A stretch of 64,000 nt of DNA from Curvibacter soli. GTDB taxonomy: Bacteria; Pseudomonadota; Gammaproteobacteria; Burkholderiales; Burkholderiaceae_C. Positions 1 through 64,000 of this stretch are shown here, piece by piece. Position numbers and translations under genes: made by a program. The stretch covers positions 69,908-133,907 of the forward strand of contig NZ_JARGEN010000014.1 in NCBI RefSeq assembly GCF_029211125.1, given 5' to 3'. Positions within the stretch are counted from its first letter, which is position 1. The number at the start of each line of letters is the position of its first letter. The notes beneath the pieces are model-generated. The model had not been told where the DNA came from and did not search any database. It saw only the letters and a program-made list of their open reading frames with translations.

Positions 1-210
1 GAAATCAGGGTGTTCGGGCGAGATACCAAAGGCCTGCGCCAGCATGCCCCGGGCTCCCGCGCCAGCCATGGGGCGGTAATGAGCGATGGGCAGCGAGGGC
101 ATGCCGCGGTCGGTGCGCATCTTGTCGGCAGCAGCGGCAAGGTCGGGCGCGCTGTCGACCAGTGTGCCATCCAGGTCGAACAGCACGGCCCTCACGTCGG
201 GAAACAGCAT
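1..210 (-). CDS. gph: Phosphoglycolate phosphatase, N-terminal part (runs off the window)
   Basis: The first 70 codons are present; the rest lies beyond the left edge. The protein is a HAD-superfamily hydrolase that would dephosphorylate 2-phosphoglycolate. The HAD motif I, DLDGTLVDS, is visible at residues 12-20, with the nucleophile Asp12 and acid/base Asp14. The start ATG at 208-210 lies 5 bases after the ubiG stop, so the two genes look like one leftward transcription unit, as in many beta- and gammaproteobacteria. Family assignment within the HAD phosphatases rests on the short N-terminus and on the ubiG neighbour. Confidence 0.82.
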   Translation of the reverse strand, partial: MLFPDVRAVLFDLDGTLVDSAPDLAAAADKMRTDRGMPSLPIAHYRPMAGAGARGMLAQAFGISPEHPDF

Positions 211-215
211 CCGGA

Positions 216-935
216 TCAGCCTTTTCCCTCAGGACGCTGGGTTGCCAGCAGATAGTTGACGCTGGTATCGCGGCTCAGCCAATACCGCCCCGTCAGCGGG
301 TTGTATTGCAATCCCTGCATGCACCGCACGTCCAGGCCCGCGCTGCGGCAGCATGCGGCCAGTTCATGCGGGCGAATCAGGTTCGCATATTCGTGCGTAC
401 CGCGCGGCAGCATGCCCAGCACATATTCGGCGCCCACGATGGCCAGCAGGAACGATTTGGCGTTGCGGTTGATGGTGGAGAAAAACACCCAGCCACCGGG
501 CTTGACCAGTTGCCTGCACGCATTGACGACCGACGCCGGGTCGGGCACGTGCTCGAGCATCTCCATGCAGGTGACGATATCGAAGTTGGCCGGCTGTTCA
601 GCGGCGATGGCTTCGGCACTGACCTCGCGGTACTGCACGCCCACGGTGCCGGCTTCCAACGCATGCAGTTGCGCCACGCGCAGGGACTTGCCCGCCAGAT
701 CGATGCCCAGCACATCGGCCCCCTTGCGCGCCATGGCGTCGGCCAGGATGCCACCACCGCAGCCGACATCGAGCACGCGCCGGCCCGCCAGCGGGGCGAT
801 GCCGTCGACCCATTCGAGGCGCAGCGGGTTGATCTGGTGCAGCGGGCGGAATTCGCTGTCGGGATCCCACCAACGGTGGGCGAGGCTGGAAAACTTGGCC
901 AGTTCGGCCGGGTCCGCATTCAGGGTTTCGCTCAT
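216..935 (-). CDS. ubiG: Ubiquinone biosynthesis O-methyltransferase UbiG
   Basis: This 239-residue SAM-dependent methyltransferase carries out the two O-methylation steps of ubiquinone biosynthesis. The SAM-binding motif I, VLDVGCGGG, is at residues 54-62, and the UbiG-typical segments FSSLAHRWWDPDSEF near the N-terminus and NRNAKSFLLAIVGAEY further on are present. Length matches the family (about 235-245). It is followed immediately by gph on the same strand. The region upstream (959-1667) is an intron relic, so its promoter either lies in that relic or in the 23 bases between the intron end and the start codon. Confidence 0.95.
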   Translation of the reverse strand: MSETLNADPAELAKFSSLAHRWWDPDSEFRPLHQINPLRLEWVDGIAPLAGRRVLDVGCGGGILADAMARKGADVLGIDLAGKSLRVAQLHALEAGTVGVQYREVSAEAIAAEQPANFDIVTCMEMLEHVPDPASVVNACRQLVKPGGWVFFSTINRNAKSFLLAIVGAEYVLGMLPRGTHEYANLIRPHELAACCRSAGLDVRCMQGLQYNPLTGRYWLSRDTSVNYLLATQRPEGKG

Positions 936-958
936 GCGCCCATTGTGCTTGAAGCCGC

Positions 959-1667
959 ATCGGCATAGGGGGCAGCCTTCATAGGCTGCACCCCTGCCAC
1001 ACCACCCGGCATGCGGGTCCGCACCGGGCGGTTCGAGAGCTTGAGGTCAGAGCAGCCTGGGCACCCCCAGGCAGGTTCTCTCTCGTCAGCGCCGCTTCCA
1101 GCAGGCCACCAGTGCCCGCCATCTGCTTTGCCGACCCCGTGCCCGGGTGTTCACGCGGCGGGCCGCTGGCTTCGTCGCTGACAGGATCACGCGCGGCTTC
1201 ACCGCGCGCTACGCCCGCCCGCCCGCATCGCTGCGGCATCTGACGCATGGCCTTTGACATCACACGTGTCCTCGGTCACTCACTCTCGTTTGGTCCTTCG
1301 TCCTTTTGGTCCTGCCTCAACGGCCCCCGACTCGGGCTACTACGACCTCTGCTGACTTCTCGCTCCGGCAGCAACCGTCAGGCTTTCACCCACAAGGCGA
1401 GATCTCCCCGGGTAAGGACACACTCCTTCGCTGCACAACCGCCGGATCTACGCCACTTCGCCTTGATCACAAGAGCTTCGCGGTTCATGGCCCGCTCGCC
1501 CTGCTCGGCAGCGCCTTCTATCCGGTTCTTGTTCATCGGCTCGCAGCTTCGCTCCACGCTTCCTCCCCACACTCGGTCGCCCTCATGCAGTTGCGCTTCG
1601 CTTCGTTCGCTGTGATCAACTTACGGCGGGACTTGCACCCGCAGGAGTGCGCCCGTGCCGGGCACAC
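959..1667 (-). mobile_element. Group II intron relic (class C-like) behind the ompA terminator
   Basis: Read on the minus strand, the element begins with GTGTG, which fits the group II 5-prime consensus GUGYG, followed by the domain I signature GGGTGCAAGTCCCGCC. It ends with a domain V-like hairpin, in which ACCGCCCGG pairs with CCGGGTGGT and encloses the CGC triad typical of class C, then a domain VI-like stem and the 3-prime end CCTATGCCGAT. It starts 5 bases past the T-run of the ompA terminator, which is the insertion preference known for class C introns. At 709 bases it is much shorter than an intact intron of about 1.9 kb because most of the encoded protein is missing. Boundaries were read by eye from consensus ends. 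Confidence 0.72.
1072..1263 (-). pseudogene. Truncated intron-encoded reverse transcriptase/maturase (N-terminal stub)
   Basis: About 64 codons read MMSKAMRQMPQ... through LLEAALTRENL, which resembles the extreme N-terminus of group II intron-encoded proteins, where a segment of the form LLE..LTRENL precedes the first reverse-transcriptase block. After that segment the frame passes straight into the intron's domain V/VI sequence and stops at 979-981. All reverse-transcriptase, maturase and endonuclease domains are therefore deleted, and the product cannot be active. Assignment rests on remembered family sequence and on position inside the intron. Confidence 0.6.
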
Positions 1668-1671
1668 CATG

Positions 1672-1696
1672 AAAAAAGCCCCGCCAAGCGGGGCTT
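1672..1696 (-). terminator. Rho-independent terminator of ompA
   Basis: On the minus strand AAGCCCCGC and GCGGGGCTT form a perfect 9-bp stem around a TTG loop, followed directly by a run of T residues. It begins 23 bases after the ompA stop codon. The group II intron relic starts just beyond the T-run. Confidence 0.9.
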
Positions 1697-1719
1697 CCTT
1701 GCGAGACGCAAACTGGAGA

Positions 1720-2361
1720 TCAGTTGGAGCGGGTGCCGACCACTTCGATTTCCACGCGGCGGTTCTTGGAGCGGCCCTCGGCGGTCTTGTTGTCGGCGAT
1801 GGGTTGCTTCTCGCCCTTGCCTTCGGTGTAGATGCGGTTCTTTTCGATACCCTTGGACACGAGATACGCCTTCACGGCTTCGGCACGGCGCACCGACAGC
1901 TTCTGGTTGTAGGCGTCGGTACCGATGGAATCGGTGTGACCGACGGCGATGATGACTTCCAGGTTGATGTTCTTCACCTTGCCGACCAGGTCGTCAAGCT
2001 TGGCCTTGCCTTCGGGCTTGAGCACGGACTTGTCGAAGTCGAAGAAGGCGTCGGCAGCGTAGGTCACCTTGCTGGCGGCGGGCGGCTGGGGAGCCGGGAC
2101 GGGAGTCTTGGCGGCGGCGGCAGCAGGAGCCGGGGAGGCGGCGGCAGGAGCGGGAGCGGCTGCAGGAGCCAGTGCGCCATCGCAGCCAGGGGCAGCGGTG
2201 GCGGGCGTCCAGTTGGCATCGCGCCAGCAGTATTCGTTGGTGCCGTTCTTCCAGACGAGTTCGCCGGTACCGTTCTTCCAGTTGTCGATGCTTTGGGCGC
2301 CAGCGGCGGTTGCAAGCGCTGCAGAGGCAAACAACATCGCCACTTTGTTCAGTTTCTTCAT
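1720..2361 (-). CDS. ompA: OmpA-family outer-membrane/peptidoglycan-binding protein
   Basis: This 213-residue precursor starts MKKLNKVAMLFASAALATA, a clear signal peptide ending near AGA-Q. A short Trp-rich segment containing two WKNGT motifs is followed by an Ala/Pro-rich linker (about residues 65-95) and a C-terminal OmpA peptidoglycan-binding domain with FFDFDKSVLKPEGKAKL, GHTDSIGT, LSVRRAEAVKAYL and GRSKNRRVEI. The N-terminal region is too short for an eight-strand barrel, so it is more like the small OmpA-domain proteins common in Burkholderiales. The start at 2361 is chosen for the signal peptide and the GAGGAG ribosome-binding site just upstream. It has its own terminator and diverges from gyrA across a 229-base gap. 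Confidence 0.88.
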   Translation of the reverse strand: MKKLNKVAMLFASAALATAAGAQSIDNWKNGTGELVWKNGTNEYCWRDANWTPATAAPGCDGALAPAAAPAPAAASPAPAAAAAKTPVPAPQPPAASKVTYAADAFFDFDKSVLKPEGKAKLDDLVGKVKNINLEVIIAVGHTDSIGTDAYNQKLSVRRAEAVKAYLVSKGIEKNRIYTEGKGEKQPIADNKTAEGRSKNRRVEIEVVGTRSN

Positions 2362-2590
2362 GGTTCTCCTCTTGGGGAAAAAGCCGCAGCCGCGCTGCGA
2401 ATCAAAGACGTCGTCAGTGACCATCACCAAAAACGTTCCATTGATTGTGCCATACGTAACCGCATAAGCGACTCCTGGAGCGGCGTCATTCCGTAGGACA
2501 AAAGCGCAATCCTCCGAAGATGTTGCTAGTTCGCGACAGGCGCTTCCACTTAAAATCAGAGCCCATTTGCCGCAGAGCTCCCCGCCTTCC

Positions 2591-5227
2591 ATGACCCAGT
2601 TCGCCAAAGAAACCCTGCCCATCAGCCTTGAGGAGGAGATGCGCCGCAGCTACCTCGACTACGCCATGAGCGTGATCGTGGGCCGCGCCCTGCCGGACGC
2701 TCGCGACGGCCTCAAGCCCGTGCACCGGCGCGTACTCTTTGCAATGCACGAGCTGAGCAACGACTGGAATCGCCCCTATAAAAAATCCGCCCGCATCGTG
2801 GGCGACGTAATCGGTAAATACCATCCGCACGGCGACAGCGCCGTTTATGACACGATTGTGCGCATGGCCCAGGATTTTTCCCTGCGCCATATGCTCGTGG
2901 ACGGCCAGGGTAATTTCGGCTCCGTCGATGGCGATAACGCGGCAGCCATGCGTTATACGGAAATCCGACTGGCCAAAATCGCCCACGAAATGCTGGCCGA
3001 TATCGACAAGGAAACCGTCGACTTCGGCCCCAACTACGATGGCAGCGAGAAAGAGCCGCTGGTGCTGCCCAGCCGGCTGCCCAACTTGCTGGTCAACGGC
3101 TCCGCCGGCATCGCGGTGGGCATGGCCACCAACATTCCTCCGCACAACCTGAGCGAGGTCGTGGATGCGTGCCTGCACATGCTCAAGAACCCCGACGCGA
3201 CCATCGACGAGCTGATGGAGATCATCCCGGCGCCCGATTTCCCCACCGCCGGCATCATCTACGGCGTGGGTGGCGTGAAGGAAGGCTACCGCACGGGGCG
3301 CGGCAAGGTGGTGATGCGCGCGAAGGTGCATTTCGAGGACATCGACCGCGGCCAGCGCCAAGCCATCATCGTCGACGAGCTGCCCTACCAGGTCAACAAG
3401 AAGACGCTGCAGGAGCGCATGGCCGAACTGGTGCACGAGAAGAAGCTCGAAGGCATCAGCCACATCCAGGACGAATCCGACAAGTCAGGCATGCGTCTGG
3501 TCATCGAGCTCAAGCGCGGCGAAGTGCCCGAGGTGGTGCTCAACAACCTCTACAAGCAGACCCAGCTTCAGGACACTTTCGGCATCAACATGGTGGCGCT
3601 GGTGAACGGCCAGCCACGCCTGTGCAACCTGAAGGACCTGGTGTGGGTTTTCCTGCAACACCGGCGCGAGGTGGTGACCCGCCGCACGGTGTTCGAGCTG
3701 CGCAAGGCGCGCGACCGCGGCCACGTGCTCGAAGGGCTGGCGGTGGCGCTGGCCAACATCGACGAGTTCATCCGCATCATCCGCGAATCGCCCACGCCGC
3801 CGGTGGCCAAGGCCGAGCTGATGGCCCGCGCGTGGGACAGCACCCTGGTGCGCGAGATGCTCACCCGCACCCGCACCGACGGCGGCGTGGTCAACGCCGA
3901 CGACTACCGCCCAGAGGGCCTGGACATCGCCTACGGCATGGGCCGCGATGGCCTGTACCGCCTGTCAGACACGCAGGCGCAGGAAATCCTGCAGATGCGC
4001 CTGCAGCGCCTCACGGGACTGGAGCAGGACAAAATCGTGGCCGAATACAAGGAGGTGATGGCCGAGATCGAAGACCTGCTCGACATCCTCGCCCGGCCCG
4101 AGCGCGTCTCGCTCATCATCGGCGACGAGCTCACCACGCTCAAGAACGAATTCGGCCAGACCAAGGTCGGCGCACGGCGCAGCGAGATCGAGCACAGCGC
4201 GCAAGACCTCTCCACCGAAGACCTCATCGCGCCCACCGACATGGTGGTCACGCTCAGCCACAGCGGCTACATCAAGAGCCAGCCGCTCAGCGAATACCGG
4301 GCGCAAAAGCGCGGCGGGCGCGGCAAGCAGGCCACGGCCACGAAGGAAGACGACTGGATTGACCAGCTCTTCATCGCCAACACGCATGACTACATCCTGT
4401 GCTTCTCCAACCGGGGGCGACTCTACTGGCTCAAGGTGTGGGAGGTGCCGGCGGGCTCGCGCGGCTCGCGCGGGCGGCCCATCGTCAACATGTTCCCGCT
4501 GCAGGAAGGCGAAAAGATCAACGTGGTGCTGGCGCTCACCGGCGAGTTCCGCAGTTTCCCCGCCGACCACTACGTCTTCATGGCCACCAGCATGGGCACG
4601 GTGAAGAAGACCGCGCTCGACGAGTTCAACAACCCGCGCAAGGCCGGCATCATTGCAGTGAACCTCGACGAAGGCGATTACCTCATCGGCGCCGCGCTCA
4701 CCGACGGCAAGCACGACGTGATGCTGTTCTCCGACGGCGGCAAGGCCGTGCGCTTCGACGAGAACGACGTGCGCCCGCTGGGCCGCAACGCCCGCGGCGT
4801 ACGCGGCATGACGCTGGAAGACGGCCAGGGCGTGATCGCCATGCTGGTGGCCGAGGACGAAACCCAGGCCGTGCTGACTGCCACGCAGAACGGCTACGGC
4901 AAGCGCACCCCGATCGGCGAATACACCCGCCACGGGCGCGGCACCAAGGGGATGATCGCCATCCAGCAGAGCGAGCGCAACGGCAAGGTCGTGGCCGCCA
5001 CGCTGGTGCGCACGGACGACGAGATCATGCTCATCACCGACACCGGCGTGCTGGTACGCACCCGCGTGGCCGAAATCCGCGAACTCGGCCGTGCCACGCA
5101 GGGCGTGACGCTGATCGCGCTGGACGACGGCGCCAAGCTGAGTGGCCTGCAGCGCATCGTGGAGAACGACGCCCACGTGGCTGGCAACGACGCCGAGGGC
5201 GACGATGCGCCCACGGATGCCGCCTGA
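2591..5227 (+). CDS. gyrA: DNA gyrase subunit A
   Basis: The 878-residue subunit introduces negative supercoils together with GyrB. The catalytic tyrosine is Tyr122 in AAAMRYTE. The quinolone-resistance region reads [12 protein letters not shown], with Ser83 and Asp87, the wild-type quinolone-sensitive residues in E. coli numbering. The C-terminal beta-pinwheel includes the GyrA box-like segment QKRGGRGKQ near residue 580. The start ATG at 2591 follows the ompA-gyrA divergent gap; an upstream in-frame ATG at 2567 would add eight residues that the family lacks. It leads a rightward run with serC, pheA, tyrA and aroA-cmk, a standard Comamonadaceae arrangement. Confidence 0.97.
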
Positions 5228-5240
5228 GCGCCAGACGCTA

Positions 5241-5290
5241 CATTTTTGATAGCTGCCAGCGCAGGTTATTCCTGCGCTAGGGCCCATTTT
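5241..5290 (+). repeat. Interspersed hairpin repeat, family GATAGCTGCCAGCGC, copy A
   Basis: The sequence TTTTGATAGCTGCCAGCGC is followed by an 8-bp hairpin (AGCGCAGG, loop TTATT, CCTGCGCT at 5258-5278) in the gap between gyrA and serC. Related copies lie at 48319-48420 and 49980-50023 in this window. I recognise the pattern as a dispersed intergenic repeat of Comamonadaceae genomes. No T-run follows the hairpin, so it is not a classical terminator. Confidence 0.65.
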
Positions 5291-5303
5291 CACCGATATT
5301 TTC

Positions 5304-6410
5304 ATGCACCGCCCATACAACTTCTCCGCCGGCCCTGCCGCCATTCCCGAGGAAGTACTGCGCCAGGCCGCCGCCGAAATGCTCGACTGGCATGGCAGCG
5401 GCATGGGCGTGATGGAAATGAGCCACCGCGGCCGCGAATTCATCTCCATCTACGAACAGGCCGAAGCCGATCTGCGCGAACTCCTGGCCGTGCCGCCGCA
5501 ATTCAAGATCCTGTTCATGCAGGGCGGCGGCCTGGCCGAGAACGCCATCGTGCCGCTGAACCTCTCGCGCGGCGGCGCCTTGGACTTCGTGGTCACCGGC
5601 GGCTGGAGCCAGAAATCGCAGCAGGAGGCGCGCAAGTACGCCAGCGTGCGCATCGCCGCCTCGGGCGAAGCCAGCGGCTTCACCACCCTGCCCGATCCGG
5701 CCACTTGGCAGCTCGACCCGCAGGCCGCCTACGTGCACGCCTGCACCAACGAAACCATCCATGGCGTGGAGTTCCAGCGCCTGCCCGACCTCAAGGCCCT
5801 GGGCAGCGACGCGCCGCTGGTGATCGACTTCTCGTCGCACGTGGCCTCGCGCCCCGTGGACTGGTCGCGCGTGGGCCTGGCCTTCGCCGGCGCGCAGAAG
5901 AACCTGGGGCCCGCCGGCCTCACGCTGGTGGTGGTGCGCGAAGACCTGCTCGGCCATGCCCTGCCCGCCTGCCCCAGCGCGTTCGACTACAAGACGGTGG
6001 CCGACAACCAGTCGATGTACAACACGCCGCCCACCTATGCGATCTACATCGCCGGGCTGGTGTTCCAGTGGCTCAAGCGCCAGACCGACGGCGCGCTGGC
6101 CGGCATAGCCGCCATGGAGGCGCGCAACATCGCCAAGGCCAAGCTGCTGTACGGCTTCATCGACGGCTCGCAGCTCTATGTGAACAAGGTCGCCCCGGAC
6201 TGCCGCTCGCGCATGAACGTGCCGTTCTTCCTGCGCGACGAGAGCCGCAACGACGCCTTCCTGGCCGGCGCCAAGGCGCGCGGCCTGCTGCAGCTCAAGG
6301 GCCACAAGTCGGTGGGCGGCATGCGCGCCTCGATCTACAACGCCTTGCCATTGGCGGGCGTGCAGGCGCTGGTGGACTACATGCGAGAATTCGAGCAGCA
6401 CCATGCCTGA
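5304..6410 (+). CDS. serC: Phosphoserine aminotransferase
   Basis: This 368-residue PLP enzyme transaminates 3-phosphohydroxypyruvate to phosphoserine for serine synthesis; it also acts on the vitamin B6 precursor in related bacteria. The N-terminus [12 protein letters not shown] is typical, and the PLP-binding lysine is Lys199 in [12 protein letters not shown]. The gene overlaps pheA by 8 bases, which suggests translational coupling with the aromatic amino-acid genes, as in the serC-pheA-aroA group of other Burkholderiales. I see no strong ribosome-binding site before the ATG, and the preceding gap is mostly repeat copy A. Confidence 0.96.
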
Positions 6411-7515
6411 GACGTCCCCCGCCGCTCCCTCCACTTCCCCCGCACTGGCCGAACTGCGCGTACAGATCGATTCGCTCGACCGGCAACTGCTGGATCTGCT
6501 CAACCAGCGCGCCCATGTGGCCGAGCAGGTGGGCGAGCTCAAGCGCCACGAGGGCACGCCCTTCTTCCGCCCCGACCGCGTGGCCCAGGTCATCGCCAGG
6601 ATGCAGGCCGCCAACCCCGGGCCGCTGAAGGACCTGCACATCGCCGCCATCTGGCGCGAGATCATGTCCTCCTGCCTGGCGCTCGAATCGCCCCAGCGCG
6701 TGGCCGTGCTGGGCCCGGCGGGTACCTTCTGCGAGCAGGCCGCGATCGAATACTTCGGCGGCGCTGCCGACCTGATCTACTGCGCCAGCTTCGACGAGGT
6801 GTTCCACGCCACCGCCAGCGGCAGCGCCCAGTACGGCGTGGTGGGCGTGGAGAACATGACCGAGGGCGTGGTCACGCGCTCGCTCGACCTGTTCCTGCAT
6901 TCGCCCACGCACGTGGTCGGCGAGGTCAGCCTGCTGATCCGCCACAACCTGCTGCGCCAGGTCAACGCGCTCGACGGCATCGAGGCCGTGCTGGCCCATC
7001 CGCAGGCGCTGGCGCAATGCCAGAACTGGCTGGCCAAGAACCTGCCGCACGCCGAGCGCCGCGCCGTCGCCAGCAATGCGGAGGGCGCGCGCCTGGCCGC
7101 CACCAATCCGGCCTGGGCCGGCCTGGCCAGCGAGCGCGCGGCCACCCAGTTCGGCCTGCACATCGTCGCCCACGCGATCCAGGACGAGGCATACAACCGC
7201 ACGCGCTTCGCCGTCATCTGCCTGCCGCAGACGCTCGACACGCCGCCGCCCTCCGGCCACGACTGCACCAGCCTGATCGTCTCGGTCCCCAACCAGCCCG
7301 GCGCGGTGCACGACCTGCTGGTGCCGCTCAAGGCCAACGGCGTGTCGATGACGCGCTTCGAGTCGCGACCCGCACGCACCGGCCAGTGGGAGTACTACTT
7401 CTACATCGACATCGACGGCCATCCGGCCCAGCCCCACGTGGCCAAGGCGCTGACCGAACTGCGCGCCCTGTGCGCCTTCTACAAGGTGCTGGGTACCTAC
7501 CCGGTAGGCAAATAG
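6403..7515 (+). CDS. pheA: Bifunctional chorismate mutase/prephenate dehydratase (P-protein)
   Basis: The 370-residue P-protein converts chorismate to prephenate and on to phenylpyruvate, the committed route to phenylalanine. An AroQ-type chorismate mutase domain covers about residues 14-95 ([16 protein letters not shown]). Prephenate dehydratase starts near 100 ([11 protein letters not shown]) and includes the catalytic TRF at 267-269. A C-terminal ACT regulatory domain (about 288-368) contains the ESRP motif at 320-323 used for phenylalanine feedback. It overlaps serC and lies one base before tyrA, so prephenate use for Phe and Tyr is co-transcribed. Confidence 0.96.
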
Positions 7516-7516
7516 C

Positions 7517-8434
7517 ATGTTCGAGCAGTTGGGCCTGATCGGCTGCGGCCTCATGGGCGGCTCGTTCGCGCTGGCGCTCAAGAAGGCCGGGCTGGTCAAG
7601 CGCGTGGTGGGCTACAGCAAGTCGCCCTCCACCACCGACCGCGCGCGCCAGCTCGGCGTGATCGACGTGGAGGCGCCCTCGGCGCTGCTGGCCGTGGCCG
7701 GGGCCGACATCGTGCTCGTGGCCGTGCCCGTGGCGGCTACGGAAGCCACGCTCAAGTCCATCAAGCACCTGGTCACGCCGCAGATGCTGGTGATGGACGT
7801 GGGCTCCACCAAGGCCGACGTGGCCGCCGCCGCGCTGCGCGCGCTGCGCGACCAGGCCGGATCCTTCGTGCCGGCCCACCCCATCGCGGGCAAGGAAAAG
7901 TCGGGCGTGGAGCATGCCGACGCCGACCTTTTCACCGGCAAGCAGATCGTGCTCACGCCCACGCAGCAGACGACACAAGCCAAGCTGCAGCAGGCGCGCG
8001 AAGTATGGACCGCCCTCGGCGCGCGCGTCATCAGCATGCCGCCCGAGGCGCACGACGCCGCTTTCGCTGCGGTCAGCCACCTGCCCCACCTGCTGGCCTT
8101 CGCCCTGCTCTACAGCATCGCGGGCCAGTCCTACGGGCAGGACTACCTGTCGCTCGCGGGCCCGGGCTTCCGCGACTTCTCGCGCATCGCCGCCAGCGAG
8201 CCGCAGATGTGGCGCGACATCTTCTTGGCCAACCAGGACGAACTGCTGGAGCAGTCCAAGCGCTTCCAGCAGGCGCTCTACGCATTCGAGAAAGCCGTCA
8301 AGCGCGGCGATGCCCAGGCGCTCGAAGGCATGATCGCCCTGGCCAGCGAGACCCGTGCGCAATGGCGCATGGGCGCCTGGCCCGCGCTGCAGACAAGCGC
8401 GGGCCAGGCGCCCTCCGCCCCCCCGCAGCCGTAG
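7517..8434 (+). CDS. tyrA: Prephenate dehydrogenase
   Basis: The 305-residue enzyme oxidatively decarboxylates prephenate to 4-hydroxyphenylpyruvate for tyrosine. An N-terminal Rossmann fold opens with GLIGCGLMGGSFA (residues 6-18). The conserved segments HPIAGKEKSGVEHADADLF and FAAVSHLPHLLAFAL are present. There is no fused chorismate mutase or C-terminal ACT domain, so this is the short monofunctional form. Its stop TAG abuts the ATG of aroA-cmk directly, a tight operon junction. Confidence 0.94.
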   Translation: MFEQLGLIGCGLMGGSFALALKKAGLVKRVVGYSKSPSTTDRARQLGVIDVEAPSALLAVAGADIVLVAVPVAATEATLKSIKHLVTPQMLVMDVGSTKADVAAAALRALRDQAGSFVPAHPIAGKEKSGVEHADADLFTGKQIVLTPTQQTTQAKLQQAREVWTALGARVISMPPEAHDAAFAAVSHLPHLLAFALLYSIAGQSYGQDYLSLAGPGFRDFSRIAASEPQMWRDIFLANQDELLEQSKRFQQALYAFEKAVKRGDAQALEGMIALASETRAQWRMGAWPALQTSAGQAPSAPPQP

Positions 8435-10444
8435 ATGTTCACCACCACATTTCTGGACATTCCCCCGCTGGCGGGCGCCGACGGCAGCGTGACCCTGCCC
8501 GGCTCCAAGAGCATTTCCAACCGCGTCCTGCTGCTGGCCGCGCTGTGCGAAGGCCAGACCTCCGTGCACGACCTGCTCGACTCCGACGACACCCGCGTCA
8601 TGCTCGAAGCCCTGCGCCAGCTCGGCTGCGGCGTGGAACAGGCCGAAGGTGGCCCGCTGCGCATCACCGGCCTGGGCGGCCAGCCGCCAGCCACGGCGGC
8701 GCGGCTGTTCCTGGGCAACGCCGGGACGGCCATGCGCCCGCTGACAGCGGCGCTGGCGGTACTGGGTGGCGACTTCGAACTCTCGGGCGTGGCGCGCATG
8801 CACGAGCGCCCCATCGGCGACCTGGTGGACGCACTGCGCCAACTGGGCTGCCGCATCGACTACCGGGGCAACCCCGGCTACCCGCCGCTGGCCATCGGGC
8901 AGCCCGCGCTCCGGCTCGATGCGCCGATTGCCGTGCGCGGCGACGTGTCGAGCCAGTTTCTCACTGCGCTGCTGATGGCGCTGCCGCTGGTCGCACGGCG
9001 CGACATCGTGATCGACGTGGTGGGCGAGCTGATCTCCAAGCCCTATATCGAGATCACACTGCAGTTGCTGGCGCGCTTCGGCGTGGTCGTGCAACGCGAG
9101 GGATGGAGCCGCTTCACGGTTCCGGCAGGCAGCCGCTACCGTTCGCCCGGCAGCATCCACGTCGAGGCGGACGCCTCATCTGCTAGCTATTTCATAGCGC
9201 TTGGCGCAATATCCACGGGCGATGCAGGCCAGAATGGCATCAAGATTCTGGGCGTAGGCGCGGACTCGATTCAGGGTGACATCCGTTTCGTCGAAGCCGC
9301 CCGTGCCATGGGCGCGCAGATCGACAGCGGCCCCAACTGGCTGCATGTGCGGCGCGGCGCCTGGCCGCTCCAGGCCATCGACCTCGACTGCAACCACATT
9401 CCCGACGCGGCCATGACGCTGGCCGTGATGGCGCTCTATGCCGACGCTCCCAGCACACTGCGCAACATCGCGAGCTGGCGCGTGAAGGAGACCGACCGCA
9501 TTGCCGCCATGGCCACCGAGGCGCGCAAGCTCGGCGCCACCGTGGAGGAGGGCCTGGACTGGCTGCGCATCCATCCCCTGCCCGCTGGCCACTGGCGCGC
9601 GGCGGCCATCCATACCTACGACGACCACCGCGTGGCGATGTGCTTCTCGCTCGCGGCCTTCAATCCCGACGCGCGGCCCGTGCGCATCCTCGACCCGCAG
9701 TGCGTGGCCAAGACCTTCCCCGACTATTTCGAGACGCTGTTTGCGGTCGCGCAGACGCCCGTGGAGCGCATCCCCGTGCTTTGCATCGACGGGCCCACTG
9801 CCTCGGGCAAGGGCACGGTGGCGGCGAAAGTCGCGCAGCGCCTGGGCTACCACTTCCTTGACTCGGGCGCCATGTACCGCATCACCGCGCTGGCGGCAAC
9901 ACGCGCGGGCCTGGCGATCGACGCGGCGCACGAAGAGCGCATCGCCGCCCTGGCGCGGCAACTGCCCGTGCGCTTTCGCGCCGGTCGCATCCTGCTCGCC
10001 GGCGAGGACGTGAGCGAGGCCATCCGCACCGAGGAGGCCGGCATGAACGCCTCGCGCGTCTCGGCCCTGCCCGCCGTGCGCGCCGCGCTGGTGGCGCTGC
10101 AGCTGGGTTTTCGCGGCCTGCCGGGGCTGGTCGCCGACGGGCGCGACATGGGCACCGTGATCTTCCCCAGCGCCCCGCTCAAGGTGTATCTGACGGCCAG
10201 CGCCGCATGCCGCGCCGAACGCCGCTATAAGCAGTTGATTTCAAAGGGGATTTCAGCTAACATCGACGACCTTCGCGCTGACTTGGAGGCGCGCGACGCA
10301 CGGGACTCGTCCCGGCCCGTCGCGCCGCTCAGGCCGGCGCAAGACGCCCTGCTGCTCGACAGCTCCGCACTGACGATCGAACAAGCCGTCAGCCAGGTGC
10401 TGCAGTGGTGGCAGGAAAGGCAGCCTTTCCCCCGCGCGGACTAG
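8435..10444 (+). CDS. aroA: AroA-Cmk fusion: EPSP synthase joined to cytidylate kinase
   Basis: This 669-residue protein joins two enzymes. Residues 1 to about 440 are 5-enolpyruvylshikimate-3-phosphate synthase, with [10 protein letters not shown] at 21-30, GNAGTAMRP at 94-102 and [11 protein letters not shown] at 124-134, the class I form. From about residue 447 a cytidylate kinase follows, with the P-loop GPTASGKGT at 453-461, LDSGAMYR and [10 protein letters not shown]. The linker TPVERIP is only a few residues long. The same fusion occurs in other Burkholderiales, so it is lineage-typical and not an assembly error. The kinase half keeps its usual neighbour rpsA downstream. Confidence 0.95.
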
Positions 10445-10635
10445 AACCCGCGCAGTGCAGGCTGCCGCCCAGGCCCACGCCGCTCCCGCCGCGCAACATG
10501 CGCACCGGCAGCGTGGTTGTTCAAAGAACCGCGGTGTAAACCGCAATACCACCACCGTCCCGGACTTTTAAAAACGGCCGCGCCACGCAATCCCGCTTTT
10601 TGCGGCTGGAAACCCGCGACGGAACAGGAAAATAC

Positions 10636-12318
10636 ATGACTGAATCTTTTGCCGCCCTTTTTGAAGAATCGTTGCAGCGCTCCGAAATGCGCGCCGGCGA
10701 GGTCATCACCGCCGAAGTCGTGCGCATCGAACACAGCTTCGTCGTCGTGAACGCCGGCCTCAAGTCCGAAGCCTATGTTCCGCTCGACGAGTTCAAGAAC
10801 GACAAGGGCGAAGTCGAAGTCCAGGTCGGCGACTTCGTATCGGTAGCCATCGACGCCATCGAAAACGGCTACGGCGACACCATCCTGTCGCGCGACAAGG
10901 CCAAGCGCCTGGCCTCCTGGCTGGCGCTGGAAAAAGCCCTGGAATCCGGCGAATTCGTCACCGGCACCACCAGCGGCAAGGTCAAGGGCGGCCTGACCGT
11001 GCTGGTCAACGGCATCCGCGCATTCCTGCCGGGCTCGCTCATCGACACCCGTCCGATCAAGGACCTGACCCCCTACGAGAACAAGACCCTCGAATTCAAG
11101 GTCATCAAGCTCGACCGCAAGCGCAACAACGTGGTGCTGAGCCGCCGCGCCGTGGTGGAAGCCTCCATGGGCGAAGAACGCGCCAAGCTGATGGAAACCC
11201 TGAAAGAAGGCGCCATTGTTCATGGCGTGGTCAAGAACATCACCGAATACGGTGCGTTCGTGGACCTGGGCGGCATCGACGGCCTGCTGCACATCACCGA
11301 CATGGCATGGCGCCGCGTGCGTCACCCATCCGAAGTGGTGACGGCGGGTCAGGAAATCACGGCCAAGATCCTCAAGTTCGACACCGAAAAGAACCGTGTC
11401 TCGCTGGGTCTCAAGCAAATGGGCGACGACCCCTGGATGGGCGTCAGCCGCCGCTACCCGCAGGGCACGCGCCTGTTTGGCAAGGTCACCAACATCGCCG
11501 ACTACGGCGCGTTCGTCGAACTCGAACCCGGCATCGAAGGCCTGGTGCACGTCTCCGAAATGGACTGGACCAACAAGAACATCGCCCCCGCCAAGCTGGT
11601 TTCGCTGGGCGACGAGGTCGAGGTCATGGTGCTCGAGATCGACGAAGACAAGCGCCGCATCAGCCTGGGCATGAAGCAGTGCAAGGCCAACCCCTGGCAA
11701 GAGTTCGCGCAGAACACCAAGCGTGGCGACCGCGTCAAGGGCCCCATCAAGTCCATCACTGACTTTGGCGTGTTCGTGGGCCTGGCTGCCGGCATCGACG
11801 GCCTGGTGCACCTGTCCGACCTGTCGTGGAACGAACCCGGCGAAGCCGCGGTTCGCAACTACAAGAAGGGTCAGGAAGTCGAGGCCATCGTGCTGGCCAT
11901 CGACGTGGACCGCGAACGCATCAGCCTGGGCATCAAGCAGCTCGACGGCGACCCGTTCACCACTTTCGTGACGGTCAACGACAAGGGCCAGACGGTGACC
12001 GGCAAGGTCAAGACCGTGGACGCCCGTGGCGCCGAGATCGACCTGGGCAACGACATCGTGGGCTACCTGCGCGCTTCGGAAATCTCCCGCGACCGCGTGG
12101 AAGATGCCCGCAACGTGCTCAAGGAAGGCGACGAAGTCACGGCCGTGGTGGTCAATGTGGATCGCAAGACCCGCAATATCCAACTGTCCATCAAGCAGAA
12201 GGACATGGTCGACCAGCAGGAAGCCATGGCCAGCCTGAGCCAGCAATCGAGCCGCGAAAGCGCCGGCACCACCAGCCTGGGCGCCCTGCTGCGCGCCAAG
12301 CTGGACAACAACAACTGA
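10636..12318 (+). CDS. rpsA: 30S ribosomal protein S1
   Basis: The 560-residue protein binds mRNA leaders on the 30S subunit. Six S1 (OB-fold) repeats can be traced, with recurrent motifs such as [31 protein letters not shown] and [16 protein letters not shown]. The start ATG at 10636 follows GGAACAGGAAA. The 190-base leader after cmk contains a small hairpin (GCGGT, loop GTAA, ACCGC at 10531-10544) and probably the rpsA promoter; I could not pick -35/-10 boxes with confidence. A terminator follows the gene. Confidence 0.97.
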
Positions 12319-12344
12319 TCCAGCGATCGGCAACCACCCCCGCG

Positions 12345-12382
12345 GGGCGGCCTTCTGCACCGCAGGGGCCGCCCTGTTTTTC
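12345..12382 (+). terminator. Terminator after rpsA
   Basis: GGGCGGCC at 12345-12352 pairs with GGCCGCCC at 12367-12374, followed by TGTTTTT. It sits 27 bases after the rpsA stop and 34 bases before ihfB, so it may attenuate rather than fully separate the two genes. Confidence 0.75.
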
Positions 12383-12415
12383 TTTCCTCTTTTGCGCACA
12401 CGCACCGAAGCCACC

Positions 12416-12742
12416 ATGACCCGCTCAGACCTCGTTGAAGAACTCGCCGCACGGTTTAGCCAACTGACCCACCGCGACGCGGAATTCGCCGTCAAGGCCA
12501 TCCTAGACGCCGTAGGCGAAGCGCTGGTGCGTGGCCACCGCATAGAGATACGCGGCTTCGGCAGCTTCTCGGTCAACCACCGTCCGCCGCGCATGGGGCG
12601 CAACCCGCGCAGCGGCGAAAGCGTGGCCATCCCCGAAAAGCGCGTGCCACACTTCAAGCCCGGCAAAGCCTTGCGCGAAGCCGTGGACCGCCGCACTGCG
12701 GAAATCGAAAGCTCCTTGCAGCAGGCCCAGAAAGCGGCCTGA
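12416..12742 (+). CDS. ihfB: Integration host factor subunit beta
   Basis: This 108-residue DNA-bending protein pairs with IhfA and helps sigma-54 promoters, among others. The family signature [20 protein letters not shown] is visible in the second half (about residues 45-64). The start [14 protein letters not shown] is standard; an in-frame upstream ATG at 12392 falls in the terminator tail and is unlikely. The C-terminal tail [17 protein letters not shown] is longer than in E. coli, as in other Comamonadaceae. IHF could matter for the NifA/sigma-54 promoter near 57.3 kb. Confidence 0.95.
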
Positions 12743-12771
12743 GTAGAATCGCCCCGTCACAGAGGAGACGG

Positions 12772-13053
12772 ATGAAATACCTCATGTGGCTGCTCAAGGC
12801 AGCCATTTTTTTTACCCTTTTCGCATTCGCACTGAACAACCAGCAGGACGCAACCGTGCACTTCTTCTTCGGCACGGCCTGGCGCGCGCCGCTGGTGCTG
12901 GTGGTTCTCGCGGCCTTCGCGGGTGGCCTGGTGGTGGGCGTGCTGGGCATGGTGCCGCGCTGGTGGCGGCACCGCTCCGCGGCGCGGCGCGCACAGCAGG
13001 CCACGCCCGCCGCACCTGCGCAGGGCGCCACCGCACGCGACCATGGAATTTGA
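12772..13053 (+). CDS. lapA: LapA-family inner-membrane protein
   Basis: This 93-residue protein has two hydrophobic helices, about residues 5-22 and 38-60, followed by a basic Arg-rich cytoplasmic tail. It matches the LapA/DUF1049 family, which works with LapB in controlling lipopolysaccharide synthesis. A GAGGAG site lies 6 bases before the ATG. The end overlaps lapB by 11 bases. Position after ihfB and before lapB is conserved across proteobacteria. Confidence 0.86.
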   Translation: MKYLMWLLKAAIFFTLFAFALNNQQDATVHFFFGTAWRAPLVLVVLAAFAGGLVVGVLGMVPRWWRHRSAARRAQQATPAAPAQGATARDHGI

Positions 13054-14200
13054 CTTCGCCTGGATCCTGCTCGGCCTGCCGGTTGCCTTCATGCTCGGCT
13101 GGGCCGCGTCACGCTTCGATCTGCACCAACTGCGCATGGAGAACCGGCGCGCGCCCAAGGCGTATTTCAAGGGCCTGAACTACCTGCTCAACGAGCAACA
13201 GGACCAGGCCATCGACGCCTTCATCGAGGCAGTGCGCATCGACCCCGACACATCGGAGCTGCACTTCGCGCTGGGCAACCTGTTCCGCCGCCGCGGCGAA
13301 TACGACCGCGCCGTGCGCGTGCACGAACATCTGCTCTCGCGCGGCGACCTGAACCGTGCCGACCGGAACCGCGCCAAGCACGCACTTGCACTCGACTTCC
13401 TCAAGGCCGGTCTGCTCGACCGCGCCGAGGCCGCACTGGCCGACCTGGAGGGCACGCCGTTCGAGCAGCAGGCACGGCTCGCGCGGCTGGCCATCTACGA
13501 GCGTTCGCGCGAATGGCCGCAAGCCACCACCATCGCCCGCAAGATGCAGGCCGCAGGCCAGGGCGACTTCAGCGCCCGCCAGGCCCACTACCTCTGCGAG
13601 CAGGCCCAGGCCCACGCCGCCGCGGGGCGGTTGGCGCAGGCCGAGATGCTGCTGCGCGAAGCGCTCGACGCCGCGCCCCAGGCGCCGCGCGCGCGCATCG
13701 AACTCGCGCGCCTGCTGCTGCAGGGCAGCAAAAGCCAGGAAGCCTTCGACACGCTCGCTGCCATCGAGCGGCAGGCGCCCATGGCGCTGCCGCTGGCAGT
13801 GCCGCTGCTCATCGAAACCGGCCAGGCCGCTGGCCGGCAGGCGGAGGTTTCCACCCTGCTGCGCGACAGCTACGCGCACACTCCGTCGCTGGACGTGCTC
13901 GACGGCATCGTCGCGTTGGAGCAGGCCCTGCCGGCACCCGGCCAGGACGCTCGCATGTGGTACGTGCGCCACTTGGAGCGTGAGCCCTCGCTCGTCGCCG
14001 CCGCACGCTGGCTGGCCGGCGAAAAGCTGGAGCACGAGCAGTACCACGCCCAGGTGCAGCGCGCGCTGGACCACGCCACGCGCCCGCTCACGCGCTACCG
14101 CTGTGCCGCCTGCGGCTTCGAGGCGCGGCAGCATTTCTGGCAGTGCCCAGGCTGCCAGACCTGGGACAGCTACCCCGCTCGACGCGTGGAGGAACTGTGA
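13043..14200 (+). CDS. lapB: LapB (YciM): TPR protein regulating lipopolysaccharide assembly
   Basis: The 385-residue protein has a single N-terminal membrane helix (FAWILLGLPVAFMLGWAAS), a string of TPR repeats from about residue 35 to 330, and a C-terminal rubredoxin-like zinc ribbon with CAACGF and CPGC pairs. LapB recruits LpxC to FtsH and so adjusts lipopolysaccharide supply. The start at 13043 gives the membrane helix at the very N-terminus; an earlier in-frame ATG at 12923 would lie deep inside lapA. The stop overlaps the GTG of the next gene. Confidence 0.93.
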   Translation: MEFDFAWILLGLPVAFMLGWAASRFDLHQLRMENRRAPKAYFKGLNYLLNEQQDQAIDAFIEAVRIDPDTSELHFALGNLFRRRGEYDRAVRVHEHLLSRGDLNRADRNRAKHALALDFLKAGLLDRAEAALADLEGTPFEQQARLARLAIYERSREWPQATTIARKMQAAGQGDFSARQAHYLCEQAQAHAAAGRLAQAEMLLREALDAAPQAPRARIELARLLLQGSKSQEAFDTLAAIERQAPMALPLAVPLLIETGQAAGRQAEVSTLLRDSYAHTPSLDVLDGIVALEQALPAPGQDARMWYVRHLEREPSLVAAARWLAGEKLEHEQYHAQVQRALDHATRPLTRYRCAACGFEARQHFWQCPGCQTWDSYPARRVEEL

Positions 14201-14526
14201 GAAAAATGGGAAAACCAGCGCGCGCCCTGCTCTGCCTTGCGGTTCTGGCGCTGGCGCTGCCTGCATGCGCACTGGAGGTCAACGAGGCCACCGAGGCGCA
14301 GCTCGACAGCATCAAGGGCATAGGCCCCGGCCTGTCGGGAAAGATCCTCGAAGTCCGTGCGCACGATGGCGCATTCCGCGATTGGACCGACCTCATCCGC
14401 CGCGTGCGCGGCATCGGCCCTGCTTCGGCGCGGCGCCTGTCGGAGCAAGGGCTGACAGTGCAGGGCCAGGGCTTCGGCCAGGCGCCCCAGGCATCCGGCG
14501 CGGCGCGCGCTTCCGCCTCCCCATAA
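14197..14526 (+). CDS. ComEA-like helix-hairpin-helix protein, exported
   Basis: The 109-residue product has a signal peptide (MGKPARALLCLAVLALALPACA) and a ComEA-type helix-hairpin-helix DNA-binding core with LEVNEATEAQLDSIKGIGPG and RVRGIGPASARRL. In competent bacteria such proteins bind incoming DNA in the periplasm. The GTG at 14197 overlaps the lapB stop; an ATG at 14206 is an equally possible start. The C-terminus is a low-complexity Gln/Ala/Ser tail. It is the last gene of the rightward housekeeping run before accessory DNA begins. Confidence 0.78.
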   Translation: MRKMGKPARALLCLAVLALALPACALEVNEATEAQLDSIKGIGPGLSGKILEVRAHDGAFRDWTDLIRRVRGIGPASARRLSEQGLTVQGQGFGQAPQASGAARASASP

Positions 14527-14656
14527 GGTTTTCTATTGCCGCGCATGGTCGATAGATAGAATCGACCGCAATGCTCGACTTCAGTACCGGCCAGCAGTAC
14601 GTTCCATCAATACAGTTACTAAATAGTAGCTAATCGCGATGCTTGCTCCTCAACTC

Positions 14657-14812
14657 ATGAAAGTAGTGATCATGGCGAGAAAATCTGAACGGCCGGCGTT
14701 GGTGCTGACGCGGGAACAACGCATCACGCTGCAAGAACTTGCTGCTTCGCGTGTGGCGCCTGCGCGCGAGGTGGAGCGTGCCAAGGTGATGCTGGTTACG
14801 CCGGCCCTTTGA
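14657..14812 (+). pseudogene. IS630-family transposase fragment (N-terminal helix-turn-helix only)
   Basis: Fifty-one codons read MKVVIMARKSERPALVLTRE, then a helix-turn-helix-like stretch ending in REVERAKVML, and then a premature stop. This resembles the first 45-50 residues of IS630-type transposases. The DDE catalytic domain is absent. The surrounding gap (14527-14941, 415 bases) holds no other gene that I can support; a short palindrome (TACTA, AA, TAGTA) lies near 14620. The stub marks the boundary between the housekeeping run and the accessory block. Confidence 0.62.
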
Positions 14813-14941
14813 AGTCGAGAGTCGTCGTGAACGGACTGCCACAGGCAAACGACTCACGAAAGTTCAAAATTCATGGGGCCGGAGCAATAGGATAACTAAA
14901 GAGCCATCCCTCACGAAAACCCTTTCCTCAAGGCGCCCTCG

Positions 14942-16222
14942 ATGCTCGATCTGCTCATCACCAACGCCAGCCTGCCCGACGGGCGCAAGAACATGTCCGT
15001 CGCCGTGCAGGGCGGGCGCGTCGCCGAAGTGGCCGAGGGTCTCGCAGCCCCCGCGTGCGAGACCGTGGACGCAGGCGGCCTGCTGCTCTCGCCCCCGTTC
15101 GTGGATGCGCATTTCCACATGGACGCCACGCTCTCCTATGGCCTGCCGCGCGTGAACCAGAGCGGCACGCTGCTCGAAGGCATCGCACTGTGGGGCGAGC
15201 TGAAGCCCCACCTGACGCACGAGGCGCTGGTGGAACGTGCCCTGGCCTACTGCGACTGGGCCGTGGCGCGCGGGCTGCTGGCCATCCGCAGCCACGTGGA
15301 CACCAGCGATGCCAGCCTGCTGCCAGTCGATGCGCTACTGGACGTGAAGCGCCGCGTGGCACCCTACATCGACCTTCAACTCGTCGCCTTCCCGCAGGAC
15401 GGTGTGCTGCGCAGCGCAGGTGGCGTGGAGAACCTGAAGCGCGCGCTGGACCGCGGCGTGGACGTGGTGGGCGGCATACCGCATTTCGAGCGCACCATGG
15501 CCGACGGCGCCGAGAGCGTGCGCCTGCTGTGCGAGATCGCCGCCGACCGCAGCAAGCGCGTGGACATGCACTGCGACGAAAGCGACGACCCGCTGTCGCG
15601 CCACATCGAGACCCTGGCCTTCGAGACCCAGCGCTTGGGCCTGCAAGGGCGCGTGACCGGCTCGCACTGCACCTCCATGCACAGCATGGACAACTATTAC
15701 GTGAGCAAACTGCTGCCGCTGGTTGCCGAAAGCGGCGTGAGCGTGGTGGCCAACCCGCTCATCAACATCACCCTGCAGGGCCGCCACGACACCTACCCCA
15801 AGCGCCGCGGCATGACGCGCGTGCCCGAACTGCTGGCCGCCGGCGTGAACGTGGCTTTCGGCCACGACTGCGTGATGGACCCGTGGTACAGCCTGGGCAG
15901 CGGCGACATGCTGGAAGTGGCCCATATGGGCCTGCACGTAGCGCAGATGACCAGCCAGGCGGCGATGCGCCAGTGCTTCGAGGCCGTCACGGCGAATGCG
16001 GCGCGCGTCATGGGGCTGGAGGGCTATGGGCTGGAGGCGGGCTGCAACGCCGACTTCGTGCTGCTGCATGCGCGCGACACGGTTGAAGCGATCCGGCTGC
16101 GCGCGGCGCGCCTCAAGGTGTGGCGCCGGGGGCGGCTACTGGCCGAAACACCCGCCGCAGCGACAACACTGCGCCTGGAGGGCCGACCCGGCAACACCGA
16201 CCTCCTGCGCGCGCGGCCCTGA
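14942..16222 (+). CDS. codA: Cytosine deaminase (CodA type)
   Basis: The 426-residue amidohydrolase converts cytosine to uracil and ammonia in pyrimidine salvage. The metal ligands His57 and His59 are in VDAHFHMD. The CodA-typical segments GIPHFERTMADGAESV, DMHCDESDD, SHCTSMHSMDNYYVSKL, LQGRHDTYPKRRGMTRV and FGHDCVMDPWYSLGSGDML follow the E. coli enzyme closely, including the active-site HCDE and HD. No cytosine permease gene is adjacent. A GC-rich hairpin (GGCCAGGGA with TCCCTGGCC, 16250-16274) lies 28 bases after the stop, without a T-run. Confidence 0.9.
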   Translation: MLDLLITNASLPDGRKNMSVAVQGGRVAEVAEGLAAPACETVDAGGLLLSPPFVDAHFHMDATLSYGLPRVNQSGTLLEGIALWGELKPHLTHEALVERALAYCDWAVARGLLAIRSHVDTSDASLLPVDALLDVKRRVAPYIDLQLVAFPQDGVLRSAGGVENLKRALDRGVDVVGGIPHFERTMADGAESVRLLCEIAADRSKRVDMHCDESDDPLSRHIETLAFETQRLGLQGRVTGSHCTSMHSMDNYYVSKLLPLVAESGVSVVANPLINITLQGRHDTYPKRRGMTRVPELLAAGVNVAFGHDCVMDPWYSLGSGDMLEVAHMGLHVAQMTSQAAMRQCFEAVTANAARVMGLEGYGLEAGCNADFVLLHARDTVEAIRLRAARLKVWRRGRLLAETPAAATTLRLEGRPGNTDLLRARP

Positions 16223-16332
16223 AAAAGCGGCCTGGCTATGCAGGGCGCCGGCCAGGGACGTCACTTCCCTGGCCCCAGGGAATCTCTGCACGAATCGAGC
16301 GGCAAGCCGGACACTGCGGATCTGAATGGGCT

Positions 16333-16384
16333 GCAAGGCGCAAACCGCAGCCATAGCTGAAGCTATGGCGAGGATTTACAACGC
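16333..16384 (+). repeat. Palindromic interspersed element, copy 1
   Basis: Flanks GCAAGGCGCAAACC and GCGAGGATTTACAACGC enclose the hairpin CCATAGCT-GA-AGCTATGG (16351-16368). The same framework recurs at 52875-52925 and 57504-57555 with different but still complementary stem bases. The outer arms of this copy are less well paired than those of the other two. It sits between codA and the end of the flagellar operon. Confidence 0.75.
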
Positions 16385-16440
16385 GCAGACCGCCCGCGGC
16401 CGCAGATGCACGCGGCGCGGCGAATCACACCAAACGGATG

Positions 16441-16471
16441 AGCCCCGGAACTGCAAGGTTTCGGGGCTTTT
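16441..16471 (+). terminator. Rho-independent terminator between codA and lafW
   Basis: AGCCCCGGAA and TTTCGGGGCT form a stem of about 10 bp, followed by TTTT on the plus strand. It is oriented to stop rightward transcription from codA, 219 bases upstream, before it enters the convergent flagellar operon. The 283-base gap 16223-16505 otherwise holds the codA hairpin, repeat copy 1 and a second stem (GCCCC/GGGGC) just after the lafW stop. Confidence 0.68.
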
Positions 16472-16505
16472 CCCTTTGGACCATGCGCCCCGCCAATGGG
16501 GCAAG

Positions 16506-17621
16506 CTACACGATGGTCGCGCCCAGCAGCGCCACCACGCGCTCGCGGCTGATGCCGATGAGCGCAGGCGCCACTGCAGAGACGAACTGGTAGCCCGACT
16601 GCTCGCCCCGCTGCGCGAACTGCGCGCTGAAGTCCGCCACCCAGGCGGAAATGCCGAGCGTGCCATCATCCTCCCCGCCTTCAACCGCAGGCGTTATCTG
16701 GCTCGCGGCGCGGGACAGCGCCGCCCGCACCTGCTGCTGCGCTGCGTATACGCGGCTCTGGGCCTCCAGTACCGCCTGCAGGGTCTGCCGCATGGCACTG
16801 CGGCTGTGGACGGACCAGGTTTCCGGCCGCACCGCGCGCGGCACGGTCTCGGGACGCGCGAGATGCATCTGCCCGGCGGGATAACGCACGCCGCCGCCCT
16901 GGATGGCCAGGGAGTCGCGCACGGATGGCCATTGCGTTTCGGCCACGTCGAACTGCAACTGGCCCTGGCCGTCGAGCGCCGCGCGCACCCCCGTGGGAGC
17001 CAGCGCGAAGTCCATGCGCTGCACCTGCTCGGGCAAGGGCACCGATGGATCGATTGCCACCGGAATGGGCTGGCGGCCCGCCCCTCCTACGGAAAAGAAC
17101 AGCGTCTCGCGGCTACCACCCTGCAATGCCTTGGCGTCGAGCCCGGCCACGCGGAACGGCTGACGCGCGTGGCCCCGCCTGCCGTATGAGAGGTTGCCGT
17201 CCAGGCTCTGCATCGTGGACTGGGGCCGTTCGCGCCAGCGCCTGGCAAAGTCGCCCAGCAGCTTGTCCAGCGCCGCTGCTTCGCCCGCCGGCGCCGTCCC
17301 GTCCTCGGCATCGGAAGAAAGTTGCGCCAGTTTGCTGCCCAGCGCCGTCCGCAAGCCTTGCAGACGTTCCGCGAGGTCACCCAGGAAGCTCAGTGCCTGC
17401 TGGGCACCAGCGACGTCCTGGTTGTACTGCGGTATCCATGTCTTCAGGCCCGCGCGGACCGGCGCAGCCTGCGCGGCGGTCGATGCGGCTGTTGCATCCG
17501 CGTCAGCTTTCGTGGCGCCGGAAAAAACGCCCTGCGCGTCCCCGCGCGCAACGAGCAGTTCCACCCCGGCGCGCGTGCGCTGGGGTGTCAACCGTGCCGA
17601 AAGCGGGGACTCGACCTGCAT
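16506..17621 (-). CDS. LafW-position flagellar protein, probable hook-associated factor
   Basis: This 371-residue protein is the last gene of the flgBCDEFGHIJKL run, starting 44 bases after flgL. In lateral flagellar loci this position is occupied by lafW, annotated as hook-associated. It has no signal peptide or membrane helix. The N-terminal half (about residues 60-160) and the C-terminal part (LEAQSRVYAAQQQVRAALSR) look helical, and the middle looks beta-rich, a layout reminiscent of filament-type subunits. The last 45 residues have no obvious relatives known to me. I assign it by position only; function is not established here. Confidence 0.55.
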   Translation of the reverse strand: MQVESPLSARLTPQRTRAGVELLVARGDAQGVFSGATKADADATAASTAAQAAPVRAGLKTWIPQYNQDVAGAQQALSFLGDLAERLQGLRTALGSKLAQLSSDAEDGTAPAGEAAALDKLLGDFARRWRERPQSTMQSLDGNLSYGRRGHARQPFRVAGLDAKALQGGSRETLFFSVGGAGRQPIPVAIDPSVPLPEQVQRMDFALAPTGVRAALDGQGQLQFDVAETQWPSVRDSLAIQGGGVRYPAGQMHLARPETVPRAVRPETWSVHSRSAMRQTLQAVLEAQSRVYAAQQQVRAALSRAASQITPAVEGGEDDGTLGISAWVADFSAQFAQRGEQSGYQFVSAVAPALIGISRERVVALLGATIV

Positions 17622-17664
17622 GGCTTGCGGGAACCCTTTCTCTTGCTATGGAGCGTCCGTAGGC

Positions 17665-18576
17665 TCAAAGCACATCGAACAGCGACAGGTTGCTGACCTT
17701 CGCATAGGCTTTCTGCGTGGCCTGCACCGCCGTGGTGTAGCCATTGAGCTTGACTGCGGCATCGCCGTAGTCGAGCTGGCCAATCGTGATTGCCGCGTTT
17801 TGGTTGGACAGGCTAACGTTGGCGTGCGTGTCGTCCAGCGTCTGCAGGATGTTGCTGCGCCCGCCCAGGCGCGCGATCTGGGCGTTCACGCTGTCGAGCG
17901 CGGTGTCCATGCCAACCAGGCTGATCGTCAGCTCAGCGCGCATGACCGGATCGTTCACGTTGACGCTGGGCGTGCTCAGCGTGGCGTAGACGCGGTCGAG
18001 CAAATTGAGCAGGGGTGCCGCTTCGGGCAGGCTGATGTTGGCGGGCTGCGTCACGCCGTTGCCCACCGTCACCAGTTGCTGGCCCACGTTGCCGGTGAAC
18101 GAATAGCGCGAACCGAGCGGCTGCAGTGGGTCATAGGTGATGGCAGGCATGTCGGTCATCGTGCCGGAGAACACGTAGCGCCCTTCCTGGTCGCGGCTAT
18201 TGGCCGTGTACAGGATGCTCTCGCGCAGCGAGTCGATGGAAGTGGCCATGGCGTTTAGGTCCTGCGGCACATTGGCGCCATCCAGCGCCCACACCAGTAG
18301 ATCGCGCACCTGCATGGTGTCGTTCACGATGCCGTCGAGGTACGCCTCGTTCTGCTGCAGGTGCGAGGTCAGGGTTTCGATGTTCTTGCGGTACTGGTCC
18401 AGCGCCGCCTCTTCGCGGCCTAGGCGCATGAGCCGTACCTGCGCAATGGGGTCGTCCGAGGGCTTGAGCAGGCGGTTGCCGGTAGCCATCTGCTGCAGGA
18501 CCGCGCCCGCGCGTTCGTTTGCCAGTTGCAGGGCTGTGTTCATGGTGCTGTGATACTGGGTGCTGGAGATTCGCAT
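17665..18576 (-). CDS. flgL: Hook-filament junction protein FlgL, lateral type
   Basis: The 303-residue protein would form the second junction ring (HAP3) between hook and filament. The flagellin-like N-terminus MRISSTQYHSTMN...MATGNRLLKPSDDPIA and a C-terminal helical stretch ending in SNLSLFDVL fit FlgL. The ATG at 18576 is chosen because a GGAG lies 8 bases upstream; a GTG at 18585 would add three residues. It follows flgK after 13 bases and precedes the lafW-like gene. Confidence 0.9.
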   Translation of the reverse strand: MRISSTQYHSTMNTALQLANERAGAVLQQMATGNRLLKPSDDPIAQVRLMRLGREEAALDQYRKNIETLTSHLQQNEAYLDGIVNDTMQVRDLLVWALDGANVPQDLNAMATSIDSLRESILYTANSRDQEGRYVFSGTMTDMPAITYDPLQPLGSRYSFTGNVGQQLVTVGNGVTQPANISLPEAAPLLNLLDRVYATLSTPSVNVNDPVMRAELTISLVGMDTALDSVNAQIARLGGRSNILQTLDDTHANVSLSNQNAAITIGQLDYGDAAVKLNGYTTAVQATQKAYAKVSNLSLFDVL

Positions 18577-18589
18577 GAAAGGCACTCCG

Positions 18590-19957
18590 TCAGCCGAACA
18601 TCGCCAGCACGCTGTCGAACAACTGGTTCGAGACAGCGATGACCTTCATGTTGGCTTCGTACATCTGCTGGTACTGCATGAGATTGATGGCCTCCTCGTC
18701 GGCATTGACACCGCTGGTGGACTTCCAGCTTTCCACGGCTTGGTTGCGCACTGTCGTGGCGGTGGAGAGCGACACTTGGTTCTGCTGGCTACCCATGGCC
18801 AGCCAGCCCACCAGTTGGGTATGCGCGTCGCTGAGCAGCACGGCACCCGTCAGGCCCAACGTCACGGGCTGGTCTTTCACCGTAAGAAGCGTCTGCAGAT
18901 TACCGCTGTCGCCCAGCAGCGTCGCGTTGCTCGAAAACGCCAGGTCCTGCGGCAGAATGCCACTGCTCACCTGCATGATGCCGCTGAGGGGCGCGGCGTC
19001 GAACAAGGGCGCGCCCACCGAGCCATTCATGGCAAAACCGGCCGCCAACTGCGTATTGATGTTGGTGGTGATCTGCTGCGCCATCTGCTGGATCGATTTC
19101 TGCAGCGGCAGCAACTGGTCCTTCTCGAAATCGCCCAGGCCGCCGAGGCTGCCGCCGAGTCCCGATGCGGCCAAGCTGAATTGCTCGTTCACGAACCCCA
19201 ACTTGAGCGACTGCGGGCTGGTGGACGCATCCACGCTCAGGGTGCCGGCCAGGGAGCCCAGCACCAGCGGCTGCCCGCCCCGCAGGGACACGTTGCGCGA
19301 ACCGTCTTCCTGGTCTACCACCTGGATGCCGACCAGGCCCGCGAGTTCGTCGATCTTGTTGTCGCGCTCGTCGATCAGGCCCGAGGCGTTCACGCCCGTA
19401 CCGCGCGTGCCGGCGATCTTCTCGTTAAGCTTGGCGATGCTGGCCGTCAATGAATTGACTTGCGACACCATGGCTTCGCGCTGGCGGTAGACCGATGCCA
19501 GTTGGTTGCCGAACAACTGGTTCAGGCTGTTGAAGCGCTGCGCCAGCGCATCCGCCGTATTGATGACCTGCTGGCGCAGCGGCGTGGAGGTGGGCTCCAT
19601 GGTCGCCGCGTTCAGGGCGGCAAAGAAGGCGTCGATGCCGCCATCGATGTTGGAAGTGTCGTCACCCATGACCGATTCGAGCTGTGTCAGGTAGGGCTGT
19701 GATGCGGAATACTGGCTCTGGTCCGAGTTCGTCTTCCACAGCTGCTGGCTCTTGTAGCTGTCGCTGAAGCGCAGCAGGGCCGACACTTCCACCCCGTTGC
19801 CCGGCGAGCGGGTACCGCCCAGCAGTTGCACGGACGACAACAGCACCCCCTGCCGGGTGTAGCCCGGCGTCATGACGTTGGCGACGTTCTGGCTAGCCGT
19901 TGCCAAGGCCGCCTGGGCCGCCAGAGCGCCGGACAATGCGATGTTGTTGATTGTCAT
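18590..19957 (-). CDS. flgK: Hook-filament junction protein FlgK, lateral type
   Basis: The 455-residue protein is the first junction protein (HAP1). The N-terminus MTINNIALSGALAAQAALA...SQNVANVMTPGYTRQ contains the rod/hook-family motif, and the C-terminus NADEEAINLMQYQQMYEANMKVIAVSNQL is the matching C-terminal motif. At 455 residues it is shorter than the E. coli protein (547), as expected for lateral systems. I see no clear Shine-Dalgarno upstream; the leader is pyrimidine-rich, so translation may be coupled to flgJ, whose stop lies 35 bases earlier. Confidence 0.93.
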   Translation of the reverse strand: MTINNIALSGALAAQAALATASQNVANVMTPGYTRQGVLLSSVQLLGGTRSPGNGVEVSALLRFSDSYKSQQLWKTNSDQSQYSASQPYLTQLESVMGDDTSNIDGGIDAFFAALNAATMEPTSTPLRQQVINTADALAQRFNSLNQLFGNQLASVYRQREAMVSQVNSLTASIAKLNEKIAGTRGTGVNASGLIDERDNKIDELAGLVGIQVVDQEDGSRNVSLRGGQPLVLGSLAGTLSVDASTSPQSLKLGFVNEQFSLAASGLGGSLGGLGDFEKDQLLPLQKSIQQMAQQITTNINTQLAAGFAMNGSVGAPLFDAAPLSGIMQVSSGILPQDLAFSSNATLLGDSGNLQTLLTVKDQPVTLGLTGAVLLSDAHTQLVGWLAMGSQQNQVSLSTATTVRNQAVESWKSTSGVNADEEAINLMQYQQMYEANMKVIAVSNQLFDSVLAMFG

Positions 19958-19992
19958 ATCGGAAGGAGGGTGTTGGCGTAGCGGTGGATGCC

Positions 19993-20337
19993 TTACCTAG
20001 GCAGGGCGACCATGGTGGTAGGCGACTTAAGCGCCGTGCTGGGCAGGAGCTGGCGCAGGATCACGTCGGCGATGCCGAACGCATGCTGGCCGGCCATGGC
20101 ATCGGCCACCAGCGTGTCGGCCAGGTCGAGCATGTCCTCGTTGACCCGGTCGTGGTAAATGCTGTCCTCGCCGGCCAGCTCGCGCGTGCTGCGCCGCATG
20201 CCGCGCAGCATTTCGGTGATGAAGAGCCCTTCGAACTTGCGTGCGGCGTCGCTGGCCTTGGCGTGCAGAACCGGGTCCGTGCCAGCGGCAGCCGCATCCG
20301 CAGGCGTGGTTGGCAGGGTGGGATCGAGCATGGACAT
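19993..20337 (-). CDS. flgJ: FlgJ rod-cap domain protein (no muramidase domain)
   Basis: Only 114 residues long, it corresponds to the N-terminal rod-capping domain of FlgJ: the segment KASDAARKFEGLFITEMLRGMR is the family signature. The C-terminal glucosaminidase domain of the E. coli/Salmonella protein (about 310 residues) is absent. A separate gene at 27264-28022 encodes just that domain, so the two activities are split over two genes. It lies 15 bases after flgI in the rod/hook operon. A GAGGAGG site precedes the start. Confidence 0.88.
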   Translation of the reverse strand: MSMLDPTLPTTPADAAAAGTDPVLHAKASDAARKFEGLFITEMLRGMRRSTRELAGEDSIYHDRVNEDMLDLADTLVADAMAGQHAFGIADVILRQLLPSTALKSPTTMVALPR

Positions 20338-20352
20338 GGTATGGAACCCTCC

Positions 20353-21495
20353 TCAGATCACGATCAATTCGCCCTCGATGGCGCCGGCCTGGTCCAGCGC
20401 CTGCAGAATCGCCATGAGGTCGTCGGGCGACGCCCCGATGCTGTTGATGCTGTCCACGATGGTCTGCAGGCTGGTGCCTGCCGCCAGCTTGAACATGTGC
20501 CCGGAGCCCTGCTCCACGCTCACCAGCGACTGCGGCACCACCTGGGTCTGGCCGCCGCGGCTGAAAGGCGCCGGCTGGCTCACCGCAGGCTGCTCGGAAA
20601 TAACCACCTTGAGGTTGCCGTGCGACACCGCGGCGGGCCGCACCCTAACGCCGTCGGCGATCACCACCGTGCCCGTGCGCGAGTTGAGGATGACCTTGGG
20701 CATCTCCTCGCCCACATCCACGTTCAGCGCCTGCAGTGCCGCCACGAAGCTCACGCGCTGGGTCGGATTGGCCGGGGCCATGACCTCGATGCTTGTGGCG
20801 TCGTGCGCGCTGGCAATCTCGCCGTAGCGCCGGTTGATGGTAGTGACGATGTTGGTGGCGGTCTGGAAATGCGGCCGCCGCAGGCTCAGGCGCACGGTGC
20901 CACCGGCGTCGAAGTCGCTTTCGATCTCGCGCTCGATGCTCGCGCCGTTGGGCACGCGCCCCGCCGTCGGCGTGTTGACCGTGACGCTCGACCCGCTGGC
21001 ACCCTGGGCCATGACGCCGCTGATCACCAGATTGCCCTGCGCCAGCGCATAGACCTCGCCGTCCGCTGCGCGCAGCGGGGTCAGCAGCAGCACGCCGCCG
21101 CGCAGACTCTTGGCGTCCCCCATCGACGAAACCGTGACGTCGATGGTCTGGCCCTTGCGATAGCCGGGCGGAAAGGTGGCACTGACCATGACGGTGGCGG
21201 TGTTCTTGAGCTTGGGGTCGGTGCGCTCGGGCATCTTCACACCGAACTGCTTGAGCATGTTCAGCACCGACTGGCCCGCGAACTTGATCTGCGTTCCGTC
21301 GCCGCTGCCGCGCAGGCCCACCACGATGCCGTAGCCGATCAACTGGTTCTCGCGCACGCCCTCCACCTGCACCAGATTGCGCAGCGCCTGCTGGGCTGCC
21401 TGGGCCACGCCCGGCAGGCCGCAGGCGAGCGCGCCGCACAGCGCCAGCCGGCCAAGAAATCGGAAGAAGCAAGTGGATGCAAAGGTAGGGCGCAT
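20353..21495 (-). CDS. flgI: Flagellar P-ring protein FlgI
   Basis: The 380-residue precursor has a signal peptide (RLALCGALACGLPGVAQA-A) and then the typical mature start LRNLVQVEGVRENQLIGYGIVVGL. It forms the periplasmic P-ring around the rod. Further family segments are MPKVILNSRTGTVVIADGVRV and LKAAGTS-like MFKLAAGTSLQTIVDSINSIG near the end. It lies between flgH and flgJ in the standard order. Confidence 0.95.
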   Translation of the reverse strand: MRPTFASTCFFRFLGRLALCGALACGLPGVAQAAQQALRNLVQVEGVRENQLIGYGIVVGLRGSGDGTQIKFAGQSVLNMLKQFGVKMPERTDPKLKNTATVMVSATFPPGYRKGQTIDVTVSSMGDAKSLRGGVLLLTPLRAADGEVYALAQGNLVISGVMAQGASGSSVTVNTPTAGRVPNGASIEREIESDFDAGGTVRLSLRRPHFQTATNIVTTINRRYGEIASAHDATSIEVMAPANPTQRVSFVAALQALNVDVGEEMPKVILNSRTGTVVIADGVRVRPAAVSHGNLKVVISEQPAVSQPAPFSRGGQTQVVPQSLVSVEQGSGHMFKLAAGTSLQTIVDSINSIGASPDDLMAILQALDQAGAIEGELIVI

Positions 21496-21513
21496 GGCAA
21501 CTCCGCAGGTCGA

Positions 21514-22203
21514 TCAGAAGGGCATCCAGGGACTGACGAAGAAGCGCGTCAGCCAGCCTGCCGAATTGGCATCGGCCAATGTGCCGCGCCCGGAATAGGC
21601 TATGTTGGCGTTGGCGATGCGCTGCGACGACACGCGATTGTCGGTATCGATGTCGCCGGGGCGCACATAGCCGCTCAGGCGGATAAACTCCTCGCCCTGG
21701 TTCAGGTACAGGCTTTTCTCGCCCTGTATCAGCAGCAGGCCGTTGGGCAGCACGTTGTGCACGATCACCGTGATGGCGCCTCGCAGCGTGTTCTGCTGCG
21801 TGCTCGACGCGGTACCGTTGAAGTCGTTCTGCGACTCCAGACCGATGTCGGTCCGGAGCGTCTTGCCGCGGAAGGTGGACGGCGCGATCGACAGGCTGCT
21901 GCCCTTGCCGAACTGGGTGTCGGCCTGCTTGCTGGCCTGCGTGGTTTCCTGCAGCACCACGGTGAGCACGTCGCCGGGCCGGAAGGCGCGGCTGTCGGAT
22001 GTGAGCAGCCACGGAGTCTGCGGCACGAACACGCCGCCCGCCTGCCCCTTGCGCGCCACGGGAGGCTCGGACTGCGGGAACGGCTCCACTTCGTGCGCCA
22101 CGGGCGGTTGCGGCGGCGCTACGGCGGCGCAGCCGGCCAGCAGGGCCGCAAGCGCCAGTGCCGCGCACGCCGCTGCGCGATGGAAGAAGGCCACGCCGTC
22201 CAT
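21514..22203 (-). CDS. flgH: Flagellar L-ring lipoprotein FlgH
   Basis: The 229-residue precursor has a lipobox LLAGC with the lipidated cysteine at position 25. It forms the outer-membrane L-ring. Conserved features include GDVLTVVLQETTQASKQADT, NVLPNGLLLIQGEK and EEFIRLSGYVRPGDIDTDNRVSSQRIANANIAYSG. Its start codon overlaps the flgG stop by one base (TAATG). Confidence 0.95.
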   Translation of the reverse strand: MDGVAFFHRAAACAALALAALLAGCAAVAPPQPPVAHEVEPFPQSEPPVARKGQAGGVFVPQTPWLLTSDSRAFRPGDVLTVVLQETTQASKQADTQFGKGSSLSIAPSTFRGKTLRTDIGLESQNDFNGTASSTQQNTLRGAITVIVHNVLPNGLLLIQGEKSLYLNQGEEFIRLSGYVRPGDIDTDNRVSSQRIANANIAYSGRGTLADANSAGWLTRFFVSPWMPF

Positions 22204-22994
22204 TACCGTGCCGCCTGCGACAGGTACTGGAGCATGTTGTCGGCGGCGGACAGCACCTTGGTGTTCATCTCATACGTACGCTGGGCCGCAATCATGTCCA
22301 CCATTTCTTCAACCACCTGCACGTTCGAACCTTCCAGCGTGCCCTGCTTGAGCTTGCCCATGCCGTTCTCGCCCGCGATGCTCTCGTTGGGCGCGCCGCT
22401 GGCCGTGGTTTCCTGGTACAGGTTGCCGCCCAGCGCCAGCAAGCCGGCGGGGTTGATGAAGCTCACCAGCGTCAACTGCCCCAGTTCGTTCGGCGCCGTG
22501 GTGCCGGGCACGGAGACCGAGACCATGCCGTTCTCGCCGATGGTGACCGACGTGGCGTTGGCGGGAATGGTGATGGCAGGCTGCAGCGGCAGGCCCTGGG
22601 CGTTCACCAGTTGACCGTCGGTGTTGACCTGAAGCTGGCCGGCACGGGTGTAGGCGATGTCGCCCGTGGGCAATTCGACCTGCAGGAAGCCCTGGCCGAC
22701 GATGGCCACATCGAGCGACTGGCCAGTGGTCTGCAGCGGCCCTTCTGTGAAGGTCTTCTGCGTGCCGAGCAGGCGCGTGCCCGTGCCCAACTGCGTCCCC
22801 AGCGGCGTGGACGCCACGTTAGCGCTCTGCTGGGTGCCGGGCTGGGCGTCGACCTGGTAGAACAAATCCTCGAAGACCACGCGGTCGCGCTTGAAGCCGA
22901 CAGTGTTGACGTTGGCCAGGTTGTTGGCGATGGCCTGCAGCTTGGCGTCCTGCGCCTGTACGCCGGTCTTGCTGATCCACATGGCGGGGTTCAT
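22203..22994 (-). CDS. flgG: Distal rod protein FlgG
   Basis: The 263-residue protein builds the distal rod. It opens MNPAMWISKTGVQAQDAKLQAIANNLANVNTVGFKRDRVVFEDLFYQ, with the NNLANV..GFK family motif, and closes with GTLEGSNVQVVEEMVDMIAAQRTYEMNTKVLSAADNMLQYLSQ. Length is the same as in E. coli FlgG (260). Confidence 0.96.
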   Translation of the reverse strand: MNPAMWISKTGVQAQDAKLQAIANNLANVNTVGFKRDRVVFEDLFYQVDAQPGTQQSANVASTPLGTQLGTGTRLLGTQKTFTEGPLQTTGQSLDVAIVGQGFLQVELPTGDIAYTRAGQLQVNTDGQLVNAQGLPLQPAITIPANATSVTIGENGMVSVSVPGTTAPNELGQLTLVSFINPAGLLALGGNLYQETTASGAPNESIAGENGMGKLKQGTLEGSNVQVVEEMVDMIAAQRTYEMNTKVLSAADNMLQYLSQAAR

Positions 22995-23044
22995 GTCGTT
23001 CTCCTGAAAGTCGGGCTAAAGGGTTCTGGGCTCTTGGCGCGGCG

Positions 23045-23788
23045 TCATTCGCGCAGCAGCCGGGTATTGCCGGTGTCGGCCATGGAGTCGGCGGCGCGCA
23101 GCAGCTTCATCTGGATTTCGAAGTCGCGGCTGATGTCCATCACAGCCACCATCTCCTCGATGGCGGAAACGTTGCTGCCTTCGAGATGGCCGCCGTGCAC
23201 AGCCACCGTGTCGTCTTCCGGCAGCGCGGCGCCGTCGCGCGCAACGACCAGTCCGGCGGCGTTCTTGGCCACCTGAGCAGGGTCAGGATTGACCAGCTTG
23301 AGCCGGTCCACGGGCTGCATGTCGGTCTCTCCGGGGGCTTGCACGAGGACACTGCCGTCCTGCGCGATCTCCAGCCGCTCGTAGGGGGGCAGCACGATGG
23401 GCCCGCCCTCGCCGATCACCGGTCGGCCATTGACCGTCAGGGCGCCGTCGGCATCCACGTCGAAATGGCCGGCGCGAGTGTAGGCCTCGCCGGCCTGTCC
23501 GCCATCGCTGCTCCATTGCACCGTGAAATAGCCCTGACCGGCAATGGCGGCATCCAGGTCGCGCCCGGTTTCGCGCACCGGTCCCGAGCGCGCCGACACC
23601 GTGCTGGCCTGCAACTGGCTCAGATAGCGCGCGTCATAGCCATAGCCCGGCACCAACTGGCTCGACGCCTGCTCTAGGTCAGCCCGGAAGCCACCGGTCT
23701 CCACGTTAGCCAGGTTGTTGGCGTGCACCTGCTGGGCGTGCAATGCACGCTCGGCGCCACTCATGGTGGTGTAGATCAAGGAATCCAT
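23045..23788 (-). CDS. flgF: Proximal rod protein FlgF
   Basis: The 247-residue protein begins MDSLIYTTMSGAERALHAQQVHANNLANVETGGFRADL, a FlgF-type start, and ends with HLEGSNVSAIEEMVAVMDISRDFEIQMKLLRAADSMADTGNTRLLRE, where the DISRDFE..MK and final R are typical for FlgF rather than FlgG. It lies between flgE and flgG. Confidence 0.95.
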   Translation of the reverse strand: MDSLIYTTMSGAERALHAQQVHANNLANVETGGFRADLEQASSQLVPGYGYDARYLSQLQASTVSARSGPVRETGRDLDAAIAGQGYFTVQWSSDGGQAGEAYTRAGHFDVDADGALTVNGRPVIGEGGPIVLPPYERLEIAQDGSVLVQAPGETDMQPVDRLKLVNPDPAQVAKNAAGLVVARDGAALPEDDTVAVHGGHLEGSNVSAIEEMVAVMDISRDFEIQMKLLRAADSMADTGNTRLLRE

Positions 23789-23811
23789 GGCGTTCTATGC
23801 CCCATTGCCGC

Positions 23812-25017
23812 TCAGACCGCCTGCATCAGCGACTGCATCATCGCGCTGTTGGTCGAGATGACCTTGGTGTTGGCCTGGTAGTTGCGCTGCGCGGTCATGA
23901 GCATGACGAGTTGGGCCGACATGTCGACATTGGACTGCTCAAGCGCACCCGACTTGAGCGTGCCGGACAGGCCCGTGCCAGGCGTGGAGTACAGCGGGTC
24001 GCCGGAGGACGACGACGCAGCCCAGGCCGTGTCGCTGATCGGCACCAGCCCGTCCTCGTTGGAGAAGGTGGCCAGCGCCAGCGTGCCGGCCCGCTGCTTC
24101 AGCCCGTTGCTGTAGACCCCGAGCACCGAGCCGTCGTCGTCGATCTGCACGCCTGTGAGCACGCCCGAGGCATAACCGTTGGCTGCGTTGGTGAGCTCGG
24201 TCGTGGAGCCGCCGAAGCCGGTGGTGCCGGTGTAGTCGACATCGATCGACAGCGGGTCGGCGCCTGCCGGCGCGGCGATGGCCAAGGCCACCGGCGCGGC
24301 AGGCGCTGTCAACTGGCCCAGCGAATTGAAGGTCATGGCGGTGGTGGGGGCCAAGGCCGTGCCGTCGAAGCTGTAGTTCACGGTCACCGCGCCGGTGCCG
24401 GTCTTCACGAAGTACTGGGTCAGCGTGTGCTTGCTGCCAAGCGAGTCGAAGACAACCGAAGTGGACGAACTGTTGTAGGTGAGCGGGTTGGTCGGATCGA
24501 AGGCACCCGTCGGCACGGTCCAGTCGGACGACAGGTTGCCCACGTACTTCAGGTCAGTGGTGGGCTGGGCGGAAATCTGTCCGTCGCGCAGTTTCAGGTC
24601 TCCCAGGGGGCCCAGCGCGGCGCCCGTCAGCGGCTGGCCCGCGGCATCGTAGAGCTGGGCGTAGCCCTGCGCGCGGTGGCCGAAGCTGTCGACCACGTAC
24701 CCGTCCTTGTCGGTGCCGAAGATGCCCACACGCGTATAGGCCGGCTGCCCCGACGTATCGCGGGTGATGAAGAAGCCGCGCCCCTGGATCATGGCGTCCA
24801 TGTTGCGCCCGGTGGTCTGGGCGCTGCCGCCGATGCCGATGCTCTGGGTGATCGAACCCACCTCCACGCCCGAGGGCTGGATGCCTGCGTACATGGAGGC
24901 GAAATTGGAGCGGCTGGACTTGAAGCCGTAGGTGCCGGTATTGGCGATGTTGTGGCTGATGGTCTCCAACTGGTCGTTGATGGCGGTGAGACCGGAGAGT
25001 GCAATTTCGAAGCTCAT
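23812..25017 (-). CDS. flgE: Flagellar hook protein FlgE
   Basis: The 401-residue hook subunit starts MSFEIALSGLTAINDQLETISHNIANTGTYGFKSSR and ends LKSGALEQSNVDMSAQLVMLMTAQRNYQANTKVISTNSAMMQSLMQ, both terminal coiled-coil motifs of the family. The central domain is Thr/Gly/Ala-rich. Length is close to E. coli FlgE (402). It follows flgD after 38 bases. Confidence 0.96.
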   Translation of the reverse strand: MSFEIALSGLTAINDQLETISHNIANTGTYGFKSSRSNFASMYAGIQPSGVEVGSITQSIGIGGSAQTTGRNMDAMIQGRGFFITRDTSGQPAYTRVGIFGTDKDGYVVDSFGHRAQGYAQLYDAAGQPLTGAALGPLGDLKLRDGQISAQPTTDLKYVGNLSSDWTVPTGAFDPTNPLTYNSSSTSVVFDSLGSKHTLTQYFVKTGTGAVTVNYSFDGTALAPTTAMTFNSLGQLTAPAAPVALAIAAPAGADPLSIDVDYTGTTGFGGSTTELTNAANGYASGVLTGVQIDDDGSVLGVYSNGLKQRAGTLALATFSNEDGLVPISDTAWAASSSSGDPLYSTPGTGLSGTLKSGALEQSNVDMSAQLVMLMTAQRNYQANTKVISTNSAMMQSLMQAV

Positions 25018-25055
25018 GGTGGTGTCCTTTCAACGCAAAGGGTGGAGAAGAAGAA

Positions 25056-25715
25056 TCAATTGGCGCGGCCCAGGAAGCCGGTGATGTCCGCCGACGTGAC
25101 CGTGCCTATCGCAGCCACGTCGATCAGCGGGCTGCCGTCGGCGGCGAAACGCACCCCCGAGACCTGGCCGCTGAACTCTGCCGTCAGGGTCTTGCCGCTG
25201 TCGGTTTCCAGACGCACGCCGTAGCTGCCCGCAGGCAGGCCCAGCGCCACCGGGTCGATGGTGAAATGCGCCGCGCCCGCCGCATGCGGCCCGAGCGAAG
25301 TGCGGCGCGGCATGCCGTCGACGCCCGTGAGCACGAGGCTCAGTTCCGACGTATTGCTGTCGAGCACCACGCTGCCGTCGACGGGCTGGTCCGCCAACTG
25401 CACCGAGGAACTTGTGACCGACACGGTGGAGCCCATCTGGCCGCCCAGCGCCAGCACCTGCAGGTTGTTGAGCATGCCGGTGACGGCGCTGTTCTGGCTC
25501 ACCAACTTCTGCAGCGCCTCAGTCTGGCTCAGTGCGTTGAGCTGAGTGACGAACTCGCTCGGGTCGCTCGGCTCCAGCGGGTTCTGGTTCTGGATCTGTG
25601 CCACGAGCAGTTTCAGGAACATGTCGGACATGCCCGCCGCGCCGTTGGCGGCGACGGTGGACGCGTCCGCAGCAGCCTGGCTGGACTGCGAAGCTGTAGA
25701 AGCGGTGGTTTCCAT
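25056..25715 (-). CDS. flgD: Hook scaffold (cap) protein FlgD
   Basis: The 219-residue protein is the hook cap required for FlgE polymerisation. The N-terminal segment MSDMFLKLLVAQIQNQNPLEPSDPSEFVTQLNALSQTEALQKL contains the FlgD hallmark Q.QNQ.P..P.....F..Q......E. The start METTASTAS at 25715 lies 4 bases after the flgC stop; longer starts would overlap flgC extensively. Confidence 0.94.
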   Translation of the reverse strand: METTASTASQSSQAAADASTVAANGAAGMSDMFLKLLVAQIQNQNPLEPSDPSEFVTQLNALSQTEALQKLVSQNSAVTGMLNNLQVLALGGQMGSTVSVTSSSVQLADQPVDGSVVLDSNTSELSLVLTGVDGMPRRTSLGPHAAGAAHFTIDPVALGLPAGSYGVRLETDSGKTLTAEFSGQVSGVRFAADGSPLIDVAAIGTVTSADITGFLGRAN

Positions 25716-25719
25716 GGTT

Positions 25720-26145
25720 TCAGCCCTCTCCAAGGCGCAGCAGCGCCTGTTGCATTGACTTGACGCGGCCCAGCACCTCGACATTGGTCTCGAAGGCGCG
25801 CGACGCGGCCATCATGTCGGTCATCTCGGCCACCGGATTCACGTTGGGGTAGAACACCTCGCCATCGGCATTGGCCAAGGGGTTGTCGGGCTCATAGGCG
25901 CGGCGCACGGGCTCGGTGCTTTCCACCACGTCGAGCACCTGCACGCTGGCCCCGGGCAGTTGGCCCGAGCCCATGCCGTCGGTGCTGAACACCGACGCGA
26001 ACACCGGCTTGCGCGCGCGGTAGGCGGCGGCCTCGGTTCCCGAGGCCGACTGGGCGTTGGCCAGATTGCTGGCCACGGTGTTGAGGCGCACGGTCTCGGC
26101 CGCCATGGCCGAGCCTGCGATCTGGGCGATGCTGCGGAATGCCAT
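25720..26145 (-). CDS. flgC: Proximal rod protein FlgC
   Basis: The 141-residue protein begins MAFRSIAQIAGSAMAAETVRLNTVASNLANAQSASGTE, a FlgC start, and contains YPNVNPVAEMTDMMAASRAFETNVEVL, the C-terminal motif including NVNPV.EM..M. The ATG at 26145 is preferred to a GTG at 26151 that overlaps the flgB stop; either could be used. Confidence 0.94.
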   Translation of the reverse strand: MAFRSIAQIAGSAMAAETVRLNTVASNLANAQSASGTEAAAYRARKPVFASVFSTDGMGSGQLPGASVQVLDVVESTEPVRRAYEPDNPLANADGEVFYPNVNPVAEMTDMMAASRAFETNVEVLGRVKSMQQALLRLGEG

Positions 26146-26147
26146 GG

Positions 26148-26516
26148 TCACTGCCCCACAATGGCCTTGGCCAGGCCCTTGAGCTTCATGTTCACGAAAG
26201 TCAGGCTGGCCTGGAACTCCGAGGCGTTCTGCGAAAAAGCCGCCTGCTCCATGCCCAGTTCCACCGTGTTGCCGTCGCGGCTCGGGTGGTAGGGCACGCG
26301 GTACTGAAGATCCGCGTCGCCGGACTCGAAAGCCAGGCCGGCGGCGCCATCATCGGCCTGCACGCTCTGCAGCACGGCGCCGAAGTCGATGTCGCGCGCC
26401 TGGTAGCCCGGCGTGCTTTCGTTGGCGATGTTGGAGGCCAGTACCTTGGTGCGTTCGGCCCGCAATCTGAGGGTATCCTGATGGACCCCCAGGGCTTTGT
26501 GGAAGTCGATGCTCAT
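26148..26516 (-). CDS. flgB: Proximal rod protein FlgB
   Basis: The 122-residue protein begins MSIDFHKALGVHQDTLRLRAERTKVLASNIANESTPGYQARDIDF and ends with FVNMKLKGLAKAIVGQ, both typical of FlgB. AAGGA lies 8 bases upstream of the ATG. It is the first gene of the flgBCDEFGHIJKL-lafW unit. Its start codon coincides with that of the divergent flgA, so its promoter must lie within flgA coding sequence or further upstream. Confidence 0.94.
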   Translation of the reverse strand: MSIDFHKALGVHQDTLRLRAERTKVLASNIANESTPGYQARDIDFGAVLQSVQADDGAAGLAFESGDADLQYRVPYHPSRDGNTVELGMEQAAFSQNASEFQASLTFVNMKLKGLAKAIVGQ

Positions 26517-27279
26517 GCGCTTTCCTTTCATCAGGTGGATGCACGGTGTGAAATTCGCGGCAGGGCTGGCAGCGGCGCTGCCACTGGCCTGCGTAGCCGC
26601 GCAGCCACAGCCGCCGCAGGCGCTGCCCCCGGCAATCGCCAAGGCGCTGCAGCAGTTCCTGGCCGGGCAGGCCCAGGCCCGAAAGCTCGACAACGCGGCC
26701 TTCGAGCTGACGCTGCTCGGCGCCGCTGCGCCGTTCGAGGACTGCAGATCGCCGCTGGCGGTCGACGGCATCGACATGCGCCGCATGAGCCGCATGCGCA
26801 TGGCCGTGGCCTGCACCGACACGGGCCATGCCTGGCGGCAGGAGTTGAAGGTGCGCGCGGATGCCACCGCCGATGTGGTGGTGGCCGCCGGCCCCATCGC
26901 GGCGCGCAAGGCCATCGCGGCAGCCGACCTGGACGTGGCGTCCCGTTCCCTCGACAGCCTCGACGACGCGACTTCGGACATCGACGCGGTCGCCGGCAAG
27001 TCCAGCCGCAGGTCGCTGCGCGCCGGCCAGGTGGTGATGGCGCGGTTCCTCGAAGCCTCGGTGCTGGTCAAGCGCGGACAGGCCGTACGCATCTCGGTCC
27101 GGCGCGGCGGCGTGGAGGTGGACGGCAGCGGCGAAGCCTTGGATGCCGGCGCACTGGGCGATGTGGTGCGCGTGCGCAACGCAAGCAGCGGCAAGACCAT
27201 CCAGGCCCGTGTGACGGGGGAAGCAGCGGTGGAGCCGGTGGATTCGTCCATGCCTTCTTCCTCTCAATCGGCCAACTGA
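26515..27279 (+). CDS. flgA: FlgA, chaperone for P-ring assembly
   Basis: The 254-residue precursor has a signal peptide (FAAGLAAALPLACVAA) and the SAF domain of FlgA: VVVAAGPIAARKAIAAADLD, then RRSLRAGQVVMARFLEAS and VLVKRGQAVRISVRRGGVEVDGSGEALDAGALGDVVRVRN, the usual C-terminus. FlgA assists P-ring (FlgI) polymerisation in the periplasm. The ATG at 26515 has GGAAG 8 bases upstream; ATG 26539 is the alternative. It diverges from flgB, as in E. coli, and its 3-prime end overlaps the convergent muramidase gene by 16 bases. Confidence 0.88.
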   Translation: MRFPFIRWMHGVKFAAGLAAALPLACVAAQPQPPQALPPAIAKALQQFLAGQAQARKLDNAAFELTLLGAAAPFEDCRSPLAVDGIDMRRMSRMRMAVACTDTGHAWRQELKVRADATADVVVAAGPIAARKAIAAADLDVASRSLDSLDDATSDIDAVAGKSSRRSLRAGQVVMARFLEASVLVKRGQAVRISVRRGGVEVDGSGEALDAGALGDVVRVRNASSGKTIQARVTGEAAVEPVDSSMPSSSQSAN

Positions 27280-28022
27280 GCGCGCGAGGACGCCTGCAAC
27301 TGTCGCGCCACGCGCACGAACTTCGCGGCGTAGTCGGGGTCGGTCGCATAGCCGCCGCGCACCAAGCCCGCGGCGAAGGCCTGCGCATCGGCGCCCGTCT
27401 GTAGCGCGCCGCGATAGCCCGGGTTGTTCAGCAGCAGGCGGGCATAGTCTCGGAAGGCACTCGCATCGTCAGGGTAGCTGCGAAAGCTCTCGGTCTTCTT
27501 CAGTGCGGCGCCATCCTCGAACTCGGTCGTCAGCGATTCGGCAACCCCGCCCATCCAGCCACCGCCGGCCTTGATGCCGAAGTAGTTGTGCGTATCGTCG
27601 CCACTGCCCGTCTCGCGCAGCGGGCGCTGACCCCAGCCCGACTCCAGTGCCGCGTGGGCCACCACGATCTCGGGCGCCACGCCCAGGCTTTGTGCAGCCT
27701 CGCGCGCCCATGGCGCGATACGGTCCAGAAACTCGCCGCGCCGGGTGGCAGATGCGACATCTATGCTTTCAGCCGTTGCGGACACGGCGGACACGGGCTC
27801 TGTCATGCGCGCGCGCAGGGCACGGGCCTCCGCGCGCATGGACCACGCGGACAGTGTGCCCGCATCGTCCTGCCCCGACTGGATGAAGCGGTGAACTTCC
27901 GCCTGCACCTGCGAGTAAAGCGCGCCAAAATCCTGTGCAGGCGCCACCTGCAGCGGCAAGGCAATGCGCTGCATCTCGCTGGCGAACGCGGCGCCGGCCT
28001 GGAGTGCTTCAGCCCGGAGCAT
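27264..28022 (-). CDS. Stand-alone flagellar glucosaminidase (FlgJ C-terminal domain type, GH73)
   Basis: The 252-residue protein has an N-terminal Ala/Arg-rich segment (about 1-95) and then a GH73 glucosaminidase domain equivalent to the C-terminal half of Salmonella FlgJ. APEIVVAHAALESGWGQRPL contains the probable catalytic Glu127, followed by HNYFGIKAG and a C-terminal GYATDPDYAAKFVRVA. It would open the peptidoglycan for rod passage. No signal peptide is visible, so it is presumably exported through the flagellar route or kept at the rod. It overlaps flgN by 14 bases and so belongs to the flgM-flgN unit. Confidence 0.84.
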   Translation of the reverse strand: MLRAEALQAGAAFASEMQRIALPLQVAPAQDFGALYSQVQAEVHRFIQSGQDDAGTLSAWSMRAEARALRARMTEPVSAVSATAESIDVASATRRGEFLDRIAPWAREAAQSLGVAPEIVVAHAALESGWGQRPLRETGSGDDTHNYFGIKAGGGWMGGVAESLTTEFEDGAALKKTESFRSYPDDASAFRDYARLLLNNPGYRGALQTGADAQAFAAGLVRGGYATDPDYAAKFVRVARQLQASSRAQLAD

Positions 28023-28437
28023 AGATATCCACCTCCATATCCAGCACGCGCTGCATGATCTCGTGCTGTTCCACCATCAGGCGGCAGTTGCGCATGTTCT
28101 GGGCCTTGCATTCGTTCACGAGGTCTTCCAGAACGCCCCACCACGCTTCCAGCGCCTCGCGGGCGGTACGCGGCAGCGCCTCCAGCAGCAGCGGCATGGC
28201 CGCAGGCAGCCCGCTGCCCATGAGGAACCGGGCCAGCGCCATCCGCTCCTCGCGCCGCTCTTCCAGGCGGCCCGTCAGCGCCACGATGCGCTCGGCCAGA
28301 TCGGTCAGCACCAGGGTCTCGTGGCGCAACGCGGCGCCGAACTGCGCCGACAGCATGCTGCGCAGTTCATGGTAGTCGTCCACGTCGGCACGCACGCCTT
28401 CCATGAGGCGCGCCACGCTGCGCTGGCGCTCATTCAT
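28009..28437 (-). CDS. flgN: FlgN-type export chaperone, lateral type
   Basis: The 142-residue, mostly helical, charge-rich protein lies directly after flgM with an ATGA overlap, the usual flgMN pairing. FlgN proteins chaperone the junction proteins FlgK and FlgL. Sequence similarity to E. coli FlgN is low; the assignment leans on length, helical character and position. The stop overlaps the start of the glucosaminidase gene. Confidence 0.75.
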   Translation of the reverse strand: MNERQRSVARLMEGVRADVDDYHELRSMLSAQFGAALRHETLVLTDLAERIVALTGRLEERREERMALARFLMGSGLPAAMPLLLEALPRTAREALEAWWGVLEDLVNECKAQNMRNCRLMVEQHEIMQRVLDMEVDIYAPG

Positions 28438-28706
28438 CGGCTGCTCCCGTGGTAGCGCATCACCAGCGCGGCAAGGCGCGATGCGTCGAAGGGCAGTTCG
28501 CCGCGCGCCAGCGCATCGCGTATCTCCGCCACACGGGCTGCGTCCACCGCGGGCATATCAGCCAATGCCGCGCGCGCGGGCTGCAGCACCGCAGAGTGAA
28601 TCTCGGTCTTCTCGGCGGCAGTCGGCGCGGGCGCCGTGGCATGGCCGGCATCCGCTGCCTGCGCGGCGGGATGGAGTTCCGGACCGGATGTGGAGGTAAT
28701 GCGCAT
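28434..28706 (-). CDS. flgM: Anti-sigma-28 factor FlgM, lateral type
   Basis: The 90-residue protein begins MRITSTSGPELHPAAQA and has the FlgM C-terminal sigma-binding helices: VDAARVAEIRDALARGELPFDASRLAALVMRYH. It would hold the FliA at 30732-31457 inactive until hook completion, when it is exported. The start at 28706 is chosen over 28733 because MRI..T is the usual FlgM opening. It is followed by flgN with an ATGA overlap and preceded by motB after 76 bases. Confidence 0.86.
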   Translation of the reverse strand: MRITSTSGPELHPAAQAADAGHATAPAPTAAEKTEIHSAVLQPARAALADMPAVDAARVAEIRDALARGELPFDASRLAALVMRYHGSSR

Positions 28707-28782
28707 TCGAGGGCCTCGTGGTCGCGTTTGCATGGGTCACCGCATGGCAAGTTGACGCGTGGTGCCAAAAGACAGGACATAG

Positions 28783-29799
28783 TCAATTTGCATGGGGCGT
28801 GCTCCTGTCGCTGGGCTGGATTTGCTGGCTCAGGGCCTTCAACTCGTCGCGGTCGATGGGAGGCTGGTTCATCCCGACGCCGGGCAACAGTGGCGTCGTG
28901 GTTTCGGGTGCGCCGAACATGTCGGCGATGGCCTTGGCCTGCGAAGGCGCCAGAATCAGCAGCTCAATGCGTCGGTTGGCCGCAGCGCGGCTGTTGGATG
29001 CGTCCAGCAGCGCGCGATCGGCCATTCCCACCACCTGCAGCACGCTGCGGGCGGACATGCCGCCCGCCATGAGTTCCGTGCGCGCGGCCATGGCGCGGTT
29101 CATCGACAGCGTCCAGTTGGAGAAGCCCGCCAGTTCGCCGCCCGCGTACTGCAGCGAATCAGTGTGGCCCACCACCAGCATCTGATTCTCGATCTGGGCG
29201 AACAAGGGGCCCATCTTGCGCAGCAGGTCGCGGAAAGCCGTGCTGGGCACGCTGCTGCCGAGCTGGAACATGCCCTGCTTTTCGGTGTCGTGCAGCATCA
29301 CGCGCAGGCCGTAGGGCGTGACCACGGTCTGCACATGGCCCGCCAGGCCCGCCCTGTCGCCCAGACGTTCCAGCACGTCGGCCAGTTCCTGCAGATCGGC
29401 ACGCGTTTCCAGGCGCGTCTTGCTCAGATGGATGCCCTGGTCGTCCTCTTCGATGATCTTGGCGCTGTTGGCACGCACACGCTGCTCGGCCTGGGTGTCG
29501 CCGTTGACCGGCAGCGGCAGGCGGTCGATCAGGCTGCCGCGCGGCCCACCCATGCTCTCAGCCATGTGACCGCTACCCTCGTCGATAAGACTGCCACCAT
29601 AGGAGCGCAGTACCTCCTGCAGGGACTCTGTCTGCCGCGCGGCCATGAGCCACAGCACGAGGAACAAGCACAGCAGGGCCAGGCAGAAGTCCGCGAACGC
29701 GACTTTCCACGCGCCGCCGTGCTCTTCCTCGTCGTGCCGCGCACCGGCGCGCTTGACGACGGTGGCGTCGTTCTGCTTGGCGTCAGGCTTGCTGGACAC
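28783..29799 (-). CDS. motB: Stator protein MotB (LafU)
   Basis: The 338-residue protein has one membrane helix in KVAFADFCLALLCLFLVLWLM with the essential proton-carrying Asp37. Its OmpA-like peptidoglycan-binding domain includes MLVVGHTDSLQY and NRAMAARTELMAGGM. It starts with GTG at 29799, preceded by CAGGAG at 7 bases, and overlaps motA by 17 bases. The AD motif and sequence type indicate a proton-driven stator. Position at the end of fliD-fliS-lafD-fliK-fliL-fliA-motA-motB equals lafU. Confidence 0.92.
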   Translation of the reverse strand: MSSKPDAKQNDATVVKRAGARHDEEEHGGAWKVAFADFCLALLCLFLVLWLMAARQTESLQEVLRSYGGSLIDEGSGHMAESMGGPRGSLIDRLPLPVNGDTQAEQRVRANSAKIIEEDDQGIHLSKTRLETRADLQELADVLERLGDRAGLAGHVQTVVTPYGLRVMLHDTEKQGMFQLGSSVPSTAFRDLLRKMGPLFAQIENQMLVVGHTDSLQYAGGELAGFSNWTLSMNRAMAARTELMAGGMSARSVLQVVGMADRALLDASNSRAAANRRIELLILAPSQAKAIADMFGAPETTTPLLPGVGMNQPPIDRDELKALSQQIQPSDRSTPHAN

Positions 29800-30712
29800 G
29801 TCTGTCTCCTGCTCGCTGCTGCGGCGTGGGCGTGGGCGTGGGCTCGCTCTCGCCCGCGCGCAGCTTGTCGATCCAGCCTTCAAGCTTGGCGAAGCTGGGC
29901 TTGATGTTGAGCTGGACCAGCCGGCGACCAGCGTCGATGGCCAACAGCGGTGGTTTGCCCGCGACATGGGTCACCAGCACGACCTTGACCGATTCGAGTG
30001 CGCTCATCTCTTCGGTCACGACCTGCTTCATCTTGCTGCTGAGCGGGTCGAGCAGGCCGTAGCAGAAAAACACGCCAAGAAAGGTACCCACCATGGCCGC
30101 CGCCACATGCTCGGCGATTTCGCCGGATGTGGCACCCTGAGCGACCGTATGCATGGCCATCACGATGCCAAGCACCGCGGCCATGATGCCGAAGCCCGGC
30201 ATGGCCTCCGCGATCCGGTGCAGCGACTTGGAGGGCTGGAGCATTTCATCGTGGATGGCACCCAGTTCCTGCTCAAGCACGCCTTCGAGTTCGTGGGCGC
30301 TGATCTTGCCCATGGCCATAAGGCGGAAGTTGTCCACGATGAAAGCCAGCAGCTTGGGCTCGCCCAGAATCAGCGGGTAGCGCTTGAACAACTCGCTTTC
30401 GTGGGGCGCCTCTACGTGCGCGTCTAGCGCCTTCAGGCCGCCGGATGCGGTCTGCAGCAATTCGTACATCAGCAGCAGCAACTGGCGCTGGAATTCGGAA
30501 TCGATCTTGCGCCCCGTGACTACCTTGCGCACCTGCAGCTTCATCTCGCTGAGCACGTGCTTCGGGTTGCCCACCACCAGCGCGCCGACGCCGGCACCGA
30601 TGATGATGACCAGTTCCACGGGCTGCCAGATGACAAGGAACGAACCGCCGCCGAACATGAAACCGCCGAAGACGCATGCCAGGACGATGAAGATGCCGAA
30701 GAGTGCTTGCAT
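29783..30712 (-). CDS. motA: Stator protein MotA (LafT)
   Basis: The 309-residue protein has four membrane helices. The conserved cytoplasmic loop includes YELLQTASGGLKALDAHVEAPHES, and the third helix region has AEAMPGFGIMAAVLGIVMAMH with the conserved proline. It pairs with MotB to convert proton flow into torque on FliG. The C-terminus EPTPTPTPQQ is encoded by a hexanucleotide repeat and lies next to the motB overlap. It follows fliA after 19 bases and corresponds to lafT by position. Confidence 0.93.
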   Translation of the reverse strand: MQALFGIFIVLACVFGGFMFGGGSFLVIWQPVELVIIIGAGVGALVVGNPKHVLSEMKLQVRKVVTGRKIDSEFQRQLLLLMYELLQTASGGLKALDAHVEAPHESELFKRYPLILGEPKLLAFIVDNFRLMAMGKISAHELEGVLEQELGAIHDEMLQPSKSLHRIAEAMPGFGIMAAVLGIVMAMHTVAQGATSGEIAEHVAAAMVGTFLGVFFCYGLLDPLSSKMKQVVTEEMSALESVKVVLVTHVAGKPPLLAIDAGRRLVQLNIKPSFAKLEGWIDKLRAGESEPTPTPTPQQRAGDRRVQQA

Positions 30713-30731
30713 GGCGTAGGTCCAGTAGATT

Positions 30732-31457
30732 TCAGTGGGCTTGCAGGAACTCGCGCATCTTGCGCAAGGCCCCTTTGTTGAGTTGACAGATGCGCGCCTC
30801 GGTCAGGTCTAGCACGGCGGCGATCTCCTTGAAGTTCAGGTCGAACTCGTAGTACAGCTGGATCACGCGCTGCTCGCGTACATCGAGCACGGAGAGCGCC
30901 TGCTCCAGGCTGCGCCGCGCGATCATCTGCGCCTCGGGCGACTGCATGTCCGAAGGCATGTTGCTGAGTTCGTAGACCAGTTCATCGAAGCTTGCGAGCT
31001 GTTCGGCGTTTTCCGCCAGCAGGTATTCCTGGTAGGCTGCGGAAGTCACGCCCAGGGCGCTCACGATCTCGGCCTCGGACGGTTCTCGCCCCAGCTTGCG
31101 CCGGAACTCGCGCACGGCGTCGCGCATCCTGTGGCTTTCCTGCCGCACGGCGCGCGGGCGCCAGTCCTGGCGGCGCAACTCGTCGAGGATGGCGCCGCGC
31201 ACGCGCATCGCGGCATAGGCGCCGAAGCGCTCGTCGGGCACGCCGTAGCGGCGCAGCGCCTCCAGCAGGCCAATGAGGCCTATCTGCTCCATGTCCTCGC
31301 GATCGACTGCTCCGCCCACCTGGGCATGGAGTTGCCGCACCACCCGCTTGACCAACGGTACGTAGGCCAGCAGATGGCGCTGCTCGTCGGCCATGTCATA
31401 GGCCACGGCGGCGACACTGCTGATCTCGGCATAAGCGGTGTGCATCGCGTTGCTCAT
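30732..31457 (-). CDS. fliA: Flagellar sigma-28 factor FliA (LafS)
   Basis: The 241-residue sigma factor has region 2 (LAYVPLVKRVVRQLHAQV...DREDMEQIGLIGLLEALRRY), region 3 and region 4 (LSVLDVREQRVIQLYYEFDLNFKEIAAVLDLTEARICQLNKGAL). It would transcribe late genes such as flagellin under FlgM control. Its start overlaps the fliL stop (ATGA). In lateral systems the gene is called lafS and lies exactly here, between lafF (fliL) and lafT (motA). A dedicated sigma-28 suggests independence from any polar flagellum. Confidence 0.94.
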   Translation of the reverse strand: MSNAMHTAYAEISSVAAVAYDMADEQRHLLAYVPLVKRVVRQLHAQVGGAVDREDMEQIGLIGLLEALRRYGVPDERFGAYAAMRVRGAILDELRRQDWRPRAVRQESHRMRDAVREFRRKLGREPSEAEIVSALGVTSAAYQEYLLAENAEQLASFDELVYELSNMPSDMQSPEAQMIARRSLEQALSVLDVREQRVIQLYYEFDLNFKEIAAVLDLTEARICQLNKGALRKMREFLQAH

Positions 31458-31954
31458 TCGATGACGAGCTTGCCGATCATCACGTCGCTGAACGGCATGG
31501 GTGCCTCGTCCTGCGCGTAGCTCTGGGCGTAGGCGCCATTGATGGCGGTGGTGAGGTCGTCCACCGAGATCATGCCGGCTTGCTCCATGGTGTAGGTGGA
31601 CAGGAAGCGCACCGCGATGCTGCGCAGCAGCGGCAATTGCTCGCGAACCGTTTTTTCCGATTTCACAGCGGTCCTGAACACCAGATCGATCGCCAGGTAG
31701 TGCGAAAGCGGCTCGCCCGGACGGCTGCGCAGCATGACGATGACTTTGTCTAGGCTCACGTATTTCGCATCGTGCAGCACCACCTTTTCAGGCTTTTCCT
31801 GCACAGCAACCGCTGCCGACTCCGCGCCGGGCTGCGCGCGCAGCAGCCACCACGCGCCGCCGGCACCCGCCGCCGCCAAGCACACGCCGCCGGCGACAAA
31901 TGCCAGGATGGGAAGGAAGCGTCTTTTTCTCATGATGGGGCTCCGGGCCGTCAT
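31454..31954 (-). CDS. fliL: Stator-associated protein FliL (LafF)
   Basis: The 166-residue protein has a short basic cytoplasmic start, one membrane helix (FLPILAFVAGGVCLAAAGAGGAWWLL) and a periplasmic stomatin-like domain, as in FliL. FliL surrounds stators and supports high torque. It overlaps fliK and fliA by ATGA junctions, so the three are translationally coupled. Position equals lafF. Confidence 0.87.
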   Translation of the reverse strand: MTARSPIMRKRRFLPILAFVAGGVCLAAAGAGGAWWLLRAQPGAESAAVAVQEKPEKVVLHDAKYVSLDKVIVMLRSRPGEPLSHYLAIDLVFRTAVKSEKTVREQLPLLRSIAVRFLSTYTMEQAGMISVDDLTTAINGAYAQSYAQDEAPMPFSDVMIGKLVIE

Positions 31955-33171
31955 GCGAGCGTGAAGAAGGATTTCGGCGCAGCGCCGTCCTCGGCCTCAG
32001 CGAGCGCCTTGCCGGGGGTCTCTTCGGAAGGGCGACCCGATTCGCCCTGGCGCTGACGCCCGCCAGGCTCGCGCTCGCCGCCATGGGCGACGACCACCGA
32101 CACATCGCCGAAATGGCGCTGAGTCAGATCCTGACGCATGGTGTCGCTGACCGCCTGGAGCTGGCGCGCAACATCGCCGTGCGAGGCCGTGAGCTGCACC
32201 TGCAGCGTGCCCCCCTCGTGCCGCACCATGATCTCCAGGCGTCCCATCATCGGCGGATCCAGGCGTATCACCGCCCGCTCGCTGCCTTGGTTTACTTGCA
32301 GCTTGATACGGTCGCCCAGCGCTTCGACGAGCGCAGTGGCATGCTGCTGCGCACCTGCCTGCGCCACCTTGCCTGAGGATGCCGCCGCTGCGTTGTCGGC
32401 GGGCGCCGCAGCCGGCGGCACCCCCATGGTGGAAGCGTCGGCAGAAGACGCGGCCACGAACTGCGCCGCAGGCATCGCATCGTTCTTCCCCTGGCCCTTG
32501 GCCCACTGGGAAACGGTTTCGCCCAGCGCAGCATCCATCTTCCGCATATGTCCGTCCGCATGCGGCAACGTGAGCTCCGGCTGCGCGGCCTCGGCAGCGG
32601 TGCGTAGCGGCGGCTCGGTACCCGCCGTGAACAATTGCGGCACCGCAGCAGCCATGCCCAACGCCACGCGGGGCGCCTGCGACGACACTGGTGCCTGCGC
32701 CCGTCCGGGAACGGCATCCTGCACGGCGGCAACGGCAGCCGCCTCGCCGCTGCCTTGTCCCGCCACAGGCAGCGATGCGCTTGACCGCTCGGCCTGCCAT
32801 GCAGCCAGCACGGCCGCCAACGGCGGCGACAGCGCGGAAAGAAGCTCGTTGCCCGCCAGCAGGCCGTCGGCATGGCTGTCGGGCGCCTTGTTTTCAGCAT
32901 CGACTGCGGCATCGGCATGCTCATCATCCGTTGACGGCACGTGGCCATCGGAGACCACGCCGGTGTCGATGCCGACGCTGGACAGCGGTGGCGCGGGAGC
33001 CTCGGCCAGGCCCATCGCGTACTGCAGGGCATCGACGAAAACCACCATGGCATCGCCTGACGCGCCAGGCATGCCGGGCGAGGGCTGGTCGGCCGAAGGC
33101 TGGTCGGGCGTTGCCGCCGCGCCTGCTACCGGCATGGCCGCAGCGGACGGCATGGCTGCTAGAGCGGCCAT
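31951..33171 (-). CDS. fliK: Hook-length control protein FliK (LafE)
   Basis: The 406-residue protein is Ala/Pro/Ser-rich for its first 270 residues, as expected for the secreted ruler part. The C-terminal Flg_hook domain reads IKLQVNQGSERAVIRLDPPMMGRLEIMVRHEGG and LTASHGDVARQLQAVSDTMRQDL, the canonical substrate-switch domain. It measures the hook and signals FlhB. The 84-base gap upstream to lafD has no clear promoter. A second, divergent FliK-like gene lies at 48431-49882. Confidence 0.88.
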   Translation of the reverse strand: MAALAAMPSAAAMPVAGAAATPDQPSADQPSPGMPGASGDAMVVFVDALQYAMGLAEAPAPPLSSVGIDTGVVSDGHVPSTDDEHADAAVDAENKAPDSHADGLLAGNELLSALSPPLAAVLAAWQAERSSASLPVAGQGSGEAAAVAAVQDAVPGRAQAPVSSQAPRVALGMAAAVPQLFTAGTEPPLRTAAEAAQPELTLPHADGHMRKMDAALGETVSQWAKGQGKNDAMPAAQFVAASSADASTMGVPPAAAPADNAAAASSGKVAQAGAQQHATALVEALGDRIKLQVNQGSERAVIRLDPPMMGRLEIMVRHEGGTLQVQLTASHGDVARQLQAVSDTMRQDLTQRHFGDVSVVVAHGGEREPGGRQRQGESGRPSEETPGKALAEAEDGAAPKSFFTLA

Positions 33172-33255
33172 GTCAGTACCCGCCCATCCGCCCGAAAGGC
33201 ACAGAACGACCCCTTGGAAAGTGGCGGTACGCGAAGCGATGAGCGCGGGGGTGTT

Positions 33256-33561
33256 TCATCCTAGGTCCTCTCTTCCGTCGTCGTGTTCCAGCGCATAGGC
33301 CATCCAGCCGTCCTTGTAGGTGGCCAGGTCTTGCAGCCGCGTGCCCAGCCGCGCAGCCTCATCGCGGCAGCGCTGCAGCGCATGGTCGTGCGCGCGCCAC
33401 GCTGCCAGCAACGCCGGCCGTTCGTGACGCTGCCACGCGCCGGCAGCGGACAGTTGCATGAGCTGCGCATCGGCTTCGCGCAGGTCGCTCCATGCGCCCG
33501 ACTCGGCACAGCGCGCAAGGTGCGCGGCGATAGCGAGCAGGCGGGGCGATCGGTCTTCCAT
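33256..33561 (-). CDS. LafD-position small protein, possible FliT-like chaperone
   Basis: The 101-residue helical protein lies 9 bases after fliS and before fliK. In lateral loci lafD occupies this slot; in polar systems the equivalent is fliT, the FliD chaperone. I see two to three amphipathic helices rich in Ala, Arg and Leu and no membrane segment. Sequence alone does not let me assign a function. Confidence 0.6.
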   Translation of the reverse strand: MEDRSPRLLAIAAHLARCAESGAWSDLREADAQLMQLSAAGAWQRHERPALLAAWRAHDHALQRCRDEAARLGTRLQDLATYKDGWMAYALEHDDGREDLG

Positions 33562-33570
33562 GCCATGACC

Positions 33571-33963
33571 TCAGCCCAGCCGCGCCTGCATGCCCTGCCA
33601 GCCCTGCCGCAAGGTGGCGATGAGACGGATGACCTCGTCCACCTTGCCCGCGTCGAGCGTGAGTCCGGCCTGGCACAAGCGGTCTGCGCAGTAGTCGTAT
33701 ATCTGGCCCAGGCTGTGCACCACGTCTTCCCCCGAATCCATGTCCAGCGCGCCGGCCAGGCCGTTGAGGATGTCGACACAGCGATCGAGGCTGCGGGCCT
33801 TCAACTCATAGCGGCGGGCCTCGATATGGGCCTTGGCGCGCACCAACTCTTCAAGCAAGCCGTCGGTCAGCAGCAGCACGAGTTGCACCGGCGAAGCCTG
33901 GGATGCCTGCGCGCTGAGGTTCACAGTGTGGTAGCTGTCGTAAGCGTCTTGGGAAGCGATCAT
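33571..33963 (-). CDS. fliS: Flagellin export chaperone FliS (LafC)
   Basis: The 130-residue protein carries the FliS signature: N-terminal YDSYHTVNLSAQASQASPVQLVLLLTDGLLEELVRAKAHIE and later LNGLAGALDMDSGEDVVHSLGQIYDYCADRL. It binds the flagellin C-terminus and prevents early polymerisation. It follows fliD after 37 bases and corresponds to lafC. Confidence 0.92.
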   Translation of the reverse strand: MIASQDAYDSYHTVNLSAQASQASPVQLVLLLTDGLLEELVRAKAHIEARRYELKARSLDRCVDILNGLAGALDMDSGEDVVHSLGQIYDYCADRLCQAGLTLDAGKVDEVIRLIATLRQGWQGMQARLG

Positions 33964-34000
33964 GGTGGTGGCCGGCGAGCCGAATGGGTGGATGTGGTGC

Positions 34001-35380
34001 CTAGTTGCCGACGAGGGATGCGGACAGGCTCGACGAAGTCTGTTCCATCTGTGCCGTCAAGGTCTGCAACTGGCTGAACTGCTTGAGGTAGCGCTGGTAC
34101 ATGAGGTCGTACTGGTCGCTCAAGCGCGTTTGCCGTGCAGTGAGCGACCTCTGCTGCGTCTGCACCGTCTGCTGGCGGCGCGCGATCTGTCCATTGGTGG
34201 TGTCGAGCCAGTTGTTCATGTAGGTGTCCATGGCGCCCAGCAAGCCGCTGCTGGCCGTCAGGCTGGCGCTGCCGAATACCTTGTCCAGCAATTCCGGGTC
34301 GGCATCGAGCTTGCTTTGCAACTTGGTCTTGTCGAGCAACAGGTTGCCGTTGCGGTCGGCGCTGACGCCCAGGCCAATGAGGCTGGTGCCGCCGAAATCC
34401 TGCCGCACGATCTGGTTCAGGCGGCTGCGCAGCGCACGTACGCTGGCATCCGACGCGAAGACCGCCGACTGCGTGCCGCTGCTGGCGTCGCCGACCTTGG
34501 TCAGGTCGTCGAGCACTTTCTTGAGCGTGTTGTAGGCATCGACGAAGCCCTGCACGTTGGCAGCCGTGGCATCCTTGTCCGCCGCTACATTGAGGGTGAC
34601 CGGCGCATCTCCCGCGGCCTGCGCCTGCGTGAACGTCATGGCCACGCCGGGCACGGACGTGAACGTGTTGGACGCCTGCTCCATGAGTGTCCCGGTTCCC
34701 TGGGCCCCGAACCACACCTTGGCGTTGCGGGCCGCAACCAGCGTGACGGGCATGGCGCTCAGGGCATCCTTCAGCGCGCCGTCGGCCAGGCCGCTCGCAT
34801 CGATGGTGATCTGGCTGTCCACACCGGTGCTGCCGGCGGTGAGCACGAGCTTAGTCTGGCTACCGGTGTTGACCACGGTGGCCGACACCTTGCCCTGGTT
34901 GCCGTTGGCCTGGTTGATGGCGCGCGCGATCTCGGCCTGGGAGATGGAACCATCGTTGTTGCCATCGGCAACGTTCAGGTCCACCACGAAGCTGCTGCCG
35001 TCGGCCAGTTGCACGACCAGCGGACCGCCCAATGCGACGGGCACGGCGGGCAGGTCGTCGAACGATATCTGGTGCGCAGCGGCAGTCTGCTCCACGAAGA
35101 ACTCATAGCTGCCCGGCTGCGCGCTGGGCGTGGCGGTGGCCGTGCCCACGTTCGCGCCGGAAAAGCTGGCGGTGTTCTGCGTCAGCCCCTTCTTGCCCGA
35201 CAGCGTGGCCACTGCGGCGTCGAAGGCGCTGAGAGCGGAGCCCAGCTTGCTCAGCGCGCTCGATTCCGCCTGCGCGGACTTTGTCTGCGAATCCAGCAGC
35301 GCCTGCGCAGGATGGGCATAGGCCGTTGCCAGGGCCGTTGCCTGGGCTCCGGGATCGATACTGCTAGTGGTAGTAACCAT
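34001..35380 (-). CDS. fliD: Filament cap protein FliD (LafB)
   Basis: The 459-residue protein would cap the filament. Its N-terminus (GAQATALATAYAHPAQALLDSQ) and C-terminus (RRQQTVQTQQRSLTARQTRLSDQYDLMYQRYLKQFSQLQTLTAQM) are coiled-coil, and the middle contains FliD_C features such as DGALKDALSAMPVTLVAA and VDAYNTLKKVLDDLTKVG. It starts the lafBCDEFSTU-type run, 75 bases downstream of fliJ. I could not recognise a convincing sigma-28 promoter in that gap. Confidence 0.9.
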   Translation of the reverse strand: MVTTTSSIDPGAQATALATAYAHPAQALLDSQTKSAQAESSALSKLGSALSAFDAAVATLSGKKGLTQNTASFSGANVGTATATPSAQPGSYEFFVEQTAAAHQISFDDLPAVPVALGGPLVVQLADGSSFVVDLNVADGNNDGSISQAEIARAINQANGNQGKVSATVVNTGSQTKLVLTAGSTGVDSQITIDASGLADGALKDALSAMPVTLVAARNAKVWFGAQGTGTLMEQASNTFTSVPGVAMTFTQAQAAGDAPVTLNVAADKDATAANVQGFVDAYNTLKKVLDDLTKVGDASSGTQSAVFASDASVRALRSRLNQIVRQDFGGTSLIGLGVSADRNGNLLLDKTKLQSKLDADPELLDKVFGSASLTASSGLLGAMDTYMNNWLDTTNGQIARRQQTVQTQQRSLTARQTRLSDQYDLMYQRYLKQFSQLQTLTAQMEQTSSSLSASLVGN

Positions 35381-35455
35381 GGTGGACTCCTTGATGACGC
35401 AAGATGAAATGGACTTTCATCAAAGCGACCAAAATGGCACCGGGCTGAAATTTCG

Positions 35456-35890
35456 TCATTTCCGCCCCCTCCACCACACCTGGGAGGCCAGATCGTCGTC
35501 CTGCTTGCGCTGCCGGACGGCGCTGGCCTGCTGCGCATCCTTCTGCCGCTGGGCCAGCACCAGGCCGAGCACTTCCTTGCGCCGGGCCGCAGCGGCCAGC
35601 GCATGCTGCGCGGTCGCCGTTTCGGCCTCGTGCGCCCCGAGATCCTGGCGATGGCTGTCCGCCATGTCGAGCATCGCCTGCTTGTAGTCGCCGCAGTTGG
35701 CAGACAGGGCCAGCGGCAGGCTACCGCTGGCACCGCTTTCGTGCGCCATCTGCTCGATGCGCTCTATGTTGGTGCGGTAGCGGTCGCGCATGGCCCGCTT
35801 GCCTGCCAAGTCGGCCTGCAGCCGATCGACTTCGCGCTCGCGCAAGTCCACCAAGCGGCTCAGGCCGAAAAACCGGTTCTGGTCGTTCAT
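35456..35890 (-). CDS. fliJ: Flagellar export protein FliJ
   Basis: The 144-residue protein is a long, charge-rich coiled coil (RLVDLREREVDRLQADLAGKRAMRDRYRTNIERIEQM...), as expected for the FliJ stalk that connects the FliI ATPase to the FlhA gate. The start at 35890 overlaps the fliI stop (ATGA). Earlier in-frame starts would lie inside fliI. It closes the fliEFGHIJ unit. Confidence 0.84.
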   Translation of the reverse strand: MNDQNRFFGLSRLVDLREREVDRLQADLAGKRAMRDRYRTNIERIEQMAHESGASGSLPLALSANCGDYKQAMLDMADSHRQDLGAHEAETATAQHALAAAARRKEVLGLVLAQRQKDAQQASAVRQRKQDDDLASQVWWRGRK

Positions 35891-37215
35891 GCGGTGGCTC
35901 CTTCGGAGGCCAACAGCTCCTGGAGCTGGGCCACGGTGCGATCCAGGGGAGCCGCTTCGCGCACGCCCTGGCACAGGAACGCCTCGATGCGGGGATAGAG
36001 CCGCACGGCCCTGTCCGTGGCCGGGTCGGTGCCGGGCACGTAAGCGCCCAGCGGCAGCAGGTCGCGCACCTGGGCATAGCGGGAGGAAAGCTCGCGCAAT
36101 TCACGCGCGGCGCGCTGGTGCGCCGGGTCGGCCACCTGCGCCATGCACCGGCTGACCGACGCTGCCACGTCGATGGCGGGGTAGTGCCCGCGCTCGGCCA
36201 GGGCGCGCGACATGACGATGTGGCCGTCCAGGATGGCCCGGGCCGTATCGACCACCGGGTCCTGCTGGTCGTCGCCCTCGGCCAGCACGGTGTAGATGGC
36301 GCTCATGCTGCCCTGCGGGTTCTCGCCATTGCCGGCGCTTTCCACGAGTTGCGGCAGGATGCTGAAGACCGACGGCGGATAGCCGCGCGTGGCCGGCGGC
36401 TCGCCCAGCGCCAGAGCGACCTCGCGGCGGGCCATGGCATAGCGCGTGAGCGAATCCACCAGCAGCAGCACATGCCGGCTCTGGTCGCGGTAGTAGGCGG
36501 CAATCGCATGGCACAGCTCGGTGGCGCGCAGGCGCATGAGGGGTGATTCATCCGCCGGTGCGATCACGACGACGGCGCGGCGCAAGCCTTCGGGTCCCAG
36601 CGACATGTCGATGAATTCGCGCACCTCGCGGCTGCGCTCGCCGATCAGTCCTACCACCACCACGTCCGCGACCGTCTGGCGGGTGATCAGACCCAGCAGC
36701 ACGCTCTTGCCCACGCCGCTGCCGGCCATCAGACCCACGCGCTGCCCACGGCCCAGCGTCAGCAGGCTGTTGATGGCGCGCACGCCCACGTCCAGCGTGT
36801 CGCGCACAGGTGCCTTGCGCAAAGGGTCCACGCGGCGCGGCTGGATGTCCAGGGCATGGTCGCCGCCCAGGCGACCCAACCCGTCCACGGGCTCGCCCAG
36901 TCCATTGACCACGCGCCCCAGCCATTGCGGGCCGATGCGCAAGTCGCCGCGCGCCTGCTGCGGCAGCACGCGGGCGCCGGTGGACAGGCCATCGGCCTTC
37001 TTCAGCGGCATGAGGAAGGACACCTCCTCGCGAAAGCCCACCACCTGCGCGTCGATCCATTCGCCGGACGCGGTTTCGATGCTGCAGCGCTGTCCCGTGT
37101 ATAGCGGACAGCCCACGCTTTCGAGCAGCAGCCCCGACGCACCCACGAGGCGCCCAGTGGGCGTGGCCACGGGCACCGCAGCCAGGTCGAGCCGGCGAAT
37201 GACGGCACCGATCAT
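35887..37215 (-). CDS. fliI: Flagellum-specific ATPase FliI
   Basis: The 442-residue ATPase energises export. The Walker A motif AGSGVGKS is at residues 164-171, with the Walker B region HVLLLVDSLTRYAMARREVALALGEPP and the family motif GYPPSVFSILPQLVESAG. The start at 37215 has GAGGAGG 7 bases upstream and overlaps the fliH stop. Length fits the FliI/YscN family. Confidence 0.96.
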   Translation of the reverse strand: MIGAVIRRLDLAAVPVATPTGRLVGASGLLLESVGCPLYTGQRCSIETASGEWIDAQVVGFREEVSFLMPLKKADGLSTGARVLPQQARGDLRIGPQWLGRVVNGLGEPVDGLGRLGGDHALDIQPRRVDPLRKAPVRDTLDVGVRAINSLLTLGRGQRVGLMAGSGVGKSVLLGLITRQTVADVVVVGLIGERSREVREFIDMSLGPEGLRRAVVVIAPADESPLMRLRATELCHAIAAYYRDQSRHVLLLVDSLTRYAMARREVALALGEPPATRGYPPSVFSILPQLVESAGNGENPQGSMSAIYTVLAEGDDQQDPVVDTARAILDGHIVMSRALAERGHYPAIDVAASVSRCMAQVADPAHQRAARELRELSSRYAQVRDLLPLGAYVPGTDPATDRAVRLYPRIEAFLCQGVREAAPLDRTVAQLQELLASEGATA

Positions 37216-37973
37216 TGCGCCACCTCCTCGTGCACGGCGGGCTGGCGGGCCGAATCGGCCGCGGTATGCATGGGCGGCGCGGCTTCCGGCTTGGTATCCG
37301 GCGTGGGTTCGCCGGATGTCGCGGGGGATTCCTGCAACTGGTTGTTGATTTGCTCCATGCAGGCCACCAAGCGCTGGCTGCAGCCTGCATCGGCCTCGCG
37401 ATGCCCGGCCTTCACCCGGCATTCGCCCGATTCGAGACGCGCATCGGGTACCAACTCCCAATTGCACACGCGCTCCGGCGCGATGTCCTTGATGCGCTGC
37501 AGATCGCCCGGGTTCATGAACACCTCGATGCGCTGCGACGTGGGCGGCATGGTCGCCAGCGTCTCGTCCACCAGAGCCAGTATCTGCACCGGCTGCAAAG
37601 CCAGCTCGCAACGGATGACCTGGCGCGCGACCTTGGCCACCAGATCGACCACCTCCTTGCGCAAGGCTGCCTCGAAATCCTGCTGCTGCGCCGCCAGGCT
37701 CGTACGCATGGCATCGATGGGCGCGGCCAGTTCCTCAAACGCGGCCTGCGCCTCGGCACGACCTTCCCGCAAGCCCTGCGCCCTGCCGTCATGGAGCCCC
37801 TGCGCATGGCCTTGCGCGCGCGCAGCATCCACGCCGCTGGCATAGCCGTCATGGTAGCCGCGCTCCATGCCGCGCTGGAAGCCGTCGGCATGGGATGACC
37901 CCGCGATGCCGTCCGCACCGGACGCCAGGCGCTCCAGGGGCGGAAAACGGTGCGGACGCAGCGGCTGCTTCAT
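37212..37973 (-). CDS. fliH: Flagellar assembly protein FliH
   Basis: The 253-residue protein has the FliH-type glycine-repeat helix in the first half (FQRGMERGYHDGYASGVDAARAQGHAQGLHDGRAQGLREG) and the C-terminal domain (VAKVARQVIRCELALQPVQILALVDETLATMP...RIEVFMNPGDLQRI). It docks FliI to the C-ring. A Pro/Ala-rich tail follows residue 215. It overlaps both fliG and fliI by ATGA junctions. Confidence 0.9.
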   Translation of the reverse strand: MKQPLRPHRFPPLERLASGADGIAGSSHADGFQRGMERGYHDGYASGVDAARAQGHAQGLHDGRAQGLREGRAEAQAAFEELAAPIDAMRTSLAAQQQDFEAALRKEVVDLVAKVARQVIRCELALQPVQILALVDETLATMPPTSQRIEVFMNPGDLQRIKDIAPERVCNWELVPDARLESGECRVKAGHREADAGCSQRLVACMEQINNQLQESPATSGEPTPDTKPEAAPPMHTAADSARQPAVHEEVAQ

Positions 37974-39004
37974 TCGACGACCGCCTCGGCAAAGAGCTGC
38001 ACCTCGATCTCGCCGGCATCGGCCAGCGCCTTCACCTCGGCCATGATCTCCTCGCGCGCCTGCTCGATGCGGCTGCGCGGCATGGGGCCGGTGCGGCGCA
38101 GCGTGTCCTCGAACGCCTGGGCCTGCCGCCGTGGCATGGACTGCAGGATCGCGTTGCGGATGGCAGGCTCGGCACCCTTGAGCGCAATGGCCCATTGCTC
38201 CATGGGCACCTGCTCGATGATGCGTGTGATGACGGCCTCGGACTGGCGCGAGAGGATGAAGAAGTCGTACATGCTGACCTCGATCTCCGACACAACCTTG
38301 GGATCGCGCGCGCGCAGTTGTTCGATAACTTCCTGCCGATTGCCAGGCAGGCGGTTGAGTATCTCGGCCACGTGGCGCACGCCTTCCACGCTGGTGCCCT
38401 GCAGGCCCAGCGTCTCCAGGCAGCGGTCCACGAGTTCGTCGAGTTCGACCAGCAATTCGTGGTCCACCTCCTTCAGGTGCGCCACGTGGTAGAGCAGCAG
38501 GTCCCGCCCCTCGGTCGGGAGCGCATCCAGCAGGCTGCTCGCCATGGCCGGCGGCAGGAAGACCATGAACACCGCCTGCATGCGCACGTGCTCATGCACC
38601 AGCCGCTCGGCCAGCCATTTGGGCGATGACCACTGCAGCCGCGCCATCTTGGGCCGGATGGCGTCGCCATAGATGCTGTTGAGTACGCTCTCGGCGATGT
38701 CATTGCCCAGCGCCAGGTCGAGTGACTTCTTCAGGTAGGAGCGCGACGCGCCATGCACGCCGCTTTGCTCCCGGTAGTCGTCGAAGAAACACTGCAGCGC
38801 CGTCTTGACCGTTTCTACCTTGATGCCGCTCATGCGCGACATCACCTGGGTGACCTTCAACAGTTCGTCGCGCGACAGGCAGCGCAGCACGGCGGCGGCA
38901 GGCTCCTCGCCCATGCTCAGCAGCACGATGGCCGCCTGCTCCAGCGGGCTCAGGTTGTTGCCGTCGGGAATGGGCGGGCTTTCCGCAAAGTTGTCGTCAG
39001 GCAT
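37970..39004 (-). CDS. fliG: Motor switch protein FliG
   Basis: The 344-residue rotor protein has the FliG N-terminal domain (LSPLEQAAIVLLSMGEEPAAAVLRCL), the middle domain and the C-terminal torque domain (WAIALKGAEPAIRNAILQSMPRRQAQAFEDTLRRTGPMPRSRIEQAREEIMAEVKALADAGEI), with the alternating charges that face MotA. It overlaps fliF by 8 bases, a known FliF-FliG coupling. Confidence 0.94.
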   Translation of the reverse strand: MPDDNFAESPPIPDGNNLSPLEQAAIVLLSMGEEPAAAVLRCLSRDELLKVTQVMSRMSGIKVETVKTALQCFFDDYREQSGVHGASRSYLKKSLDLALGNDIAESVLNSIYGDAIRPKMARLQWSSPKWLAERLVHEHVRMQAVFMVFLPPAMASSLLDALPTEGRDLLLYHVAHLKEVDHELLVELDELVDRCLETLGLQGTSVEGVRHVAEILNRLPGNRQEVIEQLRARDPKVVSEIEVSMYDFFILSRQSEAVITRIIEQVPMEQWAIALKGAEPAIRNAILQSMPRRQAQAFEDTLRRTGPMPRSRIEQAREEIMAEVKALADAGEIEVQLFAEAVVE

Positions 39005-40679
39005 TTTTCTGTACCCACTGTTTGACCACTTCGGCCACGCGCTCCGACTCCTTGATGGACAGCACGCGCAGGTGCTCCACCATCACGTCCACCGGTGAGC
39101 CCGGCGGCGGCAACTCGTAGTTCTCAAGCAGCGGCGCAACACCTGCGCCCTGTGCCGTAATGCCCAGACCCGCAGGCAGCGCCGCCGCTACGCCCGGCAC
39201 GGGCAACGGCGGCCTGTCTGCGGACGCCATCCCGGGGATCGGCGTCCAGCGCTGCTGGGCCAGCTTCACCAGGGGCCGCGCGATGAAAAGGAAGGCCAGG
39301 AGTGCCGCCAGCACATATCCCAGCCATGCGGCGGCGTCAACGATGTTGTCGCGCCGCTGCCACCAGGGCACGAGCGCAGGCACCGCGGGAAACGCCATCG
39401 CCGACACGACGAGGCTGTCGCCGCGCTGCGCGTCGATGCCCAGGCCGCCCTGCAGCAGGCGTTCGACATCCGCAATCTGTGCCGCAGTCCAGGCGCCGCC
39501 GCCGGGCGCGGCGGCGTTGTTGAGCACCACGGCCACGTTCATCTTGTTGAGCCGCCCGCGGCTGCGCTTGATCTGCGTGACCGTGCGGTCGTAGGAGAAC
39601 TGGCGCGTCGTGGCATTCTTCTGGGCCGTGTTCGCCTCGGGCGGCACCGCGACATTTCCCGCCTGGGGGTTGTTCGCCGCATTCGCGGCGGCGTTCGCGG
39701 GGTTGGGGGCGGATACGTTCACGGGACGGTTGCTCAGCGAACCCGGCACGCCGAGCGCGATCTGGTCGCGGGCCAGTTCCTCGCGCGTGGCTTCGTTGGT
39801 GACGCGCGGCGTGTCGCCATACTGCTCGCGCGTTTCCTGCACGCGGTCGTTGTTCACGTCGGCGGTGACACTGGCCTTGAAGTTGCCTTCGCCCAACACG
39901 GGGGCAAGCAGATCGCGGATGTTCTGGCGCGTCTGCTCTTCATAGCGCCGACCGGCCTCGCCGCCCTGCCCCGCCTCGAAGCCATCGGTCAGATCCACGC
40001 GCGCGGACAGCAGGTGCCCGGCCTGGTCGACCACGCTCACGCGCTGCGGCTCCATGCTGGCCACGCTGCCCGCCACCATGTTGATGATGGCTGCGATCTG
40101 CTCCTGCTCCAGCGAACGCCCCGGCTTGAGGCCCAGCACCACCGAGGCCGAACTTTTCTCACCATCCATCGTGACGAACGATGACGAGCGCGCGATGGCG
40201 AGATGCACGCGCGCGGCGTCCACCGCGTCGAGCGACATGATGCTTTGCGCCAGTTCGCCCTCCAGGCCGCGCCGGAACCGCACGTCCTGCACGAACTGGC
40301 TTACGCCCAGCGGGTCGTTGCGATCCATCAGCTCCAGCCCCGCGGGCAGACGGGCTGTGACGCCCTTGGCCGCCAGCAGCATGCGGGTCTTGCCGAGCAT
40401 GGATTCAGGCACCAGCACCTGGCCGCTGTCTGGATGCACGCGGTACGGAATGCCTTCGGCGTCCAGCGTGGCCATCATGTCGGCCGCCGCGACTTTTTCA
40501 CGCGCACCGAAAACAGGCTTGTATGCAGACTGGTCGCGCCACAGGTACATGAGCGCCAGGGCCGTCAACGCCACGGCCAGCACCAACAGCGGCACCATGC
40601 TCTTCATCAGGCCCGGCGGCAGCCGCGGCACCATGGCCGCAGGCCGCAGGTGCGACAGCATGGAGTTCAACGCCGCCAT
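38997..40679 (-). CDS. fliF: MS-ring protein FliF
   Basis: The 560-residue protein has an N-terminal membrane helix (MVPLLVLAVALTALALMYLW), the ring-building motifs including RVHLAIARSSSFVTMDGEKSSASVVLGLKPGRSLEQEQIAAIINMVAGSVASM, and a C-terminal membrane helix (AAAWLGYVLAALLAFLFIARPLV) followed by the FliG-binding tail. It forms the MS-ring and the housing of the export gate. It is the second gene after fliE. Confidence 0.95.
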   Translation of the reverse strand: MAALNSMLSHLRPAAMVPRLPPGLMKSMVPLLVLAVALTALALMYLWRDQSAYKPVFGAREKVAAADMMATLDAEGIPYRVHPDSGQVLVPESMLGKTRMLLAAKGVTARLPAGLELMDRNDPLGVSQFVQDVRFRRGLEGELAQSIMSLDAVDAARVHLAIARSSSFVTMDGEKSSASVVLGLKPGRSLEQEQIAAIINMVAGSVASMEPQRVSVVDQAGHLLSARVDLTDGFEAGQGGEAGRRYEEQTRQNIRDLLAPVLGEGNFKASVTADVNNDRVQETREQYGDTPRVTNEATREELARDQIALGVPGSLSNRPVNVSAPNPANAAANAANNPQAGNVAVPPEANTAQKNATTRQFSYDRTVTQIKRSRGRLNKMNVAVVLNNAAAPGGGAWTAAQIADVERLLQGGLGIDAQRGDSLVVSAMAFPAVPALVPWWQRRDNIVDAAAWLGYVLAALLAFLFIARPLVKLAQQRWTPIPGMASADRPPLPVPGVAAALPAGLGITAQGAGVAPLLENYELPPPGSPVDVMVEHLRVLSIKESERVAEVVKQWVQKNA

Positions 40680-40719
40680 GCCAGCCCCTTCATGTCAATG
40701 GAGATCCGTCGTGCCATGG

Positions 40720-41058
40720 CTACACCTGCAGCTTGATGACTTCATCCACCGCGCCGACGATCTTGTTGCGCGCCTGCATGAGCATCGAGAACGACAGGCT
40801 GGCCTCCTGGCTGGCCAGCATGGCACCTACCATGTCGTCGCTGCGCCCGCTGTCGACATCCGCCACCAGATCGGCCGCCGCCTGCTCCTTGCCATCGACG
40901 CGGCGCACCGCCGCCTGCATGGCCGCCAGGAACCCCCCGTTCACGGCGCGCCCCGCCAAGCCATCGTCCGCCGCAGACGGCATCAGCGCCACGGCGGTGG
41001 AATCGATCTGTGCTGCGGCGGCCCGGATCGACGCCGCCATCCCGTTCTCTATATCCAT
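40720..41058 (-). CDS. fliE: MS-ring/rod adapter FliE
   Basis: The 112-residue protein ends with the FliE motif DDMVGAMLASQEASLSFSMLMQARNKIVGAVDEVIKLQV. It joins the MS-ring to the rod. The start at 41058 is chosen for length and family fit. It is the first gene of the leftward fliEFGHIJ unit. Its long upstream region carries a cyclic-di-GMP-I riboswitch on the same strand, so its mRNA probably has a leader of at least about 440 bases. Confidence 0.9.
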   Translation of the reverse strand: MDIENGMAASIRAAAAQIDSTAVALMPSAADDGLAGRAVNGGFLAAMQAAVRRVDGKEQAAADLVADVDSGRSDDMVGAMLASQEASLSFSMLMQARNKIVGAVDEVIKLQV

Positions 41059-41225
41059 GAAGCACCATCCATTTCCATACGAAGAGCGATGCGCGCCATT
41101 TACTACCACGCAAAACAGTGCACACCGACAAGATAATCCGCCATTGGCCAGCAATAATATGCCCGTGCTTATCCAAATGCGCATTAATAGAATGCGCGAG
41201 GGTTTTGCGGGAATACGATTGCACC

Positions 41226-41250
41226 GGCAGCCCCAGGCCTAGGGGCTGCC
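41226..41250 (-). other. Hairpin in the fliE leader, possible expression platform
   Basis: GGCAGCCCC and GGGGCTGCC form a perfect 9-bp stem with a 7-base loop. There is no T-run on either strand, so it is not a classical terminator. On the minus strand its 5-prime arm contains GCAGCCCC, exactly complementary to GGGGCTGC at the 3-prime edge of the upstream riboswitch aptamer. Other hairpins in the leader are at 41340-41358 (CTTCGTC/GACGAAG) and 41291-41312 (CTTGAA/TTCAAG). Confidence 0.5.
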
Positions 41251-41409
41251 CTGACAGATCAGGGGGAGGAATGCATGCAGGGTGACCCTTCTTGAAGTTA
41301 CAACTGTTCAAGAGCAGCAGCGTGCGTGTGCCGGGTCGCCTTCGTCCGACAGACGAAGTGAGGAGAGACGAAGATCCTGCCATCAAGCACTCTGGCAGTG
41401 GTTCAGTCG

Positions 41410-41500
41410 GTCCTGCAGCCCCGCTATCGTGATCCGAAGATCCTTAGACCGGAAGCTTTGCGACCCCGGCTTTCGCTCGGGTGTGCCCTATGGTTGAAGT
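41410..41500 (-). promoter_or_regulatory. Cyclic-di-GMP-I (GEMM) riboswitch aptamer upstream of fliE
   Basis: Read on the minus strand, the sequence contains AGGGCACACC, a GAAA tetraloop (AGCGAAAGC), GGGGTCGCAAAGCTTCCGG, TCTAAGGATC-TTCG-GATC and GATAGCGGGG in that order and spacing. This follows the class I c-di-GMP aptamer (for example Vibrio cholerae Vc2: AGGGCAAACC, GAAA, GACGCAAAGCCUCCGG, CCUAA, GGUAGCGGGG). The TTCG-capped second stem is complete and the tetraloop receptor segment is recognisable. The outermost P1 helix is weak by eye. The only gene downstream on this strand is fliE, 352 bases away. The rest of the fliE-fliM gap (41059-41776) contains no gene that I can support. Confidence 0.82.
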
Positions 41501-41776
41501 GAAGATACATGGTGTATCAAGCTGCGTCAACAAGATTTGTTGCAATTCCGACGAATTGAATCAATTTTTCAAGATGCCCTACCTGATGGATCACCGCGCA
41601 GGCTTCGCCCTGTCGAATCCCGGAATGGTCACTGGCAAATAAAACACTTGCATTGAATTCGTCTATGCTGCAGCATAATCCAGTTGAAAGTCGCGAATGC
41701 GATTTCTTCGGAGGGCCTGCGGCATTTATCCCGCTGCACTATTGCCTGAAAGAATTTTTCATCACGAACATACGCC

Positions 41777-42715
41777 ATGGCGAATGACACACCCAGGCCC
41801 GCGCCGCGCCGGCGGTACGCACTCCATGCGGGAAGCATTCCACGCGTGCTCGACGCCCGCACGCTAGGCCGTCCGGTGCATCTGCTGCCGGCCTTCGCGG
41901 CCCAGTTGGGCGACCGGCTCTGTGCATGGTTCGACGCCCGCCTAAACCGCCGCTACCGCGCTGCGTTCACGCTTTCCGAGGTCGTCGTCCGGCACGGCGA
42001 CCATGCCGAGCGCCACCCGCCCCTGCCCCCGCAGTGGCAGGTGTTCGGCTCGGACACCGGACGCCTGGGCGTGTTCATAGACCGCCCCGTGCTGCTGGCC
42101 ATCTTCGGCTACCGCTATGGCCTGCCCGACCCCGGCACCCCGCGGGCGGTGGACGACATGCCCGCCCAGGAAGCCGCCGAACCGAAGGAGCCCGGCCACA
42201 CGCAGACCGAGGAACGCCTGGCCGCGGCCTTCGGCCTGCAACTCGCCCAACTGCTTGCCGACTGCATCGAGGCCCCCGGCCCCGTTGCCGACGCAGGCTC
42301 TGCGGGGCCCGCGCACCCCTTCGTGCTGCTGCCCACCACGGTCATGGAAGACGGTGCGTGGACCTTCCATGCCGAGATTCGCGACGCATCGCGCAAGGCC
42401 CACGGGCGCCTGTGGCTGTGCCTCGACGACGCATGGATGACGCGCCTGCTGCAGCAGCTCGCGCGCCCGCGCCGCGCCTGGCCCGCACCCAATGGCGCCC
42501 AGCCGCTCGCACATGCCATGCAGCTCACGATGCTGGCCCGGCTGCTGCACAAGGAAATGCCGCTGGGGCAGTTGCTCGACCTGCGCGTGGGCGACGTGAT
42601 ACCGGTGACCCTGGGGCCCACCGAGGTGCTCATCGACGATTCGCGGCTCTTCACCGCTGCGGTCGCCGAACACAAGGGCAAGTTGTGCCTGACATCATTT
42701 GAAGACGCGGAGTGA
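41777..42715 (+). CDS. fliM: Motor switch protein FliM, lateral type
   Basis: The 312-residue protein precedes fliN and has a C-terminal SpoA (FliM/FliN) domain: LHKEMPLGQLLDLRVGDVIPVTLGPTEVLIDDSRLFTAAVAEHKGKLCL. The middle domain is recognisable only weakly. The N-terminus MANDTPRPAPRRRYALHAG lacks the CheY-binding motif (consensus LSQxEIDALL) found in polar FliM. It would form the C-ring between FliG and FliN. It starts the rightward fliMNPQR-flhBA unit; its promoter should lie in the gap shared with fliE. Confidence 0.8.
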   Translation: MANDTPRPAPRRRYALHAGSIPRVLDARTLGRPVHLLPAFAAQLGDRLCAWFDARLNRRYRAAFTLSEVVVRHGDHAERHPPLPPQWQVFGSDTGRLGVFIDRPVLLAIFGYRYGLPDPGTPRAVDDMPAQEAAEPKEPGHTQTEERLAAAFGLQLAQLLADCIEAPGPVADAGSAGPAHPFVLLPTTVMEDGAWTFHAEIRDASRKAHGRLWLCLDDAWMTRLLQQLARPRRAWPAPNGAQPLAHAMQLTMLARLLHKEMPLGQLLDLRVGDVIPVTLGPTEVLIDDSRLFTAAVAEHKGKLCLTSFEDAE

Positions 42716-42723
42716 CGAACGCC

Positions 42724-43083
42724 ATGGAAACGAACCACGCAGACAAGCATGACATCGCAGCGCTGCTCGGCGACATGGCCGCGGGAGCCGCCGAGCCCGC
42801 GGCGTCGGTACCGGCGCCGCGGGCCGCGCGCGACCTGCCGCAGATGATGCGCAAGATCCCCGTCACGCTCACGCTCGAAGTGGGCGCTGCGCGCATCTCG
42901 CTGCACGACCTGGTGAACATCCAGCAAGACAGCGTGATCGAGCTCGACACGCTGGCCGGCGAACCCCTGACGATCAAGGTCAACGGCACGCCCATCGGCC
43001 GCGCGGAAGTCGTGGTGGCGGGCGAGAACTACGGCCTGAAGGTCGTGGAGCTGACCGACATCGACTTCGGCGGCCTCTCGTGA
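42724..43083 (+). CDS. fliN: Motor switch protein FliN
   Basis: The 119-residue protein has an Ala-rich N-terminal segment and a SpoA domain: MRKIPVTLTLEVGAARISLHDLVNIQQDSVIELDTLAGEPLTIKVNGTPIGRAEVVVAGENYGLKVVEL, the FliN signature. It forms the base of the C-ring and docks FliH. The ATG at 42724 is preferred; a GTG at 42712 overlapping the fliM stop would add four residues. Its stop overlaps the GTG of fliP. Confidence 0.93.
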   Translation: METNHADKHDIAALLGDMAAGAAEPAASVPAPRAARDLPQMMRKIPVTLTLEVGAARISLHDLVNIQQDSVIELDTLAGEPLTIKVNGTPIGRAEVVVAGENYGLKVVELTDIDFGGLS

Positions 43084-43859
43084 CGCCTGCGCCCGCGGAA
43101 CTGAAACCCTCCGTCCGCACGGCCCTGCTGGCCGTGCTCGCGCTCTGCGCCGGCGCCGCGCTGCCCGCCGAGGCATGGGCGGCGCCGGTGCAGATCATCG
43201 GCACGGCCAGCGACGGCGGCACCACCGAATTCACGGTCAAGACCCAGGTCCTGATCATCATGACGCTGCTCGGGCTGCTGCCCGCGCTGCTGCTCATGAT
43301 GACCAGCTTCACGCGCTTCGTCATCGTGCTGTCGCTGCTGCGCCAGGCGCTCGGGCTGCAGCAGGGGCTGCCCACGCGCGTGGTCACGGGCGTGTCGCTG
43401 ATCCTCACCCTGCTCGTGATGCGCCCGATGGGCGAGCAGATCTGGCTGCAGGCCATGGTGCCCTACGACGACGGCAAGATCACGCTCACCCAGGCGCTGC
43501 AAACCGCCGAGGCGCCGCTCTCACGCTTCATGCTCGCGCAGACCAGCAAGAGCGCGCTGGCGCAGATATCGTCCCTCGCCGGCGAGGGCGCGGTGGCGCA
43601 GCCGCAGGACCATGCCTTCACCGTCAAGCTCGCCGCCTTCGTGCTCAGCGAGCTGAAGACCGCGTTCCAGATCGGCTGCATGCTGTTCATCCCGTTCCTG
43701 GTCATCGACCTCGTGGTGTCCTCGGTGCTCATGGCCATGGGGATGATGATGCTCTCGCCCCTGGTCATCTCGCTGCCGCTCAAGCTGCTGCTGTTCGTGC
43801 TGGTGGACGGCTGGACGCTCACGGTCAACACGCTGGTCACCAGCATCCGCCCCGTATGA
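43080..43859 (+). CDS. fliP: Export gate protein FliP
   Basis: The 259-residue precursor begins with GTG and has a signal sequence (ALLAVLALCAGAALPAEAWA), then four membrane helices with the FliP motifs TQVLIIMTLLGLLPALLLMMTSFTRFVIVLSLLRQALG and FQIGCMLFIPFLVIDLVVSSVLMAMGMMMLSP. With FliQ and FliR it forms the export pore. The GTGA overlap suggests coupling to fliN. Confidence 0.96.
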   Translation: MTPAPAELKPSVRTALLAVLALCAGAALPAEAWAAPVQIIGTASDGGTTEFTVKTQVLIIMTLLGLLPALLLMMTSFTRFVIVLSLLRQALGLQQGLPTRVVTGVSLILTLLVMRPMGEQIWLQAMVPYDDGKITLTQALQTAEAPLSRFMLAQTSKSALAQISSLAGEGAVAQPQDHAFTVKLAAFVLSELKTAFQIGCMLFIPFLVIDLVVSSVLMAMGMMMLSPLVISLPLKLLLFVLVDGWTLTVNTLVTSIRPV

Positions 43860-43878
43860 GCACGAAGGAGAGCCGACC

Positions 43879-44151
43879 ATGCTGACTCCCGACGTCGCGG
43901 TGGACCTGGTGCGCGACAGCCTGTATCTGGTCATGCTGCTGGTCACCGTGCTGATCGCGCCCGGCCTGGTCGTCGGCCTGGTAGTGAGTCTGCTGCAGGC
44001 CGCCACGCAGATCAACGAGCAGACGCTGAGCTTCCTGCCCCGCCTGCTGGTCACCCTGCTGGCCATCACGCTCATGGGCCGCTGGCTCGCGGGCACGCTG
44101 ATGGACTACTGCGTGGCCATCTTCCAGCGCGCGGCGGCGCTGGTGGGCTGA
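43879..44151 (+). CDS. fliQ: Export gate protein FliQ
   Basis: The 90-residue protein has two membrane helices (YLVMLLVTVLIAPGLVVGLVVSLLQAATQINEQTLSFLPRLLVTLLAITLMG), including the FliQ motif Q..T.INEQTL.F.P. It lies 19 bases after fliP. The 147-base gap to fliR is largely a palindromic repeat. Confidence 0.95.
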   Translation: MLTPDVAVDLVRDSLYLVMLLVTVLIAPGLVVGLVVSLLQAATQINEQTLSFLPRLLVTLLAITLMGRWLAGTLMDYCVAIFQRAAALVG

Positions 44152-44160
44152 AGTGAAACA

Positions 44161-44237
44161 CCCCCGAAGCGCCTGCGGCGCCCCCCCTCAAGGGGGCGAT
44201 ACCAGCGGCCCGGCAAAGCCGGTTCCGCGGTATCCCT
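44161..44237 (+). repeat. Palindromic interspersed repeat between fliQ and fliR
   Basis: Three hairpins follow each other: GCGCC-TGC-GGCGC (44169-44181), CCCCC-TCAA-GGGGG (44183-44196) and a nested palindrome GATACC ... CCGGC-AAA-GCCGG ... GGTATC (44198-44234). I recognise this arrangement as an interspersed intergenic repeat of Comamonadaceae. No T-run follows, and it splits an otherwise tightly packed operon. Confidence 0.65.
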
Positions 44238-44298
44238 GGCATTGGGCTGTGCCGGTTTCATGCGGCGCGGGTCGCGCGACGCACAGTGGAGGAACTGA

Positions 44299-45084
44299 AT
44301 GGAGCAACTCCTGTTCCAGCAGATGGTGACGACGCTTTCGGCGCTGTGGTGGCCGTTCTGCCGCGTCATGGCCATGTTCAGCGCCGCGCCCGTGGTGGGC
44401 GAGGTGATGGTGCCGCTGAGCGTGCGGGCGCTGCTGTCGCTGGTGATGGCCATCATCCTGCTGCCCGTGTCGCAGCCCGTGGCGCCCATCGCGCCGATAT
44501 CGCTCGCGGCCCTCGCGGCCACCGCGGAGCAGGTCATCATCGGCTTCGTGCTCGGACTGGCCTTCCACCTGATCGTGGCCGCGTTCATGGTGCTGGGCTA
44601 CATCGTGTCGTCGCAGATGGGCCTGGCCATGGCGCTCATGAACGACCCGATGAACGGCACCTCCTCCGACGTGGTGTCCAGCCTCATCTACCTGCTGGTC
44701 ATCCTGGTGTTCTTCGCCGTGGACGGCCACCTGGTGCTGGCGGGCGTGGTCGGGGCGAGCTTCCGCGCCTGGCCCGTGGGCGGCGGCATCAGCCAGATCG
44801 CGCTGCAGACCCTGCCCGCCGCGGTGGCCTGGGTGTTCAGCGCGGCGCTGCTGCTGGCCACGCCCATCATCTTCTCCACGTTCGTGGTACAGATCGGTAT
44901 GGGCTTCCTGAACCGCGTGGCCCCTACGTTCAACCTGTTTTCGCTGGGTTTTTCGCTGATCACGGTGTTCGGTCTCTTCGTGCTCGTGCACATCGTCCAT
45001 TCCGTGCCGGAGCACTACATCCGCATGAGCGGCCAGGTGCTGGAGATGCTGCGCCGGATCATGCAGGCGGGCCCGCATGGCTGA
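44299..45084 (+). CDS. fliR: Export gate protein FliR
   Basis: The 261-residue protein has about six membrane helices and FliR features such as PFCRVMAMFSAAPVVGEVMVPLSVRALLSLVMAIIL and ASQMGLA-like SSQMGLAMALMNDPMNG, with the C-terminal HIVHSVPEHYIRMSGQVLEMLRR. GGAGGAA precedes the start. It overlaps flhB by 8 bases. Confidence 0.95.
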   Translation: MEQLLFQQMVTTLSALWWPFCRVMAMFSAAPVVGEVMVPLSVRALLSLVMAIILLPVSQPVAPIAPISLAALAATAEQVIIGFVLGLAFHLIVAAFMVLGYIVSSQMGLAMALMNDPMNGTSSDVVSSLIYLLVILVFFAVDGHLVLAGVVGASFRAWPVGGGISQIALQTLPAAVAWVFSAALLLATPIIFSTFVVQIGMGFLNRVAPTFNLFSLGFSLITVFGLFVLVHIVHSVPEHYIRMSGQVLEMLRRIMQAGPHG

Positions 45085-46204
45085 CGAATCGTCCAGCGGC
45101 GACAAGACCGAGAACGCCTCGGCGCAGAAGCTGCGCAAGTCGCGCGAGCAGGGTCAGGTGCCGCGCTCGCGCGACCTGGCGACCGCCGTCGGCATCGTGC
45201 TGTGCCTCAAGGCCATCGTGCTGCTCACGCCCAGTTGGCTCGAAGACTTCCGCGCCCTCTTCATGCACGATTTCGCGCCGCTCTCCGGCGAAGGCGCGCT
45301 CGACAACCTGCAGTCCACCATGCTGACCCAGGCCATCGCCCTGACGGCGAAGATGGTGGCCCCGCTGGCCATCGTGCCGCTGGCCATCGTGCTCAGCTCG
45401 CTGTTCCCCGGCGGCTGGGTCTTGAGCGCCCACAACCTGATGCCGCGCTTCGGCAAGCTCAACCCGCTGAGCTATTTCACGCGCATGTTCGAGCCGCGCC
45501 ACGCCATCGAATTCATCACCACGCTGCTCAAGGCGTCCACGCTGCTGGCTGTTCTGTACTACGTCTGCCGCGGCAGCATCGGCGACTTCATGGCCATCCA
45601 GCAGCGCCCGCTCGACGAAGCCTTGCGTGCCGGCGCCGGCCTGATGCTAGACGCGGTGCTGGCGCTGTGCACCGTGTTCGTCGCCTTCGCCCTGATCGAC
45701 GTGCCCGTGCAGCGCTTCATCTTCCTGCGCAACCAGCGCATGACCAAGCGCGAGGTGAAGGAAGAACACAAGTCCAACGAAGGCAGCCCCGAAGTCCGCC
45801 AGCGCATTCGCAAACTGCAGATGCAGATGGCGCGGCGCAGCGTGCGCAAGACCGTGCCCACCGCCGACGTGGTGGTGGTCAACCCCGAACACTATGCCGT
45901 GGCCCTGAAGTACGACGACAAGCGCGCCGAAGCCCCGTTCGTGGTCGCCAAGGGCGTGGACGAGATGGCGCTCTACATCCGCACCGTCGCGCGGGAACAC
46001 GCCGTGGAGGTGCTGGAGTTTGCGCCGCTGGCGCGCGCCATCTACAACACGAGCCAGGTCTACCAGCAGATTCCCGCGCCGCTGTACAAGGCCGTGGCCC
46101 AGGTGCTGGGCTACGTGCTGCAGCTCAAGGCCTTCCAGAGCGGGCGCCGCCCCAGCCGGCCCGCCCCGCCGCGCGATCTTGCCGTTCCGGAAAACCTGAC
46201 CTGA
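45077..46204 (+). CDS. flhB: Export switch protein FlhB, with NPEH at the cleavage site
   Basis: The 375-residue protein has four membrane helices and a cytoplasmic domain that switches export from hook to filament substrates. The N-terminus DKTENASAQKLRKSREQGQVPRSRDL and the linker MTKREVKEEHKSNEGSPEVR are typical. At the autocleavage site, residues 269-272 read NPEH instead of the usual NPTH; Asn269 and Pro270 are retained. The last 20 residues form a Pro/Arg-rich tail. It overlaps fliR and is 12 bases before flhA. Confidence 0.94.
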   Translation: MADESSSGDKTENASAQKLRKSREQGQVPRSRDLATAVGIVLCLKAIVLLTPSWLEDFRALFMHDFAPLSGEGALDNLQSTMLTQAIALTAKMVAPLAIVPLAIVLSSLFPGGWVLSAHNLMPRFGKLNPLSYFTRMFEPRHAIEFITTLLKASTLLAVLYYVCRGSIGDFMAIQQRPLDEALRAGAGLMLDAVLALCTVFVAFALIDVPVQRFIFLRNQRMTKREVKEEHKSNEGSPEVRQRIRKLQMQMARRSVRKTVPTADVVVVNPEHYAVALKYDDKRAEAPFVVAKGVDEMALYIRTVAREHAVEVLEFAPLARAIYNTSQVYQQIPAPLYKAVAQVLGYVLQLKAFQSGRRPSRPAPPRDLAVPENLT

Positions 46205-46216
46205 CGCCTACGCCCC

Positions 46217-48304
46217 ATGGACTACCTGAGCCGCCTGCTCTCCGAACTGCGCCGCCACCGTTTCGCCACGCCCGCTTTCGTCATGGCCATCCTGGCCATG
46301 ATCATCCTGCCGCTGCCGACGGTGGTGCTGGACATCCTGTTCACCTTCAACATCGTGCTGGCGCTCATCGTCATCCTGGTGAGCGTGAACAGCCGGCGCC
46401 CGCTCGACTTCTCGGTGTTCCCCACGGTCATCCTCGCCACCACGCTGCTGCGGCTAACGCTCAACGTGGCCTCCACGCGCGTGGTGCTGCTGCACGGGCA
46501 CGAGGGCACGCACGCCGCGGGCCGGGTGATCGAATCGTTCGGCAACGTGGTGATCGGCGGCAACTACGTGGTCGGCCTGGTGGTGTTCGTGATCCTCATG
46601 ATCATCAACTTCATCGTGGTGACCAAGGGCGCCGAGCGCATCTCCGAGGTGTCGGCCCGCTTCACGCTCGACGCGCTGCCGGGCAAGCAGATGGCCATCG
46701 ACGCCGACCTCAACGCCGGCCTCATCAACCAGGAAAAAGCCCAGGCGCGGCGCCAGGAAGTCTCCAGCGAGGCCGACTTCTATGGCGCCATGGACGGCGC
46801 TTCGAAGTTCGTGCGCGGCGACGCCATCGCCAGCATCCTGATCCTCATCGTCAACCTCGTGGGCGGCGTGGCCATCGGCGCGCTGATGCACGACCTGTCG
46901 TTCGGCGACGCCTTCCGCCAGTACGCGCTGCTGACCATCGGCGACGGGCTGGTGGCGCAGATCCCGGCGCTGCTGCTGTCGGCGGCGGCGGCCATCATCG
47001 TCACGCGCGTGAGCGACTCGGGCCAGTTCGAGCAGCAGGTTGGCTCGCAACTGCTGGCCTCGCCCAACGTGCTCTACGGCGCCGCCGGCCTGATGCTGGT
47101 GCTGGGGCTGATCCCCGGCATGCCGTGGCCCACCTTCCTGTGCTTCGCCGCTGCATTGGCCTACGTGGCCTGGCGCATGGCCCGCCGCGCGGAGGAGCCC
47201 GCCGCGCCCGACAATGCCGCGGTCGAGGCCGCGTTGGTGGGCGCCGCCCCGCCCGAACTGGACTGGCGCGCCCTGCCGTTCGTGGAGCCGCTGGCCGTGA
47301 CCGTGGGCTACAAGCTCGCGAGCCTGATCGACCCCAACCATGGCGCCCCGCTGAACAAGCGGCTCAAGGGCGTGCGCCAGAACCTGAGCGAAGCCCTGGG
47401 CCTGCTGCTGCCGCACATCGCGCTGCGCGACGACCTGACACTCAAGCCCACACAGTACACCGTGCTGCTCGACGGCGCGCCCATCGCCCAGGCCGAGGTG
47501 TTCCCCGACCGGCTGATGGCCATCCCCTCGCCGAACGTGTATGGCCAGCTCGACGGCATTCCCAGCGTGGAGCCCGCCTACGCACTGCCCGTCACCTGGA
47601 TAGAGCCCGACGCCAAGGCCCACGCGCTGGGCCTGGGCTACCAGGTGGTGGAGGCCCCAAGCGTCATCGCCACCCATGTCTCCAAGCTCATCTACGACCA
47701 CCTGCCCGAGCTGATCCGCCACGAGGACGTGCCCGCACTGCTGGAGCGGCTGGCCGTGCAGGCGCCCAAGCTCTCCGCCGCGCTGGAGAAGGCCCTGAGC
47801 ACGAGCCAACTGCTCAAGGTGCTCCGCGTGCTGCTGGCCGAGCAGGTGTCGCTGCGCGACATCGTGCCCATCGCCACCACGCTGCTGGAAACGTCGGAGA
47901 CCACCAAGGACCCGATCCTGCTCGCCGCCGAGGTGCGCTGCACCCTGCGCCGGCAGATCGTCACCCGGCTGTTCGGCCAGGCGACCGAGCTCAAGGCGTT
48001 CAACCTCAGCGCCGAGCTGGAGAACATGCTGCTCACCTCGCTGAACCAGGCGCGCCAGGGCGGCAAGGTCGCGCTGGACAACTACCCCATCGACCCCAAC
48101 CTGCTGTCGCAGATGCAGCTCAACATGCCGGCCATCCGCGCGCAGATGAAGCAGCAGAACGCCGTGCCGCTGCTGCTGGTGATGCCGCAGATCCGTCCGC
48201 TGCTGGCGCGCTACGCGCGCCTGTTCGCGCCGGGGCTCAACGTGCTGTCGTACAACGAGATCCCCGAGCAGCGCGAGATCAACGTGGTGGGCTCTCTGGG
48301 CTGA
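46217..48304 (+). CDS. flhA: Export gate protein FlhA
   Basis: The 695-residue protein has eight predicted membrane helices in the first 320 residues, including the FHIPEP-type loop region with VSVNSRRPLDFSVFPTVILATTLLRLTLNVASTRVVLLHGHEG and DLNAGLINQEKAQARRQEVSSEADFYGAMDGASKFVRGDAIASI. The C-terminal cytoplasmic domain ends ARLFAPGLNVLSYNEIPEQREINVVGSLG. It forms the nonameric export gate ring. It is the last gene of the fliMNPQR-flhBA unit. Confidence 0.97.
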   Translation: MDYLSRLLSELRRHRFATPAFVMAILAMIILPLPTVVLDILFTFNIVLALIVILVSVNSRRPLDFSVFPTVILATTLLRLTLNVASTRVVLLHGHEGTHAAGRVIESFGNVVIGGNYVVGLVVFVILMIINFIVVTKGAERISEVSARFTLDALPGKQMAIDADLNAGLINQEKAQARRQEVSSEADFYGAMDGASKFVRGDAIASILILIVNLVGGVAIGALMHDLSFGDAFRQYALLTIGDGLVAQIPALLLSAAAAIIVTRVSDSGQFEQQVGSQLLASPNVLYGAAGLMLVLGLIPGMPWPTFLCFAAALAYVAWRMARRAEEPAAPDNAAVEAALVGAAPPELDWRALPFVEPLAVTVGYKLASLIDPNHGAPLNKRLKGVRQNLSEALGLLLPHIALRDDLTLKPTQYTVLLDGAPIAQAEVFPDRLMAIPSPNVYGQLDGIPSVEPAYALPVTWIEPDAKAHALGLGYQVVEAPSVIATHVSKLIYDHLPELIRHEDVPALLERLAVQAPKLSAALEKALSTSQLLKVLRVLLAEQVSLRDIVPIATTLLETSETTKDPILLAAEVRCTLRRQIVTRLFGQATELKAFNLSAELENMLLTSLNQARQGGKVALDNYPIDPNLLSQMQLNMPAIRAQMKQQNAVPLLLVMPQIRPLLARYARLFAPGLNVLSYNEIPEQREINVVGSLG

Positions 48305-48318
48305 TGCGGCAGCGCTCT

Positions 48319-48420
48319 GCTTTTGATAGCTGCCACCGCTTTATTTTTGGTCGTTTCCAATACTTTTCGCATTGAAAACCGCATAAATACGGCGGCAAAA
48401 GCTACTGATTAGATAGCACC
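48319..48420 (+). repeat. Interspersed repeat, family GATAGCTGCCAGCGC, copy C (inverted pair)
   Basis: TTTTGATAGCTGCCACCGCTTTAT at the left end and GCAAAAGCTAC...AGATAGCACCGCAATC at the right end resemble the two halves of the repeat seen at 5241-5290 and 49980-50023. The element occupies nearly the whole gap between flhA and the convergent FliK-like gene. I see no T-run terminator inside it. Confidence 0.55.
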
Positions 48421-48430
48421 GCAATCTCTC

Positions 48431-49882
48431 TCACCGCGCGGCGGCGGCGGGTGCGGGCCAATGCAGCGAAAGCAGCGTGACCACCTCCGCCGCGGCGCGG
48501 AACACGTCGGAAGTGATCGCCATGGCGTCTTCCCAGCGCGGTGCGAACACCATGTGCGCCGCAGCGGCAGCGGCAACCCACCCCGCCTGGGCGCGGCTGG
48601 CGCTGAAGCGGCAGCGCACCAGCCGCAGCCCTGCGCGCGCCAGCGCCGCGATCAGGAACGACAGCGACTGGCGCAGCAGCGGCAGAGCGGCCTCGTCCTC
48701 CACGTCCAGTTGCAGGGCGATCGCGCCCGCGGCGGGCGCATGCACCTGGATGGCCACGCGCCCCAGTTGCGGCAACTCCAGTTCGATGTGCAGCACCGTC
48801 CTGCGGCGCCGCTGGCGCAGCCGCTGCTGTGCATCGCCACCGCCCGGCGGCGGCGCCTCATCGGCCAGCACGTCCACCACGCGCAGCATGAGCGGCAGAC
48901 CGCCCCAGGCAAGGACCGGCACGGTCCAGGGCGACGCGAAAGCGCTGGGCGCAGACGCGGGCTGCTCCACCCCCGGCGCCACGGCCATCCACTCCAGCGG
49001 AACGGCAGCGGCGGCGGCACGCATGCCCGGCAGGGGCGCGGCGCTGGCGGGGGGCGGTTCCGTCCGGCCCGGCAGCACGGCAACGGCATCCGCGCCCTGT
49101 GCCGGCATGGCGGCACCAGCCCTGCCTGCTGGCGGCGGCAATACGGCGAGGCCGCCCTCATCGGGCGCCGTCAAGGCCAATGCGCCAGCGCCCGCACGGG
49201 CACCCTGCGCCGGCCCGGCAGCGGCATTCGCGCCCGGCAGCGCCACCATGGCGGCGCCCGCACCGGTCGGCAGCGCGGCACCCGCGCCCGGCAGCAGCAA
49301 GGCCGCGGCACCGCCCGCGCGTGCGCCCACCAGCGCCTGCAGCGAAGGAAACACAGGGCCCCGCTGCCCCATGGCCGGCGCGTCGGAAGGGGCCGCGCCG
49401 CCCGCCAGGCTGTTGCGCAGCGCATAGCCCAGCTTGCGCAGCAACGCCTGCCAGGTGGCGGCAAGCATCGCCGTGTCGGGCGCCTGCCGCCGGGCCAGGC
49501 TCTGCATGGCAGCCTGGTCCCAGCGCATGGCCGGGGGTTCGTGCTCCCTCCCGTCAGCGGAGCGCCCTCCCGCACCGTCCCGGGTATTGCCCGGCGCCTG
49601 GCTGAGTATTTCCACCTCCATGCGCGGCTCGGCGGACAGCACCCGCACCAGCAGTACGTCGCCCGACGACAGCGAGCGCCCCCATGCCCCCGCGCCCGAC
49701 AGCCACAGCGACAGGCCCTGCGCCGTGTCGGCGCGCAGCGTATTGCCCAGGGCCTCGGCGAACTGCAGGCGCAGCGTCTCGCCCACCGCAGGCCGCTGCG
49801 CCTGCGGCAGCTCCGAGGGCAGCAGCGCACGCGCATAGGCGGCGACGGCTCTCGCGGCGGATTGAGATGGCTCCAGGCCCAT
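48431..49882 (-). CDS. Second FliK-like protein with divergent C-terminal hook-length domain
   Basis: The 483-residue protein begins MGLEPSQSAARAVAAYARALLP and has a beta-rich first part (QLSSGDVLLVRVL-like LSSGDVLLVRVLSAEPRMEVEIL), a long Ala/Pro/Gly-rich middle (about 130-320) and a C-terminal domain that reads RTVLHIELELPQLGRVAIQVHAPAAGAIALQLDVEDEAALPLLRQSLSFLIAALARAGLRL. This matches the Flg_hook fold of FliK in pattern. GGGAGG lies 10 bases before ATG 49882. It is separated from flagellin by a repeat and a terminator. Whether it is a ruler, a relic or a filament-stage factor is not clear from sequence. Confidence 0.62.
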   Translation of the reverse strand: MGLEPSQSAARAVAAYARALLPSELPQAQRPAVGETLRLQFAEALGNTLRADTAQGLSLWLSGAGAWGRSLSSGDVLLVRVLSAEPRMEVEILSQAPGNTRDGAGGRSADGREHEPPAMRWDQAAMQSLARRQAPDTAMLAATWQALLRKLGYALRNSLAGGAAPSDAPAMGQRGPVFPSLQALVGARAGGAAALLLPGAGAALPTGAGAAMVALPGANAAAGPAQGARAGAGALALTAPDEGGLAVLPPPAGRAGAAMPAQGADAVAVLPGRTEPPPASAAPLPGMRAAAAAVPLEWMAVAPGVEQPASAPSAFASPWTVPVLAWGGLPLMLRVVDVLADEAPPPGGGDAQQRLRQRRRRTVLHIELELPQLGRVAIQVHAPAAGAIALQLDVEDEAALPLLRQSLSFLIAALARAGLRLVRCRFSASRAQAGWVAAAAAAHMVFAPRWEDAMAITSDVFRAAAEVVTLLSLHWPAPAAAAR

Positions 49883-49979
49883 GGATGCGAACCTCCCGAG
49901 GGCAGCAGGTCGTCGAACAGAAGGCGGGGAAGGCACCCGCCACCCGATCCCTACGCGAGCATGCAAAGAAAATCAGTCT

Positions 49980-50023
49980 CCAGCGCTTTATACACCTGCG
50001 CTGGCAGCTACTATAAAGATAGC
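49980..50023 (-). repeat. Interspersed repeat, family GATAGCTGCCAGCGC, copy B
   Basis: CCAGCGC (49980-49986) and GCGCTGG (49998-50004) form a 7-bp stem, followed on the plus strand by CAGCTACTATAAAGATAGCACC. On the minus strand this reads GATAGC...GTAGCTGCCAGCGCAGG, sharing the core GCTGCCAGCGCAGGT with copy A at 5241-5290. It lies between the flagellin terminator and the FliK-like gene. Confidence 0.6.
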
Positions 50024-50066
50024 ACCAAGATCGCCCGCCAGCCCCATGGCGGCGGCGGGCATATGG

Positions 50067-50098
50067 CAAAAAGCCAACCGCACGCTGGGCGGTTGGCT
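50067..50098 (-). terminator. Rho-independent terminator of the flagellin gene
   Basis: On the minus strand AGCCAACCGC and GCGGTTGGCT make a perfect 10-bp stem around a 7-base loop, followed by TTTTTG. It lies 53 bases after the flagellin stop, indicating that flagellin is a single-gene transcript. Confidence 0.92.
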
Positions 50099-50150
50099 CC
50101 TTTGCGCGAAACATCCCGCGCGGGCCGTGCCGCGCGGAGGGCCTGGCCTG

Positions 50151-51032
50151 TTACTGCAGCAGCGACAGCACCAGTTGCGACAGGCTGTTGGCCTGCTTGA
50201 GCGAGGAGGTGCCCGCTTGCAGAATGAGCTGCTGCTGGGTGGAGTTGGAGGCTTCCTGCGCGTAGTCCACGTCCATGATGCGGCCACGCGCATTCGTCGT
50301 GTTGAGGCTCATGTTGCTGAGGTTGTTGTAGACGTGGTCCAGGCGGTTGGCCGAGGCGCCCAGTTCGGCGCGCAGCGCGCCGACCTTGTCCAAGGTGCTG
50401 GCGATGGTGTCGATCATCGCGTTGGTCGCACCCGATACCAATTCCGTGCCGGGAGTAGCGGGGGTGGCGTAAGTGCCAGCAACCCCACTCAACGCAGTGG
50501 CCAATGCCGTCAGATTCGTCGAGGTATTGACAACCATCGTTTCGCCGGAAGTGGCGCCGATCTGGAACGTCAGGCCGCTGGAGAACAGGCCATTCGTGCC
50601 GTCTGTCGTCGTCCCGTCGCTGAAGAGTTGCTTGCCCCCGAAGGAGGTGTTTTTGATGATGTTGCTCAATTCCTTGCCGAGCGCGTCGTATTCGGACTGC
50701 AGGGCGACCTTGTCGGCGCTCGTCGTGGAGGCGGTGAAGGCCTCGGTCGCCAGATCCTTCATGCGCAGCAGGATGTTGCCCAGTTCGTCGAGGCCGCCGT
50801 CGGCGGTCTGCAGCATCGAGATGCCGTTCTGGGTGTTCTTCTGCGCCACGGCCATGCCGCGGGTCTGGGCCAGCAGGCGCGAGGAAATCTGCAGGCCGGC
50901 GGCGTCGTCCTGCGAGGAGTTGACGCGGTAGCCGGTGCCCAGTCGCGTCAGCGACGTATTGAGCGCTTGCTGGGTGCGGCCCACCGCGGTCTGGCTGGAG
51001 AGGGAGGCGGCATTGGTATGGAGACTAAGCAT
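50151..51032 (-). CDS. lafA: Lateral-type flagellin (LafA)
   Basis: The 293-residue flagellin opens MLSLHTNAASLSSQTAVGRTQ, the start typical of lateral flagellins (polar ones usually begin MAxxINTN). The N-terminal D0/D1 core contains LGTGYRVNSSQDDAAGLQISSRL and MLQTADGGLDELGNILLRMKDLA, and the C-terminus reads NNLSNMSLNTTNARGRIMDVDYAQEASNSTQQQLILQAGTSSLKQANSLSQLVLSLLQ. The variable region is short (about residues 130-215), so the filament is slim. AGGAG precedes the ATG. Unlike typical laf loci, it is not next to fliD but lies beyond flhA. Confidence 0.93.
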   Translation of the reverse strand: MLSLHTNAASLSSQTAVGRTQQALNTSLTRLGTGYRVNSSQDDAAGLQISSRLLAQTRGMAVAQKNTQNGISMLQTADGGLDELGNILLRMKDLATEAFTASTTSADKVALQSEYDALGKELSNIIKNTSFGGKQLFSDGTTTDGTNGLFSSGLTFQIGATSGETMVVNTSTNLTALATALSGVAGTYATPATPGTELVSGATNAMIDTIASTLDKVGALRAELGASANRLDHVYNNLSNMSLNTTNARGRIMDVDYAQEASNSTQQQLILQAGTSSLKQANSLSQLVLSLLQ

Positions 51033-51200
51033 GGTTTACTCCTGTGAAATGGAAGGGAAGCAGATTCAATGCCTCCACCCTCACAAGGCGACACATGTGC
51101 GGAGCCCCTTAAATCCCGCCGCCACGATTTTTCGATGCCCGTGCGGCGGCAATCTGGCCGCCCCTTCCGCATTGCTCACAAATCGATAGCATCAGCCACT
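51033..51200 (-). other. Flagellin upstream region and end of the fix operon
   Basis: This 168-base gap should hold the flagellin promoter. I found no convincing sigma-28 box (TAAA-N15-GCCGATAA type). Two strong stems lie next to each other: GGCGGC/GCCGCC (51145-51162) and an imperfect stem in which CCGCCGCCACG pairs with CGTGCGGCGG (about 51116-51148). Either could help end fixX transcription, although neither has a T-run. Confidence 0.4.
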
Positions 51201-51500
51201 TCATCCGAACTTGAAGAGGATACCGTGGCCACCGCGCGGATATTCCCATTCGACGTTGCCATGTTCGCTGCAGATGATGCGGCAGCTGCCGCATTCCAGG
51301 CAGCCATCGGTGATCAGCGTCACGCTGCCGTTGCCTTCGGCCTTGTAACAGGAGGCCGGGCAAATGAAGGTACAGCTCTTCACGCCGCAGTCGTTAGTGC
51401 AGACATCGGCATCCTTGATCCTGATGTGCGGCCTTCCTGCATCGACGCGGTAGCGGTTCTGGAACAGTTTCTCTTCGACATTGACGGTAATGGCGTTCAT
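51201..51500 (-). CDS. fixX: Ferredoxin-like protein FixX
   Basis: The 99-residue protein has the FixX cysteine pattern: VCTNDCGVKSCTFICPASCY in the first half and CLECGSCRIICSEHGNVEWEYPRGGHGI at the end, which bind a [4Fe-4S] cluster. It works with FixC in the electron-bifurcating FixABCX complex that delivers electrons to nitrogenase via ferredoxin or flavodoxin. Its start overlaps the fixC stop (ATGA). Confidence 0.95.
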   Translation of the reverse strand: MNAITVNVEEKLFQNRYRVDAGRPHIRIKDADVCTNDCGVKSCTFICPASCYKAEGNGSVTLITDGCLECGSCRIICSEHGNVEWEYPRGGHGILFKFG

Positions 51501-52807
51501 CGAAAGGCTCTCCACAGTTTGTAGGCATCGCCCACCAGGCCGCTGAGGCGGCGGGACTTTCGAAAGCTCGAGAAAATCTCGCGTTCCTTCGTCTTCTTGT
51601 CGATTCCGTCGACGGTGATCATGGTGCGGGCCGCGTTCGCGACAAGATCGGGGTAGGTGGTGAAGAACTGCGGGTTCTTGTGCAGCACGGCAGGCATGTC
51701 GCGGTACTTGTGCAGGTCCTTCATGACAAAGCTGTCGTCGAGTGCGGCCTTGTAGGCCTTGAGTGTGCTCGCACGGTAGCCGTCGCCGGCAGCCTTGGCC
51801 TGGATGACCGTTTCTGCCGCCAGCCGGCCGGTGGTCATGGCGAGGTTGGAGCCTTCGCGATGAGCGGCATTGACGAAACCGCCGGAGTCGCCCACGATCA
51901 TCCAGCCGTTGCCATAGACCTGTGGGATGGCGTGAAAGCCGCCCTCGGGAATCAGGTGCGCGCAGTATTCCTTCATCTCTCCGCCTTCGATCAGCGGGGC
52001 AATCGCAGGATGGCGCTTCATCTGCTCCAGCAGCACGTAGGGGCTGGTCCTGTTCGGGTTCTTCTTGAAGTCGCCCAGCATGCAGCCCACGCCGATGGTG
52101 AGCGATTCCTTGTTTGTATAGAGGAAGCCCGTGCCCAGCATGCCATCGGTGATGCGGCCCACCATCTCGATCACCACGCCCGATTCCTCGCCTATGTTGA
52201 AGCGCTGGCGGATGGTTTCCTCTGGCATGAAGAGGATTTCCTTCACGGCCAGCGCCACGTTGTCCGACTTGATCTCCCCGTGGAAGCCCGCCTTGCGTGC
52301 CAGTGTGGAGTTCACGCCGTCGGCCAGCACCACCACGTCGGCGTATACGTCGCCATGCTCGCGGTCGCACTGCACGCCGACCACCTGGTCGCCGTCCATG
52401 ATCAGGTGGTTTACCGTGGTTTCACAGATCAGCAGCGCGCCCGCTTCGCGGACCTTGGAGCTGAACCACTTGTCGAACTGCGCACGGATGATGGTGTAGC
52501 GGTTGTAGGGCGGCTTGTCGTAGTCGGCGCTGCGGACGTGCGTGCCGACGAAGGAGGTTTCATCCAGCACCCACATGCGCTGCTCAATGATGTGCCGCTC
52601 CAGTGGCGCGTCCTCGCGGAAGTCGGGAATGATCTCTTCCAGCGCCTTGGCATAGAGGATGGCGCCCTGGACGTTCTTGCTGCCGGGGTATTCGCCGCGC
52701 TCGATCTGCAGCACCTTGAGCCCGGCCTTGGCCATGGTGTAGGCGCAGGCATTGCCCGAGGGGCCGGCACCGACCACGATGGCGTCGAATTGGGATGGTT
52801 TCTTCAT
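51497..52807 (-). CDS. fixC: Flavoprotein-quinone oxidoreductase FixC
   Basis: The 436-residue FAD protein is of the ETF-quinone oxidoreductase family. The FAD-binding motif IVVGAGPSGNACAYTMAKAG is near the N-terminus, followed by YPGSKNVQGAILYAKALEEIIPDF, typical of FixC, and later GNGWMIVGDSGGFVNAAHREGSNLAMTTGRLAAE. It passes electrons from the FixAB flavoprotein to quinone. The start at 52807 has GAGGAG upstream. A 159-base palindromic element separates it from fixB. Confidence 0.95.
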   Translation of the reverse strand: MKKPSQFDAIVVGAGPSGNACAYTMAKAGLKVLQIERGEYPGSKNVQGAILYAKALEEIIPDFREDAPLERHIIEQRMWVLDETSFVGTHVRSADYDKPPYNRYTIIRAQFDKWFSSKVREAGALLICETTVNHLIMDGDQVVGVQCDREHGDVYADVVVLADGVNSTLARKAGFHGEIKSDNVALAVKEILFMPEETIRQRFNIGEESGVVIEMVGRITDGMLGTGFLYTNKESLTIGVGCMLGDFKKNPNRTSPYVLLEQMKRHPAIAPLIEGGEMKEYCAHLIPEGGFHAIPQVYGNGWMIVGDSGGFVNAAHREGSNLAMTTGRLAAETVIQAKAAGDGYRASTLKAYKAALDDSFVMKDLHKYRDMPAVLHKNPQFFTTYPDLVANAARTMITVDGIDKKTKEREIFSSFRKSRRLSGLVGDAYKLWRAFR

Positions 52808-52821
52808 GGCGTTTCTCCTCA

Positions 52822-52980
52822 GAGGCTGAGAGTTTTTCGGGCGTGTCCGAGCAACGCCCCACAAGGTGCCCGATCAAGGCGCAAGGCACAGCCGTAGCCC
52901 GGGCTACGGCGCGCATTTGCAACGCCGAGCGGGTGCGTTTTGGGGTGGTGAGCGGGCATGACCGAAAGATTCTCCGCCTC
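52822..52980 (-). repeat. Palindromic interspersed element, copy 2, filling the fixB-fixC gap
   Basis: The two halves form an imperfect inverted repeat of about 80 bases each, centred at 52900/52901. The outer 50 bases pair at roughly 36 positions by hand alignment. The centre is a perfect palindrome, GCCGTAGCCC joined to its reverse complement, and the core flanks CAAGGCGCAAGGCAC and GCGCATTTGCAACGC match copies 1 and 3. It ends exactly at the fixB stop codon. Transcribed, it would fold into one long hairpin inside the fix mRNA. Confidence 0.78.
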
Positions 52981-54090
52981 TCAGGCCGCGAGCTTCTTGT
53001 GCCGCGACAGGTGTTCCGCGAAGGCCTGCGTCAACGCCGGCAGCACCTGTAGCGCGTTGCCGACGATGCCGTAGTGCGCGAAGTCGAAGATGGGCGCATT
53101 GGGATCGGTGTTGATTGCGACGATCACGTCGGATGCCTCCATGCCCACGCGGTGCTGAATGGCGCCCGAGATGCCGGCGGCGATGTAGAGCTTGGGCCGT
53201 ACCGTCTTGCCGGTCTGCCCGACCTGGCGGTCGGCTTGCACCCAGCCGGCCTGCACGCAGGGGCGGGTGGCACCCACTTCGCCGCCGAGCACGCGCGCCA
53301 ACTCGAACACCAGCTTGAAGTTTTCCGGGTTTTTCAGGCCTTTGCCTCCGCTGACGATCACATCGGCGTATGGCAGGTTGATCTTGTCGTTGCTGGCGTC
53401 GGCGATGAAGTCGAGCAGCTTGGTGACGATCTGGCTCTCGACCATGCCTAGCGTGTCCTGCACGATCTCGCCGGTGCGGTTCGCCTGCGGCTGCGGCATG
53501 GCCAGCACGCGCGGGCGCACCGTGGCCATCTGCGGGCGGTAGGCCAGCGTCATGATCGTGCACAGCAGCGAGCCGCCGAAGGTCGGCCGCGTGGCGGCCA
53601 ATGCGCGCGATGTCGGATCGATGTTGAGTTCAGTGCAGTCGGCCGTGAGGCCAGTGAGCAGCGTGGTTGCCACTGAGCCTGCAAGGTCGCGGCCCATCGA
53701 GGTTGCGCCCAGCAGCAAGATTTCAGGCTGATACTTGTTGACCAGATCGGTGAGGCCCTTGGTGAAAGGTTCGTTGCGGTACCCCGCGAGCACCGGGTCG
53801 TGCACGATGTAGGCCTTGTCGGCGCCGTAGGTGAAGGCCTCGGCGGCGAATTTCTCCAGTGGCTCGTCCGTGCCGCCGAGCACCACTGCACCAACGGTGC
53901 TGCCGAGCTTGTCGGCCAGCTTGCGGGCCTCGCCCAGCAATTCCCACGAAACACTGTGCACATGGCCGCGGTCATGCTCGATGAAGACCCACACCCCCTT
54001 GTAGACCTTCAGGTGTTCTGGCAGTTCGAGGTTGCGGCCTCGGCCGGCGGGACGCTTGACCGGCGCTGCGGTGGAAGGAGTTTCACTCAT
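52981..54090 (-). CDS. fixB: Electron-transfer flavoprotein alpha subunit FixB
   Basis: The 369-residue ETF-alpha protein has an N-terminal domain ([35 protein letters not shown]) and the C-terminal FAD-binding domain ([65 protein letters not shown]). An Arg/Pro-rich extension of about 25 residues precedes the domain. It pairs with FixA. The start at 54090 overlaps the fixA stop by ATGA. Confidence 0.95.
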
Positions 54091-54935
54091 GGCAGTTCTT
54101 TCATCAGCAAGTCGGCTTCGAGCGTCGGGTGGCGCGTGAAGACTTTCTGTAGCAGGTTGAGCGATACGTCCCGCAGGCTGGAGGTTTCGATGTCGAGCAT
54201 CTCGGCCTTCTCGCTGCGCGGCGTCGGCCCGAACACCTTGCTCACCACGGTCGGGGAGCCCTTGAGGCCGATCTTCGTGAGGTCTTCGATGCCGGCCTGT
54301 TCCTTGTTCCATTGGCGCACCGGGTAGCCGGCCGCGTGGATCATCGCGGGCAGCGCAGCAAAGCGCAGTTCGTTGGTGTTCTCCAGCATCGTGATCAGGC
54401 AGGGCAGGGCGGTCCTGAGCACCTGCACGCCGCCTTCGGCGCGTCGCTCGACCGTGATCGTCCGGTTCGTGAGATCGGTATCGACGATGCGTGAAACGTA
54501 AGTCAGCAACTGCAGCCCCATGCGCTTGGCGATGCCGGGGCCGACCTGCGCTGTGTCGCCGTCGATGGTCTGCTTGCCGGTGAAGACGATGTCCACTGCC
54601 TGTTCTCTGGCGATCTGGCGAATGCCCGCTGCCAGCGCGTAGGAGGTGGCCAGCGTGTCGGCACCGGCAAAGGCGCGGTCGGTCACCAGCACCGCATCGT
54701 CGGCACCGTAGCTGATGCACTTGCGCAGCGCATCCTCGGCCTGCGGCGGGCCCATGCACAGCATGGTGACCTTGCCGCCGAACTTGTCCTTGAGCCGCAG
54801 CGCTTCTTCGAGCGAGAACAGGTCATAGGGATTGACGATTGCCGGGACACCCTGGCGCATGATGGTGTTGGTCACCGGGTGGACGCGAATCTGCGCCGAG
54901 TCCGGTACCTGCTTGATGCAGACGACGATGTGCAT
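54087..54935 (-). CDS. fixA: Electron-transfer flavoprotein beta subunit FixA
   Basis: The 282-residue ETF-beta protein begins [46 protein letters not shown], the usual FixA opening, and contains [33 protein letters not shown]. With FixB it bifurcates electrons from NADH. It lies 14 bases after nifW, within the nif operon. Confidence 0.96.
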
Positions 54936-54949
54936 GGCGGTCTCCTCTT

Positions 54950-55288
54950 TCAGGCCGCCACACGCGCCGGCATGGTGGCCTTCAGGCTGTCGAGTGAAAC
55001 GTGCTGTCGGCCGTCGGCGTCCTGGAATACCTTGAACACCTTTTCCTGGGCCGGCGTCGATTTCACGAAGTCACCATAGGCCCGCACCAGCAGCGCGCGG
55101 TAGGTGGTGAACATCTGCAGCTCGTCCGCCTGCGCCAGTGGGGTTTCCTGGCGGATGTACTGGAAAAAGCGCTTGAGGATGTGCAGCCGGCTGACGTTGA
55201 GCACCTTCTGGTCGAAGGGTATGGCAAAGAACTGCAGAAAGTCCTCGGCCGAAGAGAGCGCCTTGAGTTGTTGAAGGAAGTCTTCCAT
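54950..55288 (-). CDS. nifW: Nitrogenase-stabilizing/protective protein NifW
   Basis: The 112-residue protein matches NifW: MEDFLQQLKALSSAEDFLQFFAIPFDQKVLNVSRLHILKRFFQYI and later YRALLVRAYGDFVKSTPAQEKVFKVFQ. NifW associates with nitrogenase MoFe protein and helps it mature or resist oxygen. It lies 6 bases after the cysE-like gene and 14 before fixA. Confidence 0.95.
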   Translation of the reverse strand: MEDFLQQLKALSSAEDFLQFFAIPFDQKVLNVSRLHILKRFFQYIRQETPLAQADELQMFTTYRALLVRAYGDFVKSTPAQEKVFKVFQDADGRQHVSLDSLKATMPARVAA

Positions 55289-55294
55289 CGTTGC

Positions 55295-56107
55295 TTACTC
55301 CTCAATGGAGGTTTCAAGAAGGGTTTCGAAGCCGGGTTCGGTGCAGCGGCCGTCGCAGGCGCCGCAAGCCGCTTCGGGCGTGGCGATGGGCAGGGCAGCC
55401 TGTGACTGCTGCGTCCGCTCCAGTTGCGCCACCCGCTCGAGCAGGCAGGCAATCGCCTTGCCGACGGGGTCGGGGATCAGGTGATGGTCGAGGTCGAAGC
55501 CGTGCGTGGTGCGCCGCCGCGGCGCCACCACGCGCCCTGGAATGCCCACCACGGTGGCGTCGGCAGGCACCGGGTCGATCACCACGGAGTTCGCTGCGAT
55601 GCGTGCGCGGTCTCCGACCAGGATGGGTCCGAGGATCTTGGCGCCAGCGCCGACCACCACGCGGTCGCCCAGCGTGGGGTGGCGCTTGCCGGCGGTCCAG
55701 GTCGTCCCGCCCAGCGTCACGCCATGGTAGAGCGTCACGTCCTGGCCGATCTCGGCGGTCTCGCCGATGACGACGCAGGACCCATGGTCGATGAAAAAGC
55801 GCGCCCCGATGCGGGCACCGGGGTGGATGTCCACCTGCGTCAGCCAGCGCGCGAAAAAGGATATCCAGCGCGGCAGGTAGCGCCAGCCGCGGCGCCAGAG
55901 TGCATGCGCCATGCGATGCAGCGCGATCGCCTGCACACCCGGATAGATGGTCCACGCCTCGAGCAGGCTGCGTGCCGCCGGGTCGCGTTCGAGCACGCAG
56001 CGCACGTCCCCGCGCAACAATGTCCACCAGGAAGGCCGGCGTTCGTCCTGTGCGCTGACAGGCAATGCGGCCGAGGCTTCGGTTTTCGAGTTCATGTCGG
56101 ATCTCAT
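55295..56107 (-). CDS. cysE: Serine O-acetyltransferase, nif-associated (NifP/CysE)
   Basis: The 270-residue protein has a left-handed beta-helix of hexapeptide repeats ([41 protein letters not shown]...) typical of CysE; the HGSCVVIGE and YHGVTLGG segments carry active-site residues. It makes O-acetylserine for the cysteine used by NifS in Fe-S cluster synthesis. Embedded between nifV and nifW, it is the gene called nifP or cysE1 in other diazotrophs. A Cys-rich tail (ACGACDGRC) follows the enzyme domain. The start overlaps the nifV stop. Confidence 0.9.
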
Positions 56108-57243
56108 GCCGTCACGCAGTCGCCGTGCGCAGCGCGCAGGAAGCGCCGCAGGTCGTCGGGGGTGGGCTCCCGCTTGGTGCGCATTGCGTGGTCGCGGATC
56201 TGCGCAAGCAGCCGGCCCGTGAGTGCGTCGTCGTCGAGCGCAACGCCCAGCGCACCGTAGGCTTGTCGCACGGCCTGCGAGCCTGAATGCTTGCCCAGCA
56301 CGGTGCGCCGCTCGCGGCCCAGTTCCGCGGGGTCGAAGCTTTCATAGGTCGAGGCGTTCTTGAGCAGGCCGTCGATGTGGATGCCGGACTCGTGGGTGAA
56401 GACGGCTTCACCGACGATGCTCTTGTTGAAGGCCACTCGGCGGCCCGATGCCTTCTCCACCATGCGGGAGATGGCCACCAGCGCCTGTGTCTGCACGCCG
56501 GTGTCCGCATGGTGCAGGTGACGAACGCCCATCACGACTTCTTCCAGCGCTGCGTTGCCCGCGCGCTCGCCCAGGCCGTTGATGGTGGTGTTGGCGTGCG
56601 TGGCGCCGGCGCGCAGTGCTGCCAGCGTGTTGGCAGTGGCCAGGCCGAGGTCGTTGTGAGCGTGGATCTCGATCTCCATGTCGACCGCGTCGCGCAGATG
56701 CGCGATGGCCTCGTAGGTGGTAAACGGATCGAGCACGCCCAGCGTGTCCGCGAAGCGCACGCGGCTGGCGCCACAGGCCTCGGCGCGCCGGGCGACCTGG
56801 GCCAGGAATTCACCCTCGGCGCGCGAGGCATCCTCGGCGCCGAACGAAATCTTGCGGCCGGTGCTGGCCGCGGCCTCGATCACGCGCGTGACCTGTGCCA
56901 GCACCCATTCACGCGACTGGCGCAGCTTGTGGCGCAGGTGGATGTCCGACACCGACATCGAGAGATGAATGATGTCGGCTTTGCAGCGCATGGCGCTCGC
57001 CAGGTCGGCATCGGTCAGGCGGCCCCAGACCATCAGGGAAGCATCGAGTTGGAGAGCGGCGATGGCATTGATGCAGTCGATCTCGGCCTCGCCCATGGCC
57101 GGGATGCCGATCTCCATTTCCCTGATGCCCGCAGCGGCGAGTGCCGTGGCGATGGCGCATTTCTCATCGACCGTGAATGCCACCCCGGCGGTCTGCTCTC
57201 CGTCGCGCAGCGTGGTGTCGTTGATGATGGGATGCGATGACAT
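56104..57243 (-). CDS. nifV: Homocitrate synthase NifV
   Basis: The 379-residue enzyme condenses acetyl-CoA and 2-oxoglutarate to homocitrate, the organic ligand of the FeMo-cofactor. The DRE-TIM motif [17 protein letters not shown] is at residues 7-23, and [40 protein letters not shown] provides metal ligands. AAGGA lies 9 bases before ATG 57243. It is the first gene of nifV-cysE-nifW-fixABCX and is preceded by a sigma-54 promoter and NifA site. Confidence 0.94.
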
Positions 57244-57269
57244 GGTGGGACGTCCTTTCCCTCCATGAC

Positions 57270-57284
57270 GCAAAGTGCATGCCA
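57270..57284 (-). promoter_or_regulatory. Sigma-54 (-24/-12) promoter of nifV
   Basis: On the minus strand the sequence TGGCATGCACTTTGC matches the RpoN consensus TGGCAC-N5-TTGC with the correct spacing and one change. The expected start of transcription lies about 12 bases downstream, leaving a short leader of about 16 bases with an AAGGA site before the nifV ATG. Confidence 0.85.
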
Positions 57285-57388
57285 CTGTCCGCAGGTGCCG
57301 GATGACGCCTGAAATACGGGCTGCAAGGTCCGTTTGTCGGGTATCAGGCCGCCATCACAGGCACGGCGGTATCGGAAGCTGTCGGGAA

Positions 57389-57404
57389 TGTGCTGTTTCG
57401 AACA
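57389..57404 (-). promoter_or_regulatory. NifA upstream activator sequence (TGT-N10-ACA)
   Basis: TGT at 57389-57391 and ACA at 57402-57404 are separated by exactly 10 bases, the NifA binding consensus. It lies 105 bases upstream of the -24 element, in the usual range for enhancer-type activation with IHF-assisted looping. Confidence 0.75.
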
Positions 57405-57446
57405 GAGCCTCGGCAGTGCGCTCTGCCGTTTCTAGGTTGAACACTG

Positions 57447-57612
57447 CTAGTGCAGTGTTCGATGCTTGGCGGCACAAATAAAAGCGATGCGTTGTGGCGC
57501 AGGGCAAGGCGCAAACCACAGCGATAGCCGTAGCTATCGCGAGGATTTGCAACGCCGCCATGCGGCAAAAGGCGCGGTTTCATGTGCTGCTTAGCGTTGA
57601 ACACTGCACTAG
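57447..57612 (-). mobile_element. Palindromic MITE-like element, copy 3, with terminal inverted repeats
   Basis: The 166-base element begins CTAGTGCAGTGTTC and ends with the exact reverse complement GAACACTGCACTAG; weaker pairing continues inward for another 25 bases or so. Its centre, GCGATAGC-CGTA-GCTATCGC (57521-57540), coincides with the element midpoint. The core flanks GCAAGGCGCAAACCAC and GCGAGGATTTGCAACGC match copies 1 and 2. An additional GTTGAACACTG abuts the left end, so a second end may be nested there. The right end provides the stop codon of the transporter gene. No transposase is encoded. Confidence 0.72.
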
Positions 57613-58628
57613 GGGTCGCGCCTGGAGCGGAACGCCAGCCAGCCCGCCACTGCGGTGAAGCTGACGACGATGGCCACCACGACCCAGAAGCCATAGGGGT
57701 CCTGCGCCAGCGGCACGCCACCCACGTTCATGCCCAGCAGGCCGGCGATGATGTTGATGGGCAGGGCCAGCACCGTCACCACGGTCAGCACGAACAGGCT
57801 GCGGCTGTTGTCTTCGTTCACGGCGGCGGCGATCTCTTCCTGCAGCAGCTTGATGCGCTCCTGCAGCGACGCCATGTCGCGCAGTACGACCGAGAACTCC
57901 TCGGTGGCGCCGCGCAGTTCCTGCGTATCCGGCGCCGCCACCCAGTCCGGCGGGTGCTGCAGCAGCCGAAACAGCGCCGCCGGCTCGGGCGCCAGCAGCC
58001 GCTGCAGGCGCACCAGCAGGCGGCGCAGCACGCCCAGCCGCGCGCGCCGGTATTCAAGCCGCCCGGCCAGCAGGGCGTCCTCGATGTCATCCACCTTGCG
58101 CGTGACGCCGCGCACGATCTCCACCAGCACATCGGCCTGCGCGCGCATCAGGCGCTCCAGCATTTCCATGGGCGAGTGCAGCACCTCGCCGCTGCGCGCC
58201 ATGGTGCGCAGCTCGTCCACCGAGCGCAGCGGCTGCTGGCGCGCCGTGACCACCAGGCGCGGGCCGACGGCGATCCACAGCGTGGCGGTGTCGGATGGCT
58301 CGAACGAGAAGTCGAAGCGCACATCGTTGACGACCGCCGTGAGCCAGTCGCCGGCGCGTTCGATGCGAGTGGAATGCAGCCCCTCGTGGAGCATGGCGTA
58401 GAACTCTTCGGGCAGGCCCGCGTGGCGCAGCAGCCAGCGCTCCGCCGCCGCATGCGCGAGGTTGAAGTGCAGCCAGGCGAAGCCTTTGCCAGTATCGCCC
58501 AGCCAGGTCGTGGCTTCGTCCGAGCCGAGTGCCGCGGCCCGTTCGCCGGGAAGGAAGAGGTAGCCACAGACCAGGCCGGCGGCATCGGCGCCGTAGCGGT
58601 GGGCGTCGGAAGAAATTGCGGATGCCAT
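57609..58628 (-). CDS. CorA/ZntB-family divalent cation transporter
   Basis: The 339-residue protein has a large cytoplasmic N-terminal domain, a long helical stalk and two C-terminal membrane helices (LFVLTVVTVLALPINIIAGLLGMN and FWVVVAIVVSFTAVAGWLAF) with the GMN signature in LLGMNVGGVPL. The sequence after GMN and the stalk resemble ZntB, a zinc transporter, more than magnesium CorA. Its TAG stop lies within the terminal repeat of the adjacent palindromic element, so the last residues may have been altered by insertion. Confidence 0.85.
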   Translation of the reverse strand: MASAISSDAHRYGADAAGLVCGYLFLPGERAAALGSDEATTWLGDTGKGFAWLHFNLAHAAAERWLLRHAGLPEEFYAMLHEGLHSTRIERAGDWLTAVVNDVRFDFSFEPSDTATLWIAVGPRLVVTARQQPLRSVDELRTMARSGEVLHSPMEMLERLMRAQADVLVEIVRGVTRKVDDIEDALLAGRLEYRRARLGVLRRLLVRLQRLLAPEPAALFRLLQHPPDWVAAPDTQELRGATEEFSVVLRDMASLQERIKLLQEEIAAAVNEDNSRSLFVLTVVTVLALPINIIAGLLGMNVGGVPLAQDPYGFWVVVAIVVSFTAVAGWLAFRSRRDP

Positions 58629-58638
58629 GGTGGATATG

Positions 58639-58671
58639 AAAAGAGCCGGCAGCTTGGGGCTGTCGGCTCTT
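58639..58671 (-). terminator. Terminator of clpA
   Basis: AAGAGCCGACAGC and GCTGCCGGCTCTT form a 13-bp stem with one G-T pair and a 5-base loop; on the minus strand TTTTC follows. It lies between the clpA stop and the start of the transporter gene. Confidence 0.9.
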
Positions 58672-58688
58672 GGTGTGAAGTGCGGGCT

Positions 58689-61013
<2,325 letters not shown>

Positions 61014-61069
61014 GAGATTTCCTTTGCCTTGCTGTGGATGATGGGACTCTATTTCGTTGCGAAAACCCG

Positions 61070-61429
61070 TTATTCGACAGGTTCGCTGACACATTGCAGC
61101 GGGTGGCCCGCCTTGTTGGCCGCGTCGAGCACTTGTTCTACCTTGGTGGATGCCACATCGCGCGAATACACGCCGCACACGCCCCTGCCGTCGAGGTGGA
61201 TCTTGAGCATGATCTGCGTGGCCGCCTCACGGTCCTTGTTGAAGAATTCCTGCAAAACAACCACGACGAACTCCATGGGCGTGTAGTCGTCGTTGAGCAT
61301 GACGACCTGGAACATGGGCGGAGGAGCGACGCGCTGCGCACGCCGCTCCATGACGACGGAATCCCCGTCGCCCCCGCCGGGCGGCTGGATGGTGGGCACC
61401 GGCGGTTTCGAGGGAGTTTGGGTGGCCAT
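61070..61429 (-). CDS. clpS: ClpS adaptor protein
   Basis: The 119-residue adaptor delivers N-degron substrates to ClpA. After a disordered Pro/Gly-rich start, it has the ClpS core: [65 protein letters not shown], with the [10 protein letters not shown] motif of the binding pocket. Confidence 0.96.
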
Positions 61430-61542
61430 GAAATCTCATTCTAGCGAGCAGCATCGCGGACTGCCTCATGCATGCGAAATGGAGACATTCCTGATGGGTT
61501 CAAGTGGTCAATCGCCTCCGGGCGGCGGATAATTCATGACCC

Positions 61543-64000
61543 CTATTCGTAGGCGATGGCGGCCTGCCCACCATCGGCCTGCGCCATCCAGCCCGCCAGG
61601 GCCTCGTCGGAGGGGAAAAACAGCGCCTGCTCGCCCAGCGCCAGTTCCACCGCTGCGCCCGCACCTTCCGCGGGCATGCGCTGCACCCGCAGCCGCACCG
61701 GCAGGCCGCGCAACAGCGGGCCCTGCCCGGTTTCCTCGCGGCGGGGCGGAAACTCCTTCACCAGCCGCGCCACGTCGGGCGCGCGACCGTTGACCGCCAC
61801 GCGCAGGTACTTGCCGAAGCGGCAGCGCGCCGTGGGCAGGTCCCACACCTGCTGCACCATGAACCGCGCCTCGAAGCCGCCGCGCGCGGGCTGCAGCCGG
61901 CCGCTCACGACGACGAGTTCGTCGTCCTTCAACTGGCTGCGGTGGGCATTGAGCACCGCTTCGTCGGCCACGGCGTCGATGGAGGCCGACTTGTCGTCTA
62001 GTGTGAAGATCGCCAGCTTGCCGCGCTGGCCGTTGATGACGCGCAGGCCGCTCACGATGCCGGCCAGTGTCTGCGGCTCGCGGCTGTCGATCAGTTCGTC
62101 CACGCGGCGGCGCACGAAGCCGCGCACCTCGCGCTCCACCTCGTCGAACAGGTGGCCCGACAGGTAAAAGCCCACGGCGGTCTTCTCGTGCGTCAGGCGC
62201 TCGCGCACGCGCCAGGGCGTGACCTGCGCCAGTTCGGGCTCCTGCGTGCTGGAGCCCACAGCGTCGTCGCCCATCATGTCGAACAGCCCGCCTTGGTTGG
62301 CGTTGGATTGGGTGGCGGCGGCGAACTCGAACGCCAGGTCGATCGATGCGGCAAGCGCCGCGCGGTTCCGATGGATGGAATCGAACGCGCCGGCCTTGAT
62401 GAGCGCCTCCACCGTGCGCTTGTTGATGCGGGCGCGGTCCACGCGCACGCAGAAGTCGAACAGGCTCTTGAACGGGCCGCCCTCCTGCCGCGCCGCCACG
62501 ACCGCCTCGATTGCCTGCTGGCCCGTGCCCTTGACGGCACCCAGGCCATAGCGGATGACCTTGTCGGTCACGGGCTCGAAGCGGTAGTTGCCGCGATTCA
62601 CATCCGGCGGCTCGAAGCTCATGCCGAAATGCCTGACCGCATCCTCGTACAGCACCTTGAGCTTGTCGGTGTCGTCCATTTCCACGGTCATGTTGGCGCA
62701 GTAGAACTCCGCCGTGTAGTGCACCTTGAGCCAGGCCGTGTGGTAGGCCAGCAGCGAATAGGCGGCGGCATGCGACTTGTTGAAGCCGTAGCCGGCGAAC
62801 TTCTCCATCAGGTTGAACACTTCATCGGCCTTCTCCCTGCCGATGCCGTTCTTCGCGGCGCCTTCGCGGAAGATCTCGCGGTGCTGGGCCATTTCCTCGG
62901 CCTTCTTCTTGCCCATGGCGCGGCGCAGCAGGTCGGCGCCGCCCAGGCTGTAGCCGCCCAGCACCTGCGCGGTCTGCATCACCTGCTCCTGATAGACCAT
63001 GATTCCGTAGGTCTCGGACAGCACTTTCTCGACCAGCGGGTGCGGGTACTCGACGCCCTCCTTGCCGTGCTTGCGGTTCACGAAGCTCGGGATCAGGTCC
63101 ATCGGACCCGGCCGGTACAGCGCGTTCAGGGCGATCAGGTCTTCCAGCCGGCTCGGCTTGGCCTCCTTGAGCATGCCCTGCATGCCGCGCGATTCGAACT
63201 GGAACACCGCCTCGGTCTTGCCCTCCTGGAACAGCGTGTAGGTGGGCTGGTCGTCGAGCGGAATGTTCTCGAACGCGAAGTCCTCCTGCCCCTTGTGGCG
63301 CTTGGCAATGAATTCCTTGGCGATCTCCAGGATGGTCAGCGTGGCCAGGCCCAGGAAGTCGAACTTCACCAGGCCCACGGCCTCCACGTCGTCCTTGTCG
63401 TACTGGCTCACCGCCGACTCGCTGCCGGGCTGCTGGTAGAGCGGGCAGAAGTCGGTCAACTTGCCCGGCGCGATCAGCACGCCGCCGGCGTGCATGCCGA
63501 TGTTGCGCGTCATGCCTTCGAGCTTCTGGGCCAGGGTGATGAGGGTGCGCACCTCTTCTTCCTTCTCCAGCCGCTCGGCCAGGATGGGCTCGGCCTTGAT
63601 CGCGTCGGCGATGGTGATGTGCTGGCCCGGCTTGTTGGGGATGAGCTTGCTGATGCCGTCGCAGAAGGTGTAGCTCATGTCGAGCACGCGCCCCACGTCG
63701 CGGATGGCCGCGCGCGCGGCCATGGTGCCGAAGGTGGCGATCTGGCTCACGGCGTTCTTGCCGTACTTGTCCTTCACGTAGTCGATCACGCGGTCGCGGT
63801 TGCCCTGGCAGAAATCGATGTCGAAGTCGGGCATCGACACCCGCTCGGGGTTCAGGAAGCGCTCGAACAGCAGGTTGTACTGCAGCGGGTCCAGATCGGT
63901 GATCTTCAGCGCGTAGGCCACCAGCGAGCCCGCGCCCGAGCCGCGCCCCGGCCCCACCGGGCAGCCGTTCTTCTTGGCCCAGTTGATGAAGTCGCCCACG
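61543..64000 (-). CDS. dnaE: DNA polymerase III alpha subunit, C-terminal 818 residues (runs off the window)
   Basis: The gene extends past the right edge. The visible part starts in the polymerase domain at GDFINWAKKNGCPVGPGRGSGAGSLVAYALKITDLDPLQYNLLFERFLNPERVSMPDFDIDF, with the catalytic aspartates in PDFDIDF. It continues through the beta-binding region and the helix-hairpin-helix domain to a C-terminal OB-fold (LAGIVSGLRVINGQRGKLAIFTLDD). It is the replicative polymerase subunit. I see no terminator in the 113-base gap to clpS. Confidence 0.96.
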   Translation of the reverse strand, partial: VGDFINWAKKNGCPVGPGRGSGAGSLVAYALKITDLDPLQYNLLFERFLNPERVSMPDFDIDFCQGNRDRVIDYVKDKYGKNAVSQIATFGTMAARAAIRDVGRVLDMSYTFCDGISKLIPNKPGQHITIADAIKAEPILAERLEKEEEVRTLITLAQKLEGMTRNIGMHAGGVLIAPGKLTDFCPLYQQPGSESAVSQYDKDDVEAVGLVKFDFLGLATLTILEIAKEFIAKRHKGQEDFAFENIPLDDQPTYTLFQEGKTEAVFQFESRGMQGMLKEAKPSRLEDLIALNALYRPGPMDLIPSFVNRKHGKEGVEYPHPLVEKVLSETYGIMVYQEQVMQTAQVLGGYSLGGADLLRRAMGKKKAEEMAQHREIFREGAAKNGIGREKADEVFNLMEKFAGYGFNKSHAAAYSLLAYHTAWLKVHYTAEFYCANMTVEMDDTDKLKVLYEDAVRHFGMSFEPPDVNRGNYRFEPVTDKVIRYGLGAVKGTGQQAIEAVVAARQEGGPFKSLFDFCVRVDRARINKRTVEALIKAGAFDSIHRNRAALAASIDLAFEFAAATQSNANQGGLFDMMGDDAVGSSTQEPELAQVTPWRVRERLTHEKTAVGFYLSGHLFDEVEREVRGFVRRRVDELIDSREPQTLAGIVSGLRVINGQRGKLAIFTLDDKSASIDAVADEAVLNAHRSQLKDDELVVVSGRLQPARGGFEARFMVQQVWDLPTARCRFGKYLRVAVNGRAPDVARLVKEFPPRREETGQGPLLRGLPVRLRVQRMPAEGAGAAVELALGEQALFFPSDEALAGWMAQADGGQAAIAYE

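Follow-up and report, generated by a model that had tools for sequence, protein, structure and literature searches.

The GEMM-I riboswitches Vc2 and Vc1 of Vibrio cholerae, whose aptamer family is that of the element described here, differ from it in their genes and in their platform, and to our knowledge no riboswitch of the Vc2 or Vc1 type heads a lateral flagellar operon. The control of a flagellar operon by a class I riboswitch is itself already known, as the flagellar riboswitch Cd1 of Clostridioides difficile is a transcriptional OFF switch according to the accessible part of PMC9262584, while Bc1 of Bacillus thuringiensis joins a class I aptamer to a long expression platform with two typical rho-independent terminators (PMC11218506, in the excerpt available). 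With Cd1 the present locus shares the aptamer class and its position immediately before a series of flagellar genes, and with Bc1 the combination of a class I aptamer with a long platform. It departs from Cd1 in that the flagellum is a lateral, second one of a beta-proteobacterium and the fliE operon comes first, and in a leader start codon that stands at a fixed distance in most loci; no intrinsic terminator common to the 34 leaders compared here was found, which sets them apart from both systems. The Flag-2 locus of Escherichia coli is alike in gene order, with flhB-fliR-Q-P-N-M divergent from fliE-F-G-H-I-J, but carries the gene of a sigma-54-domain protein where the riboswitch lies here. 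A description of a c-di-GMP-I riboswitch for a lateral flagellum, or from within this bacterial group, was not found in the literature searched, which covered few subscription journals and was in part available as excerpts.

The window analysed is a stretch of 64,000 nucleotides from Curvibacter soli (contig NZ_JARGEN010000014.1, positions 69,908 to 133,907), the features of which are collected in Table 1. A first-pass annotation had placed a class I c-di-GMP aptamer on the minus strand at 41410-41500, and the covariance-model check that it proposed bears this out: in a cmscan of the whole 64-kb window, RF01051 (c-di-GMP-I) matched 41497-41411 on the minus strand with 66.0 bits against a gathering cut-off of 35 (E 1.1e-10), the alignment running uncut over model positions 1-87 of 87. 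The element is an ordinary member of the known aptamer class. With permissive filters, RF01051 was the sole match listed in 41040-41560 and no other Rfam family reached E<=1, two weaker overlapping matches from the clan of RF01051 having been set aside; the whole-genome scan (3.36 Mb) returned this aptamer as the single RF01051 match, and 0 of 14 control genomes were matched. The conserved elements that had been read in order on the minus strand, namely AGGGCACACC, GAAA, GGGGTCGCAAAGCTTCCGG, TCTAA, a UUCG-capped stem and GATAGCGGGG, were all found, and the GNRA-capped P2, the GGUCGCAAAG junction and the P3 hairpin are present in a covariance alignment free of non-standard pairs, with the outer stem P1 apparently weak, by eye, in the window and in the related genome G300.

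Among 18 loci of the family, the window included, the tetraloop and junction columns of the aptamer are invariant, as are columns G13, G14 and C15, which we take, by our own column assignment, to be G20-C22 of Vc2. The window thereby carries, like Vc2 itself, a G at the G20-equivalent position, and so do all 18 loci. This position of Vc2 is a selectivity factor for the dinucleotide, as stated in the accessible part of PMC9262584. From the aptamer class and this G the element would be expected to bind c-di-GMP, and its ligand is likely present, since 24 GGDEF matches above the Pfam cut-off (25 listed) in the genome make it very likely that c-di-GMP is produced. In two Ideonella loci (L074 and L151), TT replaces AG directly before the G20-equivalent and CCGAA stands opposite, so that the outer stem may be rebuilt.

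The aptamer sits within a 718-bp gap between the divergent genes fliM (41777, plus strand) and fliE (41058, minus strand), and 352 nt separate its end from the fliE start codon, which was taken as 41058, with in-frame starts also existing upstream. As had been proposed, fliE is the first gene downstream and heads fliEFGHIJ, the NCBIfam matches all lying on the aptamer strand, with fliE, fliF, fliH, fliI and fliJ over their curated cut-offs and fliG matching its own family under the cut-off (172.4 of 226.7 bits). On the divergent side fliM, fliN, fliP, fliR and flhB were recognized, FliN, FliP and FliR above the cut-offs and FliM and FlhB under them. The assignment to a lateral-type flagellum is upheld by the FliH of the cluster, which passes the lateral-type family NF009925, and by the order fliMNP(Q)R-flhBA divergent from fliEFGHIJ, as in lateral and Flag-2 systems; two FliH matches occur in the genome, by which the lateral cluster would be a second flagellar system. 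The annotation had also remarked that lafK is missing and that the riboswitch occupies the gap, and indeed no sigma-54 activator of the LafK type lies between fliM and fliE and PF00158 has no match in the cluster. Nine PF00158 matches exist in the genome, one of them on the contig of the cluster; this one scores a weak 26.7 bits and lies some 18 kb away, near 59.2-59.5 kb. Beside the lateral cluster, window positions 52981-57285 contain a nifV-type homocitrate synthase gene (TIGR02660, over its cut-off), cysE and two electron-transfer-flavoprotein genes, which suggests that these may be nitrogen-fixation genes; window positions 1293-1586 (minus strand) match group II intron domains twice, once strongly (107 bits) and once barely over the cut-off of 35 (36.9 bits).

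Table 1. Coordinates of the features of the riboswitch and the lateral flagellar cluster in the window
Feature	Position	Strand	Evidence or remark
-35-like hexamer TTGACG	41525..41530	-	17 nt upstream of the -10
-10-like hexamer TATCTT	41502..41507	-	overlaps the GATACA..TGTATC palindrome; predicted transcription start about 41495
c-di-GMP-I (GEMM-I) riboswitch aptamer	41411..41497	-	RF01051, 66 bits, cut-off 35
Putative expression platform	41277..41410	-	hairpins CTGCCA/TGGCAG and CTTCGTC/GACGAAG, then GCGACCC (by eye)
Putative leader ORF MHSSP, five codons	41259..41276	-	AAGG 10 nt before the ATG; +135 after the aptamer
Untranslated spacer to fliE	41059..41258	-	GC 0.51 against 0.68 in genes (last 183 nt counted)
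fliE, first gene of the downstream operon	40720..41058	-	TIGR00205, 58.1 bits, cut-off 30
fliF	38997..40679	-	TIGR00206, 194.5 bits, cut-off 129.75
fliG, lateral type	37970..39004	-	TIGR00207, 172.4 bits, below cut-off 226.7; 89% identity with Paracidovorax anthurii
fliH, lateral type	37212..38195 (ORF as listed; match residues 75-290)	-	NF009925, 228.4 bits, cut-off 192
fliI	35887..37611 (ORF as listed; match residues 133-566)	-	NF005535, 741.1 bits, cut-off 715
fliJ	35456..35974	-	TIGR02473, 52.1 bits, cut-off 50.45
fliM, first gene of the divergent operon fliMNP(Q)R-flhBA	41777..42715	+	TIGR01397, E 2.9e-7, 29.9 bits, below cut-off 219.6

In a sample of 399 genomes from the same family as the window, RF01051 was found anywhere in 115 and a lateral-type FliH (above the NF009925 cut-off) in 23, and these 23 were rescanned for the aptamer with fliE, fliF and fliM mapped. 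Of the 22 contiguous loci, 18 have the aptamer in the fliM-fliE gap, on the strand of fliE, and the count becomes 19 of 23 with G115, whose locus is split over contigs and whose other contig also reads fliM-aptamer-fliE-fliF. All 19 lateral loci outside the genus g69 therefore carry it, and the four without it all belong to g69, where the gap extends to about 2.6 kb with ORFs of one kind in all four (L080-L083) and where R1, an aptamer model based on the 18 family loci, found no match either. Pfam, applied to L080 alone of the four, identified two proteins with a receiver, one of them a BetR protein and the other a histidine kinase. Because these relatives hold other regulator genes in the gap, the riboswitch that stands in for lafK in the window is one solution among several. 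At least two FliH-family matches were counted in 18 of the 19 aptamer-bearing genomes, the exception being G083 (86% complete) with one.

A search of genome contigs with a FliG alignment gave 220 relatives, the best 80 of which were kept, and R1 matched 19 of these 80 loci (20 matches). They come from Paracidovorax anthurii, Azoarcus, Zoogloea, Candidatus Dactylopiibacterium, Rubrivivax, Ideonella, Aquincola, Aquabacterium, Roseateles and metagenome-assembled genomes without genus, and fall in two orders, Burkholderiales and Rhodocyclales. The 61 loci without the aptamer include five that lack sequence upstream of fliF and one that lacks fliM, and in 11 checked loci of the other 55 nothing in Rfam exceeded its cut-off; the Oxalobacteraceae loci among the best 80 are devoid of it. 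In a FliG tree (FastTree, 100 rows, 93 of them labelled, 34 with and 59 without the aptamer; weak support on 36 of 95 inner branches), the aptamer label demands 3 changes versus 27.8 for shuffled labels, which is compatible with a single gain followed by two losses, the one in Oxalobacteraceae and the other in a single Aquabacterium. The window, P. anthurii and G300 are placed together with a local support of 100, the FliG proteins of the window and G300 being 89% identical. One Rhodocyclaceae metagenome-assembled genome (L133) bears two nearly identical aptamers, at 3079-3170 (minus) before fliE and, divergently, at 3519-3610 (plus) before fliM, and the leader ORFs of both start alike, with MIEPAVSSKP. 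As for the other c-di-GMP-I riboswitches of the family (30 loci), three of ten checked downstream ORFs are Peptidase_S8 (subtilase-like; L002, L006 and L027), one is methionyl-tRNA-synthetase-like and six have no Pfam match.

The sequences upstream and downstream of the aptamer were compared in 34 leaders, which comprise the 18 family loci and 16 of the 19 named loci, with L145, L123 and L132 (apparent doubles of G365, G077 and G379) and G115 left out. Directly before the aptamer, the pattern TTGnnn-16/18-TAnnnT is present in 22 of the 34 leaders, the expectation by dinucleotide shuffling being 0.38, and the -10 of these 22 starts 18-20 nt (20 nt in the window) before the G20-equivalent. This sigma-70-type promoter at a fixed distance argues strongly for transcription starting a few bases before the aptamer, the RNA being predicted to begin with it. 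Farther upstream, a TGTGA-N6-TCACA palindrome that would be CRP-like by resemblance was found with at most two mismatches in 12 of 34 leaders (1.08 expected), in place of which the window and G300 carry a GATACA..TGTATC palindrome at the -10. Control of the early operon, i.e., the fliE operon, by c-di-GMP, as the first-pass annotation had suggested, is thus supported as a reading, because the aptamer is conserved in Burkholderiales and Rhodocyclales and the predicted promoter abuts it. Two further promoter candidates were discarded: a sigma-54 promoter before fliE showed no consistent site (1 of 34 leaders, 0.6 expected), and a downstream sigma-70 promoter occurred in 6 of 34 leaders with 4.8 expected.

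Between aptamer and fliE the distance grows from the 352 nt of the window to at most 694 nt across the 18 loci, the start codons being author-chosen. In 21 of 34 leaders, an ATG preceded by a Shine-Dalgarno (SD) sequence falls at +120-160 from the aptamer, and other 40-nt windows have 1-7 (denominators 19-34). The putative ORFs, the listing of which counts the second L133 aptamer too (n=35), as does the pairing test described below, are short and mostly dissimilar, with MHSSP in the window, MSPC in G300 and MNxxxLV in four Zoogloea-type leaders, and two Ideonella leader ORFs have 57 residues and a C-terminus in common. No SD-preceded start was found in six of the 34 leaders (L067, L068, L071, L089, L126 and L085), the first four of which nonetheless possess an ATG at about the same place. 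In the window the GCGACCC of the putative platform is complementary, by eye, to GGGTCGC in the aptamer, and the single-strand fold of 41240-41499 is not exceptional (z -1.58, with 11 of 200 shuffles equally good). The window leader has no second Rfam element, and a candidate for one in the L067 leader was dropped, its match lying far under its cut-off. A C-minus-G scan of the leaders displayed no uniform Rho-like stretch, and a MAFFT alignment of whole leaders was too gappy for use beyond the platform.

Toward fliE the conservation fades in several pairs, since L067/L071, L102/L105 and L065/L141 keep high identity until about +220 to +260 and low identity from there up to fliE, while the very close pairs L086/L087 and L068/L069 show little drop along the leader. 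The length of the leader, which ranges from 352 nt to some 700 nt, and a spacer that looks neutral in several pairs lend themselves to a reading that we regard as decidedly improbable, in which the riboswitch RNA would be a short transcript of its own (a trans RNA, a sink for c-di-GMP or a regulated leader peptide), with fliE transcribed mainly from its own promoter in the spacer. Sigma-28-like sites inside the leader, found with at most one mismatch in four of 34 (L073, L066, L126 and L146; 0.1 expected) and under a looser rule in six of 34 (1.3 expected), speak in its favour, and RNA of a c-di-GMP riboswitch is reportedly abundant in Bdellovibrio. Yet the window leader has no sigma-28 site within three mismatches, a result to be read with the reservation that the same consensus, at up to two mismatches, finds no site in window 29-52 kb, flagellin gene included, and may thus not suit the sigma factor of the cluster; besides, no sigma-54 or sigma-70 site is common to the spacers, and the aptamer stands constantly before fliE in two orders. 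Given the sigma-28-like sites in the spacers of a few relatives, transcription there may get round the switch, and the riboswitch may act early or exert a part of the control and not be its sole agent.

A shared structure was delineated in one clade, where fifteen leaders of Roseateles and relatives have about 107 nt in common after the aptamer. A hand-drawn four-helix structure pairs 97.1% of 342 cells against 26-43% for slid partners, a comparison biased in its favour because the structure was read from the same sequences, and nine of its pairs change on both sides versus a shuffled mean of 4.6, with 0 of 500 shuffles reaching nine. The platform model R2 scored strongly (E<=2.1e-15) in 14 of 40 genomes, always at the fliM-fliE locus, 13 of which supplied model rows and match by construction, G115 being the one that did not; the next-best E across the 40 genomes was 8.5e-5. 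Nothing convincing was obtained with R2 at 30 other c-di-GMP-I loci (L002-L031), the best match (E 0.07) being on the other strand, and at the leader position R2 did not recognize the window, G300, G077, G182, G379 or the Rhodocyclales leaders. The four-helix platform of the sister clade was hence set aside for the window, R2 having no match there. As R2 is blind to the window and to several clades, platform types appear to differ between clades, that of the window being apparently known from the window itself and, loosely, from G300.

The lack of recognition by R2, together with the apparently weak outer stem in the window and G300, would also accord with the aptamer being an inherited remnant without function in the lineage of the window. 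This is highly improbable in our judgment, for the identity between the window and G300 amounts to 64-87% in three 40-nt windows on the aptamer versus 22-61% elsewhere in the gap, and the predicted promoter is kept in both.

The best explanation, which we hold to be probable, is that the fliEFGHIJ mRNA of the lateral-type flagellum begins at its 5' end with the c-di-GMP-I riboswitch, which exerts its control through the leader ORF and read-through. RNA polymerase, in all likelihood, would start at the sigma-70-type promoter a few bases before the aptamer, and the binding of c-di-GMP would set the folding of the next 130-160 nt and the ribosome start at the short leader ORF, a gating role that is proposed because the position of the start codon is fixed. 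Where ribosomes fail to start, the transcript may be lost in the spacer that precedes fliE, with Rho-dependent termination or decay as the likeliest cause. High c-di-GMP would thereby turn the operon OFF, and no MS ring, switch or export ATPase would be made in sessile cells. The opposite sense, an ON switch in which c-di-GMP would promote the lateral operon, e.g., upon surface contact, seems unlikely to us, although lateral flagella serve surfaces. Both signs exist for this aptamer type (PMC9262584, accessible part), but high c-di-GMP usually accompanies a nonmotile lifestyle (PMC6366702, in the portion available), and the fold computations do not decide the sense. We lean toward OFF at high c-di-GMP because of the flagellar switch of C. 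difficile, as given in the available text of PMC9262584, and of general c-di-GMP biology.

The fold computations, which asked whether the platform folds in a way exclusive with the aptamer, came out weak or negative. In most leaders the aptamer core and the platform pair about as well as in shuffled sequences, which counts against the proposed mechanism, with two of 35 leaders ranked at 5 or fewer of 100 shuffles (median 33), and the competing-fold test was only weakly positive, with a median rank of 8 of 30 over 34 leaders and 6 of 30 for the window. When the aptamer fold was forced, the predicted SD accessibility rose in one leader, fell in three and stayed within 0.1 in 24, of 28 in total. 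Masking of the SD as a general rule was abandoned, the predicted accessibility having no common direction; SD hairpins were seen by eye in Rhodocyclales leaders and were not returned by the consensus fold. An anti-aptamer was likewise rejected as a proven mechanism in view of ordinary duplex energies and the weak competing-fold result, and is kept as a possibility.

A broader scenario is put forward tentatively, and we would sooner doubt than assert it: in the common ancestor of numerous lateral flagella of beta-proteobacteria, a riboswitch with its own promoter may have taken the position of LafK, with a new kind of platform in which a leader ORF at a fixed distance, and neither a terminator nor the ribosome site of fliE, would gate read-through, a platform which in one clade would be built on the conserved four-helix RNA, and both divergent operons in L133 would have come under duplicate riboswitches.

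Cells of this lineage probably decide the building of the lateral flagellum directly by RNA, because the aptamer heads the predicted message and has been kept in many related beta-proteobacteria. If this is true, c-di-GMP would act on the mRNA to start the second flagellum, with a dedicated transcription factor bypassed. With its path from riboswitch to leader ORF, the layout would make it possible to test how an output acts over a long range where a terminator is lacking. Meanwhile, a single locus that holds, depending on the lineage, a riboswitch, a sigma-54 activator or BetR/histidine-kinase regulators would provide a natural set for the exchange between RNA and protein regulators.
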